Origin: Conexibacter woesei Iso977N
GTDB lineage: Bacteria; Actinomycetota; Thermoleophilia; Solirubrobacterales; Solirubrobacteraceae
Direction: 5' to 3'
Assembly: GCF_000424625.1 (NCBI RefSeq)
Contig: NZ_AUKG01000001.1
Span: 1-64,000 of the forward strand
Length of the DNA stretch: 64,000 bases
Positions within the stretch are counted from its first letter, which is position 1. Each line of letters starts with the position of its first letter. A program made the translations under genes and the position numbers. Below, in pieces: positions 1 through 64,000 of this stretch. The notes under the pieces are model-generated. The model searched no databases, was not told the DNA's origin, and saw only the letters and a list, made by a program, of their open reading frames with translations.

Positions 1-8
1 CTGACGGG

Positions 9-371
9 CTACGCGGGCTGCCACAGCTCGATCCGGTTGCCCTCCGGATCGGTGACCCAGCCGAAGCGGCCGACGCCGTCCATGTCCTGGACGTCGTCGG
101 CCACGTCGGCGCCCGCGGCGCGGAGCTGGGTGAGCATCGCGTCGAGGTCGCGGACGCGGAAGTTCAACATGATCTTCTGCTCGCGGGAGGCGAAGTAGTC
201 GCTGTCGGCCGGGAACGTCGCGATGACCGTCGGCCCCAGCTCCTGCTCCCACATGCCATGCTCGCCGCCGTCGAGCCCGAGCGCGTCGCGGTACCAAGCG
301 CTCAACGCGTCCGGATCCTGCGCGCGGAGGAAGAGGCCGCCGATGCCGAGCACGTGTTCCATGCGCGGCAT
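9..371 (-). CDS. VOC-fold (glyoxalase/bleomycin-resistance-like) protein
   Basis: 120 residues, about one VOC module (two beta-alpha-beta-beta-beta units). The N-terminal half has the usual start of the fold (GGLFLRAQDPDALSAWYRDAL) and the C-terminus ends in the typical TDPEGNRIELWQP strand with a Glu in the metal-ligand position. The first-strand His found in true glyoxalase I is not evident, so I would not assign a reaction. Members of this family bind small molecules or metals in dimers. The gene stands alone in front of a secreted protein gene on the same strand, 22 bases away. The start is the ATG at the end of the frame; a second Met lies three codons further in. Confidence 0.8.
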   Translation of the reverse strand: MPRMEHVLGIGGLFLRAQDPDALSAWYRDALGLDGGEHGMWEQELGPTVIATFPADSDYFASREQKIMLNFRVRDLDAMLTQLRAAGADVADDVQDMDGVGRFGWVTDPEGNRIELWQPA

Positions 372-393
372 CCTGGCAGACGCCGCGCCCGCT

Positions 394-957
394 CTACCCC
401 TTCTTCTTGACGTAGACCGCGATCGCCTGGAACGACGACATGCCGACGGTCTGGCCCTCGAAGACCCTCAGGTCGGGCTGGTCCTCGACGTCGAGCCTGG
501 CGGGCATGTGGACCCTCACGGTCTCCCTGCCGTCGACCGCCGTCGAGCCGGACGTCGCGAGCGACCTGTAGGACGCCCACGCGAGCAGCTCGGTGCCCTT
601 GGTCGTCGGGCCGGACAACGTCGCGAAGGCCTCCGCGCCGCAGATCGAGTACCCCGCCTTGGCCTTCCAGCTGAAGTACGGGAACCGGCCCTGGTTGACC
701 GTGAACGTCACGTACCTGTGGGTGCTCGGCGTCGTGGTCTGCTGGCCGCTCAGCAGCGACACCGGGTACCACCCCACGTCGGACCTCGCGCACCCGTGCC
801 ACTTGTAGGTGTTGCTCTGCCCCGGCAGGTAGTGGCCGGCGCCGGCCGCCGGCCCGAGGCTCCTGTCGGTCTCGGGGTTCTTGGCGGCGAGCGACGTGGC
901 CGGGGCCGCCCCGACGGCGGCGAGGACGACCACGGAGGCGAGGATGCGCGGGAGCAT
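394..957 (-). CDS. Secreted hypothetical protein
   Basis: 187 residues that begin with a clear Sec signal peptide (a short MLPR head, a hydrophobic run ending near ATSLAA, cleavage likely around residue 25). The mature part is rich in Tyr, Trp, Gly and Thr and has two Cys (WHGCARSD and SICGAEA) that could form a disulfide. I do not recognise a family. The composition is that of an exported beta-rich protein. The downstream VOC gene is close, but nothing else links them functionally. Confidence 0.7.
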   Translation of the reverse strand: MLPRILASVVVLAAVGAAPATSLAAKNPETDRSLGPAAGAGHYLPGQSNTYKWHGCARSDVGWYPVSLLSGQQTTTPSTHRYVTFTVNQGRFPYFSWKAKAGYSICGAEAFATLSGPTTKGTELLAWASYRSLATSGSTAVDGRETVRVHMPARLDVEDQPDLRVFEGQTVGMSSFQAIAVYVKKKG

Positions 958-1101
958 CGCGCGACCCTATGGCAGCGCGGTCACCCCCGCACCAACCCCG
1001 ATACGCAGACCCGCGTACGCCGCCGCCCGCCCGCCCGATCAGGTCAGCGTTCACGCGAGGTGTGCAGGCTTCCTGCGCGAGCGCAGTACCGTGACATCCC
1101 G

Positions 1102-2517
1102 ATGACCCGCCGCACGAAGATCGTCGCCACCATCGGGCCCGCGTCCGCCAACCCCGAGACGCTCGTCCGGATGATCGAGGCGGGCATGGACGTGGCGCGC
1201 CTGAACTTCTCGCACGGCTCGCACGAGCAGCATGCCGAGACCGCGCAGCTCGTCCGCGACGCCGCCGGCCGCGCCGGGCGCCCGGTCGCGCTGCTGCAGG
1301 ACCTGCCGGGCCCCAAGCTCCGGATCGGCCCGCTCGTCGAAGGCACCGTCGAGCTGAAGGTCGGCGACAAGGTCGTCTTCGAGTGCGGGATCGACGACGG
1401 CCGCGCCGGCGACGCGCGCCGGATGACGATCTCCTGGGAGGGCCTGGCCCGCGCGATCGACCCCGGCGAGGTGCTGTACCTCGCCGACGGCTCGGTCCGC
1501 CTCCGCGCGACGACCGTGCGCGAGCAGGACAACGAGGTCGAGGCCGAGGTCGAGGTCGGCGGCACCGTCGCCTCGCGCCAGGGCCTCAACATCCCCGGCC
1601 CCGCGGACGAGCTGCCCAGCGTTCCGGAAGAGGACCTCGCCCACCTGCAGGCCGGCATCGCGATCGGCGTCGACATGGTGGCCTTGAGCTTCGTCCGCCG
1701 CCCCGAGGACGTGCTGTTCGTCCGCGAGCACACGCGCGTCCCGCTGATCGCGAAGATCGAGAAGCCCCAGGCGGTCGACAACGCGGAGGAGATCGTGCGC
1801 GTCGCCGACTGCATCATGGTCGCGCGCGGCGACCTCGGGATCGAGCTGCCGATCGAAGAGGTCCCGATCGTCCAGAAGAACCTGATCGCGCTCGCGGGCG
1901 CGCACGCGCGCCCGGTGATCACCGCGACGCAGATGCTCGACTCGATGGTCACGTCGTCGCGCCCGACGCGCGCGGAGGTCGCCGACGTCGCCAACGCGAT
2001 CCTCGACGGGACCGACGCCATCATGTTGAGCCAGGAGTCGGCGGTCGGCGCCCACCCGGTCGGCGCGATCGCGATGATGAACGCGATCGCCGTCCACACC
2101 GAGCGCCATGCGCCCTACCAGCGCTGGCTGGAGACGCGCGTCCAGCGCGACACGCGCGACCCCGCCTACACCGTCGCCCACGCGGCGTGCCGCGCGGCGA
2201 GCGAGCTGGGCCTCGACGCGCTGGTCATCCCGACGCTGTCCGGTCGCTCCGCCCGCCTGATCTCGGCCCACCGGCCGAACGTCCCGATCTACGCGCTGTC
2301 GCCGGGGCGCGAGACCGTCCGGCGCTGCATGCTGATGTGGGGCGTGCGCGCCGCGTCGATGAAGCGCGCCGAGATCACCGAGGAGCTCATCCACGACGCA
2401 TGCCAGCGCGTGGTCGAGCTGGGCTGGTGCCGCCCCGGGATGCGCGTCGGCGTCACGGCCGGCCTGCCGTCGGGGCGGCCGGGGACGACGTCGATGTTCC
2501 AGATCCAGACGCTCTAG
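1102..2517 (+). CDS. pyk: Pyruvate kinase
   Basis: 471 residues, normal family length. It converts phosphoenolpyruvate and ADP to pyruvate and ATP, the last step of glycolysis, in the cytosol. The N-terminus RRTKIVATIGPAS is the hallmark start of the barrel. LNFSHGSHE, the active-site signature IEKPQAVDN (with the Lys/Glu pair) and ITATQMLDSM with TDAIMLSQESA follow in order, then the C-terminal allosteric domain ending at MFQIQTL. I take the ATG at 1102 although the frame stays open far upstream, because homology begins there and the upstream part lies antisense to the 394-957 gene. The 3' end overlaps the opposite-strand TVP38 gene by 65 bases. Confidence 0.96.
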   Translation: MTRRTKIVATIGPASANPETLVRMIEAGMDVARLNFSHGSHEQHAETAQLVRDAAGRAGRPVALLQDLPGPKLRIGPLVEGTVELKVGDKVVFECGIDDGRAGDARRMTISWEGLARAIDPGEVLYLADGSVRLRATTVREQDNEVEAEVEVGGTVASRQGLNIPGPADELPSVPEEDLAHLQAGIAIGVDMVALSFVRRPEDVLFVREHTRVPLIAKIEKPQAVDNAEEIVRVADCIMVARGDLGIELPIEEVPIVQKNLIALAGAHARPVITATQMLDSMVTSSRPTRAEVADVANAILDGTDAIMLSQESAVGAHPVGAIAMMNAIAVHTERHAPYQRWLETRVQRDTRDPAYTVAHAACRAASELGLDALVIPTLSGRSARLISAHRPNVPIYALSPGRETVRRCMLMWGVRAASMKRAEITEELIHDACQRVVELGWCRPGMRVGVTAGLPSGRPGTTSMFQIQTL

Positions 2518-3124
2518 CGAGCCGCGCGGCCCGGAGGTCGCGGCGCGCGAAGACCGCGCCGCCGACCGCCATCACCACCAGGATGACGTAGGCCGCGATC
2601 GCGTCGGGCGAGCCGAGGTCGTCGAGCGACCCGCCGAGCGCGGTGTAGGCGAACGCGCGCGGGGCGCAACCGAGAGCGGTTGCCGCCGCGAAGGTCCGGA
2701 GCGGGACCGGCGACAGCCCGGCCGCGTAGTTGACCAGCGAGTACGGGACGCCCGGGACGATCCGGGCGTACAACACGCTCAGGAACCCCCGGCGCCCGAC
2801 GAACGCGCGCAGCGCGGCGAGCCGCCGGCCCTGCAGCGTCTCGACCGCGTCGTGGGCGACGAAGCGGGCGATCAGGAACGCCAGCGTCGCGCCGAGCGTG
2901 GCGGACGCGATGCTGACCGGCGTCCCGAGCCAGGTCCCGAACAGCAAACCCGACGCGCCCGCCAGCAGCGGGCCCGGGAACAGCGCGGTGGTCAGGGAGG
3001 CGGAGACCACGATGAACACCAGCGGCCCGAGCACGCCGTAGCCGTCCATCCAGTCGCGCACGCGCGAGGACGACAACTTGCCGGTCGACGCCACCAGCGC
3101 GAACGCGCCGACGACCAACGCCAT
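2453..3124 (-). CDS. TVP38/TMEM64 family (SNARE-associated, DedA-like) membrane protein
   Basis: 223 residues with about five membrane segments. The family core is visible: FPGPLLAGASGLLFG, then a re-entrant-type region, then YARIVPGVPYSLVNYAAGLS near the middle. DedA/TVP38 proteins sit in the cytoplasmic membrane and are tied to lipid flipping and membrane homeostasis; the substrate of this one is unknown. The codons just before the ATG (read as RVLFL) continue the hydrophobic segment, so the true start may be a little further upstream at a non-ATG codon. It is the last gene of a probable operon with the ABC1 kinase (34-base gap) and the metallo-hydrolase. Confidence 0.85.
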   Translation of the reverse strand: MALVVGAFALVASTGKLSSSRVRDWMDGYGVLGPLVFIVVSASLTTALFPGPLLAGASGLLFGTWLGTPVSIASATLGATLAFLIARFVAHDAVETLQGRRLAALRAFVGRRGFLSVLYARIVPGVPYSLVNYAAGLSPVPLRTFAAATALGCAPRAFAYTALGGSLDDLGSPDAIAAYVILVVMAVGGAVFARRDLRAARLARASGSGTSTSSPAAPTAGRP

Positions 3125-3158
3125 CAGGAACAGGACGCGCGCGGCCGCGCGCAGCGCC

Positions 3159-4535
3159 TCACCGCGCGGCGAGGAACTCGGCCTCCTGGCGCCCGAGCTC
3201 CGTGACGGGCTCGTCGCCGTAGACCCACTCGCGCGCGATCCGGTTCCAGTTCGCGCTCGCGCGCAGCTGCGAGATCACCGCGAGCGTCAGCATCTCCAGC
3301 CGGCGGCCGAAGAGGTGCTCGGGCGGCAGCGTCTCGTGGCGCATCTTGCCCCACCAGCGCGAGCGCGGGTCGCTCATCTGGATCATCACGTCGGTCGCGA
3401 TGTCCGGGGTCAGCGTCATCTCGGCGTCGAGCGTGTACCAACCGGTCAGATCGTGGAACTGATCGAGGATCGAATCCGGGTCGTAGTACTTCGGCTCGCC
3501 CAGCCAGCCGCCCTCGTGCAGGTGCTCGATCAGCTCCTCGCCGCGGCCCTCGATCCCGAGCCGCTGGGTCTGCAGCTCGTACTCGGCGACCTCGTCGGAG
3601 ATGCGCTTGAACAGCCCGAAGTCCAGGAACGCCATCTTGCCGTCGTCCATCAGCAGGCAGTTGCCGGGGTGCGGGTCGCCGGAGAACTGGTGGTGGCGGT
3701 ACATCGAGCCGAAGTAGAACCGGAAGATGATCTCGCCGAGGCGGTCGCGCTCGGGCTCCGGACAGGACTTGAACTCGTCGAACCTCCGACCGGTGACGAA
3801 CTCGGAGACGATCACGCGCTCGTGGCTGAGCGACGTGTACACGTCGGGGATCACGACGAACGGGTGGCCCTTGTAGATCCGCGCGAGCGTGCGCTGGTTC
3901 TGGGCCTCCAGCTCGTAGTCGAGCTCCTCCTCGATGCGCCCGCGGATCTCGGCGCCGAGCTCCTGCGGGTCCAGGCCGGGCGCGACGGACTTCATCAGCC
4001 GCAGGATGATCCCGAGGTTCTGCAGGTCGGACCGGACCGCGCGGGCGACGCCCGGGTACTGGACCTTGACCGCGACGTCCTTGCCCTCGTAGCGCGCGCG
4101 GTAGACCTGGCCGATCGAGGCAGCGGCGATCGGGGCGGGGTCGAAGGACTCGAAGACGTCGTCGAGGCGCTCGCCGTACTCCTCCTCCAGGACCTTCTTC
4201 ATGTCCTTGAACGAGACCTTCGGCGCGGCGTCGCGCAGCTTGGCCAGCTCGGCCTGGAACTCCTCGCGGAACTCCTCCGGGACGAGGCCGACGTCCAGGA
4301 ACGACATGACCTGGCCGAGCTTCATCGCCGCGCCCTTCATGGTCCCGAGCGCGGCGACGATCTGCTTGGCGGTCTCGATCTGGCGCCGCGCCATCGCGTC
4401 GTTGGCGGCCTGCTCGTCGCGGGTCAGGTTGACCACGCGGGTGCCGGCCTGCTTGGCGCCCTGCGTCGCGGCGAGGCGGCCGACCTTCGCGGCGCGCGCC
4501 CACCGCGAGGTCGGGATGCGATCGTCGCGGGCCAC
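3159..4535 (-). CDS. ABC1/UbiB-type atypical kinase
   Basis: 458 residues, GTG start. All family hallmarks are present in order: the KxGQ motif (MKLGQ, about residue 72), the Ala-rich loop AAASIGQVYRA in place of a Gly-rich loop, the VKVQYPG Lys, the ExD signature (EELDYELEAQN), the catalytic loop GDPHPGN and the metal-binding LDFG. Such kinases act as ATPases in quinone or isoprenoid-lipid metabolism (UbiB/COQ8) or in stress. An actinomycete uses menaquinone, so the exact partner is open. The GTG start lies within a 13-base sequence that is repeated 30 bases upstream at the stop codon of the preceding metallo-hydrolase gene. Confidence 0.93.
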   Translation of the reverse strand: MARDDRIPTSRWARAAKVGRLAATQGAKQAGTRVVNLTRDEQAANDAMARRQIETAKQIVAALGTMKGAAMKLGQVMSFLDVGLVPEEFREEFQAELAKLRDAAPKVSFKDMKKVLEEEYGERLDDVFESFDPAPIAAASIGQVYRARYEGKDVAVKVQYPGVARAVRSDLQNLGIILRLMKSVAPGLDPQELGAEIRGRIEEELDYELEAQNQRTLARIYKGHPFVVIPDVYTSLSHERVIVSEFVTGRRFDEFKSCPEPERDRLGEIIFRFYFGSMYRHHQFSGDPHPGNCLLMDDGKMAFLDFGLFKRISDEVAEYELQTQRLGIEGRGEELIEHLHEGGWLGEPKYYDPDSILDQFHDLTGWYTLDAEMTLTPDIATDVMIQMSDPRSRWWGKMRHETLPPEHLFGRRLEMLTLAVISQLRASANWNRIAREWVYGDEPVTELGRQEAEFLAAR

Positions 4536-4568
4536 GGGCTAGTGGTCCTGTCCGGACGGGGCCACGGG

Positions 4569-5306
4569 CTACCGCTCGATCCTGGAGCCGGGGACGATGT
4601 CGTCGCGCCCGTCGGGCCAGCGGACCCAGGCCTTGTGACCGCCGTCGTAGTCGTCGCCGAGGAGGATCAGGGTGGCGGGCTCGCCGAGGGCCTTGACCTG
4701 CTCGTCGCCCTCGGGGTCCAGGCCGCGCCAGAGGCGGATGAACTTGTTGTTCTCGAACTCCTCGGCCACCGTCGTGGAGTCGGTGTGGCCGGGCTGGATG
4801 ACCGTCTCGGGCGGCAGCGCCATCAGCGTGTCCATCACGGAGGACTTGAGGTCGGCGTAGGAGGTCGAGCCGGGCGCGCGCACGCCGCCGACCGAGTTCT
4901 TGAACAACGTGTCGCCGGTGAAGACGTTGCCGTCGACGAGGAGGCCGAGCATGCCTGCGGTATGCCCCGGGATGTGGATGGTCTGCACGTCGAGTCCGCC
5001 CGCGCGGACCGTCTCGCCCGCGTCCATGGTCCCGGTGGCGGTGTCGACGAGGTCCTTCTCGAGCGGGTGGATCAGCACCTGCGCGTCGGGCCAGCGCTCC
5101 AGGATCTTCGGGACCTCGGAGACGTGGTCGAAGTGGTGGTGGGTCAGGAGGACGTGCGTCGGGGTGAGATCCAGCTCCTCAGCCTTGGCGAACAGCGGGT
5201 CCATCGGGCCGCCGGCGTCCACGAAGAAGGCCTCGCCGCCCGGCTCGGCCGCGACCAGGAACGTGTTGGACAGGAAGTCCGGGTGCATCGAGCGCTCGAG
5301 GATCAT
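4569..5306 (-). CDS. MBL-fold metallo-hydrolase (glyoxalase II-like)
   Basis: 245 residues. The zinc motif HxHxDH is seen as THHHFDH at about residue 55, followed by HIPGHTAGM, TGDTLFK and IQPGHTDST, which supply the other ligands of the metallo-beta-lactamase fold. The layout is that of hydroxyacylglutathione-hydrolase-like thioesterases, with a longer C-terminal part that ends in SRIER. Just 20 bases separate its ATG from a divergent glyoxalase-I-like gene (5327-5695). This pairing suggests, but does not prove, a joint role in detoxifying 2-oxoaldehydes with a low-molecular-weight thiol. It heads the probable operon with the ABC1 kinase and TVP38 protein. Confidence 0.88.
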   Translation of the reverse strand: MILERSMHPDFLSNTFLVAAEPGGEAFFVDAGGPMDPLFAKAEELDLTPTHVLLTHHHFDHVSEVPKILERWPDAQVLIHPLEKDLVDTATGTMDAGETVRAGGLDVQTIHIPGHTAGMLGLLVDGNVFTGDTLFKNSVGGVRAPGSTSYADLKSSVMDTLMALPPETVIQPGHTDSTTVAEEFENNKFIRLWRGLDPEGDEQVKALGEPATLILLGDDYDGGHKAWVRWPDGRDDIVPGSRIER

Positions 5307-5326
5307 GGCTGTAGGTTGACAGGGTC

Positions 5327-5695
5327 ATGCCCGAGCTCATCCACACCTGTTACCGGATCGGCGACATCGACCGGTCCGTGGCGTTCTACACGGCCCTCGG
5401 CTTCGAGGAGCGTCGCCGCTTCGAGCTGCCCGACAAGGCGATCAACGTCTTCATGGGCCTCCCCGGCGACGGCGACCGCCTGGAGCTGACCTGGAACCCC
5501 GGCGTCGAGTCCTACGACCTCGGCACCGGCTACAACCACATCGCCGTGACCGTCCCCACGCTCGACGACACGCTCGGCGAGCTGTCCAGGTCCGGCATCG
5601 AGCCCCAGAAGCCGCCCTACAAGGTCGGCTCGTCGCTGATCTGCTTCGTCGTGGACCCGGACGGATACCGCGTCGAGCTGATCGAAGCGGGCTAG
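5327..5695 (+). CDS. Glyoxalase I-like VOC protein
   Basis: 122 residues, the size of bacterial lactoylglutathione lyase. The four metal ligands of GloA have counterparts: His in LIHTCYRI, Glu in RLELTWN, His in YNHIAVTV and Glu in YRVELIEAG. The strings GDIDRSVAFYTALGF and YDLGTGYNHIA also follow GloA closely. The enzyme isomerises the hemithioacetal of methylglyoxal and a thiol. Actinomycetes usually lack glutathione, so the natural thiol may differ (inference). It is divergent from a glyoxalase II-like gene. The TAG stop overlaps the end of a tiny opposite-strand frame. Confidence 0.88.
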   Translation: MPELIHTCYRIGDIDRSVAFYTALGFEERRRFELPDKAINVFMGLPGDGDRLELTWNPGVESYDLGTGYNHIAVTVPTLDDTLGELSRSGIEPQKPPYKVGSSLICFVVDPDGYRVELIEAG

Positions 5696-5784
5696 GCGCC
5701 GACGCCGGCGGCGGAGGCGACGACGATCGCCAGGACCGTCAGGGCGAGGATGAAGACGGCGATCGCTTCTTCGGTCCAGGTCAT
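5692..5784 (-). CDS. Possible single-span membrane mini-protein
   Basis: 30 residues: a short acidic head (MTWTEE) and one membrane-length hydrophobic stretch ending in VGA. The codon use fits coding sequence, and it ends exactly where the opposite gene stops (4-base overlap), a pattern common in this window. No convincing ribosome binding site precedes the ATG, so this could also be chance. No function can be given. Confidence 0.35.
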   Translation of the reverse strand: MTWTEEAIAVFILALTVLAIVVASAAGVGA

Positions 5785-5847
5785 CAGAGGCCGACCGTAC
5801 GGGGGCGAACGTGGCGATGCAAGAGCCGATTGGCGGGGATGCGTGGC

Positions 5848-6120
5848 ATGCTTCGCGCCGTGTTGGACGGGGCGCACAAGAGCGCGTTGCGCGCGATCGC
5901 AGCGGGGAACGCCAGCGAGGAGCATGCGGCGGCGGTCCGCAACCTCGCGACCGCCGGGCTGGTGCAGCCCGTCGATGGCGCCTGGACGCTGACGCAGTCC
6001 GGTCACGCGGTCCTGGACCTGGAGGGCGCGGGCGGCGGGGCCGGAGGTGGCGGTGTCGCGAGCGGCGGCGCGGCGGTCGACGACCTCAAGGCCAAGATCC
6101 GCGACTGGTTCATGAACTAG
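5848..6120 (+). CDS. Small protein with winged-helix-like N-terminus, unknown
   Basis: 90 residues from the ATG at 5848, which has a GGGG stretch about nine bases upstream; another ATG lies at 5839. The first 55 residues (HKSALRAIAAGNASEEHAAAVRNLATAGLV, then WTLTQSGHAVLD) look like a helix-turn-helix pair followed by a wing, as in small ArsR/PadR-type DNA-binding modules. A Gly/Ala linker follows, then a short amphipathic tail (DDLKAKIRDWFMN). I know no named family for it. Confidence 0.6.
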   Translation: MLRAVLDGAHKSALRAIAAGNASEEHAAAVRNLATAGLVQPVDGAWTLTQSGHAVLDLEGAGGGAGGGGVASGGAAVDDLKAKIRDWFMN

Positions 6121-6126
6121 CGCCGG

Positions 6127-7056
6127 CTAGCGCAGGACGAAGCCGGTCCCGAGGGGGTCGCGTGGGTCGAGCGTGAAGTGGTGCTCGCCCGTCTTGTAGG
6201 CGTTGCCGCGGACCTCGGTGAGGAGACCTTCGGGGGTCTCGCCGAGGAGGGCGGCCTGGAAGATCGTGCCGATGATGGAGGTGTTGGTCCACGCGTCGGT
6301 CGCGCCGTCGGCGGCGCGCAGCGCGGTCCGGGCGGACGTGGCGCTGCCGCAGGGGGAGCGGTCGACCTCGCCGTCGGCGAAGACCGTGACGTTGCGCTCG
6401 CCGTCGCCGTCGTTCTCATACAACACGGTTCCGTAGAGGCCGTCGAGGCGGTCGTCGGTCGGATGGCGGACCGCCTCGCTGTCGGCCAGCGCCGCCTTGA
6501 CCGCGCGGCCGGCGTCGATCAGTGCCGGGAGGTCGTCCGGGATCACCCTCAGGCCGAACCGCTCGGCGGGGACGAACGCGTACAGCGCCCCGCCCCATGC
6601 CAGGTCGACCTCGACGTTGCCCGCCCGCACAGCCCGCCCGACGACTCGCGCCGGGACGTTGCCGAAGGCGACCCCTTCGTCGTCGACCCGCGCCACGACC
6701 CGCCCGGAGGGGACGTCGATGACGACCTCCGGGCCCTTGGCGCGCCCGGACTCCACGGCCCAGCGGCCGAGGGCGATGGTGCCGTGACCGCAGGCGGTGG
6801 AGTAGCCGTCCTTGTGCCAGAAGAGGACGCCGAAGGCGGCGCCGTCGTCGTCGGGCTCGACGAGGAAGCAGCCGTACATGTCGGCGTGGCCGCGAGGTTC
6901 GTGGCACAACAGCTTCCGGACGGCGTCGATCTCGGCGCTCGCCGCCGCCGCTTCGCGCCGCTCGCGCACCGTCGCGCCCGGGATCGGCGGGACGCCGTCG
7001 AGCACGATCCGGAACGGCTCGCCGGCCGTGTGGTAGTCGACGGTGCGGATGTCCAT
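6127..7056 (-). CDS. Proline racemase / hydroxyproline epimerase family protein
   Basis: 309 residues. Both catalytic Cys of the family are seen: the first in STACGHGTIALG and the second in DRSPCGSATSA. This places it with racemases/epimerases (proline racemase or 4-hydroxyproline 2-epimerase) rather than with trans-3-hydroxyproline dehydratases, where the second Cys is Thr. RGHADMYG and the C-terminal GxAY region are also typical. I choose the ATG at 7056 because AGGAG lies six bases upstream and overlaps the stop codon of the HAD gene before it; a TTG two codons earlier is less likely. No hydroxyproline catabolic genes surround it. Confidence 0.88.
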   Translation of the reverse strand: MDIRTVDYHTAGEPFRIVLDGVPPIPGATVRERREAAAASAEIDAVRKLLCHEPRGHADMYGCFLVEPDDDGAAFGVLFWHKDGYSTACGHGTIALGRWAVESGRAKGPEVVIDVPSGRVVARVDDEGVAFGNVPARVVGRAVRAGNVEVDLAWGGALYAFVPAERFGLRVIPDDLPALIDAGRAVKAALADSEAVRHPTDDRLDGLYGTVLYENDGDGERNVTVFADGEVDRSPCGSATSARTALRAADGATDAWTNTSIIGTIFQAALLGETPEGLLTEVRGNAYKTGEHHFTLDPRDPLGTGFVLR

Positions 7057-7065
7057 CCGCAACTC

Positions 7066-7737
7066 CTACACCATGTCGAGGACCGCGCCCAGGCCGTGCG
7101 GTACGCCCGGTTCGCTCATCGGCAGGATCAGGACGCCCAGGCCCGCGTCGGCGGCACCGCCGTCGGCCTCGGGGTGATCGCCGACCATCAGCGTCTGCTC
7201 GGGCTCGACGCCGAGCGCGTCGCAGGCCATGTGGAACACGTCGGGGTCCGGCTTGACCACGCCGATCTCGTAGGACAGCACGACCGCGTCCAAGAACGAC
7301 AACAGCCCCAGGCCCTCCAGCACCGGCCGCAGGTCGAAGCCGACGTTCGACACCGCCGCCGTCGCCACGCCGCGCGCCTTCAACGCCTGCAACGTCGGCA
7401 GCGCGTCCGGGTAGGCGCTCCACCCGTCCGGCGACAGGATCCGCTCGTACAGCGCGGCCGCGAGCGGCGCCTCGGCGACCGTCGCGAGCAGTCCCTCGTA
7501 GGCCGCGCGGTGCAGCTCGGGCGAGGCGTCGCGGTTGTTGTAGGTCTCGGCGAGGGCCGGAGGCACCACGCCGGGATAGGGCCCGCCCGGCCGGCCCACG
7601 CGCTCGAGCTCCGTGGCGAGCGACGACGGGTCGCCGACCGACGCACCGGCCGTCAACGCGGCGGCGCGCACCCACGCCTCGCGCTCCTCCGGGACCGCGA
7701 GCGTTCCCGCGACGTCGAACAGCACCGCCTCGTACAC
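7066..7737 (-). CDS. HAD superfamily hydrolase (subfamily IA)
   Basis: 223 residues from GTG 7737; the longer frame from 7800 adds residues unlike the family. HAD motifs in order: FDVAGTL, VSNVG, KPDPDVFH and MVGDHPEAD, with a helical cap domain between the first two. Motif I keeps the nucleophile Asp but has Ala where phosphatases have the general-acid Asp two residues later. This is seen in dehalogenase-type members, so phosphatase activity is doubtful. It lies directly upstream of the racemase gene, whose ribosome binding site overlaps this stop codon, so the two are probably translated together. Confidence 0.85.
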   Translation of the reverse strand: MYEAVLFDVAGTLAVPEEREAWVRAAALTAGASVGDPSSLATELERVGRPGGPYPGVVPPALAETYNNRDASPELHRAAYEGLLATVAEAPLAAALYERILSPDGWSAYPDALPTLQALKARGVATAAVSNVGFDLRPVLEGLGLLSFLDAVVLSYEIGVVKPDPDVFHMACDALGVEPEQTLMVGDHPEADGGAADAGLGVLILPMSEPGVPHGLGAVLDMV

Positions 7738-7853
7738 GCCGCGCAGGTTGCCACGCGAAGCGCAACGATGATCGCCCGCCTGGCCCGGCGGGCGAACCAA
7801 GTTCGGACCGCGCGACCGAGGGCGCGGGGCCGCCGGACGGCGACCATCATGGT

Positions 7854-8774
7854 GTGCTCGCCTTCCGCCCCCGAACCAGGACCGCCGCCGCGCCGACCGG
7901 TGTGGCGCCCTACGCGGTCGCGGTTCGTGAGGAGGTCATGGTCGTCGAGCCCACGCGCTGGGGTCTGGTCGACGACCTCGAAGCGCTCGTGCTCCCGCCG
8001 AGCCTGCGGCGCTGCGTGACCACACGCTCCGACGGTGCGGCGCTCGTCGTCCGGACCGGCTTCCAGCCGACCGCCGACGCCGCGGTCGCCGAGCTCGCCG
8101 CGCTGCGCGGCCGCCTCACGGCGGCGGTCGGGCGCGACGGCCTGCGCGTCGCCGCGGCCGGGGCCCACCCCGAGCACCACGTCACGTTCGGCCTCCAGGT
8201 CGACGTCGCGATCGCCGACGCCCACCGCGCCGAGCTCGCCCACGAGCGCCTCCGCGCACACCTCCCGCTGCTGCTCGCGCTCGCCGCCAACGCGCCGTTC
8301 CGCGACGGCGCCGAGACCGGGCGGGCGACCGTCCGGACCCAGGACCCCGAGCAAGACCTACAACTCGCGCCGGACCGCCTGACCGTCACGGTCTGCGACG
8401 CCCAGACGCGCGTGGCCGACGCGGGCGCGCTCGCCGCGCTCGTCCAGAGCCTCACGCGCATGGAGGCGACGCGCCGCCGCGGCCACCGCCACGAAGCCGC
8501 AGCCACAACCGCAGCCGCGCTCGACCGCGACCGCGCCGCCCGCGCAGGCCTCGACCCCCAGGCCCAGGACCGCCTCACGCGCCTGCTCGCCGAGTGCGCG
8601 CCGCACGCGAACGCGCTGCGCGCCCAGCGCCGGCTCGAAGCGACCCGCGAGCTCGCCGCCCACTCCGGCGCCCACCGCCAGCGCGTCAGCGCGCGCCTGC
8701 GGCCCGGCGAGCCGAACGGCGGCCGCCGCCTGCGCGCGCTCACCGCTGCGCTGAGCGCGGCCTACAGCGCCTAG
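7854..8774 (+). CDS. Shortened GCS2/YbdK-like carboxylate-amine ligase homologue
   Basis: 306 residues from GTG. I see the frame of the glutamate-cysteine ligase type 2 family: an N-terminal VREEVMVVEP where the family has a (G)xEEEFxLVD strand, HHVTFGLQVD in place of HVHVG, then LPLLLALAANAPF and, near the C-terminus, VTVCDAQTRVADAGALAALVQ. Between the last two the usual long stretch, roughly 50 residues, is reduced to a short linker. The second His of HVHVG and the EEE cluster are altered. Either a non-catalytic relative or a decaying gene with an intact frame. The C-terminal 80 residues are helical, rich in Arg, Ala and His. Start uncertain: GTG 7854, 7852 and later codons are possible. 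Confidence 0.65.
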   Translation: MLAFRPRTRTAAAPTGVAPYAVAVREEVMVVEPTRWGLVDDLEALVLPPSLRRCVTTRSDGAALVVRTGFQPTADAAVAELAALRGRLTAAVGRDGLRVAAAGAHPEHHVTFGLQVDVAIADAHRAELAHERLRAHLPLLLALAANAPFRDGAETGRATVRTQDPEQDLQLAPDRLTVTVCDAQTRVADAGALAALVQSLTRMEATRRRGHRHEAAATTAAALDRDRAARAGLDPQAQDRLTRLLAECAPHANALRAQRRLEATRELAAHSGAHRQRVSARLRPGEPNGGRRLRALTAALSAAYSA

Positions 8775-9202
8775 GTCGCCGCGGGCGCAGCAGCGGCCGC
8801 AGCCGCGCCCGGCGCGTTGGCCGGCAACTGCTCGGCCAGCACCGCGCGGTGCGTCGGCGCCGCCTTCTCCCACGCCGCGCGACCCTCCGGCGTGATGTGC
8901 GCGTAGATCCCGCGGCGGTCGTTGGCGCACATCGCGCGCTGGACCAGCCCTGCGGTCTCCAACCGCCCGATCAGCCGGGACAGCGCGGACTGCGACAGGC
9001 AGACCGCCTCGGCCAGATCCTGCATGCGCCGTCCGTCGCCACCCTCGGTGGTCGCCAGGCGCTCCAGGACCTCGAACTCGCTCAGGCCGATGCCGTGCTC
9101 ACGCTCCAGCGCCTTGTCGAGTGCGCCGGAGACCTTGGCGTGGCAGACGGCCACCCCGCGCCACTGCTCTACGAGCGAAGCGGAGTCAGCATCCGTTGAC
9201 AT
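8771..9202 (-). CDS. MarR family transcriptional regulator
   Basis: 143 residues. The winged helix is clear: LSEFEVLERLATTEGGDGRRMQDLAE, recognition helix SQSALSRLIGRLETAGLV, wing CANDRRGIYAHITPEG, followed by a helical dimerisation tail and an Ala-rich end. MarR dimers usually repress their own promoter and a neighbouring transporter until a ligand binds. It is divergent from an MFS drug-type exporter with 87 bases between the start codons, which hold three spaced copies of a TTGCAC-like motif. The ATG at 9202 fits the divergent promoter. Confidence 0.92.
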   Translation of the reverse strand: MSTDADSASLVEQWRGVAVCHAKVSGALDKALEREHGIGLSEFEVLERLATTEGGDGRRMQDLAEAVCLSQSALSRLIGRLETAGLVQRAMCANDRRGIYAHITPEGRAAWEKAAPTHRAVLAEQLPANAPGAAAAAAAPAAT

Positions 9203-9233
9203 GCGCACGATTATACCAAGACCCGAACAACAT

Positions 9234-9278
9234 TTGCGTTCACATCCTTTGCACAAGCATTCGTTGCACGTGCATGTA
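9234..9278. promoter_or_regulatory. Three 15-bp-spaced repeats in the marR-MFS divergent promoter
   Basis: Three copies of a motif TTGC-(4)-(A/C)AT begin at 9234, 9249 and 9264, exactly 15 bases apart (TTGCGTTCACAT, TTGCACAAGCAT, TTGCACGTGCAT). The last contains the perfect palindrome TGCACGTGCA (9265-9274). The region is clearly richer in A/T than its surroundings. It is the natural place for the MarR operator and for both promoters; TATATT at 9277-9282 lies just before the MFS start. Binding is inferred. Confidence 0.55.
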
Positions 9279-9289
9279 TATTGTCCCAC

Positions 9290-10735
9290 ATGGCCCCTCT
9301 CCCCTCCGCCACCCGGCACGTCACAGAGACCAACTGGAACGCCCGCACCTGGGCCGCCCTGATGCTCCTCTGCGGCGTGCTCTTCCTCGACGGGCTCGAC
9401 GTCTCGATGGTCGGCGTCGCGCTCCCGTCGATCCGCGCCGACCTCGGCCTGACCACCGCCCAGCTGCAGTGGGTCGTCTCCGGCTACGTGCTCGGCTACG
9501 GCGGCCTGCTGCTGCTCGGCGGCCGCGCCGCCGACCTCCTCGGCCGCCGCCGCGTCCTGATCGCGGGCATGACGGTCTTCACGCTCGCGTCCGCCGTCGG
9601 CGGGCTCGTCTCCGACCCCAACCTGCTGATCGCCACGCGCTTCCTGAAGGGCGCATCGGCCGCGTTCACCGCGCCCGCCGGCCTCAGCTACATCACGACC
9701 ACGTTCGCCGAGGGCCCCGTCCGCAACAAGGCGCTCTCGGTCTACACCGCGTTCGGCGCGTCCGGCTTCAGCTCCGGGCTGATCCTCGGCGGCCTGCTCA
9801 CCGAGGCCGGCTGGCGCTTCACGTTCCTGCTCCCCGTCCCGTTCGCGCTGTTCATCCTCGCCGCCGCGCCGCGGCTGCTGCAGAAGGACGCGCCGTCCGA
9901 GGGCCCGCGCCCGGGCTTCGACATCCCCGGCGCGGTCACGCTGACCACCGGCATGCTGCTGTTCGTCCGGACCGTCGTCCGCGCGCCGGACGTCGGCTGG
10001 ACCTCGGCGACCACGCTGATCTCCTTCGTGCTCGCCATCGCCCTGCTCACCGCGTTCATCGCGATCGAGCGGCGCACCAAGCACCCGCTCGTGCGCCTCG
10101 GCATCCTCAGGCAGGGCCACATCGTGCGGGCCAACCTCGGCGCGATGGCGACGGCCGGCTCGTACTTCGGCTTCCAGTTCGTCGGGACCCTGTACTTCCA
10201 GTCGGTCCTCGGCTGGAGCGCGCTGGAGACCGCGCTGGCGTTCCTGCCCGCCGGCCTGCTCGTCGCGTTCGGCTCGACCCGCGTCGGCCCGCTCGTCAAC
10301 CGGTTCGGCACCGCGCCGCTGATGGCGATCGCGTTCATCAGCTTCGCTGCCGGCTACGCGCTGTTCCTGCGCGTGGACCTCGACCCCACGTACATCACGA
10401 TGATCCTGCCGACGATGATCCTGATCGGGATCGGCTTCGCGCTCGGCTTCCCCAGCTTCAACATGCAGGGGACGACCGGCGTCGCCGACCACGAGCAGGG
10501 GCTCGCGTCCGGCCTGATCAACACGTCGTTCCAGGTCGGCGGCGCGATCACGCTCGCGATCGTCTCCGCCGTCATCGGCGACGTCGAGCCCGGCAGCGGC
10601 TCGCAGTTCCTGCACGACTCGCACACGGCTGTCGGAGTGGTGACCGGCGTCGCCGCCCTCGGACTGGTCAGCGCCCTCAGCGGCCTGGCCCTGCGCCGGC
10701 GCCCTGCGCTGGCGGTCGATCGCGCCGGCGCCTGA
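9290..10735 (+). CDS. MFS transporter, DHA2 (EmrB/QacA) drug-efflux type
   Basis: 481 residues with about 14 membrane segments. Segment 1 carries FLDGLDVSMVGVALPSI (motif D1 type). The loop between segments 2 and 3 has GGRAADLLGRRRVL (motif A), and LILGGLLTEAGWRFTFLLPVPF is the motif C region of proton antiporters. It should export a lipophilic compound in exchange for protons; the substrate is unknown. Control by the divergent MarR protein is likely from gene order and the repeat-bearing promoter. The ATG at 9290 is preferred over a TTG nine bases upstream. Confidence 0.92.
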   Translation: MAPLPSATRHVTETNWNARTWAALMLLCGVLFLDGLDVSMVGVALPSIRADLGLTTAQLQWVVSGYVLGYGGLLLLGGRAADLLGRRRVLIAGMTVFTLASAVGGLVSDPNLLIATRFLKGASAAFTAPAGLSYITTTFAEGPVRNKALSVYTAFGASGFSSGLILGGLLTEAGWRFTFLLPVPFALFILAAAPRLLQKDAPSEGPRPGFDIPGAVTLTTGMLLFVRTVVRAPDVGWTSATTLISFVLAIALLTAFIAIERRTKHPLVRLGILRQGHIVRANLGAMATAGSYFGFQFVGTLYFQSVLGWSALETALAFLPAGLLVAFGSTRVGPLVNRFGTAPLMAIAFISFAAGYALFLRVDLDPTYITMILPTMILIGIGFALGFPSFNMQGTTGVADHEQGLASGLINTSFQVGGAITLAIVSAVIGDVEPGSGSQFLHDSHTAVGVVTGVAALGLVSALSGLALRRRPALAVDRAGA

Positions 10736-10775
10736 AGTGCCTGAGTAGCCCCTCCCTCCCCAACCCCCAGAGTGC

Positions 10776-10805
10776 CCCGGGCCGGTTCGTCAGGACCGGC
10801 CCGGG
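10776..10805. terminator. Perfect 11-bp hairpin between MFS and ppx genes
   Basis: CCCGGGCCGGT (10776-10786) pairs perfectly with ACCGGCCCGGG (10795-10805) around an 8-base loop. There is no T tract. It follows the MFS gene by 40 bases, so it may end that transcript. Its right arm ends only 14 bases before the ATG of the phosphatase gene, so it could also shape translation of that gene. Confidence 0.55.
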
Positions 10806-10819
10806 TACTCTCCGGGCCG

Positions 10820-12328
10820 ATGGCCGCCGAACGCCGCATCGCCGTCTGCGACCTGGGGTCCAACTCGTTCCGCCTCGTCGTGTTCACCGCCGCCGACGGC
10901 TGGTGGCGCCGGACCGACGAGATCCACGAGCCCGTCCGGATCGGCGCCGGGCTCGCGGAGACAGGCAAGCTCTCCGAGGACGGGATCGCCCGCGGCCTCG
11001 CCACCGCCGAGGTCTTCGCGCACTTCTGCGAGGCGGTCGGGATCGACGACATCGACGCAGTCGCGACCTCCGCGATCCGCGACGCGACCAACGCGGAGGA
11101 CTTCCTGACCCGCGCCGCGCTCCCGGTCCGGGTGCTGTCCAAGGAGGAGGAGGCCCGCATGGGCTACCTCGCCGCGGTCAACTCCACCACCTTGTCCGAC
11201 GGCGCCGTCCTCGACCTCGGCGGCGGCTCGATGCAGCTCGTCCACGTCAAGTCGCGGATCGCCGCCGAGCTGGGCTCGTGGCCGCTGGGCGCGGTCCGGA
11301 TGACCGAGCGCTTCGGCCTCGGCGACGGCGTGGCGTCCAAGAGGCAGTTGAAGGCCTTGCGCGAGCACGTCGCGCGTGAGCTGGAGGCCAGCGACTGGAT
11401 CGCCCGCTCCGGCGACCGGCTGGTCGGGATCGGCGGGACCGTCCGCAACCTGGCGGCCGCCGTGCAGCGCGCCGAGGGCGTCCCGGAGTTCGGCGTCCAG
11501 GGCTACGTCGTCGAGCACGACGCGCTGAGCGACCTGGTCCAGCGGCTCGCCGCCGTCGAGCCCGACGAGCGCGCGAAGGTGCCGGGCATCAAGTACTCGC
11601 GCGCCGACCTGATCCTCGCCGGCGCCGCGGTGGTCGAGGCGGTCCTGGACCTCGGCGGCTTCCCGGCGATCGAGGCGACCGAGGCCGGCCTGCGCGAGGG
11701 CGTGTTCTTCGACAACTACCTCGAGGGCGACCCGCCGCTGTTCGACGACGTCCGGCGGTCGAGCGTCCTGAACCTCGCGCTGCAGTACCACATGGACCAG
11801 GCCCACACCGAGCACGTGGCGCGCCTGGCGATCGGCCTGTTCGACGACACCGCAGCCGCCGGGCTGCACCCGGGCGACGCGCGCGAGCGCGAGCTGCTGT
11901 GGAGCGCGTGCGTCCTGCACGACATCGGGATGAGCGTCGACTACGACGACCATCACAAGCACTCCAAGTACTTGGTGTTGAACTCCGGGCTGCCCGGCTT
12001 CACCCAGCGCGAGGTCGCGATCATCGGCCAGGCCGTGCGCTTCCACCGCAAGGGGATGCCGAACGCCGGCGGCTTCGAGAAGCTCCTGCGCAAGGGCGAC
12101 GACGCGATCCTGGATCGCTGCGCATTGTTCCTGCGGTTGGCCGAGGACCTGGAGCGCTCGCGCGACCAGCTCGTCAGGGAGGTCGGCGTGCACGTCAACG
12201 GCGGCGACGAGGTCCACCTGGCGCTGCACGCGGCCGGCGACGTCCGGGTCGCGCGCTGGGCCGCGGGGCGCGAGGTCGAGCTGTTCCGGCGCGCGCTCGG
12301 GCGCGGGCTGACGCTCGACGCCGCCTAG
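10820..12328 (+). CDS. Ppx/GppA exopolyphosphatase with C-terminal HD domain
   Basis: 502 residues from ATG 10820. The N-terminal two-thirds are the ASKHA-fold phosphatase: CDLGSNSFRLVVF (phosphate 1), KEEEARMGYLA, LDLGGGSMQL (phosphate 2) and GIGGTVRNLAA. The C-terminal third is an HD-type helical domain with LWSACVLHDIGMSVDY and VRFHRKG, as in E. coli Ppx and GppA. It should cut terminal phosphates from polyphosphate or pppGpp in the cytosol; which of these is not decided by sequence. No Shine-Dalgarno sequence is seen, and a strong hairpin lies just before the start. It meets the EAL gene tail to tail with a 4-base overlap. Confidence 0.92.
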   Translation: MAAERRIAVCDLGSNSFRLVVFTAADGWWRRTDEIHEPVRIGAGLAETGKLSEDGIARGLATAEVFAHFCEAVGIDDIDAVATSAIRDATNAEDFLTRAALPVRVLSKEEEARMGYLAAVNSTTLSDGAVLDLGGGSMQLVHVKSRIAAELGSWPLGAVRMTERFGLGDGVASKRQLKALREHVARELEASDWIARSGDRLVGIGGTVRNLAAAVQRAEGVPEFGVQGYVVEHDALSDLVQRLAAVEPDERAKVPGIKYSRADLILAGAAVVEAVLDLGGFPAIEATEAGLREGVFFDNYLEGDPPLFDDVRRSSVLNLALQYHMDQAHTEHVARLAIGLFDDTAAAGLHPGDARERELLWSACVLHDIGMSVDYDDHHKHSKYLVLNSGLPGFTQREVAIIGQAVRFHRKGMPNAGGFEKLLRKGDDAILDRCALFLRLAEDLERSRDQLVREVGVHVNGGDEVHLALHAAGDVRVARWAAGREVELFRRALGRGLTLDAA

Positions 12329-14004
12329 GCGACGTCGGCGCTCAGCAGCGTCGAACGCTCAGGCTCTGCGAGCGCGTCCTCGGGCCGTGCGGGCCGCCCG
12401 TAGAGGTAGCCCTGCACCATCGGGCAGCCCATCTCGCGCAGCAGCTCGTCCTGGCCGGCGGTCTCGACGCCCTCGGCGATCACGGTCAGGCCCATGCGGC
12501 GCGCGAGCGTCAGGACCGCCTCGACGACCGCGCGGTCCTGGGTGGAGTCGACGAGGTCGGCGACGAACGAGCGGTCGACCTTGACGACGTCGACCGGCAG
12601 CGCCTTGAGGTGCGTGAGCGACGAGTAGCCGAGGCCGAAGTCGTCGAGCGCGACCCGCACGCCGAGGATGCGCAGGGCCTCGAGCGCGCGGCGGGCGACC
12701 TCCGGCCGCCTCAGCACCGCGGTCTCGGTGACCTCGAGGCAGATCGACCCGGGCGGGACGCCGGTCTCGCGCAGCGCGCGCTCGACGACCGCGACGAAGT
12801 CGGCCTGGCCGAGCTGGCGCGCAGACACGTTGACCGAGACCCAGAGGTCGCGGCCCTGCGCGCGCCACTGCGCGAGCTGGCGGCAGGACTCCTCCAGGAC
12901 CCAGGCGCCGATCGGGACGATCAGGCCGTCGTCCTCGGCGATCCTCAGGAACGCGCCGGGCGCGAGCTCGCCGCGGTCCGGATGGTCCCAGCGCAGGAGC
13001 GCTTCGCAACCGACGACTTCTGAGGATCCCTCAGCGCCCATCGAGACGAGCGGCTGGAAGACGACGCGCAGCTCGCCGCGCTGGAGCGCGCCGCGGAGCT
13101 GGGCGGCGAGCTCGAGGCGGCGGCGGACCTCCTCGGCCAGCGCGGCGTCGAAGACCTCGGCGCGGCCGAGGCCCTGGGTCTTCGCGCGGCGCAGCGCGAC
13201 GTCGGCGTCGCGGATCAGGTCCTCGGCGTCGACGCCCGGTTCGCGGGCGACGGCGACGCCGACGCTGCCGGTCACGGTGATCAGGCCGCCGCGCGTCGGG
13301 ACGGGGCGGCTGAACGCGCCGTGGACGCGCTCGATGACGGCCTCGATGCCGTGGGCGCCGCCGTCCGCGAGGCCCTCGGCGACCACCAGGAAGCGGTCGC
13401 CGCCGAAGCGGCCGACGGTGTCGGCGGCGCGCAGGCGCTCGCTCAGGCGGTCGGCGATCGCGCGCAGGACGAGGTCGCCCGCGACGTGGCCGTGCGTGTC
13501 GTTGATGGTGGTGAGGTCGTCGACGTCGACCAGGAGCGCGACGGCGGCGCCGGCGCTGCGGCCGAGGCGCGCGATCGCGGCGCCGAGGCGGTCGACGGTC
13601 AGCGCGCGGTTGGCGACGCCGGTGAGCGCGTCGTGGAGCGAGTGGCGCTCGAGCTCCTTGCGCGTCGTGATGTCCTTGGCGACCGCGGTCCACTCGGTGC
13701 CGTCCCAGCGAGAGGACCACAGCAGCCAGCGCCAGACGCCGTCGCGGGTGCGCAGGCGGTTCTCGTAGCGCGTGGTGCACGGGTCCGGGCCGGTGGCGCG
13801 CGCGATCTCCTGGCAGGTGCGCTCGACATCCTCCGGATGGACGAAGTTCAGGAACGGCTCGGCCATCAGCTCGTCGCGGGACCAGCCGAGGACGGCTTCC
13901 CACTCCGGGTTCAGACACGTGAAGTAGCCGCGGCGATCCGCGATGGCGAGCAGGTCTGGGGAGCCTTCGAAGAAGCGCTCCACGTCCCCCTTGGACGACC
14001 CCAT
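12325..14004 (-). CDS. PAS-GGDEF-EAL protein (c-di-GMP phosphodiesterase type)
   Basis: 559 residues. PAS domain at about 5-125 (FFEGSPDLLAIADRRGYFTCLNPEWEAVLGWS and RYENRLRTRDGVWRWLLWSS), GGDEF domain about 130-290, EAL domain about 300-550. The cyclase signature reads RFGGDRFLVV, so the Glu of GGDEF is Arg and cyclase activity is doubtful, although GTP binding may remain. The EAL domain looks complete: CEALLRW, LEVTETAVL, LDDFGLGYSS, VKVDRSFV and AEGVET. The likely role is hydrolysis of c-di-GMP under control of the PAS sensor. No membrane segment is present. Confidence 0.92.
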   Translation of the reverse strand: MGSSKGDVERFFEGSPDLLAIADRRGYFTCLNPEWEAVLGWSRDELMAEPFLNFVHPEDVERTCQEIARATGPDPCTTRYENRLRTRDGVWRWLLWSSRWDGTEWTAVAKDITTRKELERHSLHDALTGVANRALTVDRLGAAIARLGRSAGAAVALLVDVDDLTTINDTHGHVAGDLVLRAIADRLSERLRAADTVGRFGGDRFLVVAEGLADGGAHGIEAVIERVHGAFSRPVPTRGGLITVTGSVGVAVAREPGVDAEDLIRDADVALRRAKTQGLGRAEVFDAALAEEVRRRLELAAQLRGALQRGELRVVFQPLVSMGAEGSSEVVGCEALLRWDHPDRGELAPGAFLRIAEDDGLIVPIGAWVLEESCRQLAQWRAQGRDLWVSVNVSARQLGQADFVAVVERALRETGVPPGSICLEVTETAVLRRPEVARRALEALRILGVRVALDDFGLGYSSLTHLKALPVDVVKVDRSFVADLVDSTQDRAVVEAVLTLARRMGLTVIAEGVETAGQDELLREMGCPMVQGYLYGRPARPEDALAEPERSTLLSADVA

Positions 14005-14055
14005 GCTCCGTGGGTCGGCCCGATTAGCTGAGAACTTGAGCGTTCCTGTGCCGGA

Positions 14056-14388
14056 TCATTCGTCCGGCTGGCCGTAACGGCCCGGCCCGACGGTGATCTG
14101 GCGCTCGGCGGCGACAGCCTCGACGACATCGGCTTCCTCGGCTTCGCGCTCGAGGTCCTCGTCGTGCTGGCCGTCGCAGAGCACGCGGAAGTTGCCGGTC
14201 ACGCCGCTGTCGGCGTGGATCGTGATGCCCGGCAGGATCTCCTCGCCCTCGTCGAAGCCGAGGCGCTCCAGGTCGAAGTGCGCCAGCCCGATCCCGTACG
14301 CGTTGTGCGTGGGGTTCTCGCGATCGTGGGCGTTGATCGCGATCTGGAAGGCCTTGAGGTTCTTGGCGATCTTCGACGTGTCGGACAT
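14056..14388 (-). CDS. Conserved-looking acidic protein, unknown
   Basis: 110 residues, acidic, no signal or membrane segment. It opens with an amphipathic helix (SKIAKNLKAFQIAINAHDRENP), followed by a beta-rich middle (GLAHFDLERLGFDEGEEILPGITIHADSGVTGNFRVLCDG) and a Glu-rich tail. I do not recognise the family. It starts nine bases after the stop of the ketopantoate-reductase-like gene on the same strand, so they are probably co-transcribed. Confidence 0.7.
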   Translation of the reverse strand: MSDTSKIAKNLKAFQIAINAHDRENPTHNAYGIGLAHFDLERLGFDEGEEILPGITIHADSGVTGNFRVLCDGQHDEDLEREAEEADVVEAVAAERQITVGPGRYGQPDE

Positions 14389-14397
14389 GCGCTGGGG

Positions 14398-15243
14398 CTA
14401 GAGGCTACCGATGTCGGTGACGAGCCTCGCGACGGTGGGCGTGTCGATCCCATGACGCTCCGCGGCGCGCAGCACGGCGCCGCCGATGGCGTCCAGCTCG
14501 TTGTCGCTCCGCCCCGCACCGACATCCGCGCGCAGCGACGACGACGCCGCGTCCGGGAGCGCATCCTGCTCGGCGATCACGGCGTCCGGATCGACGTCGG
14601 CGCCCTCGGCCCTGGCGACCTGCGCAACTTCCCGTGCAACCGCGGCGGCGGTCTCGCGCACCTCACCGAGCGGCCGGTCCGCGGCGGTCGTAGCAAGCGC
14701 GATCCCGGCCAACCGCGACAACTTGGTCCACAGCACATCCGCCTCGCTGCCACCGACCCTGTTCTCGATGCCGGCCTGCGTGAGCACATCGGTCAGCGCG
14801 GGCGCTCCGGGCTCGGCCACCGTGACCGTCAGGAACGGCGCCCGATGCACGATCACCGTCCGCCCCTCACGGTGCGCCTGCACCCGCACACTGCCGGCGA
14901 CCACATTCGCGAACCGCCGCCGCAGCACATCCATGTGATCAACCCCATTAAGAAGAGGCACAACCACCTCCGGCTCCCCCGCGATCCGCTCCAGAGCAGC
15001 GGCCAACTGCGGCGCCTTCACCGCAACGACGAGCGCACCCGGCGGCGTCTCCATCGCGGTGACCGCCGGCACCATCTCGACGTGATCGCCAAACGACGGC
15101 GACCGCACCTCGATCCCGCGCTCCCCGATCGCCTCGACCGACGCCTCCGTCGTCACGATCGCCGTCTGCACACCGGCCCGCTGCAGCTCCGCACCGATGA
15201 GCGCGCCAACCGCGCCGGACCCCAGGATGGCAATGGACGACAT
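14398..15243 (-). CDS. 2-dehydropantoate 2-reductase family protein
   Basis: 281 residues. An N-terminal Rossmann fold with SIAILGSGAVGALIGAEL (GxGxxG) binds NADP. The middle has VAVKAPQLAAAL, and PLLNGVDHMDVL matches the LxNG-type loop with the active-site Asn of PanE. WTKLSRLAGI starts the helical C-terminal domain, corresponding to the (W/K)xK(L)xxN region, although here the second motif Asn is not obvious. PanE reduces ketopantoate in pantothenate synthesis; many family members have other 2-oxoacid substrates, and no pantothenate genes are nearby. Its ATG overlaps that of a small divergent membrane protein on a CATG. Confidence 0.85.
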   Translation of the reverse strand: MSSIAILGSGAVGALIGAELQRAGVQTAIVTTEASVEAIGERGIEVRSPSFGDHVEMVPAVTAMETPPGALVVAVKAPQLAAALERIAGEPEVVVPLLNGVDHMDVLRRRFANVVAGSVRVQAHREGRTVIVHRAPFLTVTVAEPGAPALTDVLTQAGIENRVGGSEADVLWTKLSRLAGIALATTAADRPLGEVRETAAAVAREVAQVARAEGADVDPDAVIAEQDALPDAASSSLRADVGAGRSDNELDAIGGAVLRAAERHGIDTPTVARLVTDIGSL

Positions 15244-15496
15244 GCCGCCATCGTGGCATGATGCCGCCGTCTTGGCGCCTCCCCGCTATCTCGAAGGCGG
15301 CACCCGCCGACGTCCACGCCGCTTCCACCGGTTCCGCGAGTGGCTGGCATGGACCGTGGGGTCGGTGCTCGCCTGGGCGGTCATCGCCGGCCAGACGAAC
15401 GACAGCGCGCTCGGCAACGACCTCTACTGGGGCGCGTGGGCCGTTGTGATCGTCTGGAGCGCCCACCGGAGGCGGCGCACCAAGGCCGGCAGCTAG
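15242..15496 (+). CDS. Small basic membrane protein, unknown
   Basis: 84 residues from ATG 15242 (in-frame ATGs at 15227 and 15233 are alternatives). A basic N-terminal third (GGTRRRPRRFHRFREW) is followed by two hydrophobic stretches, WLAWTVGSVLAWAVIAG and LYWGAWAVVIVWSA, and a basic tail. This is a two-span inner-membrane topology with both ends inside by the positive-inside rule. No family recognised. It converges on the LOG gene with a 4-base overlap. Confidence 0.5.
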   Translation: MPPSWHDAAVLAPPRYLEGGTRRRPRRFHRFREWLAWTVGSVLAWAVIAGQTNDSALGNDLYWGAWAVVIVWSAHRRRRTKAGS

Positions 15497-16086
15497 GTCT
15501 GGTCCTCGTCCTGCAGCCAGCGGGTGGTCTTGGGGGATTCCCAGGACTCCATCGTGTCGAGCAGGGTGATGGGGTTGGGGTCGGAGATGAGGAACTTGCG
15601 GTGGTCGACCGAGATGAAGGACTCGGTCGTCATGTGGTCGAGGAGCGCCACCAAGGGCTGGTAGAAGCCGTCGACGTCGAGCAGGGCGATCGGCTTGCGG
15701 TGCAGGCCGAGCTGCGACCACGACAACATCTCGATGACCTCCTCGAGCGTGCCGATGCCGCCGGGCAGCACCAGGAACGCGTCGGAGAGGTCGGCCATCA
15801 GCATCTTGCGCTCGTGCATGGTGTCGACGACGCGCAGGTCGGTGACGCGCTTGTGGGCGACCTCGCGGTCGTCGAGGAACTTCGGGATCACGCCGATGAC
15901 CTCGCCGCCCGCCTCGAGCGCCGTGTCGGCCAGGACGCCCATGAGGCCGTTCGAGCCGCCGCCGTAGACGACGCCGGACCCGCGCCCGACGAGCTCCGTG
16001 ATCGCCGCACGCGACGCCTCGGCGTACTCCGGCCGCGCGCCGTCGGTCGAGCCCGCGTAGACGGCGACGCGCGCGAAGCGGCTCAT
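15493..16086 (-). CDS. LOG family protein (cytokinin riboside 5'-monophosphate phosphoribohydrolase-like)
   Basis: 197 residues from ATG 16086. The nucleotide-binding site of the LOG/TIGR00730 family is present as YGGGSNGLMG and LPGGIGTLEEVIEMLSW (PGGxGTxxE). Family enzymes cut N6-modified AMP into the free base and ribose 5-phosphate; older labels call them lysine decarboxylases. It is the last gene of a run of four with 4-base overlaps (DUF35, Ltp2-like, AGPS-like, LOG), so it is translated together with lipid-type enzymes, an unexpected partner set. Confidence 0.88.
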   Translation of the reverse strand: MSRFARVAVYAGSTDGARPEYAEASRAAITELVGRGSGVVYGGGSNGLMGVLADTALEAGGEVIGVIPKFLDDREVAHKRVTDLRVVDTMHERKMLMADLSDAFLVLPGGIGTLEEVIEMLSWSQLGLHRKPIALLDVDGFYQPLVALLDHMTTESFISVDHRKFLISDPNPITLLDTMESWESPKTTRWLQDEDQT

Positions 16087-17654
16087 GCGTCCACCAGCAC
16101 GCCGGGGTTCAGCACGCCGCCGGGGTCGACCGCGGACTTGACCGCTCTCAACGCGGCCGCGAACAGGTCCGGGCGCTGCGCGTCGTACCACTCGCGGTGG
16201 TCGCGGCCGACCGCATGGTGATGCGTGATCGTCCCGCCGGCCTCGATGATCGCGTCGCCCGCTGCGCGCTTCATGACCTCCCACTGTGCCAGCTCGTCGC
16301 CGCGCCGCGCCGGCGCCAGGACCGTGAAGTACGGCGCCGGGCCGTCCGGGTAGACGTGCGTCATCCGGCACGTCACGCGGCAGGGCTCGCCGAGCGCCTC
16401 GCGGACCGCGCCGGTGACGGACGCGTGGAACGCCGGCCAGCGGTCCCAGGTGATCGCGGTCTCGAACGTGTCGGAGAGGACACCGAGCTGCAGGAGCGCG
16501 TCGCGGAGGTAGGGCATCGCGATGAACGCCTCGCGCCATGCCCCGACCGCGCCGGAGCCGGAGCCGCTCGGCTGGTCCCACTCGCCCCCATGCTTCCGGC
16601 AGATCGCGAGCCCCGCGGCGAGCTGCGCGTCCACCTCGGCCGCCGTCGACTCGAAGCCCAGCACCAGCACCGCGTGCGTGCCGTCGCCCGCGCCCGTCTG
16701 CTGCGCCTCCAGCGCATCGACCAGCCGGCAGTTCGCCGGGTTCAGCCCGGACTGCGCCAGCTCCCGCACCGCGGCGCTCCCACCGTTCATGAAGTCCTTG
16801 AAGCGCACCGCGCGCGCGGCCCGGAACTGCGGCCGCGGCTGCACGCGCACCCACGCCTCGGTGATCACGCCGAGGATGCCCTCCGACCCCAACAACATGC
16901 GGTCGGGCGACGGCCCGGCGCCGGAGCCCGGCAGCCGCCGCGACTCCCACGCGCCGCTCGGCGTGATCGCCCGGACCGACTCCACGAGGTCGTCGACATG
17001 AGTCCAGACCGTCGCGAAGTGCCCGCCCGCGCGCGTCGCGATCCAGCCGCCGAGCGTCGACAGCTCGAACGACTGCGGGAAGAAGCGCATCGTCAGCCCG
17101 TGCTCACCGAGCTGGCGCTCCAGCGACGGCCCCGCGACGCCGCCCTGGATCCGCGCCGCGCGCGACACGTCATCCACCTCGAGAACACGGTCCATCCGCG
17201 ACAGGTCGAGCGACACCACGCCCAGCCGGTCGCTCGGGACCCGCGGCTCGACGCCGCCGACCACGCTCGTCCCGCCGCCGAACGGCACGACCGCCACGTC
17301 CTCGCGCGCCGCCCACTCCAGCGTCGCCTCGATCGCGTCCTCGTCGCGCGCGAACACCACGGCGTCCGGCGCGTGGTCGATCCGGCCCCGGAACGCCCGG
17401 ACCGTGTCCGGGAACGAGCGCCCGTAGGCGTGCTCGACGCGATCGCGCGGATCCGTCGACCACCCCTCGATCCCGTCCGGACGCGGGAAGCGCGGCTCCG
17501 GCAGGACCACCGAACCAAGTGCTACAGGTTGCTCGACGTCGCCGCTGAGCGGGAAGCCGAGCACGTCGCGGACCAGCGGCGCCAGCGCGACCGGGTCGAT
17601 CTTGCCGTCCTCGAACCCCCAACCCCACCACGCCCGCTGCCGGTGACCGCTCAT
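16083..17654 (-). CDS. FAD-linked oxidase related to alkylglycerone-phosphate synthase
   Basis: 523 residues. VAO/PCMH-type FAD domain with VVPFGGGTSVVGGVEP and LSTLGGWIATRAGGHFATVWTHVDD, as in alkyldihydroxyacetonephosphate synthase (AGPS). The N-terminus WWGWGFEDG and the C-terminal ITHHHAVGRDHREW are close to AGPS; the His cluster is catalytic there. AGPS replaces the acyl chain of acyl-DHAP by a fatty alcohol to form ether lipids. Actinomycete homologues are often of unknown substrate. ATGA overlaps at both ends (with the thiolase-like gene upstream and LOG downstream) argue for one operon. Confidence 0.88.
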   Translation of the reverse strand: MSGHRQRAWWGWGFEDGKIDPVALAPLVRDVLGFPLSGDVEQPVALGSVVLPEPRFPRPDGIEGWSTDPRDRVEHAYGRSFPDTVRAFRGRIDHAPDAVVFARDEDAIEATLEWAAREDVAVVPFGGGTSVVGGVEPRVPSDRLGVVSLDLSRMDRVLEVDDVSRAARIQGGVAGPSLERQLGEHGLTMRFFPQSFELSTLGGWIATRAGGHFATVWTHVDDLVESVRAITPSGAWESRRLPGSGAGPSPDRMLLGSEGILGVITEAWVRVQPRPQFRAARAVRFKDFMNGGSAAVRELAQSGLNPANCRLVDALEAQQTGAGDGTHAVLVLGFESTAAEVDAQLAAGLAICRKHGGEWDQPSGSGSGAVGAWREAFIAMPYLRDALLQLGVLSDTFETAITWDRWPAFHASVTGAVREALGEPCRVTCRMTHVYPDGPAPYFTVLAPARRGDELAQWEVMKRAAGDAIIEAGGTITHHHAVGRDHREWYDAQRPDLFAAALRAVKSAVDPGGVLNPGVLVDA

Positions 17655-18871
17655 CGCCCGACCCTAGAGCCACCGGCGGCGCGGCGCCGGCGGCCCATCG
17701 TCGCGCCCGCCGGCTCGCGCAGCCGCGCGACCTTCTTGCGCGGGCGCTCACTCAGCGCGTCCTCGCTCCCGAGCAGCACCGTCGCCTGCGTGGACAGGAC
17801 GCCGCCGTTGCCGTGGGCCAACACGATGTCCTTGCCTTCCTCCCGGACCTCGCGCACCGCCTCGACCAGCAGCGCCAGCCCGTTCATCCCCGCGTGGTTG
17901 TAGGACAACCCGCCGCCCGACGTGTTCATCCGGAAGTCCCCGCCCGGCGCCACGCGGCCGCCCTCCACGAACGCGCCGCCGTCGCCCTTCGCGCAGAACC
18001 CCAAGTCCTCCAAGAACAGGATCGGCGTGATCGTGAACGCGTCGTAGATCTGCGCGCTCTCGACGTCGGCCGGCCGCAGGCCCGCCTCGGCGAACGCCCG
18101 CGCGCCCGACTCCACCGCCGCGGTCCGCGTCAGGTCCGGCATCGCCGAGACGTGCCGGTGCGTCATCGCCTCCGCCGCGCCGAGCAGGAACACCGGCGGC
18201 CGGCGCAGCGCGCGAGCCCGCGCCGCGCTCACCACCACCAACGCGCCGCCGCCATCGGTCACCAGGCAGCAGTCGCGCACGCCGAACGGATCGCACACGC
18301 GCGGCGAGGCAAGGACATCATCAACGCTGAGGTCGTCCGTCGACCACGCCGGCGCGCCGCGCCGCTGCGCCCACTGCCGCGCCGCGACCGCGACCCACGC
18401 CAGCTGCTCCGGCGTCGTCCCGAACTCATGCATGTGCCGCGATGCCGCCAGCGCGTAGGCGGCCACAGGCAACGGCGGCGCGTACGGCGCCTCCCACGGG
18501 TCGCGCTCCTGCACCGACGCGGTCCCGCGCCCGACCGAGCGCTGCGTCGACCCGTAGGCGATCACGGCGACCTCGCACTGCCCGGCGCCGATCGCCGCCC
18601 GCGCGTGGTTGAGGTGCGCCATCGGCGACGCGCCGCCGATCATGGTGGAGTCGGTGAAGCGCGGCCGGACGCCCAGGTCCTCGGCGAGCGTCGTCGCCGC
18701 CCACGGGATCTGCGTGGCCGAGGCGAACACGCCGTCGACCTCCTCGATCGCGATCCCCGCGTCGGCCAGCGCGGCGCGCGCCGCCTCGGCCATCACGTCG
18801 GCGGCCGAGAGCCCCGGCAGCGCGACGCCCATCTGCGCCTCGGCGGCACCGACGATCGCCACGCCGGTCAC
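17651..18871 (-). CDS. Thiolase-fold lipid-transfer (Ltp2/SCPx-like) protein without the thiolase Cys
   Basis: 406 residues from GTG 18871, which overlaps the stop of the DUF35 gene (GTGA). Thiolase fold: GVAIVGAAEAQMG at the start, LVTDGGGALVVVSAARA in the middle, then YDAFTITPILFLEDLGF and NTSGGGLSYNHAGMNG near the end. In biosynthetic and degradative thiolases a Cys stands at the nucleophile position; the corresponding stretch here is MIGGASPMAHLNHA, with no Cys. This pattern, with the conserved Tyr and the HxxG, is that of Ltp2-type proteins, which with a DUF35 partner act as retro-aldolases in sterol side-chain breakdown. The substrate here is unknown. A basic tail of about 30 residues follows the domain. 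Confidence 0.82.
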   Translation of the reverse strand: MTGVAIVGAAEAQMGVALPGLSAADVMAEAARAALADAGIAIEEVDGVFASATQIPWAATTLAEDLGVRPRFTDSTMIGGASPMAHLNHARAAIGAGQCEVAVIAYGSTQRSVGRGTASVQERDPWEAPYAPPLPVAAYALAASRHMHEFGTTPEQLAWVAVAARQWAQRRGAPAWSTDDLSVDDVLASPRVCDPFGVRDCCLVTDGGGALVVVSAARARALRRPPVFLLGAAEAMTHRHVSAMPDLTRTAAVESGARAFAEAGLRPADVESAQIYDAFTITPILFLEDLGFCAKGDGGAFVEGGRVAPGGDFRMNTSGGGLSYNHAGMNGLALLVEAVREVREEGKDIVLAHGNGGVLSTQATVLLGSEDALSERPRKKVARLREPAGATMGRRRRAAGGSRVGR

Positions 18872-19227
18872 GACGCGACCACCACCTCGAAGACGGGCAG
18901 CGGCGCAGCGTCGGCCTCGTCCGGGCTCGGCTCCTCCCACGCCACCCGCACGCGCGCACCCACGACGACGTCCTCCGGGGCGACACCGCGAACGCGCGAC
19001 ATCATCCGGAACCCCTCGTCCAGGTCCACCAGAACCAAGTTGTAGGCCTCGCCTCCGCGCGGCCGTGCAACGGTCGTTGCGTAGACGACGCCCAACCCCG
19101 CCGAGACCCGCCATTCCTCCAGCCCCACCCGGGGCCGGAACGTCGCGCGACCGGCGCGATCCACCTGGTACGCCAGCTCCCGCCGGCGGCAGAACTCCGT
19201 ATACACGTCCGCGGGCGAGCGCTCCAA
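18868..19227 (-). CDS. DUF35 OB-fold protein, partner of the thiolase-like protein
   Basis: 119 residues if started at TTG 19227; no better start is visible before the divergent NUDIX gene. The C-terminal OB-fold is seen in LGVVYATTVARPRGG, YNLVLVDLDEGFRMMSRV and VVVGARVRVAWEE. Normal DUF35 proteins carry an N-terminal rubredoxin-like zinc ribbon with two CxxC; here that segment (FCRRRELAYQVDRAGRATFRPRVG) keeps its length but only one Cys. It should form a complex with the Ltp2-like protein encoded next, with which it shares a GTGA overlap. Confidence 0.75.
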   Translation of the reverse strand: MERSPADVYTEFCRRRELAYQVDRAGRATFRPRVGLEEWRVSAGLGVVYATTVARPRGGEAYNLVLVDLDEGFRMMSRVRGVAPEDVVVGARVRVAWEEPSPDEADAAPLPVFEVVVAS

Positions 19228-19255
19228 GACGCCGGGAGCGTACCCTGCGGATTGG

Positions 19256-19912
19256 ATGACGCAAGCGCAGGCACCCGCGCTGCTCGCTCGCGGCCCTTGG
19301 GCCGGCGAGCAGGTCAACGCGGTCTGGCTGGACGAGGCCTTCGAACCCGACGCCGGGAAGGTCGAAGCCGCCGACGCCGCGATCGCCTCGCTGCGCGACC
19401 GCGGCTCGCCCGCCCACGACGGGATCGGCGCCCGCCTCGTCGAGTACGAAGCCACCCCCGAGGGCGCGTTGCACATCAAGTTGCAGCGCCTCCGCTGGGC
19501 CCTGCGCCTGGTCGAGGGCGACGCCTCCGAGACGATCTCCGCCCTCTGCGTGACCCGCGACGCCGACGGCCGCTGGCTCGCGGGCCGACGAGCCGCGTGG
19601 GTCGCCTCCTGGGCCGGGCGCTGGGCGCTCGGCGCCGGCGGCGCGGTCGACGAGGGCGAGTCACCCTTCACGACGCTCACCCGTGAGCTTCAAGAGGAGT
19701 GGTCGGTCGCCGCCGAGCGCGTCCAGGGCGAGGCGCTCGTGCGCCTGCCGCACAACATGATCATGTTCATCGGGCAGGCCTGGCTCCCGCCGGGTGCCGA
19801 GGTGGTCCCGGATCACGAGCACGACGCGTACGCGTGGTGGCCGGCCGAGATCGACGACTGGCCGCCCGAGGCCGACGAACCGCTGCGCGCCGTCGCGCGC
19901 CTCCTGCAGTAA
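19256..19912 (+). CDS. NUDIX hydrolase
   Basis: 218 residues. The Nudix box is present as GAVDEGE followed by RELQEEWSV, i.e. Gx5Ex7REx2EE, with Trp where the canonical box has an x-Gly after the EE pair. The metal-binding Glu residues are intact. The N-terminal 90 residues (LLARGPWAGEQVNAVW and a helical part) form an extra domain. Substrates are nucleoside-diphosphate-linked compounds of unknown type. The TAA stop abuts the GTG of the DUF3817 gene directly, so the two are coupled. Confidence 0.88.
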   Translation: MTQAQAPALLARGPWAGEQVNAVWLDEAFEPDAGKVEAADAAIASLRDRGSPAHDGIGARLVEYEATPEGALHIKLQRLRWALRLVEGDASETISALCVTRDADGRWLAGRRAAWVASWAGRWALGAGGAVDEGESPFTTLTRELQEEWSVAAERVQGEALVRLPHNMIMFIGQAWLPPGAEVVPDHEHDAYAWWPAEIDDWPPEADEPLRAVARLLQ

Positions 19913-20239
19913 GTGACCAAGGCAACCCGCCTCACCCCGTCGTTCGAGGTGCTCAAGCGCCTGTCGTTCGCGCACTCGACCGTCTACCTGATCCTGCTCA
20001 CCGTCTGGATCATCCCCGGCCTCCACACGCTCGAGTTCGTGTTCGGCCTTGCGCACGGTGTCGGGTGGATCTGCATGTGCGTGTTGTGCATCGAGGCACT
20101 TCGGGCACGTGTGATCCCACTGCAACTTGCGGTCGCCGTAGCCGTAATAGGTGCTGTCGGACCGTTCGTCGGTTCCTACGAGTTCATCCGCGAATCACGC
20201 CGCAGAGACCTAACCGTCGCTAACAGCAATCAGCGCTAG
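19913..20239 (+). CDS. DUF3817 membrane protein
   Basis: 108 residues from GTG 19913, immediately after the NUDIX stop. Three membrane segments: STVYLILLTVWIIPG, FVFGLAHGVGWICMCVLCIEA and LQLAVAVAVIGAVGPFVGSY. The order and the FxLAHGxG-type middle segment are those of the actinobacterial DUF3817 integral membrane family, function unknown. Only 16 bases separate it from the large dehydrogenase gene, so it may be in the same transcript. Confidence 0.82.
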   Translation: MTKATRLTPSFEVLKRLSFAHSTVYLILLTVWIIPGLHTLEFVFGLAHGVGWICMCVLCIEALRARVIPLQLAVAVAVIGAVGPFVGSYEFIRESRRRDLTVANSNQR

Positions 20240-20255
20240 AGTCAAGAAAAGAGAC

Positions 20256-23200
20256 ATGGCCGTCGAAGCCGCAGCTATCGAGGTCACCCTCCCCGCGATG
20301 GGGGAGTCGGTGACGGAAGGCACCATCCTGGAGTGGCACAAGCAGGAGGGTGACACCATCGAGGCAGACGAGACGCTCGTCGAGGTCTCGACCGACAAGG
20401 TCGACGCGGAGGTGCCCGCTCCCATCAGCGGCACCATCGTGAAGATCCACTTCGCCGAGGGCGACACCGTGCAGGTGGGCGCCGTCCTCGCGGAGATCGC
20501 GGCGGGTGACGGCAGTGCGGGATCCGCGTCTCCCAACGGCAACGGGAGTGGTGCGCCCGCAGCGGCGCCCGCCGACGACACGCCCGGCGAGATCGTCGAC
20601 ATCGTCACGCCCGCGGGCGGCGAGTCGGTGACCGAGGGCACCATCTTGGAGTGGGCGGTCAAGGTCGGCGACGTCGTCGGCGACGGCGACACGGTCGTGG
20701 AGATCTCGACCGACAAGGTCGACATGGAGCTCCCGTCCCCGGCGGCGGGCACGATCACCGAGCTGCTCGCCGAGGAGGGCGCGACCGTCACGGTCGGCCA
20801 GGTCATCGCGCGGCTGCAGCTCGGCTCCGGCAACGGCGCGAGCGCGCCCGCCGCGGCTCCCGCCTCCGGCAACGGCGCGGCTGCCGCAACGCCTACACCT
20901 TCCGGGACGGTCCCCGCCGACACCAAGGTCACCCCCGTCGCCGCGCGCGTCGCGGCCGACCAGGGCGTCGACCTCGGCCAGGTCACCGGCACCGGCCCGC
21001 AGGGCCGCATCACCAAGGACGACGTCCTGTCGTTCGATCCGGCCTCGGTCGTCGGCAAGAAGACCGTCCTCAAGGGCGGCGCCGCGATGCTCGCCCGCTA
21101 CATGGACGAGTCGCGCGAGATCCCGACCGCGACCTCGTTCCGGACGATCACCGTCACCGCGATGGACGCCCGGCGCAAGCAGCTCAAGGACGCCGGCCAG
21201 AAGGTCTCCTTCACGCACCTGATCGCGTACGCGATCTCGCTGGCCGCCCAGCAGGACATGCCGGTGATGGCGCACCACTTCGACACGATCGACGGCAGGC
21301 CGACGCGCATCGACGACGAGGCCGTCAACCTCGGCATCGCCGTCGACGTCCAGAAGAAGGACGGCTCGCGCACGCTGATGGTCCCGGTCATCCGGGACGC
21401 GGGCCGCCTGTCGTTCGCCGGCTTCAAGGCCGCCTTCGACGAGCTGATCGCCAAGGCGCGCGAGAACAAGCTGGGTGCCGACGACCTCGTCGGCGCCAAC
21501 GTCCAGCTGACGAACCCCGGCGGCATCGGCACGATCGCGTCCGTCCCGCGCCTGATGAAGGGCAACGGCACGATCATCGCGACCGGCTCGATCGCCTACC
21601 CGGTGGGCCTCGGGAACATCGGCGACATGATCGGCGCCGAGAAGGTCATGACCATGACCTCGACCTACGACCACCGCGTCATCCAGGGCGCGGAGTCCGG
21701 CCGGTTCCTGCAGGTCGTCGAGGCCTACCTCCAGGGCGAGAACGGCTTCTACGACGGCGTCTTCGCCTCGCTGGGCGCGCAGCTCGGCCCGGCGCCGACG
21801 CCGCCCGCGCCGGCTGCCGCCGCTGCCGCCGCGCGCGAGGCCCGCGCCGGCGACCGCCGCGCGCCGGTCATCGACGAGGAGCTGTTGCAGGCCGTCCAGG
21901 CGGCGACGTCGCTGCTGAAGGCGCACCGCACGCACGGCCACCTCGCCGCCAAGCTCGACCCGCTGGGCACCGAGCCCGAGGGCGATCCGGCGCTCGACCC
22001 GGACACCGTCGGCCTGACGCCGCAGCTGATGGCCCAGATCCCGGCGCGGATCCTGCGGATGCACGTCCCGGGCGCGACGCTCGCCGACGCGCTGCCGCAC
22101 CTGCGCGAGACCTACTGCGGGACGATCGCCTACGAGATCGAGCACATCGCCTCCCACCGCCAGCGCACCTGGCTGCGCGAGAAGATCGAGGGCGGCGAGT
22201 TCCGCAAGCCGCTGACGACCGAGGAGCAGAAGGCGCTGTTGACGCGCCTGATCGAGGTCGACGCGTTCGAGCGCTTCATGCACAAGGCCTACCTCGGCCA
22301 GAAGCAGTTCTCGATCGAGGGCCTCGACATGACGGTCCCGATGATCGACGAGGCGATCCAGCTCGCGGCCGCGCACGGCGCGCGTGAGGTCGTCGTCGGC
22401 ATGGCGCACCGCGGCCGGCTGAACGTGTTGGCCCATAACCTGGGTCGCCCGTACGAGACGATCTTCGCCGAGTTCGAGGGCGCCTCCACGCTGGAGGCCG
22501 TCACGACGATCCCGCAGGGCGGGACCGGCGACGTCAAGTACCACCACGGCGCCCAGGGCAGCTACCAGCTGCCCAACGGCGAGAGCGTGTTGGTGAACTT
22601 GGAGAGCAACCCCTCGCACTTGGAGTTCGTCGCCCCGGTCGTCGTCGGCGCCGCGCGCGCCGCGCAGACCACGCGCCAGGGCCCGCACGCCCACCGCGAC
22701 ACGGACGCGGCGATGCCGATCGTCCTGCACGGCGACGCGGCGTTCCCGGGCCAGGGCGTCGTCGCGGAGGCGCTGAACATGCAGGCGCTCGACGGCTACA
22801 AGGTCGGCGGCACGCTGCACCTCGTCACCAACAACCAGGTCGGCTTCACCACCGACCCGGAGGACGCGCGCTCCACGCGCTGGGCGTCGGACCTCGCCAA
22901 GGGCTACGACGTCCCGATCATCCACGTCAACGCCGACGACGTGCAGGCCTGCGTCCACGCGGTCCGGCTCGCGTTCGCCTACCGCGAGGAGTTCGGCCAC
23001 GACGTCGTCATCGACCTGATCGGCTACCGCCGCTTCGGCCACAACGAGGCCGACGAGCCCGCGTACACGCAGCCCGAGATGTACGCCAAGATCAAGGGCC
23101 ACAAGCGCGCGTCCGAGATCTGGGCGGAGCGCATGGTCAAGGACAACGTCGTGAGCAACGACGAGGTCGAGGCCGGCCGCCAGGAGGTCTGGGACCGCCT

Positions 23201-24518
23201 GAGCGCGCTGCACGCCGACCTGAAGGCCAAGATCAAGGCGGCCGAGGCGTCGGGCGGCGTGACCGCGCAGACCGGCGAGTACCAGCTCGACCGCTCGCCG
23301 TCGCCGGACGTGCCGACGGCCGTGTCGAGGGATCGCCTGGAGTCCCTGAACGAGGAGCTCCTGACGACGCCCGACGGCTTCACCGTCCACCCCAAGCTCG
23401 TCAAGCAGCTCGACACGCGCCGCGCGGCGATCGGCCCGGACGGCGGGATCACGTGGGCCCACGCGGAGCAGCTGGCGTACGCGTCGCTGCTGACCGAGGG
23501 CACGCCGATCCGCCTGACCGGCCAGGACGTCGAGCGCGGCACGTTCTCGCAGCGCCACCTCGTCCTGCACGACGCGAAGACCGGGCAGACGTTCTGCCCG
23601 ATCCAGTCGCTGCCGGGCGCGCTCGCACCGCTGGAGCTGCACAACTCCCCGCTGAGCGAGATCGCCTGCCTCGGCTTCGAGTACGGCTACTCCGCCGAGG
23701 CGCCCGAGACGCTGGTGCTCTGGGAGGCGCAGTTCGGCGACTTCGCCAACGGCGCGCAGGTCATCATCGACCAGTTCATCGTGTCCGGCCTGGCCAAGTG
23801 GGGCCAGACGTCGCGGCTGACGCTGCTGCTCCCGCACGGCTACGAGGGCTCGGGCCCGGAGCACTCCTCCGCCCGCATCGAGCGCTTCCTGCAGCTGGCG
23901 GCCGAGGGCAACATCCGCGTCGCCAACCTCACGACGCCGGCGCAGTACTTCCACCTGCTGCGCCGCCAGGCCCGGATCACCAAGCAGCGCCCGCTGGTGA
24001 TCTTCACGCCGAAGTCGCTGCTGCGCCTGCCGCAGGCCACGAACCGGATCGAGCACCTCGCCGAGTCGCGGTTCTTCCCGGTCCTCGGCGAGCCGCGCGT
24101 CCCGATCGAGAAGGTCACGCGCCTGGTGCTGTGCACCGGCAAGATCTACTACGACCTGGTCTCGCACCCCAACCGCAAGGACAACGAGAGCGTGGCCGTC
24201 GGCCGCATCGAGTTGCTCTACCCCTTCCCGGAGGGGCAGGTCCTGGAGCTCATCAACACCTACCCGAACCTCAGGGAGGTCGTGTGGGTGCAGGAGGAGC
24301 CGCGCAACATGGGCGCCCGCGCCCACATGTCGCCGCGCCTGCTGCAGGTGCTGCCGGACCACATCGCGTTCGGGTACATCGGGCGCCCGGAGCGCGCGAG
24401 CCCGGGCGAGGGCTACCCGGCCGCGCACACCGCCGAGCAGAACCGCATCCTGCGGACCGCGCTCGACGTGCAGACGCCGGTGAGCATGTACCCCATCAAG
24501 ACGCCGGGTGAGCGCTGA
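20256..24518 (+). CDS. kgd: Fused 2-oxoglutarate dehydrogenase: lipoyl-lipoyl-E3BD-E2-E1
   Basis: 1420 residues. Domains: lipoyl 1 (about 8-84, lipoyl Lys48 in STDKVD), lipoyl 2 (about 111-190, Lys154 in STDKVD), Ala/Gly/Pro linkers, peripheral-subunit (E3)-binding domain (about 224-260, VAARVAADQGVDLGQVTGTG), E2 acyltransferase core (about 270-500, His473 in YDHRVIQGAE, with Gln for the usual Asp as in mycobacterial Kgd), then a complete ThDP-dependent E1 (about 541-1420; KYHHGAQG, HGDAAFPGQGVV). It decarboxylates 2-oxoglutarate and passes the succinyl group to lipoate and CoA in the TCA cycle. Mycobacterium Kgd and Corynebacterium OdhA lack lipoyl and E3-binding domains. Here only E3 would be needed in trans. 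A purine-rich AAAAGAGA lies before the ATG. Confidence 0.96.
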   Translation: MAVEAAAIEVTLPAMGESVTEGTILEWHKQEGDTIEADETLVEVSTDKVDAEVPAPISGTIVKIHFAEGDTVQVGAVLAEIAAGDGSAGSASPNGNGSGAPAAAPADDTPGEIVDIVTPAGGESVTEGTILEWAVKVGDVVGDGDTVVEISTDKVDMELPSPAAGTITELLAEEGATVTVGQVIARLQLGSGNGASAPAAAPASGNGAAAATPTPSGTVPADTKVTPVAARVAADQGVDLGQVTGTGPQGRITKDDVLSFDPASVVGKKTVLKGGAAMLARYMDESREIPTATSFRTITVTAMDARRKQLKDAGQKVSFTHLIAYAISLAAQQDMPVMAHHFDTIDGRPTRIDDEAVNLGIAVDVQKKDGSRTLMVPVIRDAGRLSFAGFKAAFDELIAKARENKLGADDLVGANVQLTNPGGIGTIASVPRLMKGNGTIIATGSIAYPVGLGNIGDMIGAEKVMTMTSTYDHRVIQGAESGRFLQVVEAYLQGENGFYDGVFASLGAQLGPAPTPPAPAAAAAAAREARAGDRRAPVIDEELLQAVQAATSLLKAHRTHGHLAAKLDPLGTEPEGDPALDPDTVGLTPQLMAQIPARILRMHVPGATLADALPHLRETYCGTIAYEIEHIASHRQRTWLREKIEGGEFRKPLTTEEQKALLTRLIEVDAFERFMHKAYLGQKQFSIEGLDMTVPMIDEAIQLAAAHGAREVVVGMAHRGRLNVLAHNLGRPYETIFAEFEGASTLEAVTTIPQGGTGDVKYHHGAQGSYQLPNGESVLVNLESNPSHLEFVAPVVVGAARAAQTTRQGPHAHRDTDAAMPIVLHGDAAFPGQGVVAEALNMQALDGYKVGGTLHLVTNNQVGFTTDPEDARSTRWASDLAKGYDVPIIHVNADDVQACVHAVRLAFAYREEFGHDVVIDLIGYRRFGHNEADEPAYTQPEMYAKIKGHKRASEIWAERMVKDNVVSNDEVEAGRQEVWDRLSALHADLKAKIKAAEASGGVTAQTGEYQLDRSPSPDVPTAVSRDRLESLNEELLTTPDGFTVHPKLVKQLDTRRAAIGPDGGITWAHAEQLAYASLLTEGTPIRLTGQDVERGTFSQRHLVLHDAKTGQTFCPIQSLPGALAPLELHNSPLSEIACLGFEYGYSAEAPETLVLWEAQFGDFANGAQVIIDQFIVSGLAKWGQTSRLTLLLPHGYEGSGPEHSSARIERFLQLAAEGNIRVANLTTPAQYFHLLRRQARITKQRPLVIFTPKSLLRLPQATNRIEHLAESRFFPVLGEPRVPIEKVTRLVLCTGKIYYDLVSHPNRKDNESVAVGRIELLYPFPEGQVLELINTYPNLREVVWVQEEPRNMGARAHMSPRLLQVLPDHIAFGYIGRPERASPGEGYPAAHTAEQNRILRTALDVQTPVSMYPIKTPGER

Positions 24519-24521
24519 ACG

Positions 24522-24538
24522 CTCGCCCAGAGGGCGAG
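24522..24538. terminator. Short hairpin after the dehydrogenase gene
   Basis: CTCGCCC and GGGCGAG form a perfect 7-bp stem with a 3-base loop, four bases after the stop codon. There is no T run, as is usual in such GC-rich genomes. It probably marks the 3' end of the dehydrogenase transcript. Confidence 0.5.
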
Positions 24539-24574
24539 GTTCAGTCGCGCGAACTCGCTAGCGCTCCTTCGCGC

Positions 24575-25783
24575 ATGCGAACGTTTTCTGTCGCCGAGCG
24601 GCGCGCCCGGATCGGGGCGCGCCACCGGCTGGCGGGCGGTGCCCTGGCCGCGTCGGCCGAGGAGGTCGCGAGCAGTCTCGTCGCGATCCACTCGACCGAC
24701 GCGGCCAGCGTCGTTCTGGCCCTGTGGGCGCGGCTGGCGGACCGGGCGGCCGCGGCTTCGGCGGTGGAGGACGCGCTCTACGAGGAGCGCACGCTGCTGC
24801 GGCTGATGGGGATGCGGCGGACGATGTTCGTCGTGGACCGCTCGGTGGCGCCGCTGGTGCAGGCCGCATGCGGCTCGGTGGTCGAGGCGCGCGAGCGGGC
24901 CAAGGCCGTGAGGATGCTGGCCGACGTGGGCGTCGGCGGCAGGAGGCCGGAGGCGTGGCTGGCGCGGGCCGAGACGGCGGCGCTGGCGGTGCTGCACGAC
25001 CGCGGCGAGTGCACGGCGACCGAGCTGGCCGACGCCGACCCGCTGCTGGCGACCGAGGTCAGCACCGGTCAGGGCAAGTGGAGCGCGACGCAGAAGATCG
25101 CGTCGCGCGTGCTGTTGTTGTTGGCCTTGCGCGGGGAGGCGATCCGGGCGCGGCCACGTGGCGGCTGGACGTCCACGCAGTTCCGCTGGGCGGCGTTCGA
25201 CACGTGGGTCGGCGGGCCGCTGGAGGAGGTCCCGGTGGACGACGCGCGCGCCGCGCTGGCGCGGCGCTGGCTGCACACCTTCGGGCCCGCGCAGCCGAGC
25301 GACCTGCAGTGGTGGACCGGCTGGTCGGCCGGGCAGACCAAGAGGGCGCTGGCCGGCGACGACATCGTCGCCGTGGAGCTTCAGGAGCCCGACGACACGA
25401 CGGTCGCCGGCATCCACCTCGCCGCCGACCTCGAACACGTCGAGGCGGCCGGCGATCCCTGGATCGCCCTCCTGCCCGCGCTCGACTCAACCCCTATGGG
25501 TTGGAAGCACCGCGCCTTCTACCTCGGCGCCCACGCCGACCACCTCTTCGACACCAACGGCAACGTGTCGCCGACGATCTGGGCCGACGGCGCGATCATC
25601 GGCGGCTGGACCCGCCGGCCGGACGGCACCGTCGCGACCAAGGTCCTGGAGCCGCAGAGCAAGGCCATCACCTCGCTCATCGCCGCCGAGGCCAAGGCGC
25701 TCGCACCCCGCCTCGGCGACGCGACGCTGGCGCCCCGCGCCCGCGGCTACTCGCCGCTGGAGCGCGGGTTGTTGAACGCGTAG
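24575..25783 (+). CDS. Winged-helix (HTH_42/AlkZ-like) DNA-binding protein
   Basis: 402 residues. The family runs from ARIGARHRLAG through a tandem winged-helix array (LLRLMGMRRTMFVV, TELADADPL, LLLLALRGEAIRA) to a C-terminal part with RAFYLGAHADHLFDTNGNVSPTIWADGAIIGGWTRRPDG. Some members (AlkX/YcaQ, AlkZ) are DNA glycosylases that use a QxQ or QxD site in the first helix. Here the corresponding stretch reads VAIHSTDAAS, so the canonical Gln residues are absent and glycosylase activity is not assured. It overlaps the 3' end of the opposite DUF952 gene by 37 bases. Confidence 0.82.
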   Translation: MRTFSVAERRARIGARHRLAGGALAASAEEVASSLVAIHSTDAASVVLALWARLADRAAAASAVEDALYEERTLLRLMGMRRTMFVVDRSVAPLVQAACGSVVEARERAKAVRMLADVGVGGRRPEAWLARAETAALAVLHDRGECTATELADADPLLATEVSTGQGKWSATQKIASRVLLLLALRGEAIRARPRGGWTSTQFRWAAFDTWVGGPLEEVPVDDARAALARRWLHTFGPAQPSDLQWWTGWSAGQTKRALAGDDIVAVELQEPDDTTVAGIHLAADLEHVEAAGDPWIALLPALDSTPMGWKHRAFYLGAHADHLFDTNGNVSPTIWADGAIIGGWTRRPDGTVATKVLEPQSKAITSLIAAEAKALAPRLGDATLAPRARGYSPLERGLLNA

Positions 25784-26097
25784 CCGCCGTCGGCGTTCAT
25801 CGGCAGGTCGATGGTGCCGACGACCGCGTCGGCGTTCAGCGGGCCGTAGATGTGGGGGAAGTCGTCGCCGACGTCGGTCGCCTGCTCCCACTTGAGCTCG
25901 GAGGTGAGGGCGTCGGTCTCGACCTCGAGGAGCAGGAGGTCGCCGGAGCCCTCGAAGATGCGGTTGGCCGTGGACTCCACCTGCTCGTAGGTCGAGCAGT
26001 GGATGAAGCCCTCCTCCTCGAGGGAGGGCGTCGTCAGCTCGCCGGCGTCCGCGGCGGCTTCCCAGGCGTCTTCGGTCGTGATGTGGAGGATCTTCAT
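25747..26097 (-). CDS. DUF952 family protein
   Basis: 116 residues from ATG 26097. DUF952 features: ILHITTEDAWEAAADAGELTTPSLEEEGFIHCST at the start (the FIHCS core is diagnostic), LLLLEVETDAL in the middle and FPHIYGPLNADAVV near the end. These small cytosolic proteins of unknown role have an ADP-ribosyltransferase-like fold by some predictions (not verifiable here). ATGA overlap with the DUF1028 gene upstream indicates coupled translation. Confidence 0.88.
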   Translation of the reverse strand: MKILHITTEDAWEAAADAGELTTPSLEEEGFIHCSTYEQVESTANRIFEGSGDLLLLEVETDALTSELKWEQATDVGDDFPHIYGPLNADAVVGTIDLPMNADGGYAFNNPRSSGE

Positions 26098-26999
26098 CCC
26101 TCTTGTCCTAGCGCATCGAGGACGGCAGCGGCGGCCGGGGCGACATCGGGCTCCAACCGCGACAACAACCCGCGCCACCCGGGCTGCAGCGCGATCGCCT
26201 CCCGGACCTGGGCCAGGCCGCGCTCGCGATCGCCGTGGTCGAACTCGGCGAGCCCGGCCCAGAACAGCAGCTCGTGGTTGCCGGGCGCCAGCGCGGCGGC
26301 CGCCCGGTAGGCGTCGCCCGCCTCGGCGTGGCGGCCCTCGCCGGTCAGGTCGTCGCCGCGCGTCGCCAGCGCGTAGGCGTCGTGCAGCGTCAGCAGCCGC
26401 TCCAGCTCGTCGAGCGGCTCCGGGTGGTCCTCCACGCGCAGGTCGACCGTCTTCTGCCACGGCTCGCCGCTCGCGGGAACGACGACCAGCGCGCTCGACT
26501 GCTTGCCGCGCGCGTCGCCGCCCGCGCCCTCGGCGGCCCGCAGCGCCGCGAGCAGGCGGCGCGCCAACGGCGTCCCGGGCGACGTCGCCGCGTACGCCGC
26601 CGCCATCGCCGGCCACACCTCCTCCGAGGCCATCATGTTGGCCTGGACGCTGAAGTCCTCCCCGACGACGTGCCCCGCGTGGGCGATGCAGCCGTCGCCG
26701 GTGTGCGCCACCGGCGGCCCGGACGGCGCGATCACCGCGACCTGCCGGAACCGCGCCGCGCCGTCGGCGGCCAGCAGCGCGGGCAGCGCGTCGGCCGCCG
26801 AGGCACCCTCGCGCAGGGCCGAGAGCAGCCGCGACCCGTACGCCGGCTCGGCGACCGACTGCGTGCAGACCGCGCCGACGCCCGGCGCCGCCCACGTCAC
26901 GATCGACCCCACGCTGAACCAGTGCGACTGCACCGCGCACCCCAGCTCGCCGGTCTCCGGATCGCGCGCCACGACCGAGTACGTTCCTCTGCGGACCAT
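26094..26999 (-). CDS. DUF1028 (Ntn-hydrolase-like) protein with TPR-like tail
   Basis: 301 residues from ATG 26999. The N-terminal 220 residues are the DUF1028 domain: TYSVVARDPETGELGCAVQSHWFSVGS, then PGVGAVCTQSVAEPAYG and GDGCIAHAGHVVGEDFSVQANMM. The family is grouped with Ntn hydrolases and is of unknown substrate. The last 80 residues hold TPR-like helices (GRHAEAGDAYRAAAALAPGNHELLFWAGLAEF). Its ATG shares a CATG with the ATG of the divergent alkyltransferase-like gene, so no spacer exists between the two genes. Confidence 0.88.
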   Translation of the reverse strand: MVRRGTYSVVARDPETGELGCAVQSHWFSVGSIVTWAAPGVGAVCTQSVAEPAYGSRLLSALREGASAADALPALLAADGAARFRQVAVIAPSGPPVAHTGDGCIAHAGHVVGEDFSVQANMMASEEVWPAMAAAYAATSPGTPLARRLLAALRAAEGAGGDARGKQSSALVVVPASGEPWQKTVDLRVEDHPEPLDELERLLTLHDAYALATRGDDLTGEGRHAEAGDAYRAAAALAPGNHELLFWAGLAEFDHGDRERGLAQVREAIALQPGWRGLLSRLEPDVAPAAAAVLDALGQEG

Positions 27000-27276
27000 G
27001 CCACCAGCATCCCACCAGGAGATCCTCGATCGCATCGCGGCGATCCCCGAGGGCTTCGTCCGGACCTACGGCGACCTCAGCCCCGGCGCGCCGCGCCTGA
27101 CCGGCACGATCCTGCGCACGACCACGCGCGACGTCCCCTGGTGGCGCGTCGTCCGCGCCGACGGCTCGCTGGCCAAGGGCGACCGCCAGCGCCGGCTGCT
27201 CTGGGACGAGGGCGTGCCGTTCACGCGCAGCGGGAAGGTCGACCTCGACGTCGCGCGCATTCTCCACGACGTGTGA
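26998..27276 (+). CDS. Alkyltransferase-like (ATL) protein of the MGMT family
   Basis: 92 residues. It matches the C-terminal DNA-binding domain of O6-alkylguanine-DNA alkyltransferase: ILDRIAAIPEGFVRTYGDLSP, then VPWWRVVRADGSLAKG. In MGMT the active site is PCHRV; here Cys is Trp and His is also Trp (PWWRV), so alkyl transfer is impossible. ATL proteins bind O6-alkylguanine, flip it out and hand the lesion to nucleotide-excision repair. The start ATG overlaps the divergent DUF1028 start. The cupin gene follows after 11 bases. Confidence 0.88.
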   Translation: MPPASHQEILDRIAAIPEGFVRTYGDLSPGAPRLTGTILRTTTRDVPWWRVVRADGSLAKGDRQRRLLWDEGVPFTRSGKVDLDVARILHDV

Positions 27277-27287
27277 ACATGTAGGCG

Positions 27288-27806
27288 ATGGCCCCCTCCC
27301 CCAACAACCCCAACATCTACGAGCCGCTCTACGACGAGCCGCGCGAGGAGCTCGACGGCTTCACCGCCCACCGCGCGCGCATCGGCCACCAGCTCGGCAC
27401 CGAGCGCGTCGGCCTGAGCATGTGGCTCCTGCCCGCGGGCCAGACCGCCTACCCCTTCCACTTCCACCTCGCCGAGGAGGAGGTGCTGATCCTGCTCGAG
27501 GGCGACCTCGCGCTGCGCACCCCCGCGGGCTGGCAGCGCGTCCGCCGCGGCGACGTCCTGCGCTTCCCGACCGGCCCCGAGGGCGCCCACCAGCTCCACA
27601 ACGACGGCGCCGTCCCCGCGCAGTTCCTCGCGGTCTCCACGCACGGCCAGCCGGACGTCGTGATCTACCCCGACGAGGGCAAGCTCAACGCCGCCGAGCG
27701 CCGCCCCGGCGGCGACGGCATGAAGGTGTACTTCAAGATGGACGACGCCGTGCCCTACTGGGACGGCATCCAGCGACCGGAGGTCGGCGATGTGGGCCCA
27801 GCGTGA
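27288..27806 (+). CDS. Cupin-domain protein
   Basis: 172 residues with one cupin barrel. Motif 1 is seen in AYPFHFHLAEEEVLILLEGDL (HxH and Glu metal ligands) and motif 2 in FPTGPEGAHQLHNDG (His). It could be a sugar-nucleotide or small-acid binding or isomerising protein; no substrate can be assigned. It overlaps the YjbQ gene by 17 bases and is part of a four-gene run (ATL, cupin, YjbQ, methyltransferase). Confidence 0.85.
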   Translation: MAPSPNNPNIYEPLYDEPREELDGFTAHRARIGHQLGTERVGLSMWLLPAGQTAYPFHFHLAEEEVLILLEGDLALRTPAGWQRVRRGDVLRFPTGPEGAHQLHNDGAVPAQFLAVSTHGQPDVVIYPDEGKLNAAERRPGGDGMKVYFKMDDAVPYWDGIQRPEVGDVGPA

Positions 27807-28206
27807 GCTGACGCTCGGCGAGAGGCCGCGCGGCTTCCACCTCGTCACGCGTGAAGTCGTCGCACAACTCCCGGAGCTCCAAGAGCTACAGGTTGGTCTG
27901 CTGCACCTCCACATCCTCCACACCTCGGCGGGCCTGACGCTGAACGAGAACGCCTCGCCCGACGTGCGCCGCGACTTCGAGACGTGGGCCAACGCCTACG
28001 TGCCCGAGGACTTCGCCTGGACCCACACCGACGAGGGCGCCGACGACATGCCCGCGCACATCAAGTCATCGTTGATGGGCGCGTCGCTCTCGCTGCCGAT
28101 CGCCCGCGGCCGCCTCGCGCTCGGGACCTGGCAGGGCATCTACCTGTGCGAGGCCCGCGACCGCGGCGGCGCCCGCCGGCTCATCGCGACCATGCACGGC
28201 GAGTGA
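27790..28206 (+). CDS. YjbQ/UPF0047 family protein
   Basis: 138 residues. Family marks: GFHLVTREVV, LHLHILHTSAGLTLNENASPDVRRDFE, HTDEGADDMPAHIKSSLMGASLSLPI and LGTWQGIYLCEARD. The conserved His, Asp and Glu cluster binds a metal in known structures. Some members show weak thiamine-phosphate synthase activity; the true role is unknown. It is coupled to the upstream cupin (17-base overlap) and the downstream methyltransferase (GTGA overlap). Confidence 0.9.
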   Translation: MWAQRELTLGERPRGFHLVTREVVAQLPELQELQVGLLHLHILHTSAGLTLNENASPDVRRDFETWANAYVPEDFAWTHTDEGADDMPAHIKSSLMGASLSLPIARGRLALGTWQGIYLCEARDRGGARRLIATMHGE

Positions 28207-28913
28207 GCGACCGCGACCCGGCGGCGGCCGTCGGCCCCTACGCCACGCTCGTCGAGGCGCACGGCCTCTCGGCCGCGCACCGCCTCGTCCTCGGTGCGGT
28301 CACGCCCGGCGCGCGCGTGCTCGACGTCGGCTGCGCGACCGGCTACCTGGCGCGCGAGCTATGGCAGCGCGGCGCCGCGTCGGTCGACGGCGTCGAGTTC
28401 GACCCCGTCGCCGCACAGCAGGCCCGCGCGCACTGCCGCGAGGTCGTCAGCGGCGACCTCGAGGCGACGCTCACCCGTGAGGCCGTCGCAGCGCTCGCCC
28501 AGCCCGACACCATCATCTGCGCCGATGTGCTGGAACATCTCCGCGACCCGTGGGACACGCTGACCTGGCTGCGGACGCTGCTCCCGGTCGACGGCAGCGG
28601 CAAGGCCATCATCTCGATCCCGAACATCGCGCACTGGACCGCCCGCCGCGCGCTGCTGCGCGGGCACTTCGACTACGCCGACCACGGCCTCTTCGACCGC
28701 ACACACCTACGCTTCTTCACTCGCGACAGCGTGCGGGAACTGGCGCGCCGTGCAGGGTTCGCCGTCCAGGCGGAACTTCCGGCCGGCGCCCCGCTCCCGC
28801 TGGAGTCACGGGTCCCTGCACTGCGACGGGTGCGCGACCCGTGCGTACGCCGGTGTCCCGAGCTGTTCGCGTTGCAGTTCGTGTTGGTGCTGGTGCCGGA
28901 TCAGCGGCCATAA
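28203..28913 (+). CDS. Class I SAM-dependent methyltransferase
   Basis: 236 residues from GTG 28203. SAM-binding motif I is VLDVGCATGYLAREL, followed by VDGVEFDP (acidic ribose ligand) and IICADVLEHLRDPWD, as in the MetW/Methyltransf_23 group. The later IPNIAHWTARRALLRGHFDYADHGLFDRTHLRFFT is typical of methyltransferases found in polysaccharide or O-antigen loci, yet no such locus is here. Acceptor unknown. It converges on the S51 gene with a 13-base overlap. Confidence 0.9.
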   Translation: MSDRDPAAAVGPYATLVEAHGLSAAHRLVLGAVTPGARVLDVGCATGYLARELWQRGAASVDGVEFDPVAAQQARAHCREVVSGDLEATLTREAVAALAQPDTIICADVLEHLRDPWDTLTWLRTLLPVDGSGKAIISIPNIAHWTARRALLRGHFDYADHGLFDRTHLRFFTRDSVRELARRAGFAVQAELPAGAPLPLESRVPALRRVRDPCVRRCPELFALQFVLVLVPDQRP

Positions 28914-29692
28914 CGGGTCCGTCTCCATTCCTTGATGTCGTCGGGCAGCGGCCGCGTGCCCAGCGGCCCCGCCCCCAGCAGCTCCGGCTCGATGCGCGTC
29001 CGGACCAGCTCGCCGCCGACCGCGTCGACGCGCACCGCGGCGGTCCCGGGCCGGGCGGACACGACGCGCTTCAGGTCGGTCCCCTCGAAGACGAGCCCCA
29101 CACCATCGTCGGCCGCCCACCCGCCCGGCAGCGCGCCGGTCCGGACCGCCTCCAGCCACACCGGCAGCCGCTCGGGCTCGCCGTCGGCGTGCACGCTCAG
29201 CGACCCCGGCAGGAAGCCGAGCCCCGGGTTGACGTCCGGCGGGCCGAACGACTTCGTCACGCCGCCCTCGAACCAGCACATCGCGCCCGCGCTCAGGCCG
29301 GCCAGGACGATCCCGGACTCCCACGCCTCGCGCAGCACGATGTCGAGCCCGTGCGCGACCCAGATCGCCAGCAGGTTGCGCAGCGAGCCGCCGCCGACGT
29401 AGATGACGTCGTGGGCGAGCACGATCTCGCGCAGCGTCCGGGCGTCGCCGTGGCGGCGGAAGAGGCTGAGCACCGTGGCCAGCGCGGCGCGGCGGCCGTA
29501 GGTGGCGTGGAACGCGGCGATCTGCTCGTTCGGGTCCCCGGACGCGGTCGGCAGGAACAGGATCCGCGGCTCGCGCCGGCCGCACAGCTCCAGGACCAGC
29601 TCGTCGAGCGCGGGATCGCCCGGCGGCGACGTGAAGCCGCCGCCGCCCATGGCGAGGATCGTTGGCGTGGGTCCTCGACCCGCGCTGCTCAC
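28901..29692 (-). CDS. Peptidase S51 (dipeptidase E/cyanophycinase-like), copy 2
   Basis: 263 residues from GTG 29692. ILAMGGGGFTS opens the fold, FLPTASGDPNEQI and DVIYVGGGSLRNLLA follow, and the nucleophile Ser lies in the elbow LAGLSAGAMCWF. The VHADGE stretch holds the likely active-site His. S51 enzymes are cytosolic serine peptidases with a class-I glutamine-amidotransferase-like fold; E. coli PepE cuts Asp-X dipeptides. This is the downstream member of a tandem pair with a GTGA overlap and carries a longer C-terminus than its twin. Confidence 0.88.
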   Translation of the reverse strand: MSSAGRGPTPTILAMGGGGFTSPPGDPALDELVLELCGRREPRILFLPTASGDPNEQIAAFHATYGRRAALATVLSLFRRHGDARTLREIVLAHDVIYVGGGSLRNLLAIWVAHGLDIVLREAWESGIVLAGLSAGAMCWFEGGVTKSFGPPDVNPGLGFLPGSLSVHADGEPERLPVWLEAVRTGALPGGWAADDGVGLVFEGTDLKRVVSARPGTAAVRVDAVGGELVRTRIEPELLGAGPLGTRPLPDDIKEWRRTRYGR

Positions 29693-30423
29693 GCGACCGC
29701 CAGCGCGGCACGTTCGGCGCCGAGGTACTGGACCGCCAGCGGGTGCTCGCCGTCGACCGACACGCGGTACGCCCGCGCCTTGGCGCGCGACGACACGACG
29801 CGCAGCAGCTCGCGGCCCTCGAAGTGCAGCGCGGCGCCGTCCTCGGCGGCATAGCCCTCGCGCATCCGGCCGTCGGCGATCATGTCGCGGAACGCGACCG
29901 CGCGGTCGGCCTCGCCGTCGTAGTGCACGCAGTTGGAATGCGGCAGGAGGCCGAGGCCCCGGACCGGCTCCGGAGGCCCGTGGAACGCGGTGATCGCCTC
30001 GCTGAACCAGCACAACGAGCCCGCGCTGAGCCCGCACAGCATGACGCCGCGGCGCCAGGCGCGCTTCAAGATGGTGTCCAACCCGTGGGCGCGCCAGGCC
30101 CCGAGCAGCGACAGGACGCTGCCGCCGCCGACGTAGATCAGGTCCTGTTGGAGGAGGTGCGCCTCGAGGTCGCCCTCGACGGCGCCCGCGCCCTTGTCGC
30201 GCCGGAACAGCGAGACGTGGCTGGTCTCCGCCACGGCCGCGAAGCGGCGGTAGAAGCGCACGACGTAGTGGTCGGCGTCGCCGGACGCGGTGGGGATGAA
30301 GCAGACCTTCGGCCGCTCCACCCCGGTCGCCCCCAGCACGTAGTCGTCGAGCAGCGGGTTCCCGGACTCCATCGAGAACCCTCCGCCGCCGAACGCGACG
30401 ATCTGCGGTGGCCGCATGGACAT
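29689..30423 (-). CDS. Peptidase S51 (dipeptidase E/cyanophycinase-like), copy 1
   Basis: 244 residues. Same fold as the next gene: IVAFGGGGFSMESGNP, CFIPTASGDADHYV, DLIYVGGGSVLSLLG and the Ser elbow LCGLSAGSLCWF, with CVHYDGEADR for the His region. The two proteins align along their whole length but differ at most positions, so the duplication is old or they were joined as paralogues. Both keep the nucleophile. Start ATG 30423; a second ATG two codons later is possible. Confidence 0.88.
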   Translation of the reverse strand: MSMRPPQIVAFGGGGFSMESGNPLLDDYVLGATGVERPKVCFIPTASGDADHYVVRFYRRFAAVAETSHVSLFRRDKGAGAVEGDLEAHLLQQDLIYVGGGSVLSLLGAWRAHGLDTILKRAWRRGVMLCGLSAGSLCWFSEAITAFHGPPEPVRGLGLLPHSNCVHYDGEADRAVAFRDMIADGRMREGYAAEDGAALHFEGRELLRVVSSRAKARAYRVSVDGEHPLAVQYLGAERAALAVA

Positions 30424-30510
30424 GGCGCCATGGTGCCCGTGTGGGCACCTGGACCGCTCGTACGGGCGGTCGGAACCTCGCTCGACCGGCGGTCCTGGCC
30501 CCTTGCCCCG

Positions 30511-31287
30511 CTACTTCCCCTGCCAGACCGGGTCGCGCTTCTCCTTGAACGCCGACGCGCCCTCCTTGGCGTCGGCCGAGGTCATCACGGGGCCGGCGAT
30601 CTCGCCCTGCTTGGCCCACTGCTCGGCGGCGGACCAGTCGAACTGCCGCTGCACGATCTCCTTCGAAGCGGCGAGCGCGAGCGGGCCGTTGCGGACGATG
30701 GCGGCCGCCAGCGCGAGCGCCTCGTCCACCGCGCTGCCGGGCGCGGCGAGGCGGTTGACGACGCCGAGCGCGTGGAAGCGCTCGGCCGGCCACGGGTCGC
30801 CGGTCAGCGCCAGCTCCATCACCGCGTGGTAGGGCATCCGCTTGGGCAGGTGCAGCAGCGCGCCGCCCGCGGCGACCAGCGAGCGCTTGGCCTCCGGGAT
30901 CCCGAGCTTGGCGCCCTCGGCCGCGACGATCAGGTCGCACGCGAGCGCGACCTCGAAGCCGCCGGCGACCGCGAAGCCCTCGATCGCCGCGATCAGCGGC
31001 TTGCGCGCGCTGCGCTGGGCGATGCCCGCGAAGCCGCGGTCGCCGAACCACGGCGACTCACCCCTGACGAACGCGCCGAGGTCCATCCCGGCGCAGAAGA
31101 AGCCGCCCGCGCCGGTCAGGATGCCGAGTTGCAGGTCCTGCTCGGCGTCGAGGGTGTCGAGCGCCTCGGCGATCCCCTGCGCGACCGCGCCGTTGACCGC
31201 GTTGCGGACCTCGGGCCGGTTGATGGTGATGACCAGGACGCCGTCGCGGCGCTCGGTCAGGACGGCGGGCTCGGCTGCGTCGGACAT
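30511..31287 (-). CDS. Enoyl-CoA hydratase/isomerase (crotonase) family
   Basis: 258 residues. Oxyanion-hole segments: GFFCAGMDLGAF (CAGxDL) and IEGFAVAGGFEVALACDLIVAAEGAKLGIPEAKRSL. The Glu of PEAK is in the place of one catalytic Glu; the second catalytic Glu of hydratases is not evident in AAGGALLHLP. Crotonases hydrate or isomerise acyl-CoA; the chain type cannot be read. The ending SADAKEGASAFKEKRDPVWQGK is typical. It is not part of an obvious beta-oxidation operon. Confidence 0.9.
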   Translation of the reverse strand: MSDAAEPAVLTERRDGVLVITINRPEVRNAVNGAVAQGIAEALDTLDAEQDLQLGILTGAGGFFCAGMDLGAFVRGESPWFGDRGFAGIAQRSARKPLIAAIEGFAVAGGFEVALACDLIVAAEGAKLGIPEAKRSLVAAGGALLHLPKRMPYHAVMELALTGDPWPAERFHALGVVNRLAAPGSAVDEALALAAAIVRNGPLALAASKEIVQRQFDWSAAEQWAKQGEIAGPVMTSADAKEGASAFKEKRDPVWQGK

Positions 31288-31336
31288 GGCGCGGACCCTA
31301 CCCGCGCCATGCCCGTCGCGTGCCGGAGCGGTGCGG

Positions 31337-32869
31337 CTACCGGACGGCCTGCGGGCCGACGTGATCCGGCGCCGCCTTGGCCTTCAGCTGGCGGCGCGCC
31401 GCCGTGTTGTCGGTCAGGTCGGCCGCGCGCTGGGCGAGCGTCACGACCGCGTTGGCGGCGTCGTCGGAGAACTCGTCGAACGCCTGCAGGTTCAGGTTCT
31501 GCAGGTTGTCGCAGGCCTGGTGGTAGCAGGCGTCGAACGGCGCGCCGGCGGTCCCGCCGTACTTCTGGGCCTGCTCGGCCGTCTTGATCTCCTCGGCGCC
31601 CGAGAACGTGCCGCCGGCCGGGATGCCGGCGTCGATGAACGGGCCGTAGTCGGAACGGCCGTCGAACGCGGTCGACTCGTGGGCGAGGCCCTTCTGATCC
31701 CAGTACGAGCTCAGGATCTGCTCGATGACGTCGGAGCCGACGGGGCCCGGGCCGGTGTCCGGGTTGTCGCTGCCGTCGCCGTCGTAGATCAGGCGCGCGT
31801 AGTTGGGCGAGGCCACCATGTCGAAGTTCAGGTTGGCCATGATGTCGTCCTTCTGGTCCTGCGTGAGGCTGTCAACGTAGTGCGTCGAGCCGAGCAGGCC
31901 GGACTCCTCGGCGCCCCAGAAGGCGAAGCGGATCGTGTTCCTGGGCTTCTTGAGGATCTTGGGCAGCTGGAGGGCGATCTCCAGGTCCTGCGCGGTGCCG
32001 GAGCCGTCGTCGTTGATGCCCGGGCCCTCGGTGACGCTGTCGAGGTGCGAGCCGACGACGGTCGTCCTGGCGCTGTCGCCCTTCTTGGTGTCGGCGAGCA
32101 CGTTGTAGGTCTCGCGCGTCTCGTTGACCGTGGTGGTCACGACGTGGGCGGTGGTCCCGGCCGCGGCCTGGTTGGCAAGGTCATTGCCAACGGCGAACGA
32201 GGTGAACAGCACCGGGACGTCCTTGGGCCCGCCGAGCGTTCCGCCCTGCGAGTCGGTCCGCCCCTCCTGGCCCTCGTTGAAGATGATCACGGCGGACGCG
32301 CCGGCGGCGACCGCGTTGTCGACCTTGTCGCCGAACGCGCACGTACCGCGCTGGACCAGCGCGACGGCACCCGCCGGGAAGCCGGCGAAGTCCGCGGCCT
32401 CGCAGCCGGAGGTCGAGCTGGGCTCGTCCGCGGGCGGGAGCGTGAGGTCGACCGCGACCAGCGGCGCGGTCACGTCGCCGGAGCCGGAGTACTGCATGAT
32501 GTTGAAGTCGTTGCCCGGGCCCTCGGTGTAGGTCCTGCTGTCGGTGGACAGCGTGGAGGGCGAGGACTCCTCGAAGTACGGGAAGTCGAACGGCTGGACG
32601 GTCACGTCGTAGCCGGCGCCCTGGAGCTGCCCGACGACGTAGTCGCGGGACTTGTTGAAGCCTGCGGTGCCGGACGCGCGGGTGCCGCCGTTGCGCTCGG
32701 CGATATTGGCCAGCGCGCGCTCGTGGCGCAGCATGCCCTGGACGGTGACGGCCCTCTGCAGCTGGGCGCTGTAGTCGGGCTGAGGCTTGGGCCTCTTGGC
32801 CGGCGCCGCGGTTGCGGCAGGGGCCAGCGCGCACGCGCAGACGAGCGCGGCGAGGATGATGCGGGACAC
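31337..32869 (-). CDS. Secreted M28 aminopeptidase with PA domain
   Basis: 510 residues. Signal peptide (MSRIILAALVCACALAPAATAA, cleavage near residue 22). A PA domain is inserted at about 130-240 (ALVQRGTCAFGDKVDNAVAAGASAVIIFNE). The M28 catalytic part has all five zinc ligands of the Streptomyces griseus aminopeptidase type: His in GSHLDSV, Asp in INDDGSG, Glu-Glu in WGAEESGLLG, Asp in NFDMVAS and His in CYHQACDN. It should remove N-terminal residues from peptides outside the cell. Two Cys flank the C-terminal His (CYHQAC), as in family disulfides. Neighbour of another secreted hydrolase. Confidence 0.92.
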   Translation of the reverse strand: MSRIILAALVCACALAPAATAAPAKRPKPQPDYSAQLQRAVTVQGMLRHERALANIAERNGGTRASGTAGFNKSRDYVVGQLQGAGYDVTVQPFDFPYFEESSPSTLSTDSRTYTEGPGNDFNIMQYSGSGDVTAPLVAVDLTLPPADEPSSTSGCEAADFAGFPAGAVALVQRGTCAFGDKVDNAVAAGASAVIIFNEGQEGRTDSQGGTLGGPKDVPVLFTSFAVGNDLANQAAAGTTAHVVTTTVNETRETYNVLADTKKGDSARTTVVGSHLDSVTEGPGINDDGSGTAQDLEIALQLPKILKKPRNTIRFAFWGAEESGLLGSTHYVDSLTQDQKDDIMANLNFDMVASPNYARLIYDGDGSDNPDTGPGPVGSDVIEQILSSYWDQKGLAHESTAFDGRSDYGPFIDAGIPAGGTFSGAEEIKTAEQAQKYGGTAGAPFDACYHQACDNLQNLNLQAFDEFSDDAANAVVTLAQRAADLTDNTAARRQLKAKAAPDHVGPQAVR

Positions 32870-32961
32870 GGGTTGGACCTCCCAAATCGGCCCGGCACGT
32901 GTGACGCGCCGGGAGTGTGGACGTCCGATGCCCGTGCGACCGCTCCTGAAACCTCAGCGGG

Positions 32962-35082
32962 TCAGCGGCATGGCTCACCGCGCAACGCCGGGCACCCGGG
33001 CAGCGCGGTCGGGACGGCGAGCCCCGGGACGACCGGGAGCGTCAGCGTCGCGCCGTCCAGCGTGATCCTCGCGGTCCCCTTCTTCGGGACCGTGTCCCCG
33101 AAGGCCCAGACCGGCTGGTCGCCGCGCGGCGGGCCGACGGTCACGCGGATGCGCGAGCCCGCGCGGTACGCGTGGCCCTGGTAGTACATGGGGATCGTGA
33201 TGTTGGTGGCCTTGCCCGTGGGCAGCGGCGCGGCGTCCTTCTCGCGCAGCGACAGGACGGGCGCGAGCGGGGTCGACTTCTTCGCGTCCAGCTTGCGGTC
33301 CGACGCGCGCAGCCAGCCGGACTGCACGAACGTCTCCCTCCCGTCCGGGCGCAGCTCGGAGACCGTGACCTGCAGGTCGACGTCCGGGACGCTCGACTTG
33401 ATGGTGGCCTTGAAGAAGCCGGCGCCGAGCGCGGTCTCGCTCGCGCTCAGCGGCTCGGTGGCCCAGGAGGCGACGGCGCCCGTCGGCGGCTGGGTCCACC
33501 TGTAGTTGGGGGTGTTGGTCCAGAGGCCGTTGGTGCCGCCGGCCGTGCTCCCGCTGAAGTCGTTGGCCGGGCGGCTGGTCCTCGACCACGTGAACGTCTG
33601 GGCGCCGCCGAGCTGCCACGCGTAGGCGCGGGTGCCGGGGGCCGGGAAGCGCGCGAAGTCGTGCTCGTAGGCGGGGCCGGGGGTGTTCGGCTTGGCCGGG
33701 TCGCCCGCGCCGTTGTCGAACAGGACGCGCACGGGCGGAGTCGAGTTGTAGGCGTTGAGCGCGTCGTCGTAGCTGGCCTTGCCCTGGACCGGGTCGGCCG
33801 GGAGCGTGAGGCCGGCGACGCCCATCGCGGTCTGGAAGACGACCGGCGCGGAGCCCTTGACCAGCGGCGACAGGTTCGGCGCGCGGTGGGCGACGTAGAG
33901 CTCCAGGAAGTCGTACCAGCGGTTGAACGTCGAGGGGTCCAGCGAGTCGATGTGCAGGCCGTTGGTGAAGGTGAAGTACTTGGTCCTGGTGCCGGTGAAG
34001 TGATCGGCCAGCGCCGGGCAGTGGCCGCCGGTCTGCTCGTCGGTGAACTGGCAGGCCATGAACGTCGGGGCCTGGATCCTGTTCACGAACGTGATCGGGC
34101 TGAGCGGGTCGGCGACGCTCGCGACGTAGTGCGCGTTCTGCGCCGTCTTCTCGAGGAGGTCGATCGCCTCGGGGTGGAGGTCCTGGTTGTCCTTGCAGAT
34201 CCTGTCGCCGCCCTTGATGCGCTTGAGCGCCCAGGCCTGGCCGCCGGTGGCGGAGGCGGGCTTGGCGTCGTGGACGCGGTCCTTCGCCCAGGACAGCGCG
34301 AAGCCGGTGTTGAGGATGCCGCCGGGGTAGAGCGTCGTCTGGGTGTTGTCGATGACGCTCAGCGGCGTGATCGCCGAAAGCGACGGCGGGCGGGTGGCGG
34401 CGGTGAAGAGCTGACTGATGCCGCCGTAGGAGATGCCCATCATGCCGGGCCTGTGGTGCATGACCCAGGGCTGGCGGGCGACGGTCTCGACGGCGTCGTA
34501 GCCGTCGAGGCCCTGGAGCGGCTCGAAGTAGTCGAAGGCGCCGCCCGAGCAGCCGGTGCCGCGCATGTTGACGTCGACGACCGCGTAGCCGAGGAGGTTG
34601 GCGACCTGCGCGATCGACGACTCGCCGCCCGCGGGGTCGGCGTAGCCGTAGCCGGAGTACTCGACGAGCGTCGGGTAGGGCGCCGTGACGCCCGCCGGGA
34701 GGTGGACGTCGATGGCCAGCTGCGTCCCGTCGCGGGTCGTGAGGTAGCCGTAGCCGGACTTGGGGAGCCTCTGGTTGTAGATCTTGGTCGAGGGCGGCGT
34801 GCCGGCATCGCTCAGCACGCGCACGGGCTTGCTGTTCGCGACGCGGTAGCCGGAGCCGGGGGTGACGTCGCGGAACACCGCGCCGCCGAGCGACCCGGCC
34901 TTCTGGCGTGCCACCCTCTTCCCGGACCTGGTCAGGACGAGCGTCTGGCCCTTCCTGGCGCCAGTCACCTGGACCTGCTCAGCGCTGCCGCGGACGACGA
35001 GCGTCGCAGCCGACGCCGTCCCCACTCCGCACAGCATCAACCCCGCGGCTACCGCCGCGACCACCCCGAGAGACCGACCCAT
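32962..35082 (-). CDS. Secreted CocE/NonD (S15-type) alpha/beta hydrolase
   Basis: 706 residues. Signal peptide (MGRSLGVVAAVAAGLMLCGVGTASA), then an N-terminal beta module rich in Lys/Thr, then the alpha/beta hydrolase: GYLTTRDGTQLAIDVHLP, VNMRGTGCSGGAFD and the nucleophile elbow MMGISYGGISQLF. His is probably in NGLHIDSLDP. The last 230 residues form the jelly-roll PepX_C domain (VTVGPPRGDQPVW). Related enzymes are X-Pro dipeptidyl-peptidases, cocaine esterase and glutaryl-7-ACA acylases. The true substrate is unknown; being exported, it probably acts on peptides or esters in the medium. Confidence 0.9.
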   Translation of the reverse strand: MGRSLGVVAAVAAGLMLCGVGTASAATLVVRGSAEQVQVTGARKGQTLVLTRSGKRVARQKAGSLGGAVFRDVTPGSGYRVANSKPVRVLSDAGTPPSTKIYNQRLPKSGYGYLTTRDGTQLAIDVHLPAGVTAPYPTLVEYSGYGYADPAGGESSIAQVANLLGYAVVDVNMRGTGCSGGAFDYFEPLQGLDGYDAVETVARQPWVMHHRPGMMGISYGGISQLFTAATRPPSLSAITPLSVIDNTQTTLYPGGILNTGFALSWAKDRVHDAKPASATGGQAWALKRIKGGDRICKDNQDLHPEAIDLLEKTAQNAHYVASVADPLSPITFVNRIQAPTFMACQFTDEQTGGHCPALADHFTGTRTKYFTFTNGLHIDSLDPSTFNRWYDFLELYVAHRAPNLSPLVKGSAPVVFQTAMGVAGLTLPADPVQGKASYDDALNAYNSTPPVRVLFDNGAGDPAKPNTPGPAYEHDFARFPAPGTRAYAWQLGGAQTFTWSRTSRPANDFSGSTAGGTNGLWTNTPNYRWTQPPTGAVASWATEPLSASETALGAGFFKATIKSSVPDVDLQVTVSELRPDGRETFVQSGWLRASDRKLDAKKSTPLAPVLSLREKDAAPLPTGKATNITIPMYYQGHAYRAGSRIRVTVGPPRGDQPVWAFGDTVPKKGTARITLDGATLTLPVVPGLAVPTALPGCPALRGEPCR

Positions 35083-35115
35083 CGGCCGACCCTACTCCCG
35101 TCAGGGTGGTTCAGG

Positions 35116-35799
35116 TCAAACGAACAGCGTCAGATCGGGCTCGCGCTCGCCGCGCAGGACCGCGAGATCGACCTCGACGCAGCGCAGCCCGCGCGATTCC
35201 GCGAGGGTCCGGGCCTGCGGCTTGATCTGCTGCGCGGCCAGGACGCCCGTGATCTCCGCCATCGCCGGATCTTCCCGAAGGCGCTCCAGGTACCGCGTCA
35301 ACTGCTCGACCGCGTCGATCGTCGCCACGCGCTTGATCTCGACGGCGACCCAGCCATCTTCGGCATCGCGGCACATCAGGTCGACCGGCCCGATGTCCGT
35401 CGCCCACTCCCGCTTGACGAGCCGGAACCCCTCGCCACACCAATGCGGCTGCTCGGCCAGCAGCTCCTGCAGATGCCGCTCGACCCCATCCTTCTCGAGC
35501 GCAGCAGCCTCACCCATGTCGTGCGTGACATCGCTGACGACCTCGCTGATCGCGATGTCCAACCGATCCTCGGTCGCCCCCGCCCGCTTGCGCACGACCA
35601 TATGCGTCACCGGATCCTCACCCTCGAACTCGACGACCGTCGGCGGCGTCATCCAGTTCTGCGGCTTGTAGCCGCCGGTGTCGGCATGCACCATCACCGA
35701 CCCATCCGACTTCACCATGATCAACCGCAGCGCCTCCGGCAGGAGGGCGTCGAGGCGGCCGGAGTAGCGGACTTCACAGCGGGCAACGATGAGACGCAT
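35116..35799 (-). CDS. nucS: Mismatch endonuclease NucS/EndoMS
   Basis: 227 residues from ATG 35799 (the frame opens 14 codons earlier but family homology starts at MRLIVARCEV). N-terminal DNA-binding/dimerisation domain with YKPQNWMTPP, then the RecB-like nuclease domain with GPVDLMCRD and VAVEIKR (the E-x-K catalytic motif). The C-terminus DLTLFV resembles a beta-clamp-binding tail. NucS replaces MutS/MutL in Actinobacteria and many archaea by cutting both strands at mismatches. The gene sits alone amid secreted-protein genes. A short segment resembling its 5' end lies about 2.5 kb away at 38.26 kb. Confidence 0.95.
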   Translation of the reverse strand: MRLIVARCEVRYSGRLDALLPEALRLIMVKSDGSVMVHADTGGYKPQNWMTPPTVVEFEGEDPVTHMVVRKRAGATEDRLDIAISEVVSDVTHDMGEAAALEKDGVERHLQELLAEQPHWCGEGFRLVKREWATDIGPVDLMCRDAEDGWVAVEIKRVATIDAVEQLTRYLERLREDPAMAEITGVLAAQQIKPQARTLAESRGLRCVEVDLAVLRGEREPDLTLFV

Positions 35800-35865
35800 C
35801 GCCACCGAACGGTACGCATCCCGCCGGGCGGAAGCGATCACGTCGTCGGCATCCAGCGGGACTCG

Positions 35866-37323
35866 TCAGCGTGTGAACGCTGCGACGAGATCGATCGCCG
35901 CGGCCGTCGGCGGGCCGCCGGGGAGCGAGGACGCGGGCAGCCTGTGCTTCGCCAGCGCCGAGGTGACGTAGGCCGCGCCGCCCTGGGCCTGGTCGGCCGT
36001 GAGCGCGCCCGAGACCCTTTGCGCCTTGAGCAGCGTCGCGAGCTTCGCACCGGCGGCGCGCTCGGCCTTCGCCGCCCCGCGGAGCTCCGTCACGAGCGCG
36101 CTTGCGTGTCGCTCCTGCGCCTTCAGTGCCGACGTGCGCCGGGCCTTCGCCGCCCCGCTCTCGCGGAAGACGGTGACCTGCAGCGCCTCGGCGCGCGCCG
36201 TCGCCGCGCGGCTCGCCGCGATGTAGCGGAGCTCCGCGGCGCGGAGCGCGGCGCAGAACCCCGCCGGCCCCGCGGGCTCGCGCGCGCAGTCCGGGAGCGT
36301 GACCTTCGTGCGCACCGGCCGCGGCTGCGCGAGCGTGCCGAAGTCCTTCCGCGGCGGGTCGTTGACGATCCGCGCGTCGGCCTCGAGCCGGCTGAGCAGC
36401 GTCACGCACTCGAAGCCCGACCCGGCGAGGATCACGTCGCCTGCGACCGCCGCGGCGGCCGCCGACTCCGCCGGGACGGCGACGCCCCACACGACCGCCG
36501 TCGTCCCGAGCACGACCTGCCCGCACGCCGCCTCCGCCCGGAACAGCGTGGTCAGGAAGTCGCTCTTCGCGAACACCTTCTGGCGCTCGATCGCCGGGAT
36601 GTGCCTCCCGGCCGGCGTCCTGTGCGTCGCCCTGCCGCCTGCGTTCACGCGCACCTCGGAGGTGATCGCGATCTGCGTCGCGCGCGTGCCGCCGCCGGTC
36701 TCGCACGCGACGGTCTCCCTCGCCCGCGGCCCGCCGACGTCGAACGCCCTGCTCGCGTCCGCGTCGCCGCTGAGCGACGGCGAGAAGGCGTCGGCGAACG
36801 ACGGGTCCTGGGTGACGGGCGGCACGGCCGGGCACACGCTCGAGGACCCACAGTGCTCCGTGTTGCAGAACAGCACCGAGCCGAAGTACTGGCAGCTCGG
36901 GCCGCCGGTGACGGTCACGTCGCTGCCCGACATCTGCGGCAGGTTCAGGTTGACGCCGAGCGTCCCGTCGCCGTGGCGCGTCACCGCGACGTTGTGCGTC
37001 GCGCTCCCGGGCGCCTGCGTGATCGTGCAGTGCGCCGGGGGATAGCCGCCGCCCTCGTCGTCGTCGATCGTCCCCTGCGCGGCGAGCTTCACGTGCAGGT
37101 CGCTCGCCTCGCCGGGGCCGGCGGTCGAACCGGAGACGTCCTCCACCCAGGACAGCGTCTCGCTCCGTCGCGCCGAGGACCCGGCGGACGGCCCGGAGCC
37201 GTCGAACGTGTCGTGCCACGCGTAGCTGCCGGTGTAGTGGATCTGGAACGCGCTGGTCGCCGCGGAGGCCGGCGCGACCAGCGCCAGCGAGAGCAGCACG
37301 CTGAGCACGACTGCGCGGCGCAT
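35866..37323 (-). CDS. Large secreted protein, unknown
   Basis: 485 residues from ATG 37323, chosen because a clean signal peptide follows (MRRAVVLSVLLSLALVAPASA). The N-terminal 250 residues are beta-rich with Cys pairs (SCQYFGSVLFCNTEHC and VCPAV). The middle holds a Gly/Ala/Val hydrophobic stretch (AAAAAVAGDVILAG). The last 190 residues are helical and charged (AAELRYIAASRAATARAEALQ, ALKAQERHASALVTELRGAAKAERAAGAKLATLLKAQ), a likely coiled coil. I know no family. Exported, function unknown. Confidence 0.75.
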   Translation of the reverse strand: MRRAVVLSVLLSLALVAPASAATSAFQIHYTGSYAWHDTFDGSGPSAGSSARRSETLSWVEDVSGSTAGPGEASDLHVKLAAQGTIDDDEGGGYPPAHCTITQAPGSATHNVAVTRHGDGTLGVNLNLPQMSGSDVTVTGGPSCQYFGSVLFCNTEHCGSSSVCPAVPPVTQDPSFADAFSPSLSGDADASRAFDVGGPRARETVACETGGGTRATQIAITSEVRVNAGGRATHRTPAGRHIPAIERQKVFAKSDFLTTLFRAEAACGQVVLGTTAVVWGVAVPAESAAAAAVAGDVILAGSGFECVTLLSRLEADARIVNDPPRKDFGTLAQPRPVRTKVTLPDCAREPAGPAGFCAALRAAELRYIAASRAATARAEALQVTVFRESGAAKARRTSALKAQERHASALVTELRGAAKAERAAGAKLATLLKAQRVSGALTADQAQGGAAYVTSALAKHRLPASSLPGGPPTAAAIDLVAAFTR

Positions 37324-37338
37324 CGTGCCGCCGACCAT

Positions 37339-38194
37339 ACACCCCTCGTCCACCCGTCCCACGACGCGATCTCGTCCAGATGGTCAAGCATTCGCAGTTC
37401 TGCGGTCTGCGAGCAGACCTAGGTTGCGCATCCCGCGCACGGATCTCCGGGGAGTGCCGGGGGAGGCTGGCTTGGCGGACAACTGACAGCGTCCGCCTCC
37501 GTTTGATCGGCGGCACGCACGGTCCGACTCGCGGCACCAGGCGACGTTCATGACCTCGACGATGACGAGGTGTCCGAGCCCGTGAAGCTCATGGCGGCAA
37601 GATCGTCCTCGACGACGTCGAATTGGGACTCGGTTCGATCGCGCGAACCGGTGATCGCCTACTCGGTGTCATGAGAACGTGGATCGTCGTGCTCGACCGT
37701 GCGAATGCGTGCTTCTGCCGCATCGAGGGCCGTTGCGAGCGTCATGACGGCCGAAGCCAGTTCGTTGACCGCAGCCTGCCAGCTGACGTGACGCGAAACG
37801 TCGTAAAGAGTCCGGCGCGCAGCGTCTTCGTGCGATGTCGGCATCACCTCATCGTATTCGAGACGAGCGCCCCCGTTGCTTCAGCGCTAACGAACACAGA
37901 GCACTTGCCTGCCGCCGGGATCGGGCGCGATCCCAACGGTGAGCGGCACTGATCGGCTGAGCCGCGGTCGCCGAGGCGGCCGCTCGATCCACCCTCAGCG
38001 TGGTTCCCGTAGCACGGTGCCGACAACGACGTGGGTTGCGACTGGGCGCGGGATGAAGGACAGCCGCTGCGTCAATCCACGTGGTTCAAGCACCAGGTGG
38101 CCAACCCCTATCACTTGATCATCACGTTCATGGTCGTTCAGCAACGTCGACGGTCTGCGAGCCGCGCTCTCGGTCGCCGGGCTGCTCGGCTCGC
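37339..38194. other. Gene-poor stretch of lower GC content
   Basis: About 850 bases between the secreted protein gene and the nucS-like remnant carry no gene I can identify with confidence. The base composition is visibly less GC-rich than the flanks, and short frames on both strands use many A/T-ending codons. One 61-codon frame (37659-37844) is listed separately. The stretch may be decayed or foreign DNA. I see no inverted-repeat ends, integrase or tRNA. Confidence 0.5.
37659..37844 (-). CDS. Possible small helical protein in the low-GC stretch
   Basis: 61 residues from ATG 37844, preceded by a GAGG four bases upstream. The predicted protein is soluble and helical (SWQAAVNELASAVMTLATALDAAEARIRTVEHDD), like a short coiled coil. 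Its codon use is unlike neighbouring genes, with many third positions A or T. It may be a genuine acquired gene or chance. No family known. Confidence 0.4.
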   Translation of the reverse strand: MPTSHEDAARRTLYDVSRHVSWQAAVNELASAVMTLATALDAAEARIRTVEHDDPRSHDTE

Positions 38195-38260
38195 CGGCCA
38201 CCGAACCGCTTGGCGACCGGACGACGTGCCTGCGTCACAGCGGGCGACGATCAGGCGCAT
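38195..38260 (-). pseudogene. Decayed copy of the 5' end of nucS
   Basis: Read from ATG 38260 the frame gives MRLIVARC, identical to the first eight residues of NucS (35799), with the DNA differing only at synonymous third positions. It continues DAGTSSGRQAVRWP against NucS EVRYSGRLDALLP: after a one-codon gap SGR and a later Pro line up. Similarity then stops and the frame ends at a TGA about 30 codons on. The bases just before the ATG (CGTACGATCCTGGTG versus CGTACCGTTCGGTGGCG) also resemble each other. I read this as a fragment of a duplicated nucS. The alignment was made by eye. Confidence 0.5.
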
Positions 38261-38297
38261 CACCAGGATCGTACGGCCCCGATGTTCTGGGCTCCGG

Positions 38298-40022
38298 TCA
38301 GCGCCTCGCCGTGATCCCGAAGGTCCGGGTGGTCGTGGTCGTGCCGCCGGTGTTCGTGGCGGTCAGCGTCGCCGAGGCGGTGATGGTCGTGCCGTGGCCC
38401 AGGAGGTGGCGGATCGAGGCGGGAAGGCGGACGAGGAGCCTCGTCGCGGTTCCGGTCGCGACGGTCGCGGCGTGGGTGAGCGTGACCTTCTGGGTCCTGT
38501 GCCCGGCGCGCCTGATCGTCAGGACCAGCCGCTCGGCGATGCGGCAGGACCCGCCGCCGGTGGGGCAGGTCGCCGTCACGCCGGCGACATGGATGAGGCT
38601 CGTCTTGGACGGCGCGACCTTCGCGGTGCTCCCGCGGCTGAACGCCGCGCGGGGCGGCATGGGGACCGGCGGCGGGGTGGTGCCGGCGCCGGCGACGGGC
38701 GCGGGCGGCGGCGTGGACGTCGTGGTCGACGTCGTCGTCCCCGTGCTCGTGTCGGTCGTCCCCGTGCCGGTGTCCGGCGCGGCCGTCACGGAGTAGTGCA
38801 CCGTCTTGGTCGTCCTGTTGCCCGCCGCGTCGGTCGCGTTCACCGTGAACGCGTGCGTGCCCGGCGCGGTCGTGTCGACCGCAGCGCCGTCGGCGACCGG
38901 CCCGGCGCAGGTCGCGACGCCGGTGTCGTCGTCCTCGCAGGCGTAGTCGGCGGTCACCGCGGTCCCGGCGACGAACGACGCGCCGTCGGCCGGGCTGGTG
39001 ATCGTGACGCTCGGCGCCGTCACGTCCGCAGGCAAGGCGTAGGTGATGGTCATGCCCGGGTCGTCGAGGGTCTGGGCGAGCACGGTGCCGCCGGCCGGGA
39101 CCATGTCGGACCCGCCGCCACCCGCGCCGATCCCGCCCGCCGCGCCCTCGCTACCGCCACCGCCGCCGCCAAACCACCCGCCGCCACCACCGCCGCCGCT
39201 GTAGTAGAAGCCGCCGTTGAGGTCCACGAGCTGGCCGCCGCCGCCCTGCCCGGCCGCGCCGGGGCCGGCCGCGAGCTGCCCGCCGGCGCCTGCCGCGGTC
39301 AGCGTCGCCCCGTAGCCGCCGTAGTGGCACTGCTCGGTCGTGCCGTTGCAGATCCCCTGCAGCGTCGCCCCGTCCGTCCCGGCGCCGTTGGCGAGCGGGT
39401 CGGCCGACGGGACGCCGCCGGCGCCGCCGGCCTGCTGGACCGCGTGGGCCGCGCCGCCACCGCCGGCCGCGACGAGGAGACGCGGATCGGTCGCAGGGTC
39501 GCCGGTGAGCGGGACGCCGGACCCGCGGGCAGTCGTTCGGAGGTCGGTCGCGCCGCCGCCGCTGAAGCCCGGGCTCGGGTTGATCCTCTTGTTGGTGCAG
39601 TTCATCCCCCACGCATCGTCGCCGCCCGCGCCGCCACCGTTCCAGCCGCCCGGCGTCTGCCGGCCTCCGCACGGGGCGGGGACGCCCACGCCGCCGACCT
39701 CGACGTAGAGCGTGGCGCCCGGCGTGACCGCGAGGCCGTCGACCTCGACCGCACCGGCCGCCCCACCGCTCGCGATCCCGGGGTACTGGCCGCCGTGGCC
39801 ACCCGTCGCGTGCACGTCGATCGACGCGACGCCGTCCGGGACCGCGAACGTCTGCTCGGCGCCGGTCGACGCGTAGGTGCACGTCACCACGCGCGCCGTA
39901 CCGAGCGTGCACCCGTCAGGCAACGCGGGCGCCGCCGAGGCGGTGCCGGCGGCGGCCGGCAGGACGATGAGGGCCGCGGCGGCGCAGACGATGGCGCGCC
40001 GCGACAGCGACGAAGCGAACAT
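38298..40022 (-). CDS. Secreted Gly-rich / Ig-like surface protein
   Basis: 574 residues. Signal peptide MFASSLSRRAIVCAAAALIVLPAAAGTASA. About residues 40-330: a Gly-rich domain of the ALK/LTK type (repeated GGGG runs between short beta strands, ending in YYSGGGGGGGWFGGGGGG). About 335-425: an Ig-like/HYR-type module (VTAPSVTITSPADGASFVAG and HAFTVNATDAAGNRTTKTVHYSV). Then a Thr/Pro linker (DTSTGTTTSTTTSTPPP), then a C-terminal beta module (TCPTGGGSCRIAERLVLTI) of a type common in secreted proteins of this lineage. No anchor is seen, so it is probably released or bound to the wall. Function unknown; adhesion or matrix is a guess. Confidence 0.8.
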   Translation of the reverse strand: MFASSLSRRAIVCAAAALIVLPAAAGTASAAPALPDGCTLGTARVVTCTYASTGAEQTFAVPDGVASIDVHATGGHGGQYPGIASGGAAGAVEVDGLAVTPGATLYVEVGGVGVPAPCGGRQTPGGWNGGGAGGDDAWGMNCTNKRINPSPGFSGGGATDLRTTARGSGVPLTGDPATDPRLLVAAGGGGAAHAVQQAGGAGGVPSADPLANGAGTDGATLQGICNGTTEQCHYGGYGATLTAAGAGGQLAAGPGAAGQGGGGQLVDLNGGFYYSGGGGGGGWFGGGGGGSEGAAGGIGAGGGGSDMVPAGGTVLAQTLDDPGMTITYALPADVTAPSVTITSPADGASFVAGTAVTADYACEDDDTGVATCAGPVADGAAVDTTAPGTHAFTVNATDAAGNRTTKTVHYSVTAAPDTGTGTTDTSTGTTTSTTTSTPPPAPVAGAGTTPPPVPMPPRAAFSRGSTAKVAPSKTSLIHVAGVTATCPTGGGSCRIAERLVLTIRRAGHRTQKVTLTHAATVATGTATRLLVRLPASIRHLLGHGTTITASATLTATNTGGTTTTTRTFGITARR

Positions 40023-40246
40023 GGACGAGTCTCCCCTGGTTCTCCCGCGGACCCGGCGGGGCCCGTTCTGGCCGGACAGGAAACCAGGCCATCAGCCGAA
40101 GGAACCACGACGATCGGCTAGGTCTTCAGGCAGCCTGTGCGATCTCGGACACCCCGGACAGCGGCTCGGTCGCGGACCTGAGAAGCCAAGTGGCAATGGT
40201 GTGACATTGACTCCGGGCGCGCCAAGCGAGGAGGGTGCCCCCGGCC

Positions 40247-41386
40247 ATGCTCAGAACATCGAAGTTCTCTGTCCTTGCAGCCGTCGCGGCGGCGTGTGCG
40301 ATCGGTGCGTCGAGTGCCCAGGCTGCCTGGACGGTGACGTCCGGCACGCCGCCGGCGAACACCGCGCAGCTCACGGGTGTCGCGTGCACCTCGACGACGT
40401 TCTGCCTGATGGTCGGCCCGCAGTCTGGCACGACGACACGAGCCTACGTCCAGAAGTACACCGGCTCGCTCACCACGATCACCCCGAACTCGGCGACCTC
40501 CGAGCTCGACGGCGTCGGCTGCAACTCCTCGACCCTCTGCTTCGCCGCCGGCACGGACTTCAGCCCGACGCCCCCGGCCCCGCACGAGGAGTCGTTCAAC
40601 GGGACGTCGTTCTCGGCGTCGACCTCGGCGGTCCCCGCCAGCTCCACGTTCTCCGAGCTCGACGGCACGGCCTGCCCCGGCTCGACGTCCTGCTTCTCGG
40701 TCGGCCAGTACTCGACCTCGACCTCGACCAACGCGCTGATCGAGCACTGGACCGGCAGCTCCTGGGGCATCCAGTCGATGACGCTCCCGTCCGGGACGAC
40801 CAGCTCCACGCTGTCGGACGTCTCCTGCACCTCGACCACCGCCTGCACCGCGGTCGGCACGTACACGACGTCGTCCAGGACCTCGGCGCTGATCGAGCGC
40901 TACAACGGCACCTCCTGGACCTTCCAGACCGAGATCGTCCCGTCCGGCGCCTCGCAGCTCGAGCTCGACGGCGTCTCCTGCACCACCTCGACCGCCTGTG
41001 TCGCCGTCGGCAACTACACCGACTCGTCGGCCGTCCAGCACGCGCTCGCCGAGCACTGGAACGGGACGGCCTGGTCGCAGAGGACCGTCGCCGACCCGAG
41101 CGGCGCGACCAGCGCGGCCCTGTCCGACGTCTCCTGCTACACGACCAGCAGCGCCGGCTGCGTCGCCGTCGGCGGCTACACCGACAGCACCGGCGTCGTC
41201 CTGCCCGAGGCCGCCGGCTACAACGGCACGGCCTGGTCGCTGCAGTCGATCACGAGGCCCGGGATCTCCAGCAACGCCACGCTCAACGGCGTCTCCTGCA
41301 CGTCCAGCACGTTCTGCCTGGCCGTCGGCGCCGCCGTCACCACCTCGACCGGCGTCGTTGGCCCGGTCGTCTACAAGGGCCCGTAG
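40247..41386 (+). CDS. Secreted Cys-pair repeat protein, probable seven-bladed propeller
   Basis: 379 residues from ATG 40247, which has GAGGAGGG upstream. Signal peptide to about ASSAQA. The mature protein is built of repeats of about 50 residues, each starting L(D/S)GVSC(T/S)STTxC(x)AVG, with two Cys six or seven apart, then a hydrophobic strand (ALIEHWNGTSW) and a Pro-Ser-Gly turn. Six full units plus a seventh partial unit are seen. The short segment after the signal peptide (WTVTSGTPPANTAQ) equals the missing end of the seventh, as in velcro-closed beta-propellers. One disulfide per blade is likely. Ligand unknown. Confidence 0.82.
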   Translation: MLRTSKFSVLAAVAAACAIGASSAQAAWTVTSGTPPANTAQLTGVACTSTTFCLMVGPQSGTTTRAYVQKYTGSLTTITPNSATSELDGVGCNSSTLCFAAGTDFSPTPPAPHEESFNGTSFSASTSAVPASSTFSELDGTACPGSTSCFSVGQYSTSTSTNALIEHWTGSSWGIQSMTLPSGTTSSTLSDVSCTSTTACTAVGTYTTSSRTSALIERYNGTSWTFQTEIVPSGASQLELDGVSCTTSTACVAVGNYTDSSAVQHALAEHWNGTAWSQRTVADPSGATSAALSDVSCYTTSSAGCVAVGGYTDSTGVVLPEAAGYNGTAWSLQSITRPGISSNATLNGVSCTSSTFCLAVGAAVTTSTGVVGPVVYKGP

Positions 41387-41389
41387 GCC

Positions 41390-42031
41390 CTAGCGGCGGA
41401 CCCCGTAGTCCGCCATCCCATGCGACAGCTGGTCGTAGGCGCGGTCCGCTTCCACCCGGAGGCGGGCCGCGACCGCTTTCTGGTCCTCACCAGCCAGCAA
41501 CGCGGTGAAGGCCGCCCGGAAGATCAAGCGGTTGGTCCACGCCAGCGACCGGGCCACGGTGGCCGCCACGAGGTCGTCCTCGGGAACCCCCGCGGCCTCG
41601 GCGATCGCCGGCGTCAGCGTCGCCGCCTCGCGCTCCCAGGCGACGAGCATCCGGTCCTGCAGCGCCTTCGACCCGCGGACCATCCGCGGGACCGCCAGGA
41701 TCTGGTCGACCGGGTCGACCTCGATCGCGTCGATGATCGCGGCGGTCGTGCGGCGGAAGACCTCGACGACCGACTCGTCCGGGAACCGGTGCTTGAGCCC
41801 CTCGACCGTCCTCGCCAGCCGCTCCTCGCCGCCGGCCAGCGCGAGGTCCTCCTTGGTCGCGAAGTGGTTGAACACCGTCTTCTCGGAGACGTCGGCGGCC
41901 TCGGCGATCTCGGCGACCGTCACCGCGTCGTAGCCCTTCTTCATGAACAACGTGCGCGCGGCGATGAAGATCGCGTCGCGGGTCGCGCGCTTCTTGCGCT
42001 CGCGCCGACCGGGCAGCTCCGTGGTGTCCAT
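41390..42031 (-). CDS. TetR family transcriptional regulator
   Basis: 213 residues from ATG 42031. N-terminal HTH: RDAIFIAARTLFMKKGYDAVTVAEIAEAADVSEKTVFNHFATKEDL, the classic TetR pattern; the remaining helices form the ligand pocket. It is divergent from a drug-type ABC exporter (ATP-binding gene at 42099) with 67 bases between, so it most likely represses that exporter. Its own promoter has a perfect TATAAT only about ten bases before the ATG. It converges on the propeller gene with three bases between the stops. Confidence 0.93.
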   Translation of the reverse strand: MDTTELPGRRERKKRATRDAIFIAARTLFMKKGYDAVTVAEIAEAADVSEKTVFNHFATKEDLALAGGEERLARTVEGLKHRFPDESVVEVFRRTTAAIIDAIEVDPVDQILAVPRMVRGSKALQDRMLVAWEREAATLTPAIAEAAGVPEDDLVAATVARSLAWTNRLIFRAAFTALLAGEDQKAVAARLRVEADRAYDQLSHGMADYGVRR

Positions 42032-42040
42032 GCACCTTCC

Positions 42041-42046
42041 ATTATA
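42041..42046 (-). promoter_or_regulatory. TATAAT -10 box of the tetR gene
   Basis: On the minus strand the hexamer TATAAT lies ten bases before the tetR ATG (42031). With normal spacing transcription would begin within about three bases of the start codon, giving a leaderless or nearly leaderless mRNA. No good -35 box is seen. A 9-base palindrome CAGTGACTG at 42070-42078, between the two divergent genes, is a candidate operator core. Confidence 0.5.
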
Positions 42047-42098
42047 ACAGTTCAGACGCCCTAGACTTACAGTGACTGAAGCATTACGATGCGCGGCA

Positions 42099-43112
42099 AT
42101 GTCAGGACCCCTCTCCCCTCCCCAGCCGCTCGCCATCGACGTCAGGGACCTCAAGAAGTCCTTCGGCGAGATCGCGGCCGTCCGCGGCGTCTCGTTCTCC
42201 GTCGCTCCCGGCGAGGTCTTCGGCTTCCTCGGACCCAACGGCGCCGGCAAGAGCACGACCATCAACATGCTCTGCACGCTGCTGAAGCCGTCGTCCGGCA
42301 GCGCCCGCGTCGGCGGCCACGACGTCGCCACCGAGCGGGACGACGTCCGCCGCCACATCGGCCTGGTCTTCCAGGACCAGACGCTCGACGGCTACCTGAC
42401 CGCCGAGCAGAACCTCCGCCTGCACGCGGAGCTGTACGGGATCGACCCGAAGGTCGTCCCGGCGCGGATGGAGCAGATGCTCCGAATGGTCGACCTCTTC
42501 GACCGGCGCAGGGACACCGTGATGACGTTCTCGGGCGGCATGCGCCGGCGCCTGGAGATCGCACGCGGCCTGATGCACTCCCCGCGCGTGCTGTTCCTCG
42601 ACGAGCCGACGATCGGCCTCGACCCTCAGACCCGCGCCTCGATCTGGCGCTACATCCGCGCGCTGCAGAAGACCGAGGAGACGACGATCTTCATGACCAC
42701 GCACTACATGGACGAGGCGGAGTTCTGCGACCGCATCGCGATCATGGACCGCGGGCAGATCGTCGTCCTCGACACGCCGCACGCGCTGAAGGCCAGCGTC
42801 GGCAAGGACCGGGTCACGCTCGGGACCGCCGACGACGCCGCCGCCACCCAACAGCTACAGGAACGCTTCGGCCTGGAGGCGAGCACCTCCGAGGGCCACG
42901 TCACGTTCTTCGTCGAGTCCGGCGAGGAGTTCGTCCCGCGGCTGTTCGAGGAGCTGCAGGTGCCGATCACCGCCGTCTCGGTCTCCCGCCCCACGCTCGA
43001 CGACGTGTTCATGACCTACACCGGCTCGACGATCCGCGACGCCGAGACCGGCGGCGGCGCCTCAGAGCGCAACCGCCACATGATGCGCGCGATGGCGGGA
43101 GGCCGGCGATGA
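42099..43112 (+). CDS. ABC exporter ATP-binding protein (DrrA/CcmA type)
   Basis: 337 residues from ATG 42099. Walker A GPNGAGKST, Q-loop LVFQDQTLDGYLT, signature FSGGMRRRLEIARGL, Walker B VLFLDEPTIGLD and H-loop FMTTHYMDEAE are all intact. The C-terminal domain (RPTLDDVFMTYTG) is typical of the daunorubicin-resistance exporter group. With the next gene, joined by an ATGA overlap, it forms a two-gene exporter for a lipophilic drug or lipid. Control by the divergent TetR protein is likely. Confidence 0.94.
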   Translation: MSGPLSPPQPLAIDVRDLKKSFGEIAAVRGVSFSVAPGEVFGFLGPNGAGKSTTINMLCTLLKPSSGSARVGGHDVATERDDVRRHIGLVFQDQTLDGYLTAEQNLRLHAELYGIDPKVVPARMEQMLRMVDLFDRRRDTVMTFSGGMRRRLEIARGLMHSPRVLFLDEPTIGLDPQTRASIWRYIRALQKTEETTIFMTTHYMDEAEFCDRIAIMDRGQIVVLDTPHALKASVGKDRVTLGTADDAAATQQLQERFGLEASTSEGHVTFFVESGEEFVPRLFEELQVPITAVSVSRPTLDDVFMTYTGSTIRDAETGGGASERNRHMMRAMAGGRR

Positions 43113-43987
43113 GCGCGACCACCGCCGACACGCTGATCCCCGAGACCGTCGCGGTCCGCGTCCCGGCGCGCTCGTGGCGCTCGGAGTACCGCGCGATCAA
43201 GATCGTGTGGAGGCGTGAGCTGATCCGCTTCGCCAACGACCGCATGCGGATCGTCACGTCGCTCGTCCAGCCGCTGCTGTTCCTGTTCGTCCTCGGCTCC
43301 GGACTCCAGACGCTGAGCGCCGCGTCGTCGCACGGCGTCGACCTCAAGACCTTCATCTACCCCGGCATCCTCTGCATCTCGGTGATGTTCACCGCGATGT
43401 TCTCCGCCGCCTCGATCGTCTGGGACCGCGAGTTCGGGTTCCTGCGCGAGATGATGGTGGCGCCGATCCGGCGCTCGTCGATCGTCGTCGGCAAGTGCCT
43501 CGGCGGCGCGACCGTCGCGTCGTTCCAGGGCGTGATCGTCCTCGCGCTCGCCGGCCTCGTGCACGTCCCGTACGACCCGCTGCTGATCCTCGGCGTCTTC
43601 GGCCTGCAGTTGTTGTTGGCCTACACCGTGACCGCGTTCGGCGTGATGATCGCGATCCGGATCAAGCAGATGCAGTCGTTCATGGGCGTCATGCAGATGA
43701 TCGTCATGCCCATGTTCTTCCTGTCGGGCGCGTTGTACCCCGTGTCGGGCCTGCCGCAGTGGCTGGCCGTGCTGAACCGGATCGACCCGCTGACCTACGC
43801 GGTCGACCCGATGCGGCGCCTGGTCTTCAACCACCTCGACATCTCCGCGGCGGCGCGCAGGACGCTCGACCCGGGCGTGACGTGGTTCGGCTGGCACCTG
43901 CCGTCGCTGCTCGAGGCGGCGATGGTCCTGGTGCTCGGGCTGATCATGATGGCGATCGCGATCGCCGAGTTCAGCGCGACGGAGTAG
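43109..43987 (+). CDS. ABC-2 type exporter permease (DrrB type)
   Basis: 292 residues with six membrane segments after a cytosolic N-terminus. SLVQPLLFLFVLGSGL, a loop with WDREFGFLREMMVAPIRRSSIVVGKCLGG (the ABC-2 signature region that contacts the ATPase) and MPMFFLSGALYPVSGLPQWL are typical. It forms the channel with the ATPase encoded just upstream. The 3' end overlaps the opposite LuxR-type gene by 17 bases. Confidence 0.93.
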   Translation: MSATTADTLIPETVAVRVPARSWRSEYRAIKIVWRRELIRFANDRMRIVTSLVQPLLFLFVLGSGLQTLSAASSHGVDLKTFIYPGILCISVMFTAMFSAASIVWDREFGFLREMMVAPIRRSSIVVGKCLGGATVASFQGVIVLALAGLVHVPYDPLLILGVFGLQLLLAYTVTAFGVMIAIRIKQMQSFMGVMQMIVMPMFFLSGALYPVSGLPQWLAVLNRIDPLTYAVDPMRRLVFNHLDISAAARRTLDPGVTWFGWHLPSLLEAAMVLVLGLIMMAIAIAEFSATE

Positions 43988-46661
43988 CCGCGGGATCGCC
44001 GAGGTCCGGCGGCGCGGCGGCGGCCAGCTCGGTCCGGTTCGCGACGCCGACCTTGGCGAACGCGTGCGACAGGTGCGTCTTGACCGTCGAGCGCGACATG
44101 TACAACTTGCCGCCGATCTGCGGGTTGTTGAGACCCTCGACCGCAAGACGGACAACTTCGCGCTCGGTCGGCGTCAGCGCGCCCCAGCCGGTGCCGGGGC
44201 GGCGGCGCGGGCCCCAGGTGCGGCGGACGTAGGCGACGGCGGCGGGCCGGTCCAGGTCGCCGGGGTCCTCGCCGGCGACCGCGGCGCGGGCGGTCGCGAT
44301 CGCCGCGGCGCGGTGCGGCGGGAGGGTCGGGACGAGGCCGGTCCGGACGCGCTCGCGCGCCGCGGCGGCCAGGACGCGCGCCGCCATGTCGGGGCGCTCG
44401 GTCGACACCATCAACAACCCGAGCGCCTCCAGCGAGTCGGTGGCCGGGCCGTCGAGGCCGTGCTCGACGCGCAGCGCGAGCGCCCGCTGGTGGCACGCGA
44501 TCGCGGCGTCGTCGTCGCCGGCCTCGTGCGCCAGCCAGCCCTGCTGCTCCAGCGCATCGGCGACGACGCGCGGCAGCGCGATCGCCCGCCCGCCGGAGAG
44601 CGCGCGGGCCGCGGTGGCGTGCGCCGCGTCGTCCTGGCCGACCGCCGCCTGCGCGGCGGCCAGCGGCGGGAGCGCCGCGGCGGCGAGGTAGGTGTCGGGC
44701 GCGTCGCCGGGCAGGCGCGCCTCGCCGGCCAGCCAGCGGACGGCCTCGGCGGCGTCGCCCGCGACGAGCGCCAGCATCCCGCGCGCACGCGCGAGGCCGG
44801 GGACGAACAGCGCGTTGCCGCCACGGTCGACGAGCCGGACGACCGACGCCAGCGCGGCGCGCGCCGCCTCGGCGTCGCCGGCCGCCAGCTCCACGAGCGC
44901 CAGCGCCGAGCGCGCGGCGCCGACGCGGTGGGCCTCGGCCAATGGCTCGGCGACCTCCGCGGCGGCGCGGGCGTGCGCGAGCGCGGCGGGCAGGTCGGCG
45001 CGCAGCAGCGCGCTCTGGGCGCGGACACCGAGCGCCGTCGACGCGACGCCGCGCTCGCCGAGCTGCAGGAGGCCCTCAGCGCCGCGGGCGAGCAGGGCAT
45101 CCGCTACATCATGCTCGTCGCGCAGCGCGTGCAGGATCCCCCGGAGCACGACCGCGGCGTGCGCGACGAACGCGTCGCCGGTCTGCGCGCCGAGCTCCGC
45201 CGCCGCGTCGGCGGCGACCCGCGAGCCCTTCAAGTCGGTGTACAGCAGCCCGACGCCGGAGAGCAGCAGGCACAGCCCGCGCAGCCGGTCGTCGCCGTGC
45301 TCGGTGGCCAGCGCCAGCCCGCGCTGGGCGGCGTCGTACTCGAGGTCGAGCGGGTCGGCGGTGTCGGCGACGAGCGCGACGCCGACGAGCAGCCGTGCCT
45401 GCAGCAGCGAGCGGTCGTCCGGTGCGAGCGCCAGCGCGCGGCCGAGCGTCGTGATCCCCTCGTGGCCGCGGCCCGCGATGTGCCACAGCCACGGCAGCTC
45501 GGCCGCGAGCTCACGCCCGCGTTGCGCACGCTCTCCGTCCCGCAGCCCCCACGCGAGCGCGGCCCGGAGGTCGCCGGCGCGGGCACCGAGCCGCTCGCGC
45601 CAGGCATCGCGGTCGCGGTCGAGCAGCGGCGCGGCCGCGCGCACCTCCGCCAGCAGGTGCGCGAGGTGGCGGTCGCGCGTCACCTCCTCCTCACCCGCCT
45701 CACGCAGCCGCGTGCCCGCGTACTCCCGGACCGACTCCAGCAGCCGGTGCTCGCCCGGCACGCCGCCCGGGACGACCAGCGACTGGTCGACCAGCCGCGC
45801 CAGCGCGGCGGGCGACGGATCGGCGTTGACCGCCGCCGCCGCGACGGCGTCGAAGGGGCCGGCGAAGACCGAGAGGCGGCGCAGCAGCGTGCGCTCAGGC
45901 TCGGCGAGGAGGTCGTGGCTCCAGTCGATCGAGGCGGCGAGCGTCGCGTGGCGGGCGGCCGCCCCGCGCGGACCACGGGTGAGCAGCGCGAAGCGGTCGT
46001 CGAGGCCGGCGTCGATCTGCGCGGGCGTCAGCGTCCGCAGCCAGGCGGCGGCGAGCTCGAGCGCGAGCGGCAGGCCGTCCAGCCGCCCGCAGAGCGAGCG
46101 GATCGCCGCGGCGTCCGCGTCGCTGCGGGCGAGGTCCGGCCGGGCGTCCCCGCCCCGCGCGACGAACAGCGCGAACGCCTCGTCGGGCGCCAGCGCGCCG
46201 ACGCGCTGGACCGTCTCGCCGGGCACGTCGAGCGGCTCGCGGCTCGTGACGAGCAGCGTCACCTCCGGGCAGGACGACAACAACGCGTCGGCGACCGCCG
46301 CGACCGCGTCGACGACCTGCTCCGCGTTGTCCATGCACAACAGCAGCCGCCGCTCGGCCAGCCCGGCGACCAGCGACCGGACGGGCCCGAGGACGCCGTC
46401 GACCAGGACGCCCGTCGCGTCGGTCACGGCGCTCACCACACGCTCGCCCTCCGCGACCGCCGCCAGCTCGACCCACGCGACATCGCCGTCCCACGCCGCC
46501 GCCGCATCGGCCGCCAGCCGCGTCTTGCCCGCCCCGCCCGGCCCCGCGAGCGTGACGAGCCGGGCAGCAGCGTCGTCGCCGCCGCCCAGCGCGTGGGCCA
46601 GCGCCGCGCGCTCCGCCACGCGCCCGACCAGAGCCGTCCGATACACCGGCGTCGTCCCCAT
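43971..46661 (-). CDS. Large ATPase-type LuxR family regulator
   Basis: 896 residues from ATG 46661. N-terminal NB-ARC/AAA-like ATPase: LVGRVAERAAL, Walker A GPGGAGKTRL (about 40-49), Walker B LLLCMDNAEQ and the sensor LLVTSREPL, then a winged helix around SIDWSHDLLAEPERTLLRRLSVFAG. About 500 residues of TPR-like helices follow. The C-terminal LuxR HTH is LTPTEREVVRLAVEGLNNPQIGGKLYMSRSTVKTHLSHAFAKVGV. Such MalT-like proteins need ATP and an inducer to activate transcription. The divergent DHFR-like gene (74 bases away) is the natural candidate target. Confidence 0.92.
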   Translation of the reverse strand: MGTTPVYRTALVGRVAERAALAHALGGGDDAAARLVTLAGPGGAGKTRLAADAAAAWDGDVAWVELAAVAEGERVVSAVTDATGVLVDGVLGPVRSLVAGLAERRLLLCMDNAEQVVDAVAAVADALLSSCPEVTLLVTSREPLDVPGETVQRVGALAPDEAFALFVARGGDARPDLARSDADAAAIRSLCGRLDGLPLALELAAAWLRTLTPAQIDAGLDDRFALLTRGPRGAAARHATLAASIDWSHDLLAEPERTLLRRLSVFAGPFDAVAAAAVNADPSPAALARLVDQSLVVPGGVPGEHRLLESVREYAGTRLREAGEEEVTRDRHLAHLLAEVRAAAPLLDRDRDAWRERLGARAGDLRAALAWGLRDGERAQRGRELAAELPWLWHIAGRGHEGITTLGRALALAPDDRSLLQARLLVGVALVADTADPLDLEYDAAQRGLALATEHGDDRLRGLCLLLSGVGLLYTDLKGSRVAADAAAELGAQTGDAFVAHAAVVLRGILHALRDEHDVADALLARGAEGLLQLGERGVASTALGVRAQSALLRADLPAALAHARAAAEVAEPLAEAHRVGAARSALALVELAAGDAEAARAALASVVRLVDRGGNALFVPGLARARGMLALVAGDAAEAVRWLAGEARLPGDAPDTYLAAAALPPLAAAQAAVGQDDAAHATAARALSGGRAIALPRVVADALEQQGWLAHEAGDDDAAIACHQRALALRVEHGLDGPATDSLEALGLLMVSTERPDMAARVLAAAARERVRTGLVPTLPPHRAAAIATARAAVAGEDPGDLDRPAAVAYVRRTWGPRRRPGTGWGALTPTEREVVRLAVEGLNNPQIGGKLYMSRSTVKTHLSHAFAKVGVANRTELAAAAPPDLGDPAATPSR

Positions 46662-46734
46662 CCGGCCACCATCCTGCCGCATCTCGGCCACCTGGCCGAT
46701 GTACCGCCGCGCCACCGGCCCGAGCATGCCGCCC

Positions 46735-47364
46735 ATGACCAACCACACCTCCTCCTCCCCCAAGCCCCAGACCGTGATCGCCGACATGGCGATGTCGCTC
46801 GACGGCTTCATCGCGACGCCGGACGACCAGATCGACGCGCTGACCGGCTGGTACTGGGCCGGCGACACCGAGGTCGCGCCCGGCCTGCCGTTCAGGACCT
46901 CCGCCGCCACGGCGCAGCTGCTGCGCGACGTCATGAGCCGCCTCGGCGCGGTCGTCGGCGGCCGCCGCTACTTCGACCTGGCCGAGGGCTGGGGCGGCGC
47001 GCACCCGACGGGCGTCCCGGTGTTCATCGTCACCCACTCGGTCCCGGCCGGCTGGGAGGACGCGGCGCCGAACATCAACTTCGTCACCGAGGGCGGCATC
47101 GAGCGCGCCGTCGCGCTGGCGAAGGAGGCCGCGGGCGACAAGGACGTCGCGATCGCCACGCCGACGACCGTGCGCCAGTGCCTCGACGCGGGGCTGCTGG
47201 ACGAGATCAGCGTCAACGTGGCGCCGGTGCTGCTTGGCAGCGGCCAGCGCTTCTTCCCCGGCGAGGACCTCCAGCAGATCGCGCTGAGCGACCCCGAGGT
47301 CACGGTCGGCACCGGCGTGACGCACCTGCGCTACCGCCTCGCGAAGACGCCCGTGGCGGCCTAG
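46735..47364 (+). CDS. Dihydrofolate-reductase-like (RibD C-terminal) protein
   Basis: 209 residues from ATG 46735 (an ATG nine bases earlier is possible). VIADMAMSLDGFIATPDDQ is the opening strand of the family, then GAVVGGRRYFDLAEGWGG, VFIVTHSVP, FVTEGGIERAVALAKEAAG and DEISVNVAPVLLGSGQRFF. These proteins bind NADPH and reduce pteridine- or riboflavin-precursor-like compounds; most stand-alone copies are uncharacterised. It is divergent from a LuxR-type ATPase regulator and followed by a very strong hairpin. Confidence 0.9.
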   Translation: MTNHTSSSPKPQTVIADMAMSLDGFIATPDDQIDALTGWYWAGDTEVAPGLPFRTSAATAQLLRDVMSRLGAVVGGRRYFDLAEGWGGAHPTGVPVFIVTHSVPAGWEDAAPNINFVTEGGIERAVALAKEAAGDKDVAIATPTTVRQCLDAGLLDEISVNVAPVLLGSGQRFFPGEDLQQIALSDPEVTVGTGVTHLRYRLAKTPVAA

Positions 47365-47383
47365 AGCGAAGCGGAGCGGCTCG

Positions 47384-47419
47384 CGGCTCCCTGCGACCGG
47401 GAGGGGTCGTAGGGAGCCG
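47384..47419. terminator. Strong 15-bp hairpin between convergent genes
   Basis: GGCTCCCTGCGACC (47385-47398) pairs with GGTCGTAGGGAGCC (47405-47418) with one G-U wobble, extended by one outer C-G pair, around a 6-base loop GGGAGG. It starts 20 bases after the DHFR-like stop and lies in a 205-base gap between convergent genes, so a bidirectional terminator is the simple reading. There is no T tract. Both arms and the flanking sequence are unusually well structured, so it may be a repeated element or RNA. Confidence 0.6.
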
Positions 47420-47569
47420 GCAAGCGCATGGCGTTCTTGCCCAGGAAAGGCGGCGGCTTCCGATCCTGAGGCGTCCGTGCCCCTGCCTTCTGATCTCCTG
47501 CATCGGCCGCTCCGCCCAGGTCCTGAAGCCCATGTCCGCACGCGTACATCCGGGACCTGGAGCGCTGTC

Positions 47570-48673
47570 TCACAGCTCGCCGATCGTGCGCAGCGAGGTG
47601 TCGGCCGACCGCGGGCCGAGGCCGAACCGGGGCTCGGCGGCCTCCGCGCCGGTGATCCAGGCCTCCATCCGCTCGCCGAGCGCCGGGCCGTGCTTGAACG
47701 CGTGCCCGGACCCGCCGCCGAGCAGCCACACGCGCGCGCCGTGCTCCGGGTGCGGCGCCGCGACGAACCACGTGTCCTCGGTGATCTCGTACTGGCACGT
47801 GCGCGCGCCGATCAGCGGCGTGCCGGCCAGCGCCGGGAAGCGATGCGCCAGGTACTCGCGGGCGAAGCGCTCGTGCTCCGGGTGGACGCGGCGCTCGCCC
47901 GTCTCGGCGTCGAACGGCGGCCCGTCGACGTCGGGCGCGACCTTCAGCCCGCGGCCGTCGAGGTCGCCGAGCCCGTAGGCGGCGCCGTCGTAGTCGACCC
48001 AGCCCGGCACACCCGGCGTCGCCCACGCGCCCGGGGCCGCGAAGTAGAAGACGTCCTGCTGGGTGATCCGCAGCGACAGCACGTCGCCGAACAGCGCCGG
48101 CATCCAGGCGCCGCAGGCCCAGACGACGACGTCGGCCTCGAGCACGCGCCCGTCGTCGAGCACGACGCGCTCCCCGTCGGGCCGCGCCACCGCCCGGATC
48201 CGCTCGGCGCCCGCCGCGACCGCGCGGTCGGCCAGCGCGCGGCAGGCCACCCGCGCGTGCAGGATCCCCGCCTCCGGCTCCAGCAGCGTGAACGCGAGGT
48301 CGTCGGTCCGGACGCTCGGGAACAGGAACTCGGGATCGACCCGCTCGCACGGCACGCCGCACGCGGTCAGCGTCGCCTCGCTGTCGGCCTCCCATCCGTC
48401 CTCGCGCCGCGCGAACCACGCGACGCCCGCGGGCGCGACCAGCGCCGGGTCCAGCTCGCGCCACAGCTCCAGCGCGCGCCGCGACATCCGCGTGTGCAGC
48501 GCGTCGGCACCGTGCGACGCGCGGATCAGCCGCGACTCGTCGCCGCTCCCGGACCGGACGTGCCCGGGCGCCAGCGCCTCGACGTGCCGCACCGACCACC
48601 CCGACCGCGCGAGGCGATCGGCGACCGACGAGCCCAGCACGCCCGCACCCACGACGACAGCAGAACGCGTCAT
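47570..48673 (-). CDS. Monomeric sarcosine oxidase / N-methyltryptophan oxidase-like flavoprotein
   Basis: 367 residues. N-terminal FAD-binding SAVVVGAGVLGSSVADRLARSGW (GxGxxG), then GDESRLIRASHG as in monomeric sarcosine oxidase. ARTCQYEITEDTWFVAA contains the Cys that carries covalently bound FAD in that family, and GGGSGHAFKHGPALGE with the Lys/His near the C-terminus is also shared. The reaction would be oxidation of an N-methyl or secondary amine with release of H2O2 and an aldehyde. No sarcosine or betaine genes are nearby, so the amine is unknown. Confidence 0.88.
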   Translation of the reverse strand: MTRSAVVVGAGVLGSSVADRLARSGWSVRHVEALAPGHVRSGSGDESRLIRASHGADALHTRMSRRALELWRELDPALVAPAGVAWFARREDGWEADSEATLTACGVPCERVDPEFLFPSVRTDDLAFTLLEPEAGILHARVACRALADRAVAAGAERIRAVARPDGERVVLDDGRVLEADVVVWACGAWMPALFGDVLSLRITQQDVFYFAAPGAWATPGVPGWVDYDGAAYGLGDLDGRGLKVAPDVDGPPFDAETGERRVHPEHERFAREYLAHRFPALAGTPLIGARTCQYEITEDTWFVAAPHPEHGARVWLLGGGSGHAFKHGPALGERMEAWITGAEAAEPRFGLGPRSADTSLRTIGEL

Positions 48674-48695
48674 GGGGCGGGACGCTACCGCGGGC

Positions 48696-50438
48696 CTACT
48701 TCACCGTGAAGGTCATCCACTTCGACGTGACCTTCTTCCACGGCGCCTGGCCCTGGTAGACGACGCGCACGCGCCACCTGCCCTTGTACTTCAACCTGGC
48801 CTTGAAGGTGAAGGCCTTGTTCGCGGGCTTCAGGCCGCCGATGAGCTTGCGCCACTTCTTCTTCTTGTTGCGGAACTGCCACTCGACGGACACCTTGCCG
48901 CCCAGCGACGGGACCGCGGCGCCCGCCTTGGCCGCCGCGGCACGCGACATCGAGCCGCCGATCGAGCACACGCGCTTCTTGGTGCACTTGACCTTCGCCG
49001 ACTTGAACTTGACCGCCGGGACCAGCGTCGCCCTCAGCGCGGTCAGCGCGACCTTGGTCACCTGGACGCTGGCGGTCGACGTGTTGCCGTTCCTGTCCAG
49101 CGCGGTGACCGTGATCGTGTGCGGGCCGAGCGCCAGCGCGCCGCTGCCCTGCCACGGCGCCAGGCCGACCGGCGTGTTGTTGAGCAGGTTGGCCGTGAAG
49201 TTGCGGATCTCGGCCGGCTGGTTGTCGTAGGAGAACGTGATGCGCGCGATGCCGACGCCCGTGTCGGTCGCCGCGGCGCTGAGGTCCAGCTTGTCGACGA
49301 ACTGCTGGCCCTGCGTCGGCTTGATGATCCGGATCGACGGCGCGTCGAAGTCGCCGCACTGGGCCGCCCCGCCGCCGTTGGCGGCCGCGACCGCGCGGAA
49401 CGCGGACAGGTCCGGCTTCGGCGAGCCGTCGGTGTGGACCAACCCGTAGTGGTTGAGCTCGTCGACGCTCTGGTTCGACATGTCGCGCAGCGTGAACCAG
49501 TCGGCCTTCTGCACGTAGGAGTCGTTGGCGAGGCACGCGTAGGCCTGCGTCAGGTACTGGGCCTGGGCGGCCTCGGTGACGCCGGACGGCTTCTGGCCGG
49601 TCCACTGCCCGCGCGTGCAGGACGTCGGGCCGCCGGCGGTCGAGGACCAGCCGAGCTCGGACATCCAGATCGGCTTGCCGCCGTCGCCGTTGGCGGCCAT
49701 CACGTCGTGCACCGAGCGGTAGCCCAGGAACGTGTACTGCGCCAGCTGCCCGCCCGGGTCGCGGTAGAACGCGTCGGGCCCGCGGTCCAGGCACGCGGTG
49801 TCGGTGTGGACCGAGACGACGTCGAAGTTGCCGCCCGCGCCGTTGGCGTAGAGCTGCTGGATCCAGGAGTAGTTGTTGCCCGTGGTCGGGCCGGTGACGA
49901 CCGTCGCGCTCGGGTCGGCCGACTTGACCGCGGCGTAGGCGGCCTTCAGCAGCGCCGTGTAGCGCCCGACGTCCGGCGTCGGGTGCCAGAACGCGGTCTC
50001 GTCCGGCTCGTTCCAGATCTCGTAGCCCGCGACCGTGCCGACGTTCTTGTTGTGCGCGACGAAGGCCTTCATGAAGTCGGCGTACGTCTGGGGGTCGGTC
50101 GGCGGGACCAGCGGGTCGTTGGAGCCGCTCGCCCACGACGGCGTGTTGAGCACGACGAAGATCGGCTGCGCGCCGGCCGCGTTGATCTGCCTGATCGCGG
50201 CGTCGTAGTTGGCGGACTGGCCGCCCGCGGGGTAGTCCGCGGCGCTGTGGGGCGCCAGGTCGGCCCACGAGGCGAAGATCCGGATCGTCTTGGCGCCGGT
50301 CGCCAGGCCCTCGGCGATGGCGTCGTGGCTGACCGAGGCGACGTTGACGCCCGGCTCGGCGGCCTGGGCGGTCCCGGCGGCCGGAATCAGCGCGACGGTG
50401 GCGACCGCGAGGGTCAGGAGCAGCTTGAACAGGCGCAT
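48696..50438 (-). CDS. Secreted clan GH-A glycosidase with C-terminal beta modules
   Basis: 580 residues from ATG 50438. Signal peptide MRLFKLLLTLAVATVALIPAAGTAQA. TIM-barrel domain about 30-380: FVVLNTPSWAS, the acid/base Glu144 in YEIWNEPDET and the nucleophile Glu261 in PIWMSELGWSS, as in GH5/GH39-like enzymes. Then an Ig-like module (APSIRIIKPTQGQQF and LGPHTITVTALDRNGN) and a Lys/Arg-rich beta module that ends in YKGRWRVRVVYQGQAPWKK. It should cleave beta-glycans outside the cell; the exact polymer is not readable. The basic C-terminus may bind cell-wall polymers. Confidence 0.88.
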   Translation of the reverse strand: MRLFKLLLTLAVATVALIPAAGTAQAAEPGVNVASVSHDAIAEGLATGAKTIRIFASWADLAPHSAADYPAGGQSANYDAAIRQINAAGAQPIFVVLNTPSWASGSNDPLVPPTDPQTYADFMKAFVAHNKNVGTVAGYEIWNEPDETAFWHPTPDVGRYTALLKAAYAAVKSADPSATVVTGPTTGNNYSWIQQLYANGAGGNFDVVSVHTDTACLDRGPDAFYRDPGGQLAQYTFLGYRSVHDVMAANGDGGKPIWMSELGWSSTAGGPTSCTRGQWTGQKPSGVTEAAQAQYLTQAYACLANDSYVQKADWFTLRDMSNQSVDELNHYGLVHTDGSPKPDLSAFRAVAAANGGGAAQCGDFDAPSIRIIKPTQGQQFVDKLDLSAAATDTGVGIARITFSYDNQPAEIRNFTANLLNNTPVGLAPWQGSGALALGPHTITVTALDRNGNTSTASVQVTKVALTALRATLVPAVKFKSAKVKCTKKRVCSIGGSMSRAAAAKAGAAVPSLGGKVSVEWQFRNKKKKWRKLIGGLKPANKAFTFKARLKYKGRWRVRVVYQGQAPWKKVTSKWMTFTVK

Positions 50439-50583
50439 GAGGTGGAGTCGTGATCGTCCGGATTCGGGGAACGGGCAGCCGGAAACGGCCCTCTGGCCCA
50501 ACCTATCGGCGGCCACCGGTGCACGCTTTAACGGTCGGACGTCGCTCTCCCGAACGATCGCGCCCCTGTAGCGTCCCGTGGCG

Positions 50584-52806
50584 ATGGCAGAGCTGGAGGG
50601 TCTCGCGGCGATCATCGCCGTCGACGCGCGCGCCGACGGGCTCGCGATCACGTGGGTCAGCCCGGGCTTCGAGCTGCTCACCGGCTACAGCGCGGGCGAG
50701 GTCCTCGGGCGCGACCCGAGGTTCCTGCAAGGGCCGGACACCGACCCGCGCTCGATCTCGCTGCTGACCGAGGCGGTGGCCGCGGGCCGCGACGCCTACG
50801 TGACGCTGCTGAACTACCGCGCCGACGGCACGCCGTTCTGGAACGAGGTGGCGATCGCGCCCCAGCACGACGCGGGGTCCGGGAGGGTCCTGCGCTGGCT
50901 CGGGACCCAGCGCGACGTGACCGACCGGATGCGCGCGTCGGCGCGCCTGCACGAGCTGGCGTACTTCGACACGCTGACCGGGCTGGCCAACCGCGCCGCG
51001 CTGCACGACGAGCTGCGCTCGGCGATGCACCGCGCGCGTGTGCACGAGCACGAGATCGCGCTGCTGGGGATCGACCTCGACGACTTCGGCGCGGTCAACC
51101 GCAAGTACGGCAACGAGGCGGGCGACCTGCTGCTGCGCGTCGCGGCCGACCGGCTGCGCTCGGTGATCCGGCCCCAGGACCTGCTGGCCCGGACCGGCGG
51201 CAACGAGTTCGCGCTGTTGTTGAAGGACCTGCCCGCCGGCGAGGGCGACCGCGTGGCGCGCGAGCTGGCCGCGCGGATCCTGGCGGCCGCGCGCGACACG
51301 CCGCACGAGGTCGGTGACCTGCGGCTGGAGGTCCGGTTGTCGATCGGCATCGGGCTCTACCGCCAGGGCACGACGACGTCGCAGGCCGACCTGGCGCGCG
51401 ACGCCGAGACCGCGCTGCTGGCGGCCAAGGGGTCCGGGAAGGACACGGTGCGCGTGCACCGCGCGGTCTCCGGCGACGCCGTCCTGTCGGCCGACGACGC
51501 GTTCGACCCGGCCGCGCCGGGCGTGCTGGCCGAGCTGGACCGGATCCTGGTCGGCGGGCTGGTCGGCGCGGTCTACCAGCCGATCGTGGAGCTGACCGGC
51601 GGCGAGGTCGTCGGCTACGAGGCGCTCGCGCGCGGGCCGGAGGGCTCGTCGCTGCACCGGCCCGACCGGCTGTTCGCCGCCGCGGGCGCGGCGGGCCGCG
51701 TCGTGGAGCTGGAGTGGGCGTGCCGGACGGCGGCGCTGAACGGCGCGCTGGAGGCCGGGCTCGGCCCGGGCACCTCGTTGTTCATCAACTCGGAGCCCGC
51801 GGTGATCGACGCGGCGCCGCCGCCGGGCGCGGCCGCCGAGGCGTGGGCGCGCGCCGAGCGCGAGCTGTCGCTGGTGATCGAGATCACCGAGCGGGCGATC
51901 ACCGGGCGGCCGGCGGAGCTGGTCCGGGTGATCGCCGACCAGCGCGCGGCGGGACACGTCGTGGCGCTGGACGACGTCGGCGCCGACGTCCGGTCGCTGG
52001 CGTTGTTGTCGTTGATCGATCCGGACGTCATCAAGCTCGACCTGTCGCTGGTGCAGGACCGGCCGTCGGCCGAGCAGGCGGCGATCGTCAGCGCGGTCGC
52101 GGCCGAGCGCGAGCGCACCGGCGCGCACGTCCTGGCCGAGGGCATCGAGACCGAGGAGCACCGCCTCATCGCGCGGTCGCTCGGCGCGACGCTCGGGCAG
52201 GGGTGGCTGTTCGGGCGCCCGGGGCCGCTGGTCCCGCCGCTGCCGGTCACGCGCGTCCGGCCGTCCCGGACCGCGGGCGCGGCGGCGAGCGCGTCGGTGG
52301 ACGACGCGAGCGGCTCGCCGTACAGCGTCGTCGTGGAGGCGCGCGGCGAGAGCGCGTTCGCGGACGCGACCAAGGCCTTGTTGTTGCCGATCTCGCGCCA
52401 TCTGGAGGAGCGCGCGCTGCGGATCGGCGAGGGCGCCGTCCTGCTGTCGGCGTTCCAGGACGCGCAGCGCTTCACGCCCGCGACGCGGCGCCGCTACGAG
52501 GGGCTGGCGCGGCGCGCGTCGCTGGTCGCGGCGTTCGGGATCGGGCTGCCGGCCTCGCCGGTCCACGGCGTCCGCGGCGCGGAGCTGGCGCCCGGCGACG
52601 CGCTGGCCGGCGAGTGGTCGGTGATCGTCCTCGGCCCGCACTTCGCGGGCGCGCTGGTCGCCCGCGACCTCGGCGACACCGACATCCCGGACCGCGACCG
52701 CCGCTTCTCGTTCGCCACCGTCTACGACCGCGCGCTGGTGATCGCGGCAGCCCGCACGCTGATCGCGCGGATCGCGCCGGAGGAGATCAGCGTACGACGA
52801 GGCTGA
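50584..52806 (+). CDS. Cys-less LOV-like PAS / GGDEF / EAL / DICT protein
   Basis: 740 residues from ATG 50584. About 5-115: a LOV-like PAS domain (FELLTGYSAGEVLGRDPRFLQGPDTD; NYRADGTPFWNE) in which the photoactive Cys of NCRFLQ is Pro45; the Asn residues at 77 and 87 that contact flavin in LOV are kept. About 125-280: GGDEF domain with GGNEF (Asp to Asn), so probably not a cyclase. About 300-545: EAL domain with GYEALAR, IEITERAI, LDDVGADV, IKLDLSLV and LAEGIET. About 570-735: a DICT-type sensory domain. No membrane segment. Likely a c-di-GMP phosphodiesterase or receptor under two sensors. The 3' end overlaps the next gene by 20 bases. Confidence 0.9.
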   Translation: MAELEGLAAIIAVDARADGLAITWVSPGFELLTGYSAGEVLGRDPRFLQGPDTDPRSISLLTEAVAAGRDAYVTLLNYRADGTPFWNEVAIAPQHDAGSGRVLRWLGTQRDVTDRMRASARLHELAYFDTLTGLANRAALHDELRSAMHRARVHEHEIALLGIDLDDFGAVNRKYGNEAGDLLLRVAADRLRSVIRPQDLLARTGGNEFALLLKDLPAGEGDRVARELAARILAAARDTPHEVGDLRLEVRLSIGIGLYRQGTTTSQADLARDAETALLAAKGSGKDTVRVHRAVSGDAVLSADDAFDPAAPGVLAELDRILVGGLVGAVYQPIVELTGGEVVGYEALARGPEGSSLHRPDRLFAAAGAAGRVVELEWACRTAALNGALEAGLGPGTSLFINSEPAVIDAAPPPGAAAEAWARAERELSLVIEITERAITGRPAELVRVIADQRAAGHVVALDDVGADVRSLALLSLIDPDVIKLDLSLVQDRPSAEQAAIVSAVAAERERTGAHVLAEGIETEEHRLIARSLGATLGQGWLFGRPGPLVPPLPVTRVRPSRTAGAAASASVDDASGSPYSVVVEARGESAFADATKALLLPISRHLEERALRIGEGAVLLSAFQDAQRFTPATRRRYEGLARRASLVAAFGIGLPASPVHGVRGAELAPGDALAGEWSVIVLGPHFAGALVARDLGDTDIPDRDRRFSFATVYDRALVIAAARTLIARIAPEEISVRRG

Positions 52807-54460
52807 TCCGCCGCTGGGTCGCCGTCCTGGCGTGCGGCGACTTCTTGTAGGTGATGGTCAAGGTGTAGGTCCCGGTCGCGAGCCGCTTCGCGCGCGGCCT
52901 GACCGCGAGCGCGACGCGGCCGCGCCGGTCGGCCCGCGCCGTCGCGCGGCCGACGACCTTGGTGCCCTTGCGCAGCACGCCCGTCACGCTCGTCCTGGCG
53001 GCGAGGCCGAGCGTGCACGTCAGGCGCCCGGCGCGGGTCGCGGTGCAGGGCGGCGTGACCTTCGCGGCGGCGGTCGCGGTCCTCGCGACAGGACCGGACT
53101 GCGCGGCGAGCCTGACGGGCGGCGTGACGGCGGCCGGCGGCGGCGCCGCGGGGGCGGCGTCGGCGGCCGGCGGCGGCGCCGCGGGGGCGGCGTCGGCGGG
53201 CGGCACCACGACCGCCGGGGGCGCGACCGGCCCGTCGTCGATCACCGGCAGCGTCGCGCCGTTGGACCAGCGCGCATCGGGCAGGCCGTCGAGGCAGTCC
53301 TCGCCGGCACCGTCGACATGCCGGAACGCGACCAGGCGCGAGTTCGAGACCCAGAGGACGATGCCGTCGCCCGCGGCGACCGACGGCACGCGGCTGCCGC
53401 CCCACGACGTGCCCTGCTCCAGCCGCGCGCAGAACGCGAGATGGCCGTCGGCGAGGGCGAGGCCGACCAGCCGCCCGTCGTCGGTGGCCGTGTAGGCCGT
53501 CCGCTGCGCGATCAGCGGGTTCGTGAACCACGGGCCGCTGCCGTCCGCGCCGCCGCGCGTCACGTCCCAGCCGCTCAGCCCGGTGGTCGCCGACTCCGCG
53601 TGGAGCTTGAGCTCGTTGAACCGGTCGACGAGCACCCCCGAGCCGACCGCGGGCTCGCTGGACCCGCCCGCGAGGCCGAGCCGGGTACCGGACGCGCGGT
53701 CGAGCACCCAGTTCGAGTTGTTGTAGTCGTTCATGTAGACGCGGTCGCCGGCGACCGCCGTCGAGCCGCCGGCGCCGCGGGAGTTGGCGGTCGGAGCGGG
53801 CGGCGTGGTCAGCTGCGCGCCGGTCGCCGCGTCGTACTCCGCGATCTGGCCGTCGGCGGCGGGGACGTACACGCGCGCGCCGTCGGTCGACGGCGTCCCC
53901 AGGATCGCCTGGGGCCCGGCCGTCGGCGTCTCCCACAGCACCCTGCCGGTCGCGCCGTCGAACGCGCGCACCGCGTTGGGCGCGACCGCGTAGACGCGGC
54001 CGTCGCCCGCGGTCGGCGCGGAGTACTGGACGACGCCGTCCGGGTAGGTGTCCGACCACAGCTGCAGGCCGGTCGCGGCGTCGTAGGCGGTGAGGACGTC
54101 CTGGTCGTAGTCGGTGACCGCGAACAGGCGCCCGCGGTCGTAGGTCAGCGGGGCGGTGAACCTGACCGAGCGCCGCCAGCGCTCGGCGCCGGTCGCGGCG
54201 TCCAGGGCGATCAGGTCGCTGCCGAGTTCGACGTAGACCAAGCCGCCCGCGATCAGCGGCGGGTAGACCGCACTCCACGGGTCGGGCTGGAGCGTCACGT
54301 CCCAGGCCACGCGCAGCGGCGGGACGATCGACGCGTCGTGGATTGCGCCGCTGCGCGTCGCGGGTCCCCGGGTGGTCGTCATCTCGTCGGCGCTCGCGCC
54401 GCCCGCCATCGCCATCGCCGCGGTTGCCGCCAGCGCGCCCAGCCATCCGTGCCGTCCCAT
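52787..54460 (-). CDS. Secreted PQQ-type beta-propeller protein
   Basis: 557 residues. Signal peptide ending near GGASA. The next 400 residues hold PQQ-like repeats, each with a DAATGxxxW-type turn: LIALDAATGAERWRRS, LTAYDAATGLQLWSD, VRAFDGATGRVLWET, IAEYDAATGAQL. No quinoprotein active-site residues are recognised, so this is probably a binding scaffold of the BamB type and not a dehydrogenase. A Pro/Ala linker made by a perfect 33-base tandem repeat leads to a C-terminal basic beta module (GTYTLTITYKKSP). No lipobox is seen, so it is released or wall-bound. Confidence 0.85.
   Translation of the reverse strand: MGRHGWLGALAATAAMAMAGGASADEMTTTRGPATRSGAIHDASIVPPLRVAWDVTLQPDPWSAVYPPLIAGGLVYVELGSDLIALDAATGAERWRRSVRFTAPLTYDRGRLFAVTDYDQDVLTAYDAATGLQLWSDTYPDGVVQYSAPTAGDGRVYAVAPNAVRAFDGATGRVLWETPTAGPQAILGTPSTDGARVYVPAADGQIAEYDAATGAQLTTPPAPTANSRGAGGSTAVAGDRVYMNDYNNSNWVLDRASGTRLGLAGGSSEPAVGSGVLVDRFNELKLHAESATTGLSGWDVTRGGADGSGPWFTNPLIAQRTAYTATDDGRLVGLALADGHLAFCARLEQGTSWGGSRVPSVAAGDGIVLWVSNSRLVAFRHVDGAGEDCLDGLPDARWSNGATLPVIDDGPVAPPAVVVPPADAAPAAPPPAADAAPAAPPPAAVTPPVRLAAQSGPVARTATAAAKVTPPCTATRAGRLTCTLGLAARTSVTGVLRKGTKVVGRATARADRRGRVALAVRPRAKRLATGTYTLTITYKKSPHARTATQRRISLVVR
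53131..53196. repeat. Perfect 33-bp tandem duplication in the propeller gene linker
   Basis: Two identical 33-base units (53131-53163 and 53164-53196) encode two copies of an 11-residue Pro/Ala/Asp unit (PPPAADAAPAA) between the propeller and the C-terminal domain. The repeat keeps the reading frame, so linker length can change by slippage in 11-residue steps. Confidence 0.85.
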
Positions 54461-54499
54461 GAGCGCGCGAGTGCCCGTTAGGGGCGCTCACCAAACAGG

Positions 54500-56137
54500 T
54501 CAGCCCAGCCCTTGGAGCGGGTCCGCCCAGGACGGCGGGCCCTGGCGGTGCCAGAGCGGTGAGGTCGTCGGTGGGGGCTTGAGCTGGGCGCGGGCGACGA
54601 GCAGCGTCGGCTCGGGGTCGGCGAGGTGGGCGGCGAGCTCCTTGCCGAAGGCGTCGGAGAGGCCGTCGACGGCGGTCGCGCGGAGGCCGAAGGACTCGGC
54701 GAGCTTGACGAAGTCCGGGGTCTCGAGGTCGACGCCGTAGGGCTCGGCGCCCGCGTGCTGCTGGTCGAAGCGCAGCATCCCGTAGCCGCCGTCGTCGACG
54801 ACGAGCGCGGTCAGCGGGAGGCGCTCCTGCTTGGCGGTCGCCAGCTCCCCGCAGGCGAACAGGAAGCCGCCGTCGCCGGAGACGCTGAGGGTCGGGCCGG
54901 CGATCGCGGCGCCGAGCGCGGCGGGGAACGCGTAGCCGAGCGTGCCCCACCCCATCGGGTACTGGAAGCGGCGCGGCCCGGCGGGGGCGTACGCGGCGGC
55001 GAGCCAGTAGCCGGGGATGCACATGTCGGCGACGACCGTGACGTCGTCGGGCACGACGCGCGCGAAGGTCTCCACGAACGTCAGCTCGTGCGGGTGGTCG
55101 CCGCGCAGGGCGCCGCGGGCGCGGCGGCGGGCGGTCGTGAGGTCGGCCCAGACCGGCGCGTCGGCGGGCGGGAGCGCGGTGCTCAGCGCGTGGGCCGCCG
55201 CGGCGGCATCTCCTACAACTACGGCGTCGGCCGGGTAGTTCTTGGTGGCGTCGGCGGGATCGACGTTGATCGCGAGCACCTTCGGCGGGCGCGGCAGGCG
55301 CCAGTTCATGGTGTTCATGCCGTCGAGGTCGGTGCCGATGGCGATCAGGACGTCGCACGCCTCCCACAGCTCGCCGATCGCGGGGAGGTGCGGCGGCAGG
55401 CCGACCGCGCGCGGGTCCTCGCGGCCGAGCAGGCCGCGGGAGCTGTAGGTGGTGAGGACGGGCGCGCCGAGGCGACGGGCGAGGTCGGCGACCTCGGGGC
55501 CGGCGTCGAGCGCGCCGCCGCCCGCGACGATCAGCGGCCTCCAGCTCTCGGCGAGCAGCTGCAGGGCATCGTCGACCCCGTCGGGTTGCTCGGGGACGAC
55601 CTCGGGCGCGAACTCGCCGACGTCCCAGCTCGGGCCGGAAAGGCTGAGCTTGTCGGTCGGGATCTCGACGCACACGGGGCGCCGCGGGGCCTCGCGCGCC
55701 TCGTAGACCGCGCGCTCGACCGAGCCGGGCGAGTTGAGGCGGAACGTGCGCTTGGTGAGCGTGGCGAACAGCGCGGGCTGATCGGCCGCCTCGTGCAGCG
55801 CGCCGCCGACGATGCCGGGGCGCTTGAGCGACGTCGGGATGTCGGTGGCGATGACCACGACGGGCGAGCGCGAGGCCCACGCCTCGCCGGTCGCGCCGAG
55901 CGTGTTGGCGGCGCCCGGGCCGGTCGTGACGAGCGCGACGCCGACCCTGCCCGTGGCGCGCGCGTAGCCGTCGGCCGCGTAGACGGCGGCCTGCTCGTGG
56001 CGGACGCCGACGAGGCGGATCGAGGAGGTCCGCAGTGCCGCCCAGGCCGGGAGGTTGTGGACGCCGGGGAGGCCGAAGACGACCTCGACGCCCGCGCGCT
56101 CGAGCGCCGCGACCAGCTCGTCGCCGCCGGTGGGCAT
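54500..56137 (-). CDS. ThDP-dependent enzyme of the acetolactate synthase/benzoylformate decarboxylase family
   Basis: 545 residues. Three-domain ThDP enzyme: the PYR domain has the cofactor-activating Glu in GVRHEQAAVYAADGYARATG, the middle domain has PLIVAGGGALDAG, and the PP domain binds ThDP-Mg through SGDGGFLFACGELATAKQERLPLTALVVDDGGYGML. It condenses or decarboxylates 2-oxo acids. The lack of a regulatory small subunit and the neighbour, a 2-hydroxyacid dehydrogenase whose stop codon directly precedes this start, argue against branched-chain amino-acid synthesis and for a catabolic or dedicated role. Confidence 0.9.
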   Translation of the reverse strand: MPTGGDELVAALERAGVEVVFGLPGVHNLPAWAALRTSSIRLVGVRHEQAAVYAADGYARATGRVGVALVTTGPGAANTLGATGEAWASRSPVVVIATDIPTSLKRPGIVGGALHEAADQPALFATLTKRTFRLNSPGSVERAVYEAREAPRRPVCVEIPTDKLSLSGPSWDVGEFAPEVVPEQPDGVDDALQLLAESWRPLIVAGGGALDAGPEVADLARRLGAPVLTTYSSRGLLGREDPRAVGLPPHLPAIGELWEACDVLIAIGTDLDGMNTMNWRLPRPPKVLAINVDPADATKNYPADAVVVGDAAAAAHALSTALPPADAPVWADLTTARRRARGALRGDHPHELTFVETFARVVPDDVTVVADMCIPGYWLAAAYAPAGPRRFQYPMGWGTLGYAFPAALGAAIAGPTLSVSGDGGFLFACGELATAKQERLPLTALVVDDGGYGMLRFDQQHAGAEPYGVDLETPDFVKLAESFGLRATAVDGLSDAFGKELAAHLADPEPTLLVARAQLKPPPTTSPLWHRQGPPSWADPLQGLG

Positions 56138-57076
56138 CTAGTAGCCCTCGCTGACGACGTTGTGCAGCGGCTCGCCGTCGGCGAAGCGCAGCAGCTGCGC
56201 GGCGACGAGGTCCCAGGCGGCGTGGTCGGAGGACGCGGTGTCGCCCGCGACGTGGGGGCTGATCAGGACGCCGGGCGCGTCCCAGAGCGGGTGGTCCTCC
56301 GGGAGCGGCTCCGGGTCGACGACGTCGAGCACGGCGCGCAGGCGGCCGGACTGCAGCTCGGCGAGCAGGGCGCCGGTGTCGGTCGTCGGGCCGCGTCCCA
56401 CGTTGATGTACAACGCGCCGTCCCGGAGTTGTTGGAGGACTTGGGCGTCGACGAGGCCGTGCGTGGCGTCGGTGTGCGGCAGCAGGTTGACGAGCGCGTC
56501 GGCCCACGGCAGGAGGTCCGGGAGCTGGCCCAAGGTGTAGGAGTCGGGGTCGTCCTCGCGGGCCCGGCGCGCGACGCCGCGGACCTCGGTGCCGAACGGC
56601 GCGAGCAGCCGCGCGGTCTCCTCGCCCGACGCGCCGTGGCCGAGGATCAACACCTTCATGGTGCTCAGGTCGCCGATGTCGAGGCGCTTCCAGCGGTGGG
56701 CGGCCTGGGCCTCGGCGAACGGCCGGACCCCCTTGAGGTCGGCGAGCAGCGCGGCGACGACCCACTCGGCCATCGCGCGGTCGCGCGTCCCGCGGGCGCC
56801 GCACAGCGTGACGCCCTCCGGGATCCGGTCGACGATCCAGTCCACGCCGGCCGACCGCACCTGCACGACCTCGAGCCTCGGCATCTCGGCCGGCACGAAC
56901 GGCGTGCCCCACTGCGGGACCGCGAACGTCACGTCGGCGCGCGGCCCGTCGACCAACACGATGTCCTTGCCCGACTGCTCGATCACCCGCTCGACCCGCG
57001 CCCGGCCCTCCGAGCCGCTGGCCACCCCCAGCTCGTCGCGCCGGGTCGAGCTCGGGATCCACGCGACGACGGTCAT
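56138..57076 (-). CDS. D-isomer-specific 2-hydroxyacid dehydrogenase
   Basis: 312 residues. NAD-binding VLILGHGASGEETARLLAPFG (GxGxxG), then VNLLPHTDATHGLVD, YINVGRGPTTDT (catalytic Arg region of the family nearby), DVVDPEPLPEDHPLW and the catalytic His in ISPHVAGDT. The N-terminal catalytic domain contains VRSAGVDWI. It interconverts a 2-oxo acid and its D-2-hydroxy acid. The ThDP gene starts directly after its stop, so they form an operon and may share a 2-oxo-acid substrate. Confidence 0.9.
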   Translation of the reverse strand: MTVVAWIPSSTRRDELGVASGSEGRARVERVIEQSGKDIVLVDGPRADVTFAVPQWGTPFVPAEMPRLEVVQVRSAGVDWIVDRIPEGVTLCGARGTRDRAMAEWVVAALLADLKGVRPFAEAQAAHRWKRLDIGDLSTMKVLILGHGASGEETARLLAPFGTEVRGVARRAREDDPDSYTLGQLPDLLPWADALVNLLPHTDATHGLVDAQVLQQLRDGALYINVGRGPTTDTGALLAELQSGRLRAVLDVVDPEPLPEDHPLWDAPGVLISPHVAGDTASSDHAAWDLVAAQLLRFADGEPLHNVVSEGY

Positions 57077-57106
57077 CGCCCCGCAGCCTACCCCGGGGCG
57101 CGCGCC

Positions 57107-57631
57107 TCAGCCCGCGAAGGTCCAGCGCGACGCCGAGTGCGGCTCGGCCGTCGCGACGCCCACGGCCTTGTTGATGGTGAACCGCCACAGCGGCCACGGC
57201 CCCGGACCCGCGCTCTGCGCGGAGTACGGCGCGGCCAGCGCCATCGCCTCGACGTCCGCCCTCGCCGGCCAGCCGCCCTCGGCGTACAACGCGGCCACGG
57301 TCTCCAACAGCTCCGGATCCTCGACCCGCCGCGCCTCGCCCTCCAGCGACAGGTCCAGGCCCTCCAGCCGCAGCGCGACCGTGCACGCCGGGTTGTGCAT
57401 CAGGTTCCTCGCCTTGCCGGTGCGCAGGCCCATGCAGAAGAACAGCGCACCGCCGTGGACGACGATCCCGATCCCCGCGACATGCGGCCGCCCATCCTGG
57501 CCGACCGTCCCGAGGAACGCCGCCGGCTCCCGCCCGACCGAGCCTTCACCCAGCGCTTCCTGCGCCCGCTCCCACCCCATGTCGGGCATGTCATACAACT
57601 TCGCGAGGTTGTCCGTCCTGATCGGTTGCAT
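57107..57631 (-). CDS. Pyridoxamine-5'-phosphate-oxidase-fold (FMN/F420) protein
   Basis: 174 residues from ATG 57631 (ATG 57664 would add 11). Split-barrel fold: PAAFLGTVGQDGRPHVAGIGIVVHGGALFFCMGLRTGKARNLMHNPACTVALRLEGLDLSLEGEARRV follows the PPOX pattern with a Thr/Lys-type phosphate-binding site (TGKARNL). The C-terminus contains the usual WPLWRFTINKAVG strand. Cofactor could be FMN, F420 or haem; not decided. Substrate unknown. Confidence 0.85.
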   Translation of the reverse strand: MQPIRTDNLAKLYDMPDMGWERAQEALGEGSVGREPAAFLGTVGQDGRPHVAGIGIVVHGGALFFCMGLRTGKARNLMHNPACTVALRLEGLDLSLEGEARRVEDPELLETVAALYAEGGWPARADVEAMALAAPYSAQSAGPGPWPLWRFTINKAVGVATAEPHSASRWTFAG

Positions 57632-57680
57632 GCCCCAAGGACGACGCGCGCCCGCCGAACTCATCGGCGCCGGGCGTACG

Positions 57681-58928
57681 TCAGGCGGCCGGCAGCACGC
57701 GCGGCTGGGCGGCGCGGAGGCGCTCGAGGAGGTCGGCGACCTCCTCGTCGTGCGGGGCGAGGTGGTGCGCGCGCTCGGCGGCGGCGATCGCGTCGGACAC
57801 TCGGTCGGTGCGGGCGAGGGCGTGCGCGTAGCGGGACCAGGCGTCGGGCCGCTCGTTGTCCAGCAGCGTCGCCTGCTCGGTGGCGGTGACCTCGCCGCCG
57901 AGGTCGCCGCCGAGGTGGTGCGCCAGCGCCAGGTCGAGCAGGCCGTCGACCGACGGGCCCAGCCGCCGCGCGCGCTCCAGCGCGTCGAGCGCGCCCGCGC
58001 GGTCCATCAGGCGCAGCCGCAACCGCCCGACGCGCTCCCACGACGACGCGTCCTCCGGCCCCAGCTCGGCCGCACGCAGCGCGGCCTGCGCGGCGATGTC
58101 GAACGCCCGCATGTCCTCGTAGATCCGCGCGGCGTAGCGCTGCGCGGCGGGCCGCGTCGGGTCGGCGCGGATCCAGTCCCGGACCGAGCGACCCGCGGCG
58201 TTCAGCGACCCCGCCTGCCAGTAGGCCAGCGTCAGCAGCCGCAGCACCGCGATGTTCGACGGCTCGGCGTCCCGCGCGTAGATCAGCCGCTGCGCCGCGA
58301 GCCTGAAGTCGCCCTCGTGCATCGCGTGCTGCGCGGCCGTCATGAAGCGCTGCACGCGCTCGTGGCCTGGGTCGGGCCTGGAGAAGTCGACGAACTGCAG
58401 CGACCCGGCGGGCACGGTCCGGATCCCGGGCTGGAAGCGCACGCGCGCCCACTGCTGGATGTCGTCCTCGCTGCCGGTGAAGTAGATGCCCGCGACCTCG
58501 CCGACGCCCCACTCCGGGTACGACAGGCAGCGCGCGTAGCGATGGACCACCGAGTGGTCGGGCAGGCGCGCGCCGAACGGGTCGTTCACGCGCGTGTCGG
58601 CCTCGTGCGCGCGGCGCGCCTGCTCCTCCTCGTAGGCCCTGCGCCCGGCCTCGGCGCGGGCGGCGCGCGCGGCCGCGGCGCTGACCTTGACCGCGTTGCG
58701 GGAGACGCGCCCGCCGCGCGAGCCCTCGGCCAGCGACTCGAGCTGGTCCGCCGCCTCGTTGATGGCCTTCAGGTGGCGCTCGTGCTCGATCTGCTTGCCC
58801 GGCGGCGCGAGGTCCGGGTGCCAGATCTTCGCCTGCCTGCGGCGCGCGAGCTGCACGTCGCGCTTCTCGAACGGCGGCTCGAGCTCCAGGAGGAGCAGCG
58901 CTTGCTCGATATCCAGGACCTGAGGCAC
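57681..58928 (-). CDS. J-domain protein with TPR repeats
   Basis: 415 residues from GTG 58928; the frame runs 22 codons further but that part lies over the murB start. About residues 5-75 form a degenerate J domain with the HPD motif in KIWHPDLAPPGKQ, so it should stimulate a DnaK ATPase. A charged helical linker (ARAARAEAGRRAYEEEQARRAHEA) follows, then a beta segment YPEWGVGEVAGIYF, then about six TPR-like units (VLRLLTLAYWQAGSLNAAGRSV; SWERVGRLRLRLMDRAGALDAL; AWSRYAHALARTDRVSDAI). It resembles a substrate-picking co-chaperone. A hairpin (58936-58951) lies directly before the GTG. Confidence 0.85.
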   Translation of the reverse strand: MPQVLDIEQALLLLELEPPFEKRDVQLARRRQAKIWHPDLAPPGKQIEHERHLKAINEAADQLESLAEGSRGGRVSRNAVKVSAAAARAARAEAGRRAYEEEQARRAHEADTRVNDPFGARLPDHSVVHRYARCLSYPEWGVGEVAGIYFTGSEDDIQQWARVRFQPGIRTVPAGSLQFVDFSRPDPGHERVQRFMTAAQHAMHEGDFRLAAQRLIYARDAEPSNIAVLRLLTLAYWQAGSLNAAGRSVRDWIRADPTRPAAQRYAARIYEDMRAFDIAAQAALRAAELGPEDASSWERVGRLRLRLMDRAGALDALERARRLGPSVDGLLDLALAHHLGGDLGGEVTATEQATLLDNERPDAWSRYAHALARTDRVSDAIAAAERAHHLAPHDEEVADLLERLRAAQPRVLPAA

Positions 58929-58935
58929 GACCTTC

Positions 58936-58951
58936 GAGGGTATCGACCCTC
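58936..58951. promoter_or_regulatory. Palindrome between the divergent J-protein and murB genes
   Basis: GAGGGT and ACCCTC form a perfect 6-bp inverted repeat around ATCG. It occupies the 43-base gap between the two divergent start codons and lies seven bases before the J-protein GTG. It is followed by the A/T-rich CTCAATAG, which on the minus strand reads TATTGA, a possible -10 box. Operator or RNA hairpin; not decided. Confidence 0.45.
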
Positions 58952-58971
58952 TCAATAGGCTCCCAGTCGTC

Positions 58972-59940
58972 TTGTTGTTGAGCGACCACACCACCTTGCG
59001 CCTCGGCGGCCCCGCCGCGCGCTTCGTCGCGGCGGAGACCGACGCCGCGGTGATCGCCGCGGTCGCCGGCGACCCGGACGCGCTGATCCTCGGCGGCGGG
59101 TCGAACCTCGTCGTCGGCGACGCGGGCTACGACGGGACGGTGGTGAAGGTCGCGACGCGCGGCATCGAGCGCGAGGGCGACACGCTGCACGTCGCGGCCG
59201 GCGAGGTGTGGGACGACGTCGTCCGCCACACGATCGCGCAGGGGCTCGCCGGGATCGAGTGCCTCTCCGGGATCCCCGGCTCGACGGGCGCGACGCCGAT
59301 CCAGAACGTCGGCGCGTACGGGCAGGAGGTGAGCGACACCATCGTCTCGGTGCGCGCCTACGACCGCCGCGGCGGCAAGGTGGTCGACCTCACGCCTGAG
59401 CAGTGCGGCTTCGCGTACCGCGACTCGATGTTCAAGCAGACGCCGGGCGCGTTCGTCGTGTTGCGCGTGTCGTTCCGGCTCGCGGCGGGACCGCCTGGGG
59501 CGATCCGGTACGGCGAGCTGGCCCGCGCGGTCGGTGAGAACGCCACGCTGGCCGAAGTGCGCGAGGCGGTCCTCGCCCTGCGCCGCGGCAAGGGCATGGT
59601 GCTGGACCCCGACGACCACGACACCTGGTCGGCCGGCTCGTTCTTCACCAACCCGATCCTCGACGCCGACGCGATCCCCGACGGCGCGCCCGCGTTCCCC
59701 CAGCCCGATGGGCGCGTCAAGACGAGCGCCGCGTGGCTGATCGACCATGCCGGGTTCGCGAAGGGCTTCGCGCTCCCGGACAGCAACGTCGCGATCTCCA
59801 CCAAGCACGTCCTGGCCCTCACCAACCGCGGCGGCGGGACGACGGCGCAGCTCACGACGCTGGCGCAGGAGATCCAGCGCGGCGTCAGCGACACCTACAA
59901 CATCGCGCTCGTCCCCGAGCCCGTCTTCGTGCGGACCTAG
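58972..59940 (+). CDS. murB: UDP-N-acetylenolpyruvoylglucosamine reductase MurB
   Basis: 322 residues from one of three consecutive TTG codons (58972, 58975, 58978); homology begins at once with [16 protein letters not shown] is bound by [16 protein letters not shown] and [21 protein letters not shown]. Active-site marks: YRDSMFK (Arg/Tyr region), the proton-donating Ser in SAGSFFTNP and the Glu near the C-terminal VPEPVF. It reduces UDP-GlcNAc-enolpyruvate to UDP-MurNAc with NADPH in peptidoglycan synthesis. It lies apart from a mur/fts cluster and is divergent from the J-protein gene. Confidence 0.95.
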
Positions 59941-59980
59941 CCGCGTTCGCGTCAAAGGAACGCGCGGGTACACAGAAGCG

Positions 59981-60340
59981 ATGCCCGACCGCGCGATCAT
60001 CCCGCTCGCCCTCGCCGTCATGGGCGGCTTCTTCATCGGCCTCGTCGGGTCGGTGCTGCTCCTGCAGGACGGCCCGATCGTCGTGCTGGCGGTGGCCGGC
60101 GCCTCCGCGACCGCGCTCGGCGGGCTGGTCTCCGTCGTCGGGATCCCCGGCGAGGGCCGCGCCACCGTCGCCATCCTCCGGGCCTTCTACGGCGCGCTCC
60201 TGTTCCTCGCCATCGACCTCGGCCTGGTCCAGTTCCTGCGCAACGGCTCCTTCATCTACGCGCTCGTCCTGTGGATCGCCGGCGCGTTCGCCGCGGCGAT
60301 GCTCGTCACGCCCCGCGTGCGAGACCCGCACCGCGCGTAG
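59981..60340 (+). CDS. Small four-span membrane protein, unknown
   Basis: 119 residues from ATG 59981 with four hydrophobic segments: [67 protein letters not shown] and [19 protein letters not shown]. Short loops and a basic tail (RVRDPHRA). I do not recognise the family. It lies 40 bases after murB and 22 bases before the ABC-F gene on the same strand and may be co-transcribed with either. Confidence 0.75.
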
Positions 60341-60362
60341 AAGCTCCTATCCTGAGGGGTCA

Positions 60363-62021
<1,659 letters not shown>

Positions 62022-62031
62022 CTGTAGGGCG

Positions 62032-62058
62032 CGGCGGCGGCGCCTCAGCGCGCCGCCG
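62032..62058. terminator. GC-rich hairpin between convergent ettA and H1-like genes
   Basis: CGGCGGCG (62032-62039) pairs with CGCCGCCG (62051-62058); an inner GCGC-CTCA-GCGC can form as an alternative top. It fills the 47-base gap between two convergent genes and so may end both transcripts. No T tract. Confidence 0.45.
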
Positions 62059-62068
62059 GCCGCAGGGC

Positions 62069-62389
62069 CTACTTCCTGGCGGCCTTCTTCTTGCGCGTCG
62101 CGGCCGCCTTCTTGGCGGCCGCGCTGCGCTTGGCCTTGAGCTGGGCCGCGTTCTTCCTGCGCGTGGCCGCCGCCTTCCTGCCGGCGGCCCTGCGCTTGTC
62201 CGGGCCCCTGAGGACCTCGGTGCGGATCGCGGCGGTCGCGTCCTCCAGCTGGTCCAGGAGCGCGCGGGCCTGCTGCTCGCCCTTCTTCGCGCCGCCGCGG
62301 CCGCCGGCGATGACGGTCGCGACGCGCTTGCGGATGCCGTCCGCGTGCAGGCGCGCGATGAGGTCTTCCTGCTTGCTGTTGTTGGCCAT
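62069..62389 (-). CDS. Histone-H1-like basic nucleoid protein
   Basis: 106 residues. The N-terminal 60 are a small helical domain (SKQEDLIARLHADGIRKRVATVIAGG, then ARALLDQLEDATAAIRTEV). The last 45 are Lys/Arg/Ala-rich (KRRAAGRKAAATRRKNAAQLKAKRSAAAKKAAATRKKKAARK), like the tails of histone H1 and of actinobacterial HupB/Lsr2-associated proteins. It should bind DNA without sequence preference and help to compact the nucleoid. The AAATRR/KKAAATRKKK units repeat, so length may vary between strains. Confidence 0.8.
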   Translation of the reverse strand: MANNSKQEDLIARLHADGIRKRVATVIAGGRGGAKKGEQQARALLDQLEDATAAIRTEVLRGPDKRRAAGRKAAATRRKNAAQLKAKRSAAAKKAAATRKKKAARK

Positions 62390-62424
62390 GCGGAAAGCGT
62401 GCCCGGCGCGGCTAGCCTCGATGC

Positions 62425-63273
62425 ATGCCCGCGACCATCCACATCACCGAGTACACCGATCCCGCCTGCCCGTGGGCGTTCTCGGCGGAGCCGTTCCGCT
62501 ACAAGCTGGAGTGGCTGTACGGCGACGCGATCGCGTGGAGCACGCGGATGGTCGGGCTGTCGGAGGACCCCGAGGACGCGGTCCGCGCCGGGTTCACGCC
62601 CGAGGTGCTCAGCCAGGCGCTGGCGAGGATCGCCGACCTGCACGGGATGCCGATCGACACGTCGATCCGGGAGCGGATGTCCGCGTCGATCCCGGCCTGC
62701 CGTGCCGTCGTCGCGACGCGCCTGAACGCACCCGACCGCGAGCGCGCCGTGCTGCGCGCGCTGCGGCTCCGGAACTTCAGGGGCGAGCCGCTCGACGCCG
62801 ACGAGACGCTTGCGGGCGCCGCGAGCGACGCACGCGTGGACCCCGCCGACCTCGCCGCCTGGATGGCCGACCCCGCCACCCAGGACGCGCTCGACGCCGA
62901 CATGGCCGCGGCCCGCGAGCCCACCGCCGCGGCGCGCGTGATGGATGCCCGCCTGGCCGACTGGCCCGGCGGCCGGCGCTACACGTGCCCGTCCTACGAG
63001 CTGGTCCGCGCGAGCGACGGCCTCCAGCTGTCGGCCCCCGGCTTCCAGCCCTTCCGCGTCTACGACGTCCTGACCGCCAACCTCGCCCCCGAGATCGAAC
63101 GCCGCGACAAGCCCACCGACGTCGCCACCGTCCTCGAATGGTCCGGCGAGCCGCTGGCGACCCGCGAGATCGCCGAGATCTGCGAGATCACCGACGAAGA
63201 AGCCCACACCCAGCTCCTCGAAGTCGCCACCCCCGACAACGTCGGCACCTCCGCCTTCTGGACGCTGCACTAG
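62425..63273 (+). CDS. DsbA-fold (FrnE/HCCA isomerase-like) protein
   Basis: 282 residues. Thioredoxin/DsbA fold with a large helical insert: EYTDPACPWAFSAEPFRYKLEWLYG at the start, where the usual CxxC has a single Cys (CPWA), then the helical domain and YTCPSYELVRASDGLQLSAPGFQPFRVYD near the cis-Pro loop. With one Cys it is unlikely to be a dithiol oxidase; related proteins are 2-hydroxychromene-2-carboxylate isomerases or glutathione-S-transferase kappa types. No signal peptide. The C-terminus has a winged-helix-like segment (TREIAEICEITDEEAHTQLLEVATPDN). A hairpin follows the stop. Confidence 0.82.
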   Translation: MPATIHITEYTDPACPWAFSAEPFRYKLEWLYGDAIAWSTRMVGLSEDPEDAVRAGFTPEVLSQALARIADLHGMPIDTSIRERMSASIPACRAVVATRLNAPDRERAVLRALRLRNFRGEPLDADETLAGAASDARVDPADLAAWMADPATQDALDADMAAAREPTAAARVMDARLADWPGGRRYTCPSYELVRASDGLQLSAPGFQPFRVYDVLTANLAPEIERRDKPTDVATVLEWSGEPLATREIAEICEITDEEAHTQLLEVATPDNVGTSAFWTLH

Positions 63274-63290
63274 ACCTACAACAACCCACC

Positions 63291-63312
63291 GCCGTGCCCT
63301 GGCGGGCACGGC
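63291..63312. terminator. Perfect 9-bp hairpin after the DsbA-fold gene
   Basis: GCCGTGCCC (63291-63299) pairs with GGGCACGGC (63304-63312) around TGGC, 18 bases after the stop codon. No T tract. It separates the DsbA-fold gene from the Fic promoter region. Confidence 0.6.
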
Positions 63313-63319
63313 GAGCCGA

Positions 63320-63375
63320 AGTTGTTCGGTTCATTTCGCTGGCGCCCATCCGAACAACTCGATATGTTCGGTTCA
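63320..63375 (+). promoter_or_regulatory. Repeated TGTTCGG sites before the fic gene
   Basis: TGTTCGGTTCA occurs at 63323-63333 and again at 63365-63375, 42 bases apart; between them CCGAACAACT (63350-63359) is the exact inverse of AGTTGTTCGG (63320-63329). The region is less GC-rich than its flanks. The second copy ends two bases before the ATG of the Fic gene and overlaps a possible -10 box (TATGTT, 63363-63368). An operator bound by the Fic protein itself or a partner is the likely reading; this is inferred. Confidence 0.6.
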
Positions 63376-63376
63376 A

Positions 63377-64000
63377 ATGACATCGTCTTCTGCGAACAAC
63401 TATGCAGCTGGCGGAACGCGCGGTCGCCCGCCCCGCGATGTCGTCTACGAGCGTCTGCACGTTCAGATCGGCGAGCTACGCGACCGACTCGGCGGATTGC
63501 CGTCGCCACTGGAAGCCAAGGACATCTGGCGAGGGATCTGGCTCGAGGAAGCACACCATTCGACGGCCATCGAAGGCAACACGCTGGTGCTCAAGCAGGT
63601 CGCGCAGCTCCTCAACGAAGGCCGTGCCGTAGGCGACAAGGAGCTCCGCGAGTACATGGAGGTCCAGGGGTACGGCAACGCCGCCGACTGGGTGTACGGC
63701 CACGGCCTGGACCCCGGAGCCTGGTCGAAGAGCGAGCCTCTGACGATCACCGACCTGCGCCACGTACACCGCTTGGTCATGGACCTCGTCTGGGACGTCG
63801 CCCCGCACCCGCAGGCCACGGATCGTGAACGCCCGGGCTCGTTCCGTGAACACGACATCGAGCCTTTTCCCGAGGGGATGCGACCGCCCTCGTTCGTCGA
63901 CGTCCCACGCCTGGTTTCAGACTGGATCGAAGACGTCAGAGGACTGCCCGGCGCAGATCCGCTGAGCTTTCCCGAAGCGCTGGCTCAGATCCACGCTCGA
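63377..64000 (+). CDS. Fic family protein (N-terminal part; runs off the window)
   Basis: 208 codons from ATG 63377 to the window end, frame still open. The N-terminal helical part (RPPRDVVYERLHVQIGELRDRLGGLPSP) is followed by the inhibitory helix motif (S/T)xxxE(G/N): STAIEGN at 62-68, typical of class II Fic proteins whose N-terminal helix blocks ATP. TLVLKQVAQLLNEG and ELREYMEVQGYGNAADWV follow as in the family. The catalytic HPFxDGNGR lies beyond the end and cannot be checked. Fic enzymes transfer AMP (or another nucleotide part) to target proteins. It starts almost directly after its repeated promoter sites, so the mRNA may be leaderless. Confidence 0.85.
   Translation, partial: MTSSSANNYAAGGTRGRPPRDVVYERLHVQIGELRDRLGGLPSPLEAKDIWRGIWLEEAHHSTAIEGNTLVLKQVAQLLNEGRAVGDKELREYMEVQGYGNAADWVYGHGLDPGAWSKSEPLTITDLRHVHRLVMDLVWDVAPHPQATDRERPGSFREHDIEPFPEGMRPPSFVDVPRLVSDWIEDVRGLPGADPLSFPEALAQIHAR

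What the first reader, a model, noticed from the sequence alone, without database searches (positions are those of the whole stretch)
15493..19227. Four-gene coupled operon: DUF35, Cys-less thiolase, AGPS-like flavoenzyme, LOG
All three junctions are 4-base overlaps (GTGA, ATGA, ATGA), so the four proteins are made together. DUF35 plus Ltp2-like proteins make retro-aldolases of sterol side chains; AGPS-like enzymes act on lipid glycerol phosphates or related alcohols; LOG enzymes cut modified AMP. I know of no described pathway with this set. A new lipid or CoA/nucleotide-linked pathway is possible.
Basis: partly seen in the sequence, partly recalled or inferred. Interest (0 to 1): 0.55.

Follow-up and report, generated by a model that had tools for sequence, protein, structure and literature searches.

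The report
Composite operon: aldolase pair plus neighbours
Four overlapping soil-bacterium genes look like one new pathway, but comparison with relatives points to an aldolase-like enzyme pair and a third, unrelated gene placed beside an older lipid-enzyme gene; the unusual aldolase pair and the possible ether-lipid enzyme are the parts worth testing.

Summary
In detail: four minus-strand genes (15493-19227) joined by three 4-base overlaps. The single-pathway reading does not. The order DUF35-thiolase-AGPS-LOG occurs in 3 of 146 family genomes, all one genus. AGPS has an ortholog in 74 of 146; in 18 of 23 fetched AGPS loci without the pair it stands 14-209 bp from a divergent Nudix gene. The DUF35-thiolase pair lies there in 10 genomes, LOG in 3. 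Across bacteria the pair is the unit: of the 80 best thiolase relatives kept, 80 have DUF35 directly upstream, 1 has AGPS and 0 have LOG in the flanks held. The 'thiolase' lacks all three thiolase cysteines and is nearest in fold to 4u4e (function unknown) and the steroid-side-chain aldolases CtSal and TcLtp2, but with its own residue set (YDAF plus the old thiolase histidine) and a DUF35 partner without zinc ribbon: a probable variant retro-aldolase. The AGPS-like protein has the AGPS fold and most active-site residues; in a sister family it sits beside a fatty-acyl-reductase/SDR fusion, so an ether-lipid role is plausible but unproven. LOG is ordinary. Best reading: a composite operon of separate functions.

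The parts
18868..19227 (-). DUF35 (OB_ChsH2_C) partner protein, 119 aa, TTG start; N-terminal zinc ribbon missing (one Cys, knuckle loop deleted)
   Evidence: PF01796 49.5 bits; PDB partners 6ok1_B, 9myr_B; zinc-ribbon region compared
17651..18871 (-). Thiolase-fold retro-aldolase-like protein, 406 aa, GTG start
   Evidence: PRK06158 501.7 bits; PDB 4u4e, 9myr, 6ok1; Foldseek's first three entries are the same
18035..18046 (-). YDAF motif (Y276-F279), place of HDCF in thiolases, YDHF in TcLtp2, YDCY in CtSal
   Evidence: alignments; motifs of TcLtp2/CtSal from PMC12329534 (passages)
17894..17896 (-). His326 codon (SYNHAG), aligned with the thiolase GHP histidine and, by counting from the GG, with Tyr344 of TcLtp2 and Gln352 of CtSal
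   Evidence: His in 102 of 102 rows
16083..17654 (-). AGPS-like FAD enzyme, 523 aa
   Evidence: PF01565+PF02913; phmmer to 2uuu/4bby; Foldseek ranks 1-37 are AGPS/ADPS chains
16215..16223 (-). HHH motif (residues 478-480) of the AGPS-like protein, aligned with His615-617 of guinea pig AGPS
   Evidence: alignment; 40 of 41 rows, one gap
15493..16086 (-). LOG (TIGR00730) phosphoribohydrolase-like protein, 197 aa
   Evidence: TIGR00730 180 bits, cut-off 96.35; PDB 5zbj
14398..15243 (-). ApbA/PanE-like reductase, 281 aa: directly downstream of AGPS in 10 of 33 AGPS loci (context gene)
   Evidence: PF02558+PF08546; spacing
19256..19912 (+). Nudix protein, divergent gene next to AGPS in relatives without the pair (context gene)
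   Evidence: PF00293; spacing

Best explanation
This is a composite operon, not one pathway. A gene for an AGPS-like flavoenzyme stands, in relatives, divergent from a Nudix gene and often directly in front of an ApbA-like reductase (shown by comparison). In this genus and a second one a self-contained two-gene module, DUF35 + thiolase-fold protein, lies between Nudix and AGPS, and in part of this genus a LOG gene lies between AGPS and ApbA (order shown; gain rather than loss is inferred). The module most likely is a DUF35-stabilised, CoA-dependent retro-aldolase: Tyr276 of YDAF takes a proton from the beta-hydroxyl of a beta-hydroxyacyl-CoA, the C-C bond breaks to a carbonyl product plus a shorter acyl-CoA enolate, and His326 (the old thiolase histidine, at the place of Tyr344 in TcLtp2) may give the enolate its proton (inferred). 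The substrate is unknown. The AGPS-like enzyme probably does AGPS-type chemistry on an acyl-glycerone phosphate (inferred from fold and residues); LOG is a nucleotide-clearing phosphoribohydrolase (family name, not tested). Coupling gives co-expression, not necessarily shared metabolites.
For: Four-gene order in G000, G005, G006 only, of 146 family genomes. AGPS ortholog (E <= 2e-172) in 74 of 146; at E <= 1e-100 also in 38 genomes of other families, all of the same order, in a draw of 299 from the class. Of 33 AGPS loci examined (32 fetched plus the window), 23 lack the pair: Nudix-AGPS distance 14-209 bp in 18, 718/1154/1591 bp in three, no Nudix found in two; with the pair it is 1459-3124 bp in 9 of 10, no Nudix on the contig in one. 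ApbA starts -7 to +22 bp after AGPS in 10 of 33, none of them with LOG. The pair travels alone: DUF35 directly upstream in 80 of the 80 best thiolase loci kept; AGPS in the held flanks of 1, LOG of 0. Pair without AGPS ortholog in G020 and G033, 94% and 99% complete. Aldolase reading: no catalytic Cys; after 4u4e the nearest solved relatives are the CtSal-DUF35 and TcLtp2-DUF35 aldolases; Tyr276 and His326 in 102 of 102 rows; neighbour clusters in the 80 loci whose representatives are MaoC hydratase (19 loci), acyl-CoA dehydrogenases (21 and 14) and a CoA ligase (15).
Against: The thiolase-AGPS 4-base overlap is kept in all 5 genus members in which it can be seen (G000, G005-G008), which suggests selection for joint expression. 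The interval where LOG sits is 765-1022 bp in G008, G113 and G021 although no LOG was found there, so LOG was not simply slipped between touching genes. The thiolase tree puts the 7 labelled AGPS-locus rows in one 11-row set (99/91) but needs 4 label changes, so a single insertion is compatible, not shown. No activity is known to me for PRK06158 proteins. The acid of CtSal (Cys304) is Ala here, so aldolase chemistry is an extrapolation. YDAF conservation in the 80 loci is partly by construction (search pattern). Other neighbour clusters (SelR, GNAT, 7 loci each) do not speak for CoA catabolism. Most G genomes are drafts.
Confidence: 0.62

Rival explanations
1. A functional link exists: the aldolase pair cleaves beta-hydroxyacyl-CoA to a fatty aldehyde, the aldehyde is reduced to a fatty alcohol by the FAR/SDR fusion encoded elsewhere, and the AGPS-like enzyme puts the alcohol into an ether lipid. 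The operon then supplies the alkyl chain.
For: Overlap thiolase-AGPS kept in 5 of 5 visible genus members; own genome carries a FAR/SDR-type gene (660-aa ORF at L201 5808-7790, contig C2); in family f2 this fusion lies -2 to +529 bp before AGPS in 11 of 12 fetched loci; FCR1/Rv3391 reduces fatty acyl-CoA to aldehyde and alcohol (abstract start in listing, PMC3522743).
Against: Only 10 of the 74 genomes with an AGPS ortholog have the pair beside it, and G020 and G033 have the pair without AGPS ortholog. A FAR enzyme already makes alcohol from acyl-CoA, so the aldolase is not needed.
Confidence: 0.13
2. All four proteins form one dedicated new pathway, LOG included.
For: Three 4-base overlaps in a row in G000 and G006.
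Against: LOG at this place in 3 of 146; 82 bp after AGPS in G005; not found in one-contig G008 at E <= 1e-40; LOG in 0 of 80 thiolase loci.
Confidence: 0.05
3. The DUF35-thiolase pair is not an aldolase but a Cys-free acyl-transfer or decarboxylating enzyme, or a binding complex.
For: His of the thiolase GHP motif is kept, unlike TcLtp2 and CtSal; PhlABC-type acyltransferases are also thiolase-fold relatives (rows).
Against: All three thiolase cysteines absent; nearest relatives of known function are aldolases.
Confidence: 0.2
4. The AGPS-like protein is a D-2-hydroxyacid type oxidase, not an alkyl-glycerone-phosphate synthase; with ApbA it interconverts 2-hydroxy and 2-oxo acids. (Not exclusive of the composite-operon reading.)
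For: GlcD and D-lactate dehydrogenase hits (from rank 38); His300 of AGPS is Phe in the window; ApbA-like reductase directly downstream in 10 of 33 loci.
Against: The 37 best structural matches are AGPS/ADPS; HHH, Tyr578, Arg419, Arg515 equivalents kept; His at the His300 place in 30 of 52 orthologs of the order; FAR/SDR neighbour in f2.
Confidence: 0.3

Closest known systems
CtSal-CtShy(DUF35) bile-acid side-chain aldolase (PDB 9myr; PMC12329534)
   Same: Fold, DUF35 partner, Gly at the nucleophile Cys, catalytic Tyr kept (Tyr302 ~ Tyr276)
   Different: Acid Cys304 is Ala here; Gln352 is His here; DUF35 here has no zinc ribbon and is a separate protein, not a MaoC fusion
TcLtp2-ChsH2(DUF35) cholesterol side-chain aldolase (PDB 6ok1)
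   Same: Fold, DUF35 partner, catalytic base Tyr294 ~ Tyr276
   Different: His296 is Ala here and Tyr344 is His here
Putative thiolase of Sphaerobacter thermophilus (PDB 4u4e)
   Same: Closest structure (47% identity by Foldseek); YDSF + SYTH + HGTGG, same kind of active site
   Different: No function known to me; YDSF instead of YDAF
ipfDE retro-aldolase of ibuprofen degradation (PMC9195938, passages)
   Same: Thiolase-like gene pair that cleaves a CoA thioester to propionyl-CoA and an aromatic product; shows that substrates need not be steroids
   Different: Sequence relation to the window pair not tested here; ipfE as a DUF35 protein is recalled, not seen in the passages
Alkyldihydroxyacetonephosphate synthase (AGPS/ADPS; PDB 4bby, 2uuu) and MXAN_1676 of Myxococcus xanthus
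   Same: Fold, FAD domains, most active-site residues; in M. xanthus (PMC9131029, passages) and in family f2 here the neighbour is a FAR-type reductase
   Different: 24-30% identity to solved AGPS; His300 is Phe in the window; no GNPAT-like gene was noticed beside it (not searched for)
LOG cytokinin riboside 5'-monophosphate phosphoribohydrolase (PDB 5zbj)
   Same: TIGR00730 member with PGGIGTLEE motif
   Different: Nothing notable except the neighbours

Membership tests
Thiolase (SCP2-type) | Nucleophilic Cys in the N-terminal half | tested here: not met
   Gly at the aligned place, GG in 102 of 102 rows
Thiolase (SCP2-type) | HDCF and C-terminal CxG cysteine | tested here: not met
   YDAF and HGNGG
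Thiolase (SCP2-type) | GHP histidine | tested here: met
   His326, 102 of 102 rows
Ltp2/Sal DUF35-dependent aldolases | Catalytic base Tyr of the YDxF/Y motif | tested here: met
   Tyr276; role from PMC12329534 passages
Ltp2/Sal DUF35-dependent aldolases | Catalytic acid: Tyr344 (TcLtp2) or Cys304 (CtSal) | tested here: not met
   His and Ala at these places; so 'works like', not filed as member
Ltp2/Sal DUF35-dependent aldolases | DUF35 partner encoded next to it | tested here: met
   80 of the 80 loci kept
Ltp2/Sal DUF35-dependent aldolases | Retro-aldol activity, complex formation | not testable with these tools
   no wet assay; no complex prediction offered
DUF35 (PF01796) | OB-fold domain | tested here: met
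   49.5 bits, cut-off 27.1
DUF35 (PF01796) | N-terminal zinc ribbon; a 2010 paper states the two-domain architecture is conserved in all DUF35 homologs (PMC2954200, passages) | tested here: not met
   1 Cys in that segment of the window protein; 0-2 Cys in 71 of 96 partners, 4-5 in 25 of 96
AGPS | FAD_binding_4 + FAD-oxidase_C and AGPS fold | tested here: met
AGPS | Arg419, Arg515, Tyr578, His615-617 equivalents | tested here: met
   Arg419 and Tyr578 as mutated residues from PDB titles, the rest and all roles recalled
AGPS | His300 equivalent (role recalled) | tested here: not met
   Phe in the window; F 24, H 16, C 1 of 41 rows; H 30, F 20, C 2 of 52 rows of the order
AGPS | Alkyl-DHAP synthase activity | not testable with these tools
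   needs assay or lipidome
LOG (TIGR00730) | Family score and PGGxGTxxE motif (motif recalled) | tested here: met
   180 bits, cut-off 96.35; PGGIGTLEE in the protein

The most novel reading that the evidence does not exclude
The AGPS-like gene is the core of an aerobic alkyl-ether-lipid route in an actinobacterial order (Solirubrobacterales and kin): AGPS plus a single fusion protein that joins a fatty-acyl reductase domain to an SDR domain that could be the alkyl-glycerone-phosphate reductase, with the zinc-free DUF35 aldolase pair as an optional supplier of long-chain aldehyde in this genus.
Probability: 0.25. Interest if true: 0.6.

Novelty: new variant of a known kind. Interest (0 to 1): 0.36.

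Why it matters
The widespread PRK06158-type 'thiolases' carry the NCBI name acetyl-CoA acetyltransferase, which their active site speaks against. They show a third residue pattern among DUF35-partnered aldolase-like enzymes (Tyr/His, after Tyr/Tyr and Tyr/Cys), many with a DUF35 that has lost its zinc ribbon. If they are aldolases this corrects annotation in many genomes and offers C-C bond-cleaving catalysts of new specificity. The AGPS context would, if confirmed, give a testable ether-lipid route in a little-studied actinobacterial order.

Tried and rejected
One four-step pathway: rejected on gene order. Sterol catabolism: considered by analogy only; steroid genes were not sought in the genome. 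DprE1-like arabinan chemistry for the FAD enzyme (because a decaprenyl-phosphate phosphoribosyltransferase-like UbiA follows AGPS in 10 of 12 f2 loci): set aside, since none of the 50 listed structural matches is DprE1 and the C-terminal domain is PF02913. Plasmalogen route via CarF (PF10520): 0 of 146, but the 14 control genomes were silent too, so this proves nothing; same for PF03015 in the own genome. Promoters and terminators: 0 found by consensus scan, uninformative at this GC. Neighbourhoods of the AGPS paralog (L202) and of the FAR/SDR gene (L201) of the own genome: ORFs listed only, no lead. Literature, in the held open library only: papers with at least 3 of the terms lonely guy, alkyldihydroxyacetonephosphate synthase, lipid-transfer protein, operon: 0; residue roles of AGPS: no fitting paper, hence recalled; ether lipids with Solirubrobacter/Thermoleophil-/Rubrobacter: 80 papers hold 3 of 6 terms, 15 listed, none of the listed titles on such lipids in this order.
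Full report
1. What is there. The window is a 68-79% GC contig (2-kb steps; G000:C1:1-64000, 5.7 Mb genome). Its family holds a Conexibacter (L148 is the same gene as in G030) and a Solirubrobacteraceae MAG (L167, same as G019) by zero-length branches in the tree, so it is a Solirubrobacterales-type genome (inference). The four genes and three 4-base overlaps are as described. A crude gene call found a 4-base overlap in 1 of 27 same-strand neighbour pairs in the window, the thiolase-AGPS one; it missed DUF35 and LOG, so the other two junctions were not counted by it. Three overlaps in a row are therefore unusual for this window, and joint expression is likely.

2. Is the order conserved? I searched 146 genomes of the family with each protein. 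At E <= 2e-172 AGPS has an ortholog in 74 of 146. All four genes lie together in G000, G005 and G006, all in one genus of 7 held genomes. Of the other four, G008 (one contig) has DUF35-thiolase-AGPS and no LOG with E <= 1e-40; G007's contig ends inside AGPS; G009's ends at the thiolase; G010 (65% complete) shows no such set. By coordinates and the thiolase is next to AGPS in 10 genomes (G000, G005-G008, G113-G115, G117, G119). Two of these are imperfect: in G113 about 1.6 kb with other ORFs, one weakly SgcJ/SnoaL-like, separates thiolase and AGPS, and in G119 a contig break falls within the thiolase. In G038, G040 and G055 both exist, but AGPS stands beside Nudix without the pair and the pair lies on another contig. 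G020 and G033 carry the pair without an AGPS ortholog. Thiolase-AGPS overlaps by 4 bases in all five genus members where it can be seen. AGPS-LOG overlaps by 4 bases in G000 and G006 and is an 82-bp gap in G005; DUF35-thiolase overlaps by 4 bases in most but not in G005 (85 bp gap) or G007 (1 bp gap) (starts chosen by alignment to the window).

3. The neighbourhood of AGPS. I fetched wider stretches for a choice of the 74 genomes; 33 AGPS loci (window included) could be measured. Of 23 without the pair, Nudix and AGPS are divergent and 14-209 bp apart in 18; in three (L061, L062, L075) they are 718, 1591 and 1154 bp apart, and in two (L078, L079) no Nudix was found. Of 10 with the pair (one only as a thiolase end, L088), the distance is 1459-3124 bp in 9 and no Nudix is on the contig of the tenth. 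Downstream, an ApbA-like reductase starts -7 to +22 bp after AGPS in 10 of 33, 602-1022 bp after it in 6, 5076 bp in 1, and was not found in 16 (some contigs end early). LOG lies in the AGPS-ApbA interval in 3 of the 6; in the other 3 (G008, G113, G021) the interval is 765-1022 bp without a detected LOG, so I do not claim that LOG was inserted between touching genes. In 20 AGPS loci from three other families of the order none had this Nudix, ApbA, LOG or thiolase in the stretch held.

4. The pair across bacteria. DUF35 is directly upstream on the same strand in 80 of 80; an AGPS homolog is in the held flank (up to 8 kb a side, often less) in 1 (L102, a Solirubrobacterales contig equal to G115's), LOG in 0. 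Recurrent neighbour clusters, with representatives scanned by Pfam: MaoC hydratase (19 loci), acyl-CoA dehydrogenases (21 and 14), ATP-grasp CoA ligase (15), and, not of this kind, SelR and GNAT (7 each). Larger clusters that look like enoyl-CoA hydratase (38 loci), Bug receptor (32) and CaiB (24) were read from their sequences, not scanned. The setting is mostly CoA-thioester catabolism. The tree places the Solirubrobacterales set (16 rows, 99/92) beside 49 rows of Pseudomonadota (99/99 for the joint 65 rows). The 7 labelled AGPS-locus rows fall in an 11-row set (99/91) but need 4 label changes; L102 (a copy of G115), G116, G009 and G033 in that set were unlabelled.

5. Active site. Against solved structures and in the 22-row alignment: nucleophile Cys -> Gly (G79-G80; GG in 102 of 102 rows), HDCF -> YDAF, GHP His kept as His326, C-terminal Cys motif -> HGNGG. 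PMC12329534 (abstract and passages) gives TcLtp2 Tyr294 (YDHF) as base and Tyr344 as acid, CtSal Tyr302 as base and Cys304 (YDCY) as acid, with Tyr344 ~ Gln352. By counting from the GG in the alignments His326 sits at Tyr344/Gln352. Tyr276 and His326 are present in 102 of 102 rows, four of which are genes counted twice. Caution: one of the two peptide patterns used to fetch the 80 loci was YDAFTI[TN][PT], so the YDAF count is biased; 4u4e has YDSF. The AlphaFold2 model (mean pLDDT 83.8, but 319-325 below 50, next to His326) matches 4u4e, CtSal and TcLtp2 first.

6. DUF35 without zinc ribbon. The region of the zinc ribbon has 0-2 Cys in 71 of 96 partner proteins and 4-5 in 25 of 96 (a few genes are in twice); in the window one Cys remains and the knuckle loop is gone. 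On the thiolase tree the two states need 4 changes over 93 rows. PMC2954200 (passages) states that the two-domain architecture is conserved in all DUF35 homologs, and PMC12329534 calls three zinc cysteines conserved in the homologs it compares. My one search on this point (9 papers listed) showed no title or abstract start on a zinc-free group; I did not read all nine.

7. AGPS. The model (pLDDT 82.4) has AGPS/ADPS chains as its 37 best structural matches, at 24-30% identity, then D-lactate dehydrogenases. Equivalents of Arg419, Arg515, Tyr578 and His615-617 are kept. His300 is Phe in the window, F 24, H 16, C 1 in 41 rows, and H 30, F 20, C 2 in 52 rows over the order. In sister family f2 an NAD_binding_4 + SDR fusion (PRK07201) lies -2 to +529 bp before AGPS in 11 of the 12 loci fetched, and in 0 of 8 loci of f3/f4; a UbiA protein follows 31-1291 bp after AGPS in 10 of 12. 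A match to the fusion at E <= 1e-60 is in 133 of 146 family genomes; many show both halves in one long ORF, some (mainly one genus) only one half. The own genome has it as a 660-aa ORF on contig C2, far from AGPS on C1. In M. xanthus MXAN_1676 (AGPS) is followed by a FAR1-like/GNPAT-like protein and contributes slightly to ether lipids (PMC9131029, passages). That PRK07201 corresponds to Rv3391/FCR1 is recalled, not tested; FCR1 activity is from the abstract start of PMC3522743 (listing).

8. LOG. An ordinary TIGR00730 protein, best solved match 5zbj. 36 of 146 family genomes have a LOG at E <= 1e-40; in 33 of them it is not beside an AGPS ortholog as far as the contigs show.

9. Verdict. A real, tightly coupled operon of composite make-up; the coherent new element is the DUF35 without zinc ribbon plus Cys-free thiolase-fold protein as a probable variant retro-aldolase. 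The AGPS gene deserves its own test as an ether-lipid enzyme. The four-gene pathway reading is disfavoured.

Noticed in passing
window 20256-24518 (+): 1420-aa 2-oxoglutarate dehydrogenase fusion with two N-terminal lipoyl domains, E3-binding, E2 catalytic and E1 parts; its cluster is found in 33 of the 41 stretches. Mycobacterial Kgd, as I recall, lacks the lipoyl domains.
   Followed up: no
window 15197-15496 (+): A 99-aa ORF with a hydrophobic stretch, convergent with LOG (4-base overlap of the ends) and overlapping the start of the ApbA-like ORF; no Pfam or NCBIfam match. May be a small membrane protein.
   Followed up: no
window 14056-14388 (-): 110-aa protein without any Pfam or NCBIfam match; its cluster is found in 22 of the 41 stretches.
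   Followed up: no
L181-L184, L192, L193, L195-L197, L199, L200: Family f2: FAR-like + SDR fusion, AGPS-like and (in 10 of 12 loci) UbiA/decaprenyl-phosphate phosphoribosyltransferase-like genes in a row.
   Followed up: partly
G000:C1:1231288-1232733 (L202): A second AGPS-like gene, 44% identical, in the own genome; paralogs of similar identity in many relatives.
   Followed up: partly
L084 9470-9970 (-): Small ORF between thiolase and AGPS in G113, a weak TIGR02246 (SgcJ/EcaC) match below the cut-off.
   Followed up: no
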